Below, piece by piece: positions 1 through 25,016 of a stretch of 25,016 nucleotides of DNA. Source of the stretch: a virus; IMG/VR virus record IMGVR_UViG_3300032006_000077, positions 1-25,016 of that record. One strand, given 5' to 3'. Under the pieces are notes generated by a model. The model had not been told where the DNA came from and made no database searches. It worked only from the letters and a program-made list of their open reading frames with translations. Position numbers and translations under genes: made by a program. Each line of letters opens with the position of its first letter. The first letter of the stretch is position 1.

Positions 1-949
1 TATCTCCTGCATATTCAAATCTATGCAAAGAAGAGGGATCAGGAGTACCACTGTTTGAAATTGCTCGATGGTCTCCGTCTGAAGTTCTACGTCCATTAAC
101 TCTTACAAAGTCACCCCAATGACTTGTTAAATTCCAAGTAACTTTTGAGTCTTTAGTAACGTCTTCTGAAAGTTTGGCCTTAGCAATAATACCTTTAAAT
201 ATTAAATAAGGATTGCCAATAATAGCTCCCGTATCGGTATTAATATGAGCTTTATATATAAAAACTTCTCTATTTATATAACCAGCATAAGTAGTATCAT
301 TAGGATTATTTAGTATTGCAACTATTTCATCGGTTGCTAAGTCAATGGTAACATTGGTTTGAGTAGTTTGAGTTGCGGAAGGTTTTGTTTTTCCAACAAG
401 GGTACAATTAGCTGTTTTATTATCCCCTGTGAAAGTGTCTATTGTGAATTCTTTATCGTTCCAGTCACTGGTATGAGTAACAGTAATTTTATCGCCTTCT
501 GAAAATCCTCTTTCAAGCCAGTCGTCTACCTCTGAGTTCCAAAGCTGTATGGTGGCAGTATAAGGATAAGTACTAGTATTTACCATGGTGAGGGTTACTC
601 TGTCCTCACTATTTGCAGCAATAGTAGAACCTAGAGCAACCGAGGATACAGTAACTGCCAGATTAGCAGCTTTAGCTTCAGTTGTTTCATTAATTCCACC
701 GACTTTTAAAAGACGGTTTGCTACATAGGTTTGTGCCCCATTAGGATCATCTGCAACGTCCTTACTACCATCATCCCAAGTAATATCAACGGAAGCATCT
801 GTAACATAAGAATAGTCAGTAGCAGTTTCGGGGGGTTTTGCGCTTTGAGTTTTTATTACTCTTTCAAACTTTAATAAATGCGCATAGACAAACGAATCCC
901 CCTTTAAGAGAGACCCTTGAACATCAGTATGTACTGCCCTTAAACTCAT
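1..949 (-). CDS. Minor tail / tail-hub protein, partial (C-terminus off left edge)
   Basis: This ORF has no stop before the left edge; 316 codons are visible. The ATG overlaps the stop of the preceding gene as ATGA (946-949), which supports the start. The N-terminal part is beta-rich and threonine/serine-rich with little recognisable. Around residues 225-290 there is a pattern I know from siphophage minor tail proteins: an aromatic 'REVFIYKA' strand, 'DTGAIIGNPYLIFKGII', then 'SHWGDFVRVNGRRT' (about 30 residues later). In related phages such proteins sit next to the distal tail protein and the central tail-tip protein. Position downstream of the tape measure and a distal tail-like gene agrees with a baseplate/tail-tip role. 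Exact family name is not certain. Confidence 0.75.
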   Translation of the reverse strand, partial: MSLRAVHTDVQGSLLKGDSFVYAHLLKFERVIKTQSAKPPETATDYSYVTDASVDITWDDGSKDVADDPNGAQTYVANRLLKVGGINETTEAKAANLAVTVSSVALGSTIAANSEDRVTLTMVNTSTYPYTATIQLWNSEVDDWLERGFSEGDKITVTHTSDWNDKEFTIDTFTGDNKTANCTLVGKTKPSATQTTQTNVTIDLATDEIVAILNNPNDTTYAGYINREVFIYKAHINTDTGAIIGNPYLIFKGIIAKAKLSEDVTKDSKVTWNLTSHWGDFVRVNGRRTSDGDHRAISNSGTPDPSSLHRFEYAGD

Positions 950-1764
950 AAGTATTCTTCTAATTTTAGATTAAATTTATAAAGATTATCGGTTCCTAGA
1001 GAATATTCTCTGACCGCACTGGGTAAAATTACTTTAAATTGTACCCCTTTGAATGTTGCGGTTTTATCAGCGGCAACACTTTTTGAAAGAGGAGGAGTTA
1101 TTCCTACTCGTATAGTTCTTTCATCCGCGTCTTGATCGCTACTTGTTTGAGGAATAATATTATACTTCCAATATGTTTCTATATAAGTAACCATATACAC
1201 TTTTTTATGGTTAGTATTAGTTGAATCATTAAAAGTACATACATCACCTACTGCGGGTATATTAAAAGGCTCATCGGTAGTATTTGAATTAGCTGTTTTA
1301 ATATCTGCTCCTGCAGCGTTCTTTAATTTCCACCCTGAGGACTGAGTTAAAAGAACAGAAGTTGCCCCTGCAGCCTGTGCTCCGACTGCAGCGAATGTAT
1401 TCGTATTATAAGTAGCTTCTCCAGATTCATTTGTATCTGTATTAAATAAAGCATTTTGAGAACTAGCATACTGTGGGAGTTCTACATAGAAAGGAGTTAA
1501 CGGGCCTCTTTGCTGGAGTAAAAAAGTATAAACAGGATTAAATTCTGCTCTAGTCATAGGGTGGTATCCTATGTCAATATTCCACTTTTGTCCTGCTGCC
1601 GCTCTAGAAATAACTCTTTGCGAATTGGTTCTAGACATCATTATTTTTTGATCGGAAGTTAGTTTTACGCTTGCAAAACCAGGACCGGCATCACCGCTTG
1701 AGTCTGCTGCGCCCCAATAGCTTCTTTTATTGGAAGGATCTGGTAATACTGTTAAAAAAGCCAT
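946..1764 (-). CDS. Distal tail / minor tail protein
   Basis: A 272-residue protein starting at the ATG one base after the tape measure stop (TAA-T-ATG). An upstream TTG-type start would add six residues but would overlap the tape measure. The N-terminus ('MAFLTVLPDP') is followed by a region like the small beta-sandwich tail proteins next to tape measures ('SRAAAGQKWNIDIGYHPMTRAEF', residues about 55-77, then 'PLTPFYVELP'), and the C-terminus ends in 'NLKLEEYL', the type of ending seen in distal tail proteins that wrap the tube tip. Mid-protein there is a Thr/Ala-rich insertion. The gene is followed, with a 4-base overlap, by the partial tail-hub gene. Function is inferred mainly from position and fold-like pattern; enzymatic motifs are absent. 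Confidence 0.7.
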   Translation of the reverse strand: MAFLTVLPDPSNKRSYWGAADSSGDAGPGFASVKLTSDQKIMMSRTNSQRVISRAAAGQKWNIDIGYHPMTRAEFNPVYTFLLQQRGPLTPFYVELPQYASSQNALFNTDTNESGEATYNTNTFAAVGAQAAGATSVLLTQSSGWKLKNAAGADIKTANSNTTDEPFNIPAVGDVCTFNDSTNTNHKKVYMVTYIETYWKYNIIPQTSSDQDADERTIRVGITPPLSKSVAADKTATFKGVQFKVILPSAVREYSLGTDNLYKFNLKLEEYL

Positions 1765-1765
1765 A

Positions 1766-4700
1766 TTATCGTCTCGATACAAAGCCTTGGTGAGGAGTTA
1801 AAACTTGATCGTCTATTTCTTCCATAAATTCCTCACCGTATGAATTAGCTGCAGTTCTTAGCATTGATATAATATGTCCTTGTTGTTGAAGTAACACTTC
1901 TTCTACTCCTGCTGCATCTACTGCATTGATATTAAAGGTAACATTTGAAGTTCCTCCTGTCATTTCTGCGGTATCATCCGCAGGTACAATAGTACCTGGA
2001 CGATCTGGCATAAATAATTCGGGTCCCTGCTCTCCGACTACATAACCTGTTGTGCCTCCATAAGCTCTATGCCGTTTGCCGTAGAAAGCACCTCGGAAGT
2101 TTTCTGCTCCTCCAACACCTTGGTCGCCTCGGAAGTACGCTAGTTCGCCTCGGGCTGACTGAGACTTTGCTAAGTCACTAGACTTTTTACGATTTCCTAC
2201 GGCAACACTGGAGGGCCCTTGGCTTCCTCCACTGATAGAGCCTCCACCTTGATAGGAAGTACCAGCAACTATAGCTAATTGTGCGGCTCCTATTGCAACT
2301 ATCATTGCAGATAACCAGCCTCCTAATAATGGACCAGAACCTACTGGAGGAGGTGCCCAAGCAGCCATTGCAGCCATTGCAGTATTTGCAATTATAGAAG
2401 CCATTTGAATTTTCTTCTGTTGCTCAAATGCTTTTCGCTGCATCTGCTCTTTTTTCTTTTCCATCTGCCTTATTTTTGCAAGGCTTTCTTTTGACTTTCC
2501 GTCTCGTTTTTTCTCTGCTGCAATTTCTTTATCAATTGCTGCGATTCTTGCATTTGAACTCGCTTGAAGAATTTGCCCCACTTGAGCAATAGTATTAGCC
2601 ACAGCTCCCATAACTGCTTGAGCTTTTTCCATCCCTGTTTCTGCTACTTTTATTTCCTCTGCGGCAGTAGCCCAAGAGGCACCAATCGATAATGCGCCTT
2701 GCCCTACTGCAGCCACTAACTCACCTTCAGGACCTAGCTGTTTTAAAGTTTCCATCATAGGAGTTAAAGCTGCTTGTACTCCTTGAATTTTTTGGGAGGT
2801 ATGCTCCAAAGAATCTAAACCTCCCGCTTCATTTTGGTTTTGAATTATTTCTGCAGTAGTACCTCCTGTTGCTCCAAGAATTTCAGCTGTACGCTGCTCT
2901 TTAGTTTTTTCTGTACCTTCTGTTATGCCATTAATAACACCATTTTTTACAGCTAAAGCAAGATCTTTTTGTAGCTGTGCAGCAGGGCCGTCGGGACCGC
3001 CTAATTTCATGGCGGCGGCTATACTTGTTCCTATAGCTGAGTCTTCGTATGCTGTTTCTGTGAAAGAGGTATCGCCCTTCTTAGCTGCTTGTTCTTTTAA
3101 AAAGGCTTGCTCTTTTGCATGTATAACTCTCATTTCCTTATCAAGAACCGTTAATTTCTGCTGATTCATAACAGCTTCAAGCTTAATCCTAATTAAGGTC
3201 ATCTGATATTCATTTTCAGCCGCTAGTTTTCTTCTTTCTATTAAATTTAGCCCTTTTTCAGTGGTTTGTGTACCGTCCGCATTAATCCTTATCATCTCCT
3301 TTTTAATACCTTGAGCAGCTATTAACTGATCATTAGCATTTAAATCCGAGCGATAGCCTCTACTAGGGTCGGCTCTGTTTGCTGCCGCTATATCCCGTTT
3401 GTTTTGTTCTTCTTCTAAGTCTAGCATTTTGTTCTGAGCACTCATCATTTTACTCGTTATATCTAAGAGTGCTTTTTTAGCTGTTTGTTGACGTTGTAAA
3501 ATGACTAAGTTTTCTGTTTCTACATCCAGACTCTTCTGTAAATGATCGGGCATAGCAGCTGCAAACGCGTCTCGTTCAGCTTCCATCGCCAAAATATTTG
3601 AATTAGTATGTTCAGCTCCTTCCTGTATTCCTGCAGCAGTTCTTTTTAATTTTATATCTTGATCCATTCGATCTAGAGTTGCTTGCGCAATTTCTGCTTC
3701 TTTCTCGAAGGTAGCGGCTGCTGCACCAGATAAGCCTTCTTTAGTTTTTAATAAGGCTAACTCTGCTTTTAGAGTTGTCATTTTTTGCTTATAGGTAATT
3801 TGTTGCTTTTTTTCGTTCTCAAAAGTTTCTGAAACAGTATCTAAATTATTTTGAAGAATTTGCCATAAAGACTCTTCCAACATTAATTTTCCTTTGGAGT
3901 TTTCTATGTCCTTTTTAGAAATACCCAATAACTTTAGAGTATCTGCACCCGCTTTTTCCGCAAAAGCTGATAGCTTATCAAAAGTCGAAGCAGCATTATC
4001 AGTATCTGCCACATATCCTTTTAGTTCTTTAAAACCCGTAACTATGTCATCAACATCACTAGTATCTTTTATTTTTGCTAGGAATTTGGTCATAGGCTCG
4101 TCTAAGCCTTCGATTTCCTTTGCGAGCCCCGCCATTGCAGTATTTGTATCGTTATTATTTTTCTTTAATTGTGCCATAGCTGCATTTAACTGGTTTAAGG
4201 TTACATTTCCTTCTTCGAGGTCTTTTAGATTTAATCCTGCCTCTTCCAAAGCTGCACTCATTACCTTAGAACCTTTTGCAAGGTTTTGAACCTGTTCTAA
4301 TACTTTACTGTCTTTGTTTATCTGGTCTCCGCCTATGCCTTCTGACTTATCTAATTCTGCCTGTACTGCTGCTAATTTTGTATACTCTCCAATCGCTGTA
4401 TTCATGATATTATTTAATGCGATATATCTATCTGAAATAGTTTTAATTTTAGTGGACTGACCGTCCATAGCTAACTCTACTTCATTTAAATTAGTTTTGA
4501 GATCTTCAAAAGCTAGACTTGCATTTTCTGCTGCAGCTTGTAATTTGGTTTCTTCTTCAGATTGCATCGCTTCTTTTAAGGCCTTATACCCTTCCCATAG
4601 AAGCATTACGGCCATTATAGCTAATCCAATCCAATTCAAAGCCGCCATTATGGCTGCTCCCATAAATGCTATTCCTGCACCTGCTGCTCTAGCGGCCCCT

Positions 4701-6130
4701 TTTACCACGCCCATGACTTTTGCCAGCCTACCAAGGCTTGCCGTAGCGGCGGTACTAGCTACATATAGAGCACCCATATCAACTACAAGCTGCTTAATGC
4801 CCGCTCTTAGTCCATGGGTTTGAAGAGTATTTACAGCATTAGTTTGAGAATTTCTAATATTAGCTAAATCTAGTGCTAATTTTGCCTTAACTAAGCCTAG
4901 ATGATCTTTTTTAGACTGTCTTAATGCACTCAAAGAATTCCATGTTGACCTACTAAATAGTCCATTGGATTTTATATTATTAGTCAAGGAGCGCTGATAG
5001 GCGGACATAGATCTAACAGAACCTGCTAATCCTGATTTCCATTTTTCGGTTGCTACATTGCCTTTAGCGAGCTCTTCTTTTAGCTCCATTACTTTTTTAG
5101 AGCCTTTTCCTGTTACTCCAGTAAGTTTTGCAACATCTACTGCTGCTTTCGCACTTTTAGCAGACCATTCTCCCATTTTTCCAATGAGAGCTCCCATTGC
5201 AGGCTGAACCATCTTTCCAGCCGTTGAAGCAAATAAAATCAAAGCACCAACAAGCATTGTCTGACTGCTGGCCATTAGTTTAATTACGGGGCTTAAAGCA
5301 TTATTTATTAAATTTAAGAAGGATTCAGTTAAGTTAGCAAATGTTGCAGCTAGTTGTGTATAAGGATTTACATCTACATCTCCTAAAGCTGAGAACTTTT
5401 TCTCTCCTTCTTCAAGAACTGCGTTCATAAATGCTTGTTGTTTCTCAAATCGTGTTAAATCATCGGCCCCTTTGCCTAAGCTTGCAGCATAAGTTGCTGT
5501 AGCATCATCCAGACGAACCATAATTCCTAGTTCATCAAGAAGTTCCGGCTCCATTTTAATGGCACCTTTTGTAATCCTTTGCATCGCATCATTTAAGTCA
5601 CGACCAAGGGCTTGGCTGGCCATTCGTGCAACCTTTCCTAGTCTTTCTATATAACTAGGATCAAATCCGGCACTAGTAACTTGTGCCGTAGTTCTCATTG
5701 CTTCTTCTAGACTTATAGCATTTCCTGTAGCTTTTACAAGATTACTAGACAAAGAATTCATAGCAACACCGGACGCTTGTCCCATTGCTACCAACCCATC
5801 TTTTAGCTTTTCTACTTGAGCTGCTCTTGAAAGTGCCCCGAATGCGGCAGTAAGAGCAAAGATATTAGCGGCTAACGTTGCATAAGCCGCAACCAACCCT
5901 GAGCTTCCGCCCATGGTTTGATTCATTTTTGAAAAACCTTTTGCGCTAGAGAGGCCTGCCTGGCCTACTCCTTTTTCTGCTTTATGGAACCTACTACGAC
6001 TTTTTGTGGCTCGATCAGTAGATCGACTAAGATCATCCGTACTTTTAGCCGCTGCGCCCGCTTCTTTAGCAATAACTTTTAAGTTGCCGTCCTTTTCGAC
6101 TTTAACTTTAAATGTAATACTATTTGCCAC
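1766..6130 (-). CDS. Tape measure protein
   Basis: At 1454 residues this is the longest gene in the window and lies directly after the G/T chaperone pair, the invariant place of the siphovirus tape measure. It is alanine/lysine/glutamate-rich and mostly helical, with hydrophobic stretches near residues 78-100, 290-305 and 480-515 and again near 1275-1310, typical of tape measures that insert in the host membrane on DNA ejection. Long coiled-coil segments lie between (about 800-1010 and 1200-1270). The C-terminus has a glycine/serine-rich segment and 'VGEQGPELFMPDRPGTIVP', a motif very common at the C-terminal ends of tape measures. At about 1.5 angstrom per residue, the length predicts a tail of roughly 215 nm. 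It overlaps the T gene by 11 bases. No lytic transglycosylase or peptidase motif was recognised. Confidence 0.95.
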   Translation of the reverse strand: MANSITFKVKVEKDGNLKVIAKEAGAAAKSTDDLSRSTDRATKSRSRFHKAEKGVGQAGLSSAKGFSKMNQTMGGSSGLVAAYATLAANIFALTAAFGALSRAAQVEKLKDGLVAMGQASGVAMNSLSSNLVKATGNAISLEEAMRTTAQVTSAGFDPSYIERLGKVARMASQALGRDLNDAMQRITKGAIKMEPELLDELGIMVRLDDATATYAASLGKGADDLTRFEKQQAFMNAVLEEGEKKFSALGDVDVNPYTQLAATFANLTESFLNLINNALSPVIKLMASSQTMLVGALILFASTAGKMVQPAMGALIGKMGEWSAKSAKAAVDVAKLTGVTGKGSKKVMELKEELAKGNVATEKWKSGLAGSVRSMSAYQRSLTNNIKSNGLFSRSTWNSLSALRQSKKDHLGLVKAKLALDLANIRNSQTNAVNTLQTHGLRAGIKQLVVDMGALYVASTAATASLGRLAKVMGVVKGAARAAGAGIAFMGAAIMAALNWIGLAIMAVMLLWEGYKALKEAMQSEEETKLQAAAENASLAFEDLKTNLNEVELAMDGQSTKIKTISDRYIALNNIMNTAIGEYTKLAAVQAELDKSEGIGGDQINKDSKVLEQVQNLAKGSKVMSAALEEAGLNLKDLEEGNVTLNQLNAAMAQLKKNNNDTNTAMAGLAKEIEGLDEPMTKFLAKIKDTSDVDDIVTGFKELKGYVADTDNAASTFDKLSAFAEKAGADTLKLLGISKKDIENSKGKLMLEESLWQILQNNLDTVSETFENEKKQQITYKQKMTTLKAELALLKTKEGLSGAAAATFEKEAEIAQATLDRMDQDIKLKRTAAGIQEGAEHTNSNILAMEAERDAFAAAMPDHLQKSLDVETENLVILQRQQTAKKALLDITSKMMSAQNKMLDLEEEQNKRDIAAANRADPSRGYRSDLNANDQLIAAQGIKKEMIRINADGTQTTEKGLNLIERRKLAAENEYQMTLIRIKLEAVMNQQKLTVLDKEMRVIHAKEQAFLKEQAAKKGDTSFTETAYEDSAIGTSIAAAMKLGGPDGPAAQLQKDLALAVKNGVINGITEGTEKTKEQRTAEILGATGGTTAEIIQNQNEAGGLDSLEHTSQKIQGVQAALTPMMETLKQLGPEGELVAAVGQGALSIGASWATAAEEIKVAETGMEKAQAVMGAVANTIAQVGQILQASSNARIAAIDKEIAAEKKRDGKSKESLAKIRQMEKKKEQMQRKAFEQQKKIQMASIIANTAMAAMAAWAPPPVGSGPLLGGWLSAMIVAIGAAQLAIVAGTSYQGGGSISGGSQGPSSVAVGNRKKSSDLAKSQSARGELAYFRGDQGVGGAENFRGAFYGKRHRAYGGTTGYVVGEQGPELFMPDRPGTIVPADDTAEMTGGTSNVTFNINAVDAAGVEEVLLQQQGHIISMLRTAANSYGEEFMEEIDDQVLTPHQGFVSRR

Positions 6131-6539
6131 TAGACTTTCTCTTTATCTTATCATATTCCCGCTTTAATTGCTCTGCGGATTTTTTGATAGCTCTGGCGTC
6201 TAACCACTCTATAATTTCTAGAAGAAAATCGTTGTCTTCCTCCTTTATTCCATAAACATTCATATATAGTTTAAGATTTGTATAATCTTTTCCTATATAC
6301 CCGATTTCAGGAAATACTCTGTCCCCTAGTCGGTTAAAAATTTGTAAAGCATCAGCTACAAGATCCGGAAAATCTTCCATAGTGGGAGGAATTTTATCTT
6401 CCTCTATCTCTAGCCCCATTTGTTCCTGCATCTCGAAGTACCGCTCTGCGGTCATTCCACCATCAAGATTTCGAAACAGCTCCTCCAGTCTTTCTAGGCA
6501 CTTCTCCTTTTGGCTCGCTACGAAAGTTATCGAGGTCAA
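6120..6539 (-). CDS. Tail assembly chaperone, T-type frameshift partner
   Basis: This frame is open from just after a TAG near 6543 and overlaps the preceding G-like gene in another frame over 6463-6539. There is no convincing start: the first codon is a TTG inside the G frame, and the first ATG lies at about residue 29. The protein is acidic and helical ('DFPDLVADALQIFNRLG', 'FLLEIIEWLDARAIKKS'), as expected for the T part of lambda-like G/GT chaperones that coat the tape measure. By analogy it is made as a C-terminal extension of the G-like protein by ribosomal frameshifting. Here the T frame is +1 (or -2) relative to G rather than lambda's -1. A slip at the CCAAAAG site would yield a fusion of about 264 residues. 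Confidence 0.8.
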   Translation of the reverse strand: MTSITFVASQKEKCLERLEELFRNLDGGMTAERYFEMQEQMGLEIEEDKIPPTMEDFPDLVADALQIFNRLGDRVFPEIGYIGKDYTNLKLYMNVYGIKEEDNDFLLEIIEWLDARAIKKSAEQLKREYDKIKRKSSGK

Positions 6540-6915
6540 AGACTACCTCGTTGAGCCAAGTATCAAATTCAGTTGATTGACTTACAAGTACTTCAGCGTT
6601 TTCTTCTGAATACTCAACTTCTTTAGTAGGGTCTTGGTCGTCTATATCAACAAGAATTAAAGTTTCTAAATGCGCCAAAGTAAGTCCTTTCCAATTTTTC
6701 ACAGTTTTACGTGTAAACTCGGTAACAAATTTTTCATCATCTAGAACTTCTTCTGCCATTCTGGATTTTCTATTAAACTTTGTTGTAGTACACTTTTTAC
6801 GTATACCTGTTAATTCTTTTCGTGAGAGGTTTGCTATCTCTACTGAGAACCCGTCGAGTCCGGCAAAGTCTATCCACTTTGCTTTACTGTCGACTACTAA
6901 TTTTTTTAATTCCAT
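6463..6915 (-). CDS. Tail assembly chaperone, G-type
   Basis: A 150-residue acidic protein between the tail tube paralog and the tape measure. An AGGAGT ribosome-binding site lies ten bases before the ATG. Residues 1-75 are basic/mixed ('KLVVDSKAKWIDFAGLDGF', 'KFVTEFTRKTVKNWKGLT'); the latter 'nWkGlt' pattern followed by an acidic stretch is frequent in siphophage G-type chaperones. The C-terminal 20 residues, after the candidate slip site, are low-complexity ('EPKGEVPRKTGG'), consistent with a tail that is dispensable in the frameshift product. Role: binds the tape measure and recruits tail tube subunits; it is not expected in the mature virion. Identification rests on gene order and on the overlapping open frame that follows. 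Confidence 0.85.
   Translation of the reverse strand: MELKKLVVDSKAKWIDFAGLDGFSVEIANLSRKELTGIRKKCTTTKFNRKSRMAEEVLDDEKFVTEFTRKTVKNWKGLTLAHLETLILVDIDDQDPTKEVEYSEENAEVLVSQSTEFDTWLNEVVFDLDNFRSEPKGEVPRKTGGAVSKS
6507..6513 (-). promoter_or_regulatory. Candidate +1 ribosomal frameshift site (CCAAAAG)
   Basis: Within the G/T overlap the G frame reads CCA-AAA-GGA (codons 135-137). A lysyl-tRNA on AAA can re-pair with AAG after a +1 slip, and the next T-frame codon is GAG. The site also forms an anti-SD-like AAAAGGAG. A second option is TTT-C at 6525-6522, where tRNA-Phe can re-pair TTT to TTC. The choice between them is inference. Confidence 0.45.
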
Positions 6916-6929
6916 AAAATCACATACTC

Positions 6930-7853
6930 CTATGTTGTGGTATAAGTTATAACGCTAGATAGCGCTGTGGGTCTTTGAGTCATTCGCCAGTTATATTCCT
7001 CCCCAAATATACCGCCGGCCGACATCCTGTTTGTAAATGAACAATTAGTAATATTAAAGTCTACTCCATAAAAGGTGCCCTTGGTTCCTGCTTTTAACCT
7101 AAAACTAGTATCTGAATCCCAAGTTAATACACTAGTACTTCTTTCATTTAGGTACTTTTGAATACTTCCTCCAAGCACCTGTTTCCCTTGTGTAAAAGCA
7201 CTGGGATACATTGTTGTGGCTACATTAGTTACTGCTGCCGCACCTTGTAAAGTATCATATCTATTCCATTGTATATCATTCTGCAATTCTACATTTACTC
7301 CAATTACAGAACTGGAAACATCATCAGACCCCAGCGTTAGAGTGGCGAGAGTGGGTACGATATAAGTCGAAGTAGTTGCCGCTGGTTCACTACCTGGAAT
7401 CGTCCCACTAAATTTTGACAGTTTTGCAGCTTCTCCACTTATGCTTAATCTCAGGGGTCTAGATTTATTAATCTCGAAATTCCCATCTTGAATAACACAG
7501 TTTTCCAGCTTCCAAACTTGATCCGGAACAGGGTCAGGCAAAGAACCTAACGGAGGGCTTCCCGGATTTGAAATGTACATATCAAATGTTGCAGAATCAA
7601 GAAGACGATCAAATAATATTTTATGCTTATCTTCTTGTACTAAATAAAAACTTAAGCTAAACTCTGCAGGGTTTGCTCTATTTATTACAGAACCTTCAAA
7701 ACTTGATTGGTTATGTAATGTTTTTACTTCATAACTCTTTTCTTGAAAAGTTTGTCCAAACTCAATTTCAGTTACATCTATTTTATAGCGAGTCGGAGTA
7801 GTTCCATAGACGACTCGTACTTCGACTTCTTTCTTAAAACTTAGGTTTGGCAT
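6930..7853 (-). CDS. Second tail-tube-like protein (paralog of major tail protein)
   Basis: A 307-residue protein, almost all beta-strand in pattern. It aligns by eye with the neighbouring 548-residue major tail protein in order: 'PAEFSLSFYLV' with 'AAEWSFSTYVR'; 'WKLENCVIQDGNFEI' with 'YKLENAVVNEASIDF'; 'ATLTLGSDDVSSSV' with 'TNLTLAPETAFKAD'; 'VNVELQNDIQW' with 'GNVTISNNISY'; 'QVLGGSIQKYL' with 'SVTGSLTCYL'. I therefore read it as a second tube-fold subunit, lacking the insertion domain of its larger neighbour. It could be a tail-tube variant, the tube initiator or a terminal ring. It has its own consensus promoter and a hairpin leader. It precedes the G/T chaperones, the usual place of the main tube gene. 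Confidence 0.7.
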   Translation of the reverse strand: MPNLSFKKEVEVRVVYGTTPTRYKIDVTEIEFGQTFQEKSYEVKTLHNQSSFEGSVINRANPAEFSLSFYLVQEDKHKILFDRLLDSATFDMYISNPGSPPLGSLPDPVPDQVWKLENCVIQDGNFEINKSRPLRLSISGEAAKLSKFSGTIPGSEPAATTSTYIVPTLATLTLGSDDVSSSVIGVNVELQNDIQWNRYDTLQGAAAVTNVATTMYPSAFTQGKQVLGGSIQKYLNERSTSVLTWDSDTSFRLKAGTKGTFYGVDFNITNCSFTNRMSAGGIFGEEYNWRMTQRPTALSSVITYTTT

Positions 7854-7873
7854 TTCGTCTCTTCAATATAAGA

Positions 7874-7894
7874 AGGGGGCCAAAAAGACCCCCT
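7874..7894 (-). terminator. Hairpin in the leader of the second tube gene (weak terminator or 5' stabiliser)
   Basis: On the minus-strand RNA an 8-bp stem (AGGGGGUC / GGCCCCCU, with one G-U pair) closes a UUUUU loop and is followed by UUCUUAUAUU, a poor U-tract. The G-U pair would be an A-C mismatch on the plus strand, so the structure belongs to minus-strand RNA. It lies about 8 bases after the predicted start of the 7909-7937 promoter and 20 bases before the ATG. Confidence 0.6.
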
Positions 7895-7908
7895 AATCTT
7901 TACCCTAT

Positions 7909-7937
7909 ATTATATTTCAAAACACCACAAATGTCAA
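7909..7937 (-). promoter_or_regulatory. Consensus sigma70-type promoter for the second tube gene
   Basis: Minus strand: TTGACA (7937-7932), 17-bp spacer, TATAAT (7914-7909). Both hexamers are exact. An A/T-rich stretch precedes the -35. Predicted start near 7902, giving a leader of about 50 bases that contains the hairpin. It is placed between the two tail-tube genes. Confidence 0.85.
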
Positions 7938-7957
7938 GAATTATTTTTTAGGGGTTA

Positions 7958-9604
7958 TTATACTCCGATATATTTAAGCGTTACTTCGTCACCTTCACTA
8001 ACACCTGTACCCAGACCGTGGAAGTTGGTTTCCAAAGAAATCACATCCTCGATAGAGTGGCTAGGTATTTCCAAGTGTGCGGTTGGCATATCGATCTCAA
8101 AACGAGGCTTCGTAGTGTCCGTTCCACCCACTTGAAGTTTGATGGCAAACTTGTTAATAACCGTATTAGTATCAGATACAAGATCAGCAAACAAGTCCCG
8201 GCTTCTGTTAGTGGCTGCGTCAGAGCTAGCTAAGTAGCACGTGAGGCTTCCAGTAACTGATCGTGTTCCTGTAATGTGCTCGATTGGCTGGTTAACCTTA
8301 CCGAGTTCTTCTGGTGTCAAATAGCTAATATTATTACTAATGGTTACGTTTCCGCCTGTGATTGCCACAGAGTAGGATGTTTCATAGCTATCTGAATTTC
8401 CTGCCGCATTAGTGAACGTTGTATCCGCCTTAAATGCAGTCTCAGGAGCTAACGTTAAGTTAGTTAGTCGATTACGGATAAAGTTAGAAGTACTCGTACT
8501 TGCTTCATCAATAGCCGCCCACCAAGTAGCTTCTGCGTTAGTTGCACTGGTTGACATATAGAACCGATCACTATCATTAGTATCGATCCATATTGCTCCA
8601 GCAGCACTTGGATTTGGATAAGTATCTTGAGCTGTAAATTGTCCTGCACCTAACCCTGTTGGAACTTCTTTAATTTGTCCCGCCATTCCTGACCAGTTAA
8701 TTGTTGCAATACCATCAATATCAAAATCAATGGATGCTTCATTAACAACGGCATTCTCTAGCTTATAGATCAATCGACCAGCACTTCTGTCACTAAATAC
8801 ATAGTAAAGATCGAAAGTAGCAAGAGATGCACGGCTAGAGTCATAGAAATTAATGTCCATGTCTGTAGCATCAGAAGTAAAGGATTCAGAAGTTACTGTA
8901 AGAACTAACTCATCTCCGCTACCGTCGCCTCCCATAAGCTCGTCGCCAATGGTAATGCTTTGTCCAGTCTCAAACTTAGTTCCTCTTTCTGTAACTGTTA
9001 CGGTTGCAGTCTTATTAGAGTCTACAACAACTTGTACAACTGCGTTTGTTCCACCTTGCTGAGTACCCCCTGTTACTGTTGCACTTGCATCGGCATCAGC
9101 ACCAACAGTAGGGACAGCAATATTATATGTTCCAGCTGCTCTATCTCCAGAATCCGCATCTGTTGCACCACTTGCAATTACAACTGAAGATATGGCACCT
9201 CCACCGGAACCATGCTTGAATTTACCCGTAGTAGGTTGATAAGCATTTTGTCCTGCCATTGCAACCCAAAGAGCTTCTTCTACTGCGTGATGATGCGTTG
9301 CAGTACTGTCTGCTATTCCTTTAATTGAGCCGGTTCCTGTCAGCGAGCTTCCAGAATTTCCTGCTGATTTAAAAGGACGAACATAGGTACTAAAAGACCA
9401 TTCGGCAGCAGATAGAGAGTCAGTAAACATTTTACGACCTCTACGTGATCTACCAGAGGCATCTTCCATTTCATTCAATGTTATTTCTGATGCATTCGTT
9501 GCTTGAGAAAAACTAAATCCATCAAGCACGGGAATAGACCAGAGACGCCCATCCTTTGCCATGTAAAGACGTGAGTCTCTACTAAAATGTAAATATTCGG
9601 CCAT
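7958..9604 (-). CDS. Major tail (tube) protein with insertion domain
   Basis: A 548-residue beta-rich protein with a clear ribosome-binding site (GGGAG, 6 bases from ATG). The N-terminus ('RDSRLYMAKDGRLWSIPVLDGFSF') and the segment 'EITLNEMEDASGRSRRGRK' are typical of long tail tube subunits. Residues about 130-235 are a Gly/Thr/Val-rich module ('GTYNIAVPTVGADADASATV', 'VTERGTKFETGQSITIGD') of the kind repeated in phage surface proteins, probably an exposed domain on the tube. The core resumes with 'FDLYYVFSDRSAGRLIYKLEN', and the C-terminal part aligns with the smaller paralog downstream. It lies after the tail terminator gene, as expected. Its length is well above simple tube proteins (about 200-250 residues) because of the inserted domains. 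Confidence 0.8.
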   Translation of the reverse strand: MAEYLHFSRDSRLYMAKDGRLWSIPVLDGFSFSQATNASEITLNEMEDASGRSRRGRKMFTDSLSAAEWSFSTYVRPFKSAGNSGSSLTGTGSIKGIADSTATHHHAVEEALWVAMAGQNAYQPTTGKFKHGSGGGAISSVVIASGATDADSGDRAAGTYNIAVPTVGADADASATVTGGTQQGGTNAVVQVVVDSNKTATVTVTERGTKFETGQSITIGDELMGGDGSGDELVLTVTSESFTSDATDMDINFYDSSRASLATFDLYYVFSDRSAGRLIYKLENAVVNEASIDFDIDGIATINWSGMAGQIKEVPTGLGAGQFTAQDTYPNPSAAGAIWIDTNDSDRFYMSTSATNAEATWWAAIDEASTSTSNFIRNRLTNLTLAPETAFKADTTFTNAAGNSDSYETSYSVAITGGNVTISNNISYLTPEELGKVNQPIEHITGTRSVTGSLTCYLASSDAATNRSRDLFADLVSDTNTVINKFAIKLQVGGTDTTKPRFEIDMPTAHLEIPSHSIEDVISLETNFHGLGTGVSEGDEVTLKYIGV

Positions 9605-9667
9605 AGTTATCTCCCACTATGAACTTGAAAAGCCTGATCGTGAATGTTTATTCGTGTCAGAATTTTC

Positions 9668-10120
9668 TTAGTAACGAACCTCTATTAGCATTTCGCCTAC
9701 TCCTAGAGGTTCAAGTACACCTTCGTCAGTATCAATACTGATGACGGTAATCTGTTGAGTATGAAAAACATTATTTAGTTTATCCGTATACTCTAATCTT
9801 GAATTATCTTCAATAACTGTTTCAACATCTTCCATTAGTTCATTTAATGCTTCTTGAGCATCCTCTTCCTGAACATAACATCGAATTGTTACTGAAAGAA
9901 ATCTGTCCCGTACTCCTGCGGTTCTGTATTCGCGTGTTTCACTTCCTGCATTTAGATGGAGTGCAGGGAATTCATCTACTTCGTCCCAAAATTTTAATGT
10001 CGGGTGAACATTTTCCCCCACATCAGTCAAAAAAGCTCCTTGACCATTTATTGTTTTTAATTTAGTAACAAGACCGTCAACAATTCGTTTCCTTCTTGAA
10101 GCGTATGTTCTTGCGGTCAT
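9668..10120 (-). CDS. Tail terminator / tail completion protein
   Basis: A 150-residue protein between head-tail joining genes and the tail tube, starting at an ATG that shares a base with the preceding stop (TAATG). Features fit tail terminators of the lambda gpU type: N-terminal helix ('SRRKRIVDGLVTKLKTING'), then 'ENVHPTLKFWDEVDEFPALHLNAG' with an 'E.R' after it, a strand 'FLSVTIRCYVQ', a helix 'AQEALNELMEDVETVIEDN' and a C-terminal strand 'GVGEMLIEVRY'. This protein would cap the tube and make the interface to the head. No enzymatic motif is present. The family is assigned from pattern and position. Confidence 0.75.
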   Translation of the reverse strand: MTARTYASRRKRIVDGLVTKLKTINGQGAFLTDVGENVHPTLKFWDEVDEFPALHLNAGSETREYRTAGVRDRFLSVTIRCYVQEEDAQEALNELMEDVETVIEDNSRLEYTDKLNNVFHTQQITVISIDTDEGVLEPLGVGEMLIEVRY

Positions 10121-11565
10121 TACTGTCTCCTAGTATATATTCTGCCTAAACCGAATCCTATCACAATTTCTCGTATTGACTGATCTATTAGAGGCCTAGG
10201 ATCTCTTTCTGGGTCTGCAAAGCGAGTTCCGCTTGTACTTTCATAAGGCCCATACCTTTCTTTCATATATGTATAGCCAATACTTGGAAACCCCTGAGCT
10301 GTTTGTGTTACATCTATAGCTCTTACACTTTGTGCAAATCGTCCCGTTCTATTTTCAAGTCTGGGTGAGCCCATATTTTTTGCTACTACATTTGGTAGTT
10401 GATTGTTTAAAACACCTAATATATTTACTAAAGCCATTCTTGGTCGTTGGGGCTTTCTTTCTTTTTTTCTTCTACCTGCTGTTATAGCAAGCTTGCCTTT
10501 TAAATCAATTCCAGAACTTTTTTTCGTTTTTACTTTTCCTAAGGTCTCTGTTTGCGCTGCTTTTTGAGCCCTTTTAATTTTTGTATTTTCAGTAGTTACT
10601 TTTACGTTTTTAAGACGTTTAAAATCTTTTGCAACTTCTTTAATAATTAATTTTCTGTTTCTTTCTTCTATTGAGTCAGAGCTTTTTATTTTTCCAAGAT
10701 CAATTTTTTCAACAGTTTTATTACACGCAGCTATAAACTCATTTTTTAAATTTTTAACAGTAACACCTTCTCTAGCGTTTCCTGCTCTGTCTTCTAATTG
10801 AATTACAAATCCTTCACCATCGTCAGCTCTTATAACAGATAAATTAAATCCTAATTTTTTAAGTCTAGTTTGTAAGGCTCTAGAGCTTTTAATTCCGCTC
10901 TTTGCTAGTTCGTCTTTATTTGCTTCGAATGCTTGATCCCAGCATTGTTTTAATGCTGTTTCTGCTATACCTGCACCGTGCTCGTGACCTGCTTCAACAA
11001 CACTTCCAAATTCTTTAGCTAGACCTTTATCCGCTTTATCTCTAAAACCTTTTGTTCTTTCTTTTCCTGTTTTTTCGCTTCTATATGCGCCCCTTCCTGC
11101 AAAATAATCTTGAATTTCTTGGAACATAGCGTTCATAGATGTATAATAAGATGATTTAATCTTTTGAAATACATCATCATCGTGTGGAACAACTATTCCT
11201 TTTTCACGTAAGTATTCCATTCTTGGGCTTAGTTTTAAATCAACATCTGTTGAAGTAGTAAACTCGAAAATTACTCCACCCTTTCCTAGCCCTTTTCCGC
11301 CTAATGCTTTTATTTCTTCTGTAAGAATCTTTCCATACTTAAAGCACCGCCTATTCATAAATTCTTTGTCTTTTTTAGTTAGCTTCCACCCATCTGACAC
11401 ATAGGGTTTTTGAGCTTTTAACAAAGTATTATATAGCTGTGTTGGAGTAAACTTAAAAGTATGTGGCTCTAAATTTAACGTCTGTCTTAAAATACCCGAA
11501 CTTGGTAATTCATTAATTGTTTCTACTAAATCTCCTAGAAATAATTTTAACCCAGAAGCTGACAT
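10120..11565 (-). CDS. Large head-tail region virion protein, function uncertain
   Basis: A 481-residue basic protein in the slot normally held by a short (100-150 residue) head-closure or gp10-like protein. The start overlaps the upstream stop (TAATG). The first 350 residues are lysine-rich, with mixed helices and no family that I recognise ('VGEHGAG'-like motifs are not present, but 'EAGHEHGAGIAETALKQ' at about 190-206 stands out). A short very basic linker ('GRRKKERKPQRPR', about 365-377) leads to a C-terminal domain of about 105 residues containing 'NRTGRFAQSVRAIDV' and 'YTYMKERYGPYE', which looks like a separable neck or tail-completion module. Two-domain arrangement is inference. No nuclease or protease motif was found. 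Confidence 0.5.
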   Translation of the reverse strand: MSASGLKLFLGDLVETINELPSSGILRQTLNLEPHTFKFTPTQLYNTLLKAQKPYVSDGWKLTKKDKEFMNRRCFKYGKILTEEIKALGGKGLGKGGVIFEFTTSTDVDLKLSPRMEYLREKGIVVPHDDDVFQKIKSSYYTSMNAMFQEIQDYFAGRGAYRSEKTGKERTKGFRDKADKGLAKEFGSVVEAGHEHGAGIAETALKQCWDQAFEANKDELAKSGIKSSRALQTRLKKLGFNLSVIRADDGEGFVIQLEDRAGNAREGVTVKNLKNEFIAACNKTVEKIDLGKIKSSDSIEERNRKLIIKEVAKDFKRLKNVKVTTENTKIKRAQKAAQTETLGKVKTKKSSGIDLKGKLAITAGRRKKERKPQRPRMALVNILGVLNNQLPNVVAKNMGSPRLENRTGRFAQSVRAIDVTQTAQGFPSIGYTYMKERYGPYESTSGTRFADPERDPRPLIDQSIREIVIGFGLGRIYTRRQ

Positions 11566-12152
11566 TAAAAGTTCTTATATAAGTCTAAGACTCTCTTGAT
11601 GTGGTCTGGAAAAGCAACATTATCTCGTTGTGAAGAACTTGAAGCATTTTGTATACTAGCTCCCTGTATTGTTCTTCGCTCTTTGTGTTCGTCTTTCAAG
11701 TAGTAAGTAATTAAATCAATTACTGCCAGCTTTAAATCGTCTGGTATAGCACTATATCCTGCAGTATATACTACTTTAACCGCATCTACTCCTTGAGCCC
11801 AGTTTCGGTAGCTGCCAGAATTAGTACGAAAAACACTATCTGTCTTTTTGTCTAAAGCGTATTCATACGCTCCAGTTGTTAATGTAACATATGCCGAACT
11901 ATAAGATTGTCGTTCTTGAACGCTTACAATAGCATTAACAGGGCTCTCAGTAAGTTGTACAATATAAGTGCCCCAGTCAATACTAAAAGTTTCGGTTTTG
12001 TTACTTGAATAAAAATCTACAAAACTGTTTCCACAATAAGTCTTTACTAATTGGCTTACAGAAGGTATTAAAGCATTAATTCTTAAGTCCTCTTTTGGAG
12101 TACTCAAGCCTTCTGCTTCTTTATAACTAGCTAATGTTATTAAATCTGCCAT
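11565..12152 (-). CDS. Head-tail connector protein (gp6-like)
   Basis: A 195-residue protein immediately after the capsid gene. The N-terminal helix ('LASYKEAEGLSTPKEDLRIN'), the second helix 'ALIPSVSQLVKTYCGNSF', a beta region with 'VQLTESPVNAIVSVQER' and the helix 'DLKLAVIDLITYYLKDEHKER' follow the known order of HK97 gp6-type adaptor proteins. These form a ring under the portal. The gene begins 13 bases after the U-tract of the capsid terminator, so its expression probably depends on read-through or on a promoter I could not find. The ATG lacks a strong ribosome-binding site. Confidence 0.8.
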   Translation of the reverse strand: MADLITLASYKEAEGLSTPKEDLRINALIPSVSQLVKTYCGNSFVDFYSSNKTETFSIDWGTYIVQLTESPVNAIVSVQERQSYSSAYVTLTTGAYEYALDKKTDSVFRTNSGSYRNWAQGVDAVKVVYTAGYSAIPDDLKLAVIDLITYYLKDEHKERRTIQGASIQNASSSSQRDNVAFPDHIKRVLDLYKNF

Positions 12153-12164
12153 AAGTCAATTAAT

Positions 12165-12191
12165 AAAAACTTAGGGGAGGAGAACCTCCCC
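12165..12191 (-). terminator. Intrinsic terminator after the capsid gene
   Basis: On minus-strand RNA: a perfect 7-bp stem GGGGAGG / CCUCCCC with a UUCU loop (12191-12174), then UAAGUUUUUAUU. Short spacing and U-tract fit a rho-independent terminator. It sits in the only gap between the capsid and connector genes. Confidence 0.8.
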
Positions 12192-12201
12192 CAGTTTCCA
12201 T

Positions 12202-12218
12202 GATTACTGAAAGTAATC
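12202..12218 (-). repeat. Second perfect hairpin just after the capsid stop
   Basis: A 7-bp inverted repeat GATTACT / AGTAATC with a 3-base loop, 10 bases past the capsid stop and 10 bases before the terminator stem. It has no U-tract and may protect the 3' end of the capsid mRNA from exonucleases; that role is inferred. Confidence 0.6.
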
Positions 12219-12227
12219 AAAATGCTA

Positions 12228-14171
12228 TTAAGCGTTAGCTGCGTAGGTTAAGGTATGAGCACCTGAAGTACCTTCAAGTGACTTAAATCCTAATGCCTGG
12301 CTAGCGACCAGAACATTACGCTGCTTACCAACTTCGTAGTCAGTTTCAATGCTAACACCCTTGAGCCTTCCAACAACATAGCGGCTAGTGTTTATAATAG
12401 CAGCTGCGGTACTTTGGTTAGCAGCAACCATTTCCGCGGAAACAATAAGTGGCGAACCAAATATAGTACCCATCATGCCGTTGATATTAGTGGCCATATC
12501 AGAGCCAGCCTTATCTACAGTCACAAACTTTCCGTCCTGTGCAAGTAGATCATAGTAGGCATCGATAGTAACAACGTAAACAATATCAGCAGGATTAACT
12601 GCATATTTGCCCATTGCTGCACGACCAACTTCAAGCATAGTGTCTGCGAATGCAGGTGCACCGTCTTGTTGTGCAGTACAAGCTGCTGTAGATGCTTGTA
12701 GCCCGCTGCCTTTATCGTTTCCGTCTCCGCCTGCAATACCAGCAGTAGGTCCACTAGTACCGAGAAGAATCATCTTATCGATTGCTATAGCGTGCGAACG
12801 TGCAAGAGCAGAAGTAAGCATTGGTAGGAATGAAACCAAAGAAGTCTCATCTATATTGTTATCAATATAGGTACCAGCTGCCAATCGCTCGGTTTGTAAG
12901 ACATTATTAGTAATGTCATAATCACCATCAGTTCCGCCATTATCAATACGCTGAGACGTAGTATCAACGCTAAAAGCTGTACCGAAAGTTGCAGCTGCAA
13001 CGTCTGCCGCGAAAGGCATAACTGTTGCTCCTGAAGTTACAGGAATTTCACGGAACAAGGGAAGAAGCTTAGTTTCAAGCGCAACTTCTGTTTCAAACTG
13101 CTGACTTACAGTAACATCAACGTTACCAGAGGAAGTTCTTGTACCAAAATCTACACCTGCCTTCTCAAAGACTTCCTTGCCAAGGTCAGTATCCCAACCT
13201 TTCTTGGTGATTGCTCCGTAGATTTTTGCCTCCAGAGCTTGCTTTGCAAAGTCTTCTTTGCTCTGAGAACCAAACTCAAACTTACGGCTACGCATAGCTT
13301 CGAGTTCGTCAGCCTTCTCTTTAACGTCGGCTTCGTACTTCTTAACAAGCTCATTGATTTCTTCAGCTTTTGCAGCTTCGAATTCTTTTTGCATGTCTTG
13401 TACAAGACGGTCAGCTCCTGACTCTACGCCAGTTTTGATAGCCGTCTTGACTTCTTCGTCCTGCTGAGCCTTGGCTTCTGCTTCCGCAGCAGCTTTCTCT
13501 TCAGCTTCTTTTTGTACAGCCTCATCGGCTGCTTTTTGCTCGGCTTGCTTCATTGCAATTTTAGCAGCAGTTTCCTCAGCTACTTTTTTAGCAAAAGCTT
13601 CCAAGTCAACGGGTTGTTGTGTCTCTTCAGACATCGTTATCTCCTTTTGGACTTGCGCCCCGTCACTATTAGTGAAAGTTTTTTTGAAATCTTCGTACTC
13701 CTCCATGGAGTCGAAGGACTTCGCCAGTGAAAAAGTAGCTGTTTGGTTACAAGGTACAGATACTACTGATACCTCAAACAACTCAGCGTCCTTTATTCTT
13801 AATCCGTCGGTTTCCTCTATATAATCAGCATCCTTGACTCGGAAACCAACAGAAAAGGCTCCAAGGACACCGTCTTTAACTAGTTCGGCTACATCTTTAG
13901 CCGCCTTACTAATTTTTGCCGTTAACTCAAGACCTCCATCAGTAGCTTTTACTTTAGTAGCTCTACCAATCGGTCTATTGTAATCATGATTGAAAAGAAT
14001 TATAGGGTTCTTCTCGAAGTTATTTAACCCACCTTTAGTCCACGCATCCGCTGAAATAGAATCACCCGCGCGATCAAAATCAGTTGTACTGGCCATACCT
14101 CTGATTTTAATACTGCCATCCTCATCAGTATGAGACTTAAAAGTAGAGGTTAAATTAAATACTTTTTCCAT
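12228..14171 (-). CDS. Fused prohead protease - scaffold - major capsid protein
   Basis: A 647-residue ORF with three parts. Residues 1-150 are an HK97-type (U35) prohead protease: candidate catalytic His62 in 'FNHDYNRPIG', Ser107 in 'GAFSVGF', and a 'LFEVSVVSVPCN' strand at 131-142. Residues about 180-295 are Ala/Glu/Lys-rich coiled coil, matching the scaffold (delta) region. From about 300 to the end is an HK97-fold capsid ('PLFREIPVTSGATVMPF', 'DKMILLGTSGP', 'GKYAVNPADIVYVV', 'GTIFGSPLIVSAEM'). Proteases and capsids are separate genes in HK97, but fusions are known. The start has a strong GGGAGGAG ribosome-binding site. An internal in-frame start with a perfect ribosome-binding site begins at residue 180, so a scaffold-capsid protein of 468 residues is probably the main product and the full fusion a minor one. 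A terminator follows. Confidence 0.93.
   Translation of the reverse strand: MEKVFNLTSTFKSHTDEDGSIKIRGMASTTDFDRAGDSISADAWTKGGLNNFEKNPIILFNHDYNRPIGRATKVKATDGGLELTAKISKAAKDVAELVKDGVLGAFSVGFRVKDADYIEETDGLRIKDAELFEVSVVSVPCNQTATFSLAKSFDSMEEYEDFKKTFTNSDGAQVQKEITMSEETQQPVDLEAFAKKVAEETAAKIAMKQAEQKAADEAVQKEAEEKAAAEAEAKAQQDEEVKTAIKTGVESGADRLVQDMQKEFEAAKAEEINELVKKYEADVKEKADELEAMRSRKFEFGSQSKEDFAKQALEAKIYGAITKKGWDTDLGKEVFEKAGVDFGTRTSSGNVDVTVSQQFETEVALETKLLPLFREIPVTSGATVMPFAADVAAATFGTAFSVDTTSQRIDNGGTDGDYDITNNVLQTERLAAGTYIDNNIDETSLVSFLPMLTSALARSHAIAIDKMILLGTSGPTAGIAGGDGNDKGSGLQASTAACTAQQDGAPAFADTMLEVGRAAMGKYAVNPADIVYVVTIDAYYDLLAQDGKFVTVDKAGSDMATNINGMMGTIFGSPLIVSAEMVAANQSTAAAIINTSRYVVGRLKGVSIETDYEVGKQRNVLVASQALGFKSLEGTSGAHTLTYAANA
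13632..13646 (-). promoter_or_regulatory. Internal ribosome-binding site and start codon for scaffold-capsid protein
   Basis: Minus strand AAGGAG (13646-13641), 6-base spacer ATAACG, ATG (13634-13632). It is in frame with the protease-capsid ORF at Met180 and lies exactly between the protease domain and the coiled-coil scaffold ('MSEETQQPVDLEAF'). The same ATAACx spacing is seen at the major tail gene. This would let capsid be made in excess over protease. Confidence 0.8.
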
Positions 14172-14445
14172 TCTCTCCTCCCGAGCCCTCCTTTTTAGGT
14201 TTAGGGGCCGCTTTAGCTTGTGGTTTCAGGCTGTTCGTTTCTGGAAAAACAGACTTCATTTGCTTTATGATGCCTTCCCATGTGCCTAACCAAACCTCAT
14301 CATCAAAGTAGGACTCTTCCATCCATTTGGTTTTCAGTGCGTCCTCCTTGCTTATAAGATACCCTTGCTTAACAGAAGTTTCTGCAAAGTATTTCAAGGC
14401 TAACATCCTATGCTTTTCATGTAGTGGTTTTTTCTTTTCTGTCAT
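14155..14445 (-). CDS. Small hypothetical protein between portal and protease-capsid
   Basis: A 96-residue protein whose ATG overlaps the portal stop (ATGA) and whose end overlaps the protease-capsid start by 17 bases, so translation is probably coupled on both sides. The body is helical with several aromatic residues ('MLALKYFAETSVKQGYLIS', 'EVWLGTWEGIIKQMKSVF'), and the C-terminal 25 residues are Pro/Lys/Ala/Gly-rich and probably disordered. No family was recognised. Its place in the head operon suggests a head-assembly accessory or minor head protein; this is inference. Confidence 0.7.
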   Translation of the reverse strand: MTEKKKPLHEKHRMLALKYFAETSVKQGYLISKEDALKTKWMEESYFDDEVWLGTWEGIIKQMKSVFPETNSLKPQAKAAPKPKKEGSGGENGKSI

Positions 14446-15632
14446 TCTTCTGACTCCTCAACAGGTCTTCCGCCTTCGTCGGGGTTAGCCGCACTTCCAG
14501 CAATATTTGCAGGGACTCTGACATCGTCCTGCCCCTCTAACATTTCGAAACCTAGTTGTTCTCTGGCTTCATTTACGCTTATAATTCCACCATTTACTAG
14601 GGAAGTATAATACTGCGATTGATCACGTAGTTCAGGCTGTAGAGCAGGAATATTAGTGATATCTTCCTTTATACTAAAACCAAAAAACCTTTCCAACGCA
14701 AAGTTAACTTTTCTTACTATAGGTAATATAGTTTCTAAGTAGTACATCCTCATGTTTGGACGTATGTTAGCATTATTACCAGAATCTAATAAAATTGGAG
14801 GCACGCCTAATGCCTTCAATATAATTTTTTCATTTTCAGCTATAGAACTCTGGAAATCTAAATCTCTAAAGTTAACATTTGAAATGGCATCTATTTCTAT
14901 ACCACCATCGAGAATTAAAGGTCTTCTACCTCCTGCTGTAGGCTGGTATCTTACTTGCCAGGATTGTAACATTCTTTCTTTGATCTTCTCGGACAAAGTA
15001 TTAGGGCTTTTTAAAACGAGTCCTGGCACAGCCCCATTTTTAAAGAAATTATCTTGAAACTGCCGCATATTTGCCATTAGAGACATAGTACGAACAGCAG
15101 GTTTTAATCTTGAAACTCCTCTGTATATATCATGAAAAGAATTTTCTTTTATATGTATAATTTCATTAGGAGAATAGTCTACTTCAGCATATGTATACCT
15201 GTCAATGAAAGTTTTTGCGTCTGCGTGTATTGTAACGTCGCTAGCAGGGATGTGGTAAAAGTGAGCTCCATCATAATAAATAAAAATATTGCCATCAAGA
15301 ATATAATCAGTAATTAAGTTACGCTTGAAAGAGCTAATATCTTGAAATAAGTTGGGTTCTTCATTTATAAGTTTATGAACTTTTGATCTTTTTATACCCT
15401 TTATAACTCCAGACATTCCAATAGACTGTACTACTGCGGGTATTTCTGCGCAGTCATCAACAACCATATTTACTGCGCGATTAACAATCTCTAAAGTTTC
15501 GTAATAATTTTCATACCGCTGAGTATGCTCACGAGATGACTGTGATGTTCCACCAAAATATTCCTGAACAGGATTTAGTTTTTCATAAATATCCTCTTCT
15601 TTTCGGCCTAAGAACCTGTCATACCATGCCAT
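14442..15632 (-). CDS. Portal protein (HK97 family)
   Basis: A 396-residue protein with the HK97 portal pattern. The N-terminus 'MAWYDRFLGRK' is typical. It is followed by 'VNRAVNMVVDDCAEIPAVV' (residues about 52-70), 'LITDYILDGNIFIYYDG' (about 104-120), 'IIHIKENSFHDIYRGVSRLKP' (about 159-179), and 'ILKALGVPPILLDSGNNAN' (about 271-289), then 'YYLETILPIVRKVNFALERFFGF' and 'DQSQYYTSLVNGGIISVNEAREQLGFEML' in the C-terminal part, the standard end of this family. It forms the dodecameric DNA channel at the head vertex. Start overlaps the HNH gene by 14 bases; it ends in an ATGA overlap with the next gene. Confidence 0.95.
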   Translation of the reverse strand: MAWYDRFLGRKEEDIYEKLNPVQEYFGGTSQSSREHTQRYENYYETLEIVNRAVNMVVDDCAEIPAVVQSIGMSGVIKGIKRSKVHKLINEEPNLFQDISSFKRNLITDYILDGNIFIYYDGAHFYHIPASDVTIHADAKTFIDRYTYAEVDYSPNEIIHIKENSFHDIYRGVSRLKPAVRTMSLMANMRQFQDNFFKNGAVPGLVLKSPNTLSEKIKERMLQSWQVRYQPTAGGRRPLILDGGIEIDAISNVNFRDLDFQSSIAENEKIILKALGVPPILLDSGNNANIRPNMRMYYLETILPIVRKVNFALERFFGFSIKEDITNIPALQPELRDQSQYYTSLVNGGIISVNEAREQLGFEMLEGQDDVRVPANIAGSAANPDEGGRPVEESEE

Positions 15633-15984
15633 GTTTTTCTCTTTGTATCTCTACCCAGCGTTTTTGTTTATGTACTGTTCCTAAACCAGGGTCTCTACCG
15701 TATACTTTATGAAGTTGTCGGTGATGATTATGACATAGAGTAACAGTGTGTACATATAGCTCGTCGTGATGTTCCTCTATAAAGTCTTCTCGGATTGCGA
15801 GAATATACTTTGGATCTAGTTTGTTTTCTCGAAGCCACTTATGTACTAAAGGGGCTAAGGTGTAATAATGGTGAAAATCAAGTTGTGTGTTTGCCCCGCA
15901 AATATAGCATTCTGATCCTTTCTCGTACTTATTCTTCGCTTTGTCTCGGATATATTTTACTATATCACGTTTCAGTTCAGCCAT
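15619..15984 (-). CDS. HNH endonuclease of the packaging module
   Basis: A 121-residue protein with the HNH pattern: zinc pair C26-x2-C29, 'LDFHH' at 35-39 and 'LCHNHHRQLH' at 83-92. It lies between the large terminase and portal. HNH proteins in this position are known partners of terminase in cos-type phages, where they are needed for specific cos cleavage, so this protein is more likely a packaging cofactor than a free homing endonuclease. It has its own consensus promoter. No clear ribosome-binding site precedes the ATG: the leader is A-rich with an in-frame stop 15 bases upstream, which fixes this start. The end overlaps portal by 14 bases. Confidence 0.9.
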   Translation of the reverse strand: MAELKRDIVKYIRDKAKNKYEKGSECYICGANTQLDFHHYYTLAPLVHKWLRENKLDPKYILAIREDFIEEHHDELYVHTVTLCHNHHRQLHKVYGRDPGLGTVHKQKRWVEIQREKHGMV

Positions 15985-16017
15985 CGGGTTTTTGATTTTC
16001 TAATTTTCAGTAAGAGA

Positions 16018-16046
16018 ATTATATCTAGTTTGAGGTACTATGTCAA
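16018..16046 (-). promoter_or_regulatory. Consensus sigma70-type promoter for the HNH/portal/capsid operon
   Basis: Minus strand TTGACA (16046-16041), 17-bp spacer, TATAAT (16023-16018), followed by TCTCT as at the small terminase promoter. It lies in the gap between large terminase and HNH. Predicted start near 16011, giving a leader of about 27 A-rich bases without an obvious ribosome-binding site. Confidence 0.85.
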
Positions 16047-16068
16047 TAACTATTTTTGACCAGGTGTC

Positions 16069-17373
16069 CTAAAAACTTGTTGCTGAAGTCTCAAATGAGT
16101 ATAATGCATACCGTAACGCGTCGGCCATGTGAGATGCGTAATTGTGTTTCGGTTTCTCTTTCATTAGGTTAGGATTGGGGTCCCATTGGTATTGGTCCAA
16201 CGCAGATAATGTTTCTTTACATCGCTGATCAACAAGTAATTTATCATTGTCCACTATTCCTGCTACCTGTGCAATTCCATCTAAAACTGATTTCTTTGCG
16301 TTAATAGTTGATATGTCATAGTTCTGAGCAAAATCGAAACGGGTCTGCTGCGCAGCGGAATCAATATAAATATAGTCTATATTCCATTTGTCAATCATGC
16401 CTTGTATTTCCTTGGCATGCTTCTCCGTAGTTTGCTCCGCATCAAGGTACTCATCTACTAAGTAGAACTGCTGTTCGTCCCAGTCGTAGGCGATTACACA
16501 AAAAGCCGTCGGATCTCTGTAACCCACATCGAGTCCGGCAAATACGTCCATTTTTGATACATCGATTTCTTCAAAGTTTCCGATACACTCTTCGTGGTTG
16601 AAAGTCCAGATTTGACCTTCGTAAGTATTAAAGTCCGCTTCGTATTCTTGTCTAAATTCGGCCTCGGACATAGACTTTCTAGCTTCCGCAATATCCATTT
16701 CAGACATGCGCGGATTATCCTTATAAGTAGCCCTAATAGAAGCCCATTCCGAGAAGTCATCTTGAAATCCCCTATAGAAAAACTCTGAAAACCAGTTATT
16801 CTTTCCTCTAGGCGTACTTATAAAGATAGCCTTTGAATTGTCTTTATCGAGTGTTGGTCGCAGAGCTACATTAAAAGCATCCCTCCCATCAGCCAGAGCT
16901 GCCTCATCAAATATAATAAGATCATAGGAGCGGCCAACACAACTATCCACTTGATTAACACTTCCCATTCGGATCGTGGACCCATTAGTTAACTCTATTA
17001 CTTTATCCTTAGCATTGTCTTTTGCAACTTCTAAATCGAAATGCTTTATCAGATTTCTCTGTAAATCAAAAGAAATCTGAGACAAGGCATAGTTAGGGGA
17101 CATTATGAGTATGTTTGAGTTGGGCACTAATGATACCAGCTGCCCTATTATATTTGCGATGTAGGTTTTACCCTGCCTTCTCGAAACAGCCGCACATACA
17201 AAACGGTATTTCGGATTGTTGATCGCGTTGATAATCGCCACCTGCGAAGCAAGTGGCGTTACGCCGAGTAGTTCCAAATATGGATCTACTGGTAATTTGA
17301 GAAACCTTGTCTCAGATTGTAAGTCTAATAGTTGGTCGGATATTACATCCTTCCTACTAATTTCAATCGCCAT
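16069..17373 (-). CDS. terL: Terminase large subunit
   Basis: A 434-residue packaging motor with all expected parts. ATPase: Walker A-like 'SRRQGKT' at 64-70, Walker B 'LIIFDE' at 152-157 with catalytic Glu157, and the coupling motif 'FISTPRG' at 184-190. RNase H-like nuclease: 'FAGLDVGYRDPTA' at 278-290 (Asp282), 'YIYIDSA' at 334-340 (Asp338), and 'HMADALRYALY' at 415-425 (Asp418), the three acidic metal ligands. The start has an AGAGG ribosome-binding site 5 bases upstream. It pumps DNA into the head and cuts genome ends with the small subunit and probably the adjacent HNH protein. Unusually, the small subunit gene is about 1.8 kb upstream, separated by small membrane-protein genes. Confidence 0.97.
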   Translation of the reverse strand: MAIEISRKDVISDQLLDLQSETRFLKLPVDPYLELLGVTPLASQVAIINAINNPKYRFVCAAVSRRQGKTYIANIIGQLVSLVPNSNILIMSPNYALSQISFDLQRNLIKHFDLEVAKDNAKDKVIELTNGSTIRMGSVNQVDSCVGRSYDLIIFDEAALADGRDAFNVALRPTLDKDNSKAIFISTPRGKNNWFSEFFYRGFQDDFSEWASIRATYKDNPRMSEMDIAEARKSMSEAEFRQEYEADFNTYEGQIWTFNHEECIGNFEEIDVSKMDVFAGLDVGYRDPTAFCVIAYDWDEQQFYLVDEYLDAEQTTEKHAKEIQGMIDKWNIDYIYIDSAAQQTRFDFAQNYDISTINAKKSVLDGIAQVAGIVDNDKLLVDQRCKETLSALDQYQWDPNPNLMKEKPKHNYASHMADALRYALYSFETSATSF

Positions 17374-17381
17374 GTTAACCT

Positions 17382-17750
17382 CTAATGGTCAGTTTTTCCT
17401 TTACTAGTTCCAGCATATAAGCCAAACCATGCAGCACCAGCACCTACTATTATTGAAATAAGTCCTGATTGCTCTAAGCTAGGTTCTGGTAGTGCCATGA
17501 ACCACATGGTGCTGTAGTAGAGTAGGAAAATATAAACACTTAAAAACAAGCGTGGAAAGATTCTCCAGCTATCTACAGCTTGTGCCATAAATATAAACTT
17601 TTGCCAAGGGTTACGAGTTTCCATGTCTTCTAACTCGCGAATCCTATCTTTTAAAGCAGACTGTTCTTGGAGAAGCTCCATAAATTTACTGAGGTCTAAT
17701 TCTACCTCGTTTCTGGACATATCTCCTTGGAATCTATCCATATCACTCAT
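17382..17750 (-). CDS. Membrane protein, putative holin
   Basis: A 122-residue protein. Residues 1-45 are charged and helical, with a likely coiled coil ('KFMELLQEQSALKDRIRELED'). Two membrane segments follow: about 66-83 ('FPRLFLSVYIFLLYYSTMWF' region) and about 96-114 ('GLISIIVGAGAAWFGLYAG'). The aromatic first segment, the 'MALPEP' turn and the glycine/alanine-rich second segment resemble holin-like proteins that I know from marine phages. It overlaps the upstream gene as ATGA and ends 8 bases before the large terminase start. No endolysin is present in the window, so the lysis role is a tentative inference. Confidence 0.6.
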   Translation of the reverse strand: MSDMDRFQGDMSRNEVELDLSKFMELLQEQSALKDRIRELEDMETRNPWQKFIFMAQAVDSWRIFPRLFLSVYIFLLYYSTMWFMALPEPSLEQSGLISIIVGAGAAWFGLYAGTSKGKTDH

Positions 17751-17905
17751 ACTTTACGTTCTCCTTCCATATAGCAGTTACGGCTATACGTTTTGCTTTG
17801 GGCTTGCTCAGCCCAGTCTAATTCTTGGATTAGACGTGTGTACCACTGTTTATCATAATCCTTAGAAGCCTTATCGCGATCTTCCGCTAGTTGCTCCTTG
17901 CGCAT
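17747..17905 (-). CDS. Small charged hypothetical protein
   Basis: A 52-residue charged, helical protein starting at 'MRKEQLAEDRDKASKDYDKQ' and ending in an ATGA overlap with the holin-like gene. The frame stays open upstream to an ATG at 17965, which would add 20 very basic residues, but that stretch overlaps the lysine-rich ORF in another frame; I prefer the shorter form because the lysine-rich ORF ends 10 bases before this ATG. Neither start has a strong ribosome-binding site. The middle ('WYTRLIQELDWAEQAQ') is amphipathic. No family recognised. Confidence 0.5.
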   Translation of the reverse strand: MRKEQLAEDRDKASKDYDKQWYTRLIQELDWAEQAQSKTYSRNCYMEGERKV

Positions 17906-17915
17906 TAAGATATAG

Positions 17916-17984
17916 TTACTTTTTCTTCTTGCCACGCTTTTTCTTCTTTTTCTTAGGCTTTCCATACCCAACCCACTTAGGCAT
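17916..17984 (-). CDS. Tiny lysine-rich protein
   Basis: A 22-residue ORF beginning 'MPKWVGYGKP' and then almost entirely lysine with one Arg-Gly. Very short basic proteins of this look occur in phage late operons, and their role is unknown to me. A GTG at 18020 in the same frame would add 12 residues and lies 10 bases after an AGGAG; the ATG itself has no ribosome-binding site but begins 5 bases before the stop of the 15-codon leader ORF, so coupling is possible. Confidence 0.45.
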   Translation of the reverse strand: MPKWVGYGKPKKKKKKRGKKKK

Positions 17985-18024
17985 GGCTACACCGACAAGG
18001 GATACATAGACACACTTCACACAT
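17977..18024 (-). CDS. Possible cysteine-rich 15-residue leader ORF
   Basis: ATG at 18024 with an AGGAG ribosome-binding site 6 bases upstream encodes 'MCEVCLCIPCRCSHA', with five cysteines in 15 residues, and its stop overlaps the ATG of the lysine-rich ORF. It has the best ribosome-binding site of the local starts. It may be only a coupling leader, or the ribosome-binding site may serve the in-frame GTG of the lysine-rich ORF. Confidence 0.3.
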   Translation of the reverse strand: MCEVCLCIPCRCSHA

Positions 18025-18033
18025 AAGACTCTC

Positions 18034-18486
18034 CTATACTCTGGTGGCCACCATTATCAGCCACACGATTATCATTGTTAAAGCCCAAAGAGAAAATCCT
18101 CCAATACCATACTGAATCCACTTTTTGAACTGCCTACGCCTTGCACGTAAACGTGCTACCTCTTTTGCATGAGCTATTCGAGAATCTTCCATACGTTGTT
18201 TAATTGACGTATATAAGTCTCCTTGACCCTGCATTAAACAAATGTCTTTTAACTGTCGATCAAAGTTCTCTAACTGGCGCTTTGCACTTTCCATGTCCAA
18301 AGCTTCTTTGTACGACATCCTACCAGCTTTTTTTCTTTCTACATCCCTATATTTTTCGCTTGACTCTGCCCATTTACCTACGATGGATTGTAGGTCACTT
18401 GCATGACCTGCGGATTGTTTGATCGTATTGATTCCGTCGTTCAGTGCTTTCAGCGCACTTAGAACGGCTGCTACCTCTCCAATCAC
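18034..18486 (-). CDS. C-terminally anchored membrane protein (paralog 1)
   Basis: A 150-residue protein with a GTG start. N-terminal amphipathic helix ('EVAAVLSALKALNDGINTIK'), a charged helical middle ('YKEALDMESAKRQLENFDRQLKDI'), a very basic stretch ('KEVARLRARRRQFKKW', about 109-124) and one C-terminal membrane segment ('GGFSLWALTMIIVWLIMVA'). It aligns through its whole length with the next gene upstream, which points to a tandem duplication. Homologous-looking proteins are widespread in marine phages, with no proven function that I know. The basic flank and C-terminal anchor predict most of the protein in the cytoplasm. Confidence 0.75.
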   Translation of the reverse strand: MIGEVAAVLSALKALNDGINTIKQSAGHASDLQSIVGKWAESSEKYRDVERKKAGRMSYKEALDMESAKRQLENFDRQLKDICLMQGQGDLYTSIKQRMEDSRIAHAKEVARLRARRRQFKKWIQYGIGGFSLWALTMIIVWLIMVATRV

Positions 18487-18510
18487 GATATGTTCTCTTA
18501 ACTTTCAGCA

Positions 18511-18957
18511 TCAAAAGTTTCCCTGTGTTATTACTATAGATACCATATAGCCTAGGACTCCGAATCCGAATAATAACGCTAACACTATGATTCCCGCTTC
18601 AAAGGCTTTACGTTTCTGTCTTCGGGCTTTTGCAGCTTCTTCCAATCTTCTTTTTCTGACTTGCCCTCTGATTTCTATTAACTGGCTCCAAGCCTGTCCA
18701 CCTAATGTATAAATGATGAACTCTCGGAGTTCTTTCTCAATTTCATCTGCTTTGCGTTTTGCAGCAAAGGTCTGTAGTGCTTCTTCTTCTACAGATATTA
18801 TTTGTCCTTTCTTTTTCTGGTTGTGCGCACCCCGAGCGGCATCTATGCCACCCCAAAGTTTGCCGATATCCCCCGCCATATCATGCAGGTCTTTTCCAAC
18901 TTGAATACCTTTTTTAACAGCACTAAAAGCTGCCACCGCAGCTGTGATTGGCTCCAC
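18511..18957 (-). CDS. C-terminally anchored membrane protein (paralog 2)
   Basis: A 148-residue protein, GTG start with a GGAGAG ribosome-binding site. The order of parts matches its neighbour: N-terminal helix 'AAVAAFSAVKKGIQVGKDLH', 'MAGDIGKLWGGIDAA', the acidic-basic helix 'VEEEALQTFAAKRKADEIEK', 'AWSQLIEIRGQVRKRRLEEA' and the C-terminal membrane segment 'FEAGIIVLALLFGFGVLGYM'. The 'GDI..LWGGID...A' and 'W..L......iRk.R' pattern recalls a family found in T4-like and T7-like marine phages. Function unknown; placement between terminase genes suggests a packaging-linked virion or lysis-related membrane role. Confidence 0.75.
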   Translation of the reverse strand: MEPITAAVAAFSAVKKGIQVGKDLHDMAGDIGKLWGGIDAARGAHNQKKKGQIISVEEEALQTFAAKRKADEIEKELREFIIYTLGGQAWSQLIEIRGQVRKRRLEEAAKARRQKRKAFEAGIIVLALLFGFGVLGYMVSIVITQGNF

Positions 18958-18988
18958 ACATTATCTCTCCGTCCTCGGGGGACGTCGA

Positions 18989-19189
18989 CTACCCGTTAAG
19001 TAGTGTAAGTATAATACTTCCTAAAAAGACTATCACAGTTCCTGTTGCTCCCAACAACATAAACTGTAGTCTGTCCATCTTTTTCTCTATATCCTCTAGA
19101 CGACCAAAGATAGTTTTCCATCTCTCCTCACATTGAGCTTCATGGGTTGAAAAACGTGTGTATAATTCATTAAGATCAGGCTGTTCCAT
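18989..19189 (-). CDS. Small holin-associated (XhlA-like) membrane protein
   Basis: A 66-residue protein. Residues 1-40 form a charged amphipathic or coiled-coil helix ('RWKTIFGRLEDIEKKMDRLQ'), and residues about 43-64 form one C-terminal membrane segment ('MLLGATGTVIVFLGSIILTL'). This is the plan of hemolysin XhlA-type phage proteins and of small spanin- or holin-accessory proteins. The start overlaps the small terminase gene by 14 bases. Without a neighbouring endolysin the lysis role is not certain. Confidence 0.65.
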   Translation of the reverse strand: MEQPDLNELYTRFSTHEAQCEERWKTIFGRLEDIEKKMDRLQFMLLGATGTVIVFLGSIILTLLNG

Positions 19190-19640
19190 TATTTAAGAGT
19201 TTATCCATTAACTTGCCATAGTTACCCTGACCGAATGGTACTCCCTCATTAATCTGAACATTTGTCTGATTTTTAATATTGGAAGCGGATGCCTTTTCTA
19301 ACTCTGCTTGAGCTTTTATCTCATCCATACGCATTTTGTGAGCCAGTTGTAGTAAGTCAGCTAAGTCCTTGCTGGAATACACACCGCTTTCCTGTGCTTC
19401 TTCAAGCTTCGAATTAATCATCTCATCCAATAAGGATCCGATGTTATTTTTATTTCGATACCCCGTATCGAGGTAAACAGTGTCGATATACTTTTTAACT
19501 TCTCGTCGATTTAGTATATCCACAACCTTCTTTTCATCAACCATTAGATCTTGGCATACTCCCTTAATATTACCAAGAGTCAGGTACGAGTTCGCTACTT
19601 CAAGTCCTTCCGGAGAAATTGTTGTTACTTCTTTAGCCAT
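19176..19640 (-). CDS. terS: Terminase small subunit
   Basis: A 154-residue protein with the small-terminase plan: N-terminal helix-turn-helix-like DNA-binding region ('LTLGNIKGVCQDLMVDEKKV', 'ILNRREVKKYIDTVYLDTGY', residues about 21-62), then long helices for oligomerisation ('LLDEMINSKLEEAQ', 'DLADLLQLAHKMRMDEIKAQAELEKA') and a flexible C-terminus. It would recognise the packaging site. The ATG lies 6 bases past the -10 box of a perfect promoter, so its A is predicted as +1: a leaderless mRNA. It heads the operon that ends with the large terminase. Confidence 0.85.
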   Translation of the reverse strand: MAKEVTTISPEGLEVANSYLTLGNIKGVCQDLMVDEKKVVDILNRREVKKYIDTVYLDTGYRNKNNIGSLLDEMINSKLEEAQESGVYSSKDLADLLQLAHKMRMDEIKAQAELEKASASNIKNQTNVQINEGVPFGQGNYGKLMDKLLNNGTA

Positions 19641-19646
19641 GAGAGA

Positions 19647-19675
19647 ATTATACTCAAAAGAGGATGTAATGTCAA
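19647..19675 (-). promoter_or_regulatory. Consensus sigma70-type promoter, leaderless, for terS
   Basis: Minus strand TTGACA (19675-19670), 17-bp spacer, TATAAT (19652-19647), then TCTCTC and ATG. Upstream is a run AAAAATTTTT that could act as an UP element. With the usual 6 bases between -10 and +1, transcription starts on the A of the terS ATG. Confidence 0.88.
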
Positions 19676-19686
19676 GAAAAATTTTT

Positions 19687-20145
19687 CTATGATGGTTTGT
19701 CTGGCCAGACTATATCGTCTAGCCTTGTTGCACTTTCGTTATTTGAAGGAACGTCCCTTAAAGCTGTACGATATTCAGCCCACTCTGCTTTCTTTGAGTC
19801 TGATAAAGGACTGTCTGGAAGTTGTGTCCAGTCTGTTCGAAGAATTGTCCAGTCTCTATCTGCTCTGACTTTTTCCCAAAAAGCGGTGGAATTAAATTCC
19901 CAAGTCTCATTACTTTTCCATGTATAGTAGTCCCCTTTCCATTCTCTAGTCTTCCACGCCCCGTCCTTATAATATTTGGTTTGTTGGTACTCTACAGGAT
20001 TTGGTACTTCAGATGTCATGTGAACAATACTTCGTCCTGAGTTGTTCTCATCAACTCCTTCATCTGGAGGCGTAGCTCCAGGAACATACATTCCTATAAT
20101 CTCTCCCGTATTGTTATCAACTATTGATACTTGATAAATTGTCAT
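19687..20145 (-). CDS. Tail (fibre) assembly chaperone-like protein
   Basis: A 152-residue protein starting at 'MTIYQVSIVDNNTGEIIG', with AGGAG 7 bases upstream and an ATGA overlap with the preceding gene; an upstream in-frame start would lack this. The C-terminal 65 residues carry the phage tail assembly chaperone pattern (Pfam PF16778-like): 'RADRDWTILRTDWTQLPDSP', 'KKAEWAEYRTALRDVPSN' and an ending 'IVWPDKPS'. Such proteins are encoded directly after tail-fibre genes and assist fibre folding or attachment. The position after two appendage genes fits exactly. The N-terminal half ('YYKDGAWKTREWKGDYYTW') is aromatic-rich and less certain. Confidence 0.8.
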   Translation of the reverse strand: MTIYQVSIVDNNTGEIIGMYVPGATPPDEGVDENNSGRSIVHMTSEVPNPVEYQQTKYYKDGAWKTREWKGDYYTWKSNETWEFNSTAFWEKVRADRDWTILRTDWTQLPDSPLSDSKKAEWAEYRTALRDVPSNNESATRLDDIVWPDKPS

Positions 20146-20798
20146 ATAGTGTCTCCTATTATTATTTCTCCCCAATTACTCATTGCCCAGGTCGAAGTAT
20201 TATTACTTCCCCAACTAAAAATCCCGTACCCGCTCCAGTATATGTCAGTAGTATTTTGTTTATAATCATACCCTTGACGAATATCCACTGGACCTATTGT
20301 ATAATAAGCGGATTGATTCATAAGGCAATATGTTGAGTCTGTTCTTGCGTTATATATTAAGTTAGCGGGTTGTTGAGGAGTATAGCTTCCTGGTAATGAA
20401 TTAAATCCTTTCGTAGCTTTTATATCAAGCCCTGAAAGTGTAGTTCTAGAATCATATTGTGTATTTCCACTACTATCTTTTACTAATAACCCATAGTCTG
20501 TTCCATTAGCGCTCCCCGCAGTATTTGTTTGGGGGCGTAAAAGAACATATTGCTGAGAACTGCCTCTTACAATGGGCGTCGTAGTTCTAAAATCTGTATA
20601 AATTAGTCCGTATCCTGCAGAAGGCCTTGCCATAACTATATCTCCTGCGGAATAGCTAGGATATGTATTTCCAGCGGTAACTGCAGTTGTTGAAGTATGA
20701 ACTACCGTAAGAAAGCGCAAGCTGTTAATATCCGAGTTAATGACAAACCCGTCCCAGTTTCCTACAGCTGTTGCATTGACTTTTAATCCGTATGACAT
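20142..20798 (-). CDS. Tail appendage protein with YGL modules
   Basis: A 218-residue beta-rich, Ser/Thr/Tyr-rich protein. The N-terminus 'MSYGLKVNATAVGNWDGFVI' and the internal 'DYGLLVKDSSGNTQYDSR' (about 102-119) belong to a 'YGL.V.d.sG...fdsr' pattern common in small phage tail-tip or receptor-binding proteins. The same pattern occurs in the C-terminal part of the upstream 497-residue protein ('TYGLRIYDASGKVLFGDGRK'). The stop of that gene lies 1 base before this ATG, and the chaperone-like gene follows in overlap. Likely a virion tip or fibre component; receptor and enzymatic activity cannot be read from the sequence. Confidence 0.65.
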   Translation of the reverse strand: MSYGLKVNATAVGNWDGFVINSDINSLRFLTVVHTSTTAVTAGNTYPSYSAGDIVMARPSAGYGLIYTDFRTTTPIVRGSSQQYVLLRPQTNTAGSANGTDYGLLVKDSSGNTQYDSRTTLSGLDIKATKGFNSLPGSYTPQQPANLIYNARTDSTYCLMNQSAYYTIGPVDIRQGYDYKQNTTDIYWSGYGIFSWGSNNTSTWAMSNWGEIIIGDTI

Positions 20799-20799
20799 T

Positions 20800-22293
20800 T
20801 TAGTACCTAAAAACTATATAGTTATATGGCCGTGAAACTCCGGCCGTTGTAATATGTTTAACTCTCCAAGCAAAATGCCCGTTAAGCCCAGAACTATGCC
20901 TTTCAATTACCCAGAGAGGAGAAGTTGTATTAGTTCCGCTATAAGTATCTATAATGGTTATTCCTGTTCGCTCTGAGATACCATCTGCATGAGGAACTCC
21001 AACCATCTCATAGTAGTTGGAAAATGTATTATTAGCTAGTGGTGTTGATATGGTTGCGGAGCCTATTAGATTTCCCATCTTTCGTCCGTCTCCAAATAAA
21101 ACCTTTCCACTAGCATCATATATTCGTAATCCATATGTTCCGCTTGTGCCTCCACCACCAGAGCCCCCACTTCCACCCCCAGGATCTGCGCTAGTTGTTA
21201 CTACAAGGCTGTCTGAATCTTCGGCTATTGTCAGAGTTCCTGTAGTTGAGGAGCTGTAACTAGAAGGACCCGTCATTTTAAAGTCTACAGACCATCCATT
21301 TTGTATAGTTGCTGAAGAAGTTTGCCAACTAGCATCTTGTGCTACCCCTGAACCATTTTTTCGCTTAAAAGAACCATTACTTACAGATACGGAGGGTTGA
21401 AAAGTTGTAGGATCACAAGTAATTGTACCAGAGTTTCGTACAACGTCAAAATTTAAACTTGTTGTAGTTACATTGTCTCCTAGACTAAGACCGCTTACGG
21501 TTCCTGTCGGTTCTTCAACCGTGAACTGTAAAGCAGTGGTAGACAGCCTTTGCTCCGATCCATAAAAGTCATTTCCGCCAGGACTATCTGCCGCATTGAA
21601 ATGAGTGAGATAAACATAGTAAGTTCCTGTAGGCATATTTGAACCAACAGTTAAAACTGTACTAGTATCTGTTGTTTTAATTCTGCCTAGTTGGTTACTT
21701 GAACTATCCCAGCCTCCTCCGGTGTAGGAAGTTGGGTTTATAAGGGACCCGCCCGACGCTTGGTTAAATATCGCAAAGTACAGTCTATTATCATTACTAC
21801 CACTAGCTGCTAATAACCCGCCTAGGCCTGATACGCTAAAAGTAATAGTGTCTCCCTGATCTACCGTGATAGCAGAGGTGCCTCCATTCATTTGAGGAGA
21901 CCCTACGACTCTATTAACTCTTATTTTTTGTGAATACTTTTTTCCGCTTCCTGAAGAATGAACTGTAGTTCCGAACCAATACCAATAGAACTCTTCATCG
22001 TCGGTCGCACTAGTAATAGTATATTCCCAACTACTTGGGCTGTTCTGGTTTGTAGTTCCTGCAGTAAATTCGTCAGGATCAGGATCTGTATCCGCAACGT
22101 TTGTATTATTATAACTAACGCTGGCACCATCAGGGGACGGCTCACTCACAACAAATTTAACAGTATCTCCTGTTTTTGCATATATTGTATTATCAGGAGC
22201 ATAAGTGCTGTTCCTTACTAATAAGGGGTAATGCCCTGATACGCCGGTCTGGGCTTCCGCCAAATCAAAAGTAACTGTATAAGTAGTAGCCAT
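20800..22293 (-). CDS. Tail-fibre-like protein with Ig-type beta domains
   Basis: A 497-residue protein that I start at 'MATTYTVTFDLAEAQ'. A TTG 42 bases upstream lies inside the promoter spacer region and is rejected. The protein is rich in Gly, Ser, Thr and Tyr and looks like tandem beta-sandwich domains: residues about 20-130 ('TIYAKTGDTVKFVVSEP', 'EFYWYWFGTTVHSSGSGKKY'), 130-255 ('AITVDQGDTITFSVSGLGG'), and 260-375. A glycine linker ('GGGSGGSGGGG') leads to a C-terminal domain with the YGL module and an ending 'PYNYIVFRY'. The -10 box is 7 bases before the ATG, so the mRNA is predicted to be leaderless or nearly so. Likely a host-range structure. Confidence 0.75.
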   Translation of the reverse strand: MATTYTVTFDLAEAQTGVSGHYPLLVRNSTYAPDNTIYAKTGDTVKFVVSEPSPDGASVSYNNTNVADTDPDPDEFTAGTTNQNSPSSWEYTITSATDDEEFYWYWFGTTVHSSGSGKKYSQKIRVNRVVGSPQMNGGTSAITVDQGDTITFSVSGLGGLLAASGSNDNRLYFAIFNQASGGSLINPTSYTGGGWDSSSNQLGRIKTTDTSTVLTVGSNMPTGTYYVYLTHFNAADSPGGNDFYGSEQRLSTTALQFTVEEPTGTVSGLSLGDNVTTTSLNFDVVRNSGTITCDPTTFQPSVSVSNGSFKRKNGSGVAQDASWQTSSATIQNGWSVDFKMTGPSSYSSSTTGTLTIAEDSDSLVVTTSADPGGGSGGSGGGGTSGTYGLRIYDASGKVLFGDGRKMGNLIGSATISTPLANNTFSNYYEMVGVPHADGISERTGITIIDTYSGTNTTSPLWVIERHSSGLNGHFAWRVKHITTAGVSRPYNYIVFRY

Positions 22294-22300
22294 GAAAAAA

Positions 22301-22329
22301 ATTATACTAAAAATGACATTGAATGTCAA
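22301..22329 (-). promoter_or_regulatory. Consensus sigma70-type promoter, leaderless, for the tail-fibre operon
   Basis: Minus strand TTGACA (22329-22324), 17-bp spacer, TATAAT (22306-22301), then TTTTTTC and ATG. Predicted +1 is 22294 or 22293, i.e. the start codon or one base before it. A/T-rich sequence precedes the -35. Confidence 0.88.
22314..22328. repeat. Perfect inverted repeat overlapping the -35 and spacer (possible operator)
   Basis: TGACATT-G-AATGTCA reads the same on both strands apart from the central base (7-bp arms). It covers most of the -35 hexamer and half of the spacer of the tail-fibre promoter. The other late promoters share the TTGACATT half but not the second arm. 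It could bind a dimeric phage regulator. Confidence 0.5.
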
Positions 22330-22371
22330 GAACAATTTTTAAAGGTGTTTTCAAAAAACCCAAAGTTGTAC

Positions 22372-22424
22372 GTGAGGGGGTGCCCCGCCGCGCGACCTCA
22401 TGTCAAGTCTCGAAACCGCCCCTA
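22372..22424. other. GC-rich block in the divergent intergenic region (candidate cos or regulatory site)
   Basis: In an otherwise A/T-rich non-coding region (22330-22499) this stretch is dense in G and C, with a GTGAGGGGG run, CCCCGCCGCGCG, and arms TGAGG (22373-22377) and CCTCA (22396-22400) that form an imperfect hairpin. No U-tract follows, so it is not an obvious terminator. The octamer GCGACCTC also occurs in the lambda cos region. An HNH protein beside terL is a trait of cos phages. Assignment is speculative. Nothing else was seen in the flanking A/T-rich sequence up to the 22500 promoter. Confidence 0.3.
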
Positions 22425-22499
22425 ACCTATTGATTTATAAGGATATTTTTATTTTGTGAATATTACCAAACATTTCCATTATATCTCCATGATTGGGGC

Positions 22500-22528
22500 T
22501 TGACTTTTTCGGATTCCTGTGATACAAT
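22500..22528 (+). promoter_or_regulatory. Sigma70-type promoter for the rightward early operon
   Basis: Plus strand TTGACT (22500-22505), 17-bp spacer, TACAAT (22523-22528). Predicted start near 22535. The leader includes an A/T-rich AATAAATAAATAAGG and a ribosome-binding site (AAGGA) before the ATG at 22563, unlike the leaderless promoters. Confidence 0.75.
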
Positions 22529-22562
22529 ACGCACATATTAAATAAATAAATAAGGAAATAAT

Positions 22563-22727
22563 ATGGCTTTAATAATTATGATTCTCGTTCTCGCCTTCGT
22601 TGGAAATTTCTTCGCGATTGGCGTGGCTGTAATTATGGGCGCGCATATATGGGCGGCATTTTTTGCTCTCGCTACATTCGGATGCGTTCGCGCTCTGTTC
22701 GCGCTTCGAGGCGTTGGCAACGCGTGA
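22563..22727 (+). CDS. Small membrane protein, 54 residues
   Basis: First gene of the rightward operon. It has a promoter 35 bases upstream and an AAGGA ribosome-binding site 6-7 bases before the ATG. The product is nearly all hydrophobic: segment 1 about residues 2-26 ('LIIMILVLAFVGNFFAIGVA'), segment 2 about 27-48 ('HIWAAFFALATFGCVRALFA'), and a short basic C-terminus. Two-pass topology is likely. No family recognised. Small membrane proteins expressed first are common in phages for host takeover or superinfection exclusion; that role is only a suggestion. Confidence 0.7.
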   Translation: MALIIMILVLAFVGNFFAIGVAVIMGAHIWAAFFALATFGCVRALFALRGVGNA

Positions 22728-22729
22728 TT

Positions 22730-22745
22730 TTGGTAATAATACCAA
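22730..22745. repeat. Inverted repeat after the first small membrane gene
   Basis: TTGGTA-ATAA-TACCAA, 6-bp perfect arms with a 4-base loop, 2 bases after the 22727 stop. No U-tract follows. Could be an operator or an mRNA 3'-end hairpin. Confidence 0.4.
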
Positions 22746-22772
22746 TGTCGCAAATGGGCAAAAAAATGTCGC
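22744..22772 (+). repeat. Direct repeat AATGTCGC x2, 21 bp apart, upstream of a promoter
   Basis: AATGTCGC at 22744-22751 and 22765-22772. The 21-bp period equals two helical turns, and the second copy ends 8 bases before the -35 box of the 22781 promoter. This is the geometry of an activator or repressor tandem site. Confidence 0.4.
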
Positions 22773-22780
22773 TTTTAGGG

Positions 22781-22809
22781 TTGACATTTGGGAAAAAACC
22801 CTGTAAAAT
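22781..22809 (+). promoter_or_regulatory. Sigma70-type promoter, leaderless, for the 37-residue membrane protein
   Basis: Plus strand TTGACA (22781-22786), 17-bp spacer that contains GGG-AAAAAA-CCC, TAAAAT (22804-22809), then AGGCACT and ATG at 22817. Predicted +1 is at 22815-22817, so the mRNA would be leaderless or have one or two bases before the ATG. Confidence 0.8.
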
Positions 22810-22816
22810 AGGCACT

Positions 22817-22930
22817 ATGAAAATGAAAAATAAAACATTAACTACTTGGCTCATTCGGGCTTACATGCTCTACTCTGTGACTGCTGACATCATCGTCATC
22901 GGTGGCATTGTTTGGCTAATCTTAAACTAA
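22817..22930 (+). CDS. Tiny single-pass membrane protein, 37 residues
   Basis: The ATG lies 7 bases after the -10 box and there is no ribosome-binding site, so a leaderless start is predicted. The frame is open further upstream, but that extension would run through the promoter and direct repeats and encodes an implausible basic sequence. The N-terminus is basic ('MKMKNKTLTTWLIRAY'), followed by one membrane segment ('DIIVIGGIVWLILN', about 24-37) at the very C-terminus. A second start at Met3 is possible. Function not recognised. The next gene follows after 13 bases. Confidence 0.6.
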   Translation: MKMKNKTLTTWLIRAYMLYSVTADIIVIGGIVWLILN

Positions 22931-22943
22931 TCAGGAGACTAAT

Positions 22944-23234
22944 ATGTCTAGCTATACTGAAAAAATGGTCGCTCAAATGATGGATTCGGCTCCCATCACT
23001 AGGACTGTCGCGGATTCTCTCGCGTCAGAATTTGGGTTGTCGGTTCGTTCCGTCATCTCTAAGGCTGTGCTTCTCGGCCTGTACCAGAAGCCAGAAGCAA
23101 AAACTGCTTCTGCAAAATCCACCAAAAAAGAATTGGTGGAAGCTATCGAGAAAGCCCTACAGGGTGAATCTCTCGATGGCTTAGAGGGTGCGACCACTCG
23201 CTCCCTGTCTGCCTTGCTCATGAGCATATCATGA
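22944..23234 (+). CDS. Small HTH-like putative DNA-binding protein
   Basis: A 96-residue protein with AGGAG 6 bases before the ATG. Residues 1-50 ('MSSYTEKMVAQMMDSAP', 'TVADSLASEFGLSVRSVISK') look like a helix-turn-helix: helix, 'EFGLSVRSVI' turn and recognition helix, as in region-4-like sigma and resolvase HTHs. Very similar short proteins starting '(S)YTe..V..m' with 'gkSVrSvisKl...GvY' occur widely in T4-like cyanophages and other aquatic phages. The C-terminal part ('STKKELVEAIEKALQGESLD', 'GLEGATTRSLSALL') is a small helical domain conserved with it. Candidate regulator of phage or host transcription; no experimental role is known to me. Ends in ATGA overlap with the next gene. Confidence 0.7.
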   Translation: MSSYTEKMVAQMMDSAPITRTVADSLASEFGLSVRSVISKAVLLGLYQKPEAKTASAKSTKKELVEAIEKALQGESLDGLEGATTRSLSALLMSIS

Positions 23235-23434
23235 GCTTGGTGGCTCGCCTCGGATGGATGGGCGCGGCTTGCATGGCCGCCGCTCCATTCGTCATTGATA
23301 CGCCAGAGGGTAAACTGTTGGCTATCACTGGCTTGGCTTTGCTAATGTTACAGGCTATTGAATCCCGACTCTGGAATTTGGTTGCTTTAAATTCACTAGG
23401 AATAATAGGATACTTTTATGCTTTTTATTTTTGA
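23231..23434 (+). CDS. Small membrane protein, 67 residues
   Basis: The ATG overlaps the upstream stop (ATGA), so translation is coupled. Three short hydrophobic segments are visible: residues about 6-22 ('LGWMGAACMAAAPFVI'), about 29-43 ('LLAITGLALLMLQAI') and about 48-67 ('NLVALNSLGIIGYFYAFYF'). The motif order 'GW.Ga...APF.IdT..GK.L.i.GL..L..QA...RL.NLv.LN..GIIGY' is internally regular, and I associate it with small membrane proteins of aquatic phages, without a proven function. The end overlaps the HAD gene by 17 bases. Confidence 0.7.
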   Translation: MSLVARLGWMGAACMAAAPFVIDTPEGKLLAITGLALLMLQAIESRLWNLVALNSLGIIGYFYAFYF

Positions 23435-23894
23435 TTTAGATGGGACGGTTATAGACTCATCCCATCGACAAATAACCCGCGCGGATGGTTCGCTTGATCT
23501 CGCGCATTGGGTGCGAAATAACACACCCGAAAAAATCGCCGCTGATACGCTTTTACCGTTGGCGGCATCATGGAAAACTATTAACCGAAAGCGCGACCAA
23601 ATCGCAATAATGACGGCTAGGGTTATCGGAAAAAATGATCTTAAATTTTTGCGGGATAATGGCTTAGAATATGATTATATTTATAGCCGCGCATTTGGTG
23701 ACACTACACCGGATGACATCTTAAAAAAGCGCATGATTTTCCGATTACGGTTTGATATGAAAAAATCGCTTAACTGGCTACGTCATAATAGCTACATGTT
23801 TGACGATAACAATAGCGTTCGCAAATGCTTGACTGGTTTGGGTATTCGATGCTATAATCCCACTAATTATAACGAGGTAAGAAAAAATGCTTAA
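23418..23894 (+). CDS. HAD-superfamily phosphatase (phage type)
   Basis: A 158-residue protein with all four HAD motifs: motif I 'FDLDGTVIDSS' at residues 5-15 (nucleophile Asp6, acid Asp8), motif II 'IMTAR' (Thr about 66), a motif III lysine in 'DDILKKRMI' (about 105-110), and motif IV 'MFDDNNS' (about 131-137). The cap is minimal, as in the 3'-phosphatase part of T4 polynucleotide kinase and in many small phage HADs. Likely substrates are nucleotides or nucleic-acid 3'-phosphates, but the specificity cannot be read. An AGGA ribosome-binding site lies 7 bases before the ATG. Overlaps with genes on both sides put it in one operon with the PPK2 gene. Confidence 0.85.
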   Translation: MLFIFDLDGTVIDSSHRQITRADGSLDLAHWVRNNTPEKIAADTLLPLAASWKTINRKRDQIAIMTARVIGKNDLKFLRDNGLEYDYIYSRAFGDTTPDDILKKRMIFRLRFDMKKSLNWLRHNSYMFDDNNSVRKCLTGLGIRCYNPTNYNEVRKNA

Positions 23895-24447
23895 ATCTAC
23901 GGACACTCCAAACGCGATAGACGGCTCACCGTTTGACGATTTTGGTTTTAACTACTTATGGCGGTTGCATGGTATGGGCGTTCACGTTCCCGCTTTTCGC
24001 GGAATGTGCGTCATAAAAAACGGTTTCGCCAAATACTGTCGTTCTGGCGGTTTCTCTGGCGTTGAATCTCGCATCATCGAAACGCTACGCAATATCGAGG
24101 AATGTCACGGCTTGCCCTCTGGCGTATTACGAGCGGAATTACTCGCGCTCACTACTGGCTCATTTGATGAGACATTATCTAGCGAACAATTTTTCCACAA
24201 GAAAAATAAATCATGGCGGCTTGCCGGATTATTCCGCGATTTAAAACTAAAAAATCAAAAGCCGGTTGGCGGTCATTCTGAATTTTTCAATATGCCCGAA
24301 AAAATGGCAAAAGCAAAATTTGCAAATGCCCAAAGACAGGCAAATAAAAAATTTGGTTTAGAAATCGTAAATTGGAAACGAAAAACCGGAATTCACGGTT
24401 GCCCTCTACCGCTAGAAAATCCTGAAGAAAAAGGCTATGCACTATGA
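23887..24447 (+). CDS. Hypothetical protein between HAD phosphatase and PPK2
   Basis: A 186-residue protein. The start (GAGGTAAG upstream) overlaps the HAD stop by 8 bases, and the stop overlaps the PPK2 ATG as ATGA. I recognise no family. The first 60 residues are aromatic/glycine-rich ('FDDFGFNYLWRLHGMGVHVP'). Residues about 60-110 form a helical, possibly recognition-type segment ('GVESRIIETLRNIEECHGLP', 'GVLRAELLALTTGSFDE'). The C-terminal 70 are lysine-rich. The tight overlaps imply co-expression, and perhaps a shared pathway, with the two phosphoryl-transfer enzymes. It has no membrane segment or signal peptide. Confidence 0.75.
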   Translation: MLKSTDTPNAIDGSPFDDFGFNYLWRLHGMGVHVPAFRGMCVIKNGFAKYCRSGGFSGVESRIIETLRNIEECHGLPSGVLRAELLALTTGSFDETLSSEQFFHKKNKSWRLAGLFRDLKLKNQKPVGGHSEFFNMPEKMAKAKFANAQRQANKKFGLEIVNWKRKTGIHGCPLPLENPEEKGYAL

Positions 24448-25016
24448 AAAAATTACAAGCACAACTCAACCAAATCGCGGAAGCAAATAAAAAGAAAATC
24501 GCGGTTGTTTTAGAGGGACGCGATACTGCCGGAAAATCTAGCACAATTCGCGCGGTTACTGAATATTTAAATCCGCAATGGTATAGCATTGTCCCATCCA
24601 CTAAGCCATCGGTTTCGGCAATGGCGAATTGGTGGCAATGGTGGAACGGGAAAATGCCCGCGCAAGGTCAAATCGTTTTCTACGATAGGAGCTGGTATTC
24701 TCGCGCGATGGTTCAACAAATGAATGGCTGGTGCTCTCAAAACCAATACAAACAATTTTTAGATAGATATGAATATTGGGAAAATGAGGTTCAGCATGAT
24801 GTTACTTTTATTAAATTCTGGCTCTCGATTTCTGAGGCGGAACAGCGCAAGCGAATACAGGCACGGAAAATTTCACCACTCACATATTGGAAATTTTCCG
24901 AGAATGACGAAAATGCGCTTTCCCATTATGACAGAATGACGCTTCTGAAAGAAAAGGTTGTCGGCGAGGATTGGCACGTTGTCAATTACAACGACAAGCA
25001 AAAAGGAATCGAGCGA
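24444..25016 (+). CDS. Polyphosphate kinase 2 (PPK2) family kinase, 3' end cut by window
   Basis: 191 codons are visible with no stop. PPK2 enzymes transfer phosphate between polyphosphate and nucleoside mono- or diphosphates. Visible motifs: Walker A 'EGRDTAGKS' at 24-32 (canonical EGRDAAGKG), 'VTEYLNP' at 38-44, Walker B 'VFYDRSWYSRAMV' at 78-90 (canonical FDRSWYNRAGV), and the lid 'KFWLSISEAEQRKR' followed by 'SPLTYWKFSENDENAL'. The near-terminal 'WHVVNYNDKQ' matches the usual 'WyvV.addK' strand, so little is missing. Differences from cellular PPK2: the usual E-R-x-x-W-Y-F-Q-R-Y segment is 'AMANWWQWW', 'GEI' is 'GQI', and the N-terminus is about 40 residues shorter than many. The acceptor (NMP or NDP) may therefore be atypical. 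It is last in an overlapping operon. Confidence 0.9.
   Translation, partial: MKKLQAQLNQIAEANKKKIAVVLEGRDTAGKSSTIRAVTEYLNPQWYSIVPSTKPSVSAMANWWQWWNGKMPAQGQIVFYDRSWYSRAMVQQMNGWCSQNQYKQFLDRYEYWENEVQHDVTFIKFWLSISEAEQRKRIQARKISPLTYWKFSENDENALSHYDRMTLLKEKVVGEDWHVVNYNDKQKGIER

Follow-up and report, generated by a model that had tools for sequence, protein, structure and literature searches.

Phages are normally taken to make their dNTPs with kinases that use ATP. In comparable T5-like phages (Demerecviridae), the enzyme DNMK (PF21448) has the same role that we propose below for a viral PPK2, although it belongs to a different family of P-loop kinases and depends on ATP. The PPK2 family is divided into classes I, II and III according to whether the signature position after Walker B holds Asn, Gly or Glu, and some members accept deoxynucleotides, namely dAMP and dADP in class III and dAMP and dGMP in class II (PMC8776046). 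In the Francisella enzyme FtPPK2, R174 and R178 of the lid motif R-x2-3-R are proposed polyphosphate (polyP) ligands (PMC4748334), and changing K66, R118 or R178 to Ala weakens polyP binding and activity (PMC8776046). On the acceptor side, R106 of EbPPK2 contacts N7 of the purine (PMC12257356). Phages are not mentioned in the 2022 review of the family (PMC8776046). Virus-encoded ppk1 and ppk2 from sediments and activated sludge are listed in PMC13188868 as polyP-accumulation genes, with a citation of Li et al. (2025, Water Res 268:122678). The locus analysed here had been put forward in a preliminary description as a phage-encoded PPK2. With viral ppk2 already reported from metagenomes, the gene as such is not new; however, in the open-access literature we found no description of the subfamily to which it belongs, of its altered pocket or of its mutual exclusion with DNMK.

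The gene is located at 24444-25016 on the plus strand of the 25,016-nucleotide stretch of viral DNA analysed (the window), as an ATG-initiated ORF of 191 codons whose 3' end is open at the contig edge. Because the nearest relative (L002, 97% identical) is complete at 202 residues, about the length found in relatives, the window protein is short of only about 11 C-terminal residues. Its assignment draws on Pfam, a phmmer search of the PDB, an AF2 model, Foldseek and dN/dS ratios. The ORF matches PF03976 with 144.2 bits (E 6e-42, cut-off 22.3), whereas thymidylate kinase (PF02223) reaches 21.3 bits, under its cut-off of 27, over 34 residues around Walker A. The NCBIfam model PPK2_P_aer (TIGR03707) gives 164.9 bits, which is below its equivalog cut-off of 301.8, and all 18 matches in the PDB are PPK2s, with 3czp at the top (141 bits). 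The AF2 model, built from a 57-sequence alignment, has a mean pLDDT of 92.9, and its best Foldseek match is 5ll0, the Francisella PPK2 with polyphosphate (TMq 0.91, rmsd 2.0), while viral thymidylate kinases reach a TMq of only about 0.5. Pfam score and fold comparison together rule out that the protein is a thymidylate kinase. We are close to certain that the ORF encodes a true PPK2-family protein with the PPK2 fold, and the profile search and structure prediction thus bear out the family proposed at first. A PPK2-like protein of a marine phage in BFVD (A0A8D9CF65), 43% identical, carries the name thymidylate kinase, which is probably a misannotation.

With class I PPK2s (FtPPK2, 4YEG/5LL0/5LLB; SmPPK2, 3CZQ/6DZG) the viral protein has in common the fold, Walker A and B, the lid Arg pair, K187 and the position in the tree. 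It is 34% identical to them and, with about 200 residues, smaller than the 240-290 of the solved chains. To place individual residues, we compared 51 non-redundant viral with 77 cellular PPK2s, using FtPPK2 (Ft) numbering after PMC4748334. Walker A, Walker B and lid follow one another in the PPK2 order originally reported, at residues 25-32, 79-85 and 137-150. Walker A (GRDTAGKS, 24516-24539, plus strand) contains K31 and D27, which correspond to K66 and D62 and are invariant across all 51 viral and 77 cellular sequences; Walker B of the window protein reads FYDRSWY, and GRDTAGK and DRS both occur in every viral sequence. The lid module (24852-24893, plus strand) consists of R137-x3-R141 followed by PLTYWK at residues 145-150, and R137, R141 and K150, the counterparts of R174, R178 and K187, are likewise invariant in both sets. 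Altogether, D62, K66, D117, R118, R174, R178, K187 and K228 are kept in all 51 viral sequences, so that, as far as can be judged from sequence, the polyP-binding basic residues have for the most part been retained, and polyP is probably the phosphate donor. Two positions depart from this pattern: the lid residue K184 is Thr in 40 of the 51 viral sequences and the C-terminal R232 is missing from 33, and polyP binding may therefore be weaker. These changes, along with the very long stem of the viral clade in the tree, would suit a PPK2-fold kinase that had abandoned polyP and phosphorylated a nucleotide from ATP or a different donor, in effect an analogue of DNMK from another branch of the fold. 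The invariance of R118, R174, R178, K187 and K228 and the best fold match, which is polyP-bound FtPPK2, argue against such a derivative, and we regard it as improbable. With the fold and the chemistry of PPK2, the viral enzyme is a variant of that family rather than a separate kind.

The acceptor side presents a different picture. The acceptor segment of the window protein (AMANWWQWW, residues 59-67, 24618-24644, plus strand) has a one-residue deletion and has lost the Glu and Arg that correspond to E94 and R102. E94 is found in 76 of the 77 cellular PPK2s and R102 in all of them; neither occurs in any of the 51 viral sequences. By our own count, R102 would occupy the position of EbPPK2 R106, 12 residues past the conserved Pro. 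The WWQWW substitution that had suggested a changed substrate is present at residues 63-67 and is a trait of this lineage, with WLxYW-like sequences in relatives. The signature position following Walker B (FYDRSWYS, residues 79-86, 24678-24701, plus strand) is occupied by S86, and Ser is found there in 51/51 viral sequences instead of the Asn, Gly or Glu of the three classes. E127 is replaced by Gln and M130 by Asn throughout the viral set, and each of the five positions E94, R102, N122, E127 and M130 is substituted in all 51. Read from the alignment, the acceptor pocket of the viral clade is rebuilt as a fixed property of the clade, in agreement with the changed pocket proposed earlier. The differences from class I enzymes are thus the Ser signature, the deletion, the replacement of E94, R102, E127 and M130 and the usual Thr at K184. 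Class II enzymes (PA3455, 3CZP; LfPPK2-II, 9H8J/K/L, solved with AMP and with TMP) resemble the viral form in having a small signature residue, Gly as against Ser, but they form a separate branch of the tree and, unlike the viral clade, retain the Glu and Arg of the acceptor segment. This holds for the class II enzyme solved with TMP (9h8l), which is among the Foldseek matches. The pocket change alone therefore does not predict pyrimidine acceptors.

A scan of IMG/VR with the window protein returned 40 loci, and the best 80 of 300 relatives from a profile scan, at 54-97% identity, were taken for analysis; PPK2s of the same clade are found on 75 or more additional IMG/VR contigs. The carriers are marine bacterial viruses, distant kin of phage T5. 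In nine close pairs of viral ppk2 genes dN/dS is 0.05-0.13, from which it follows that the gene is under purifying selection to work. The viral PPK2s are monophyletic (100/100), with a stem branch 1.91 changes per site long, and group with class I sequences (100/99), apart from the class II and III branches. Immediately adjoining it (100/94) are PPK2s of SAR86, KB13 and Porticoccaceae and of a 635-kb marine phage. The joint clade of viral and SAR86-type sequences is still recovered (100/95) in a tree without class II and III sequences, and the acceptor-segment deletion is found in 51/51 viral sequences, in 21/21 SAR86-type sequences, in the megaphage and in L226, an Asn-type member of the same clade; both observations counter a long-branch artefact in the placement. 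The closest cellular PPK2 is about 43-45% identical, the lower value applying to the matched segment and the higher to the alignment. The SAR86-type and megaphage (LR745206) proteins, at 37-45% identity to the viral ones, are the closest relatives and retain E94, R102, E127 and mostly M130, while the signature of the bacterial ones is Thr or Ser, near the viral Ser. Matches among cultured phages in INPHARED are at most 40% identical, and none of those compared by sequence has the viral signature. Class I-type PPK2s are also found in megaphages and in Moraxella phage Mcat6.

Three side observations concern these relatives. The PPK2 of megaphage LR745206.1 (L228, 634780 bp) has canonical pocket residues. 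In SAR86 and other marine gammaproteobacteria (L042-L075), the signature residue is mostly Thr and in a few cases Ser, which lies outside all three published classes. The PPK2 of an unverified record named Pseudomonas phage Y15 (L231, OQ572415.1) matches host PA3455 (3czp) where the two can be compared, suggesting host DNA.

Because the viral clade is nested among class I PPK2s, and class I enzymes phosphorylate ADP and GDP (PMC8776046), the protein might simply regenerate ATP and GTP from polyP during infection and have no special role in making DNA precursors. Against this stand the loss, in all 51 viral sequences, of the Arg at the purine N7 contact position together with its companion Glu, the Ser in place of the class I Asn and, as described below, the absence of DNMK exactly where PPK2 is present. 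We consider such energy charging unlikely, but place it ahead of the ATP-using derivative, which in turn ranks above polyP synthesis and, last, an end-processing pair with a HAD phosphatase.

The gene neighbourhood bears on the last two alternatives. As first described, the gene belongs to a phage operon: the window also contains terminase, portal, protease-capsid and tape-measure genes, and the terminase large subunit (16069-17373, minus strand) is about 49% identical to those of Demerecviridae. These structural genes, and the more than 75 contigs of the same clade with conserved neighbours, rule out that the contig is host contamination. The prohead protease and the major capsid protein are fused in a single 647-residue protein (12228-14171, minus strand; phrog_80 and phrog_617, with NF045541 below cut-off). 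PPK2 is the last of a run of five plus-strand genes that starts at 22944 and in which neighbours overlap by 4-17 nt. The run begins with a small DNA-binding-protein-like gene (22944-23234; phrog_1725, E 1.2e-5) and a conserved small ORF of 67 residues (23231-23434), whose neighbour cluster is found in 54 of 81 loci, followed by a HAD phosphatase (23418-23894; phrog_415, E 3.5e-19; PF25109 at 26.5 bits, slightly under cut-off). A 186-residue protein (23887-24447), which overlaps the PPK2 start by 4 nt, has no match in Pfam, PHROG or NCBIfam; many relatives have a DnaQ-like exonuclease gene (phrog_20187, phrog_192) in its place before PPK2. Of the viral loci with 2 kb or more of upstream sequence, 55 are distinct; one or the other of these two genes lies within 4 kb of PPK2 in 41 of them and the HAD gene in 49.

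The HAD protein is homologous both to PNKP phosphatase domains and to T5-like genes annotated as deoxynucleoside-5'-monophosphatase (dmp), the latter being found by tblastn with E 1e-13. In contig G039, the PPK2 stop is where a HAD_PNKP gene with a strong match (151 bits) starts (L254, 7558-8193 and 8193-8624). This arrangement, within a few bases, and the frequent presence of HAD near PPK2 raise the possibility that the two proteins are the separate halves of a kinase-phosphatase that acts on the ends of nucleic acids, in the manner of T4 polynucleotide kinase-phosphatase. However, PPK2 matched the polynucleotide 5'-kinase family in none of the searches, the window HAD is nearer to the T5-like dmp genes, and T5-like phages have HAD without PPK2, so that we hold this pairing to be the least probable of the alternatives. 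Hardly more probable is that the enzyme makes polyP or drains that of the host, altering phosphate storage or stress signalling, with any change in nucleotides secondary. The PPK2 reaction can run in both directions, and in some class I enzymes the balance is towards making polyP (PMC8776046), but no phosphate-metabolism genes were recognised among the neighbours, the identified nearby genes are nucleotide or DNA genes, and the change is situated in the acceptor pocket and not in the polyP site.

The larger PPK2 contigs show which other replication and precursor functions these phages encode. They have a family A DNA polymerase and a 5' exonuclease, along with a gene for an NAD-dependent ligase next to which, in our reading, is a second ligase-like piece. 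PPK2 phages of 71-101 kb encode ribonucleotide reductase, with the large chain in G028 and G039 and a Pfam-confirmed small chain in G039, and sometimes ThyX, which is present in 5 of 14 PPK2 contigs. DNMK (PF21448) was found in none of 22 PPK2 contigs, mostly fragments, but in all four Demerecviridae-like controls; conversely, PPK2 is absent from these four T5-like phages and present in the seven PPK2 contigs tested alongside. The 22 PPK2 contigs also gave no TMK above cut-off, and a deoxynucleoside kinase (dNK) had no recognisable match in the PPK2 contigs. NDK was not recognised in them either, but its absence carries no weight because the T5-like controls also lack it. With DNMK absent where PPK2 is present, in a context of RNR and ThyX, the simplest account is that PPK2 has taken over the role of DNMK. 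This replacement is drawn from absence in incomplete contigs and from four controls, and the host could supply kinases.

We therefore arrive at a model in which a phage-specific PPK2 subfamily would transfer phosphate from host polyP to deoxynucleoside mono- or diphosphates, perhaps those of pyrimidines, in the direction of nucleotide synthesis, and would take the place of the ATP-dependent DNMK/dnk of T5-like phages as a source of DNA precursors. For the acceptor, genome context tips the balance slightly towards a deoxynucleotide. Taken as a whole, a polyP-driven (d)NMP or (d)NDP kinase that replaces an ATP-dependent dNMP kinase has, in our estimation, close to an even chance of being correct. 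We infer polyP as donor, a deoxynucleotide as acceptor, synthesis as direction and true functional replacement as the most likely combination, and the first reading of polyP-driven phage nucleotide synthesis is to this extent partly supported. More tentatively, we speculate that a lineage of marine phages whose packaging and replication genes are T5-like has swapped an ATP-dependent deoxynucleotide kinase for a polyP-driven one, and that the latter may represent a fourth functional PPK2 class, with a Ser signature and without the Glu-Arg pair. Selection maintains this putative polyP kinase as a fixed trait of many marine phage genomes, in precisely those from which the customary dNMP kinase is missing. 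If the model is correct, phage replication would be tied to host polyP stores, which is relevant in the phosphorus-poor ocean, and the PPK2 family would gain a class that acts on a new acceptor; a PPK2 that prefers deoxynucleotides would be useful for enzymatic dNTP synthesis.

Finally, we considered 2-aminoadenine (Z) DNA as a reason for an unusual kinase and rejected it, as PurZ was absent from 12 contigs. G027 encodes a MazZ-like dATP/dGTP diphosphohydrolase (PF18909; L248:15300-15656, minus strand) without a detectable PurZ. Two PPK2 phages carry, on the minus strand, a gene for an IscU/NifU-N iron-sulphur scaffold (PF01592, about 180 bits; L240:6029-6409 and L248:13512-13892). In G027 there is also a run of plus-strand ORFs (L249:2-5250) whose N-termini, judged by eye, have the look of glycosyltransferases or sugar-modifying enzymes.
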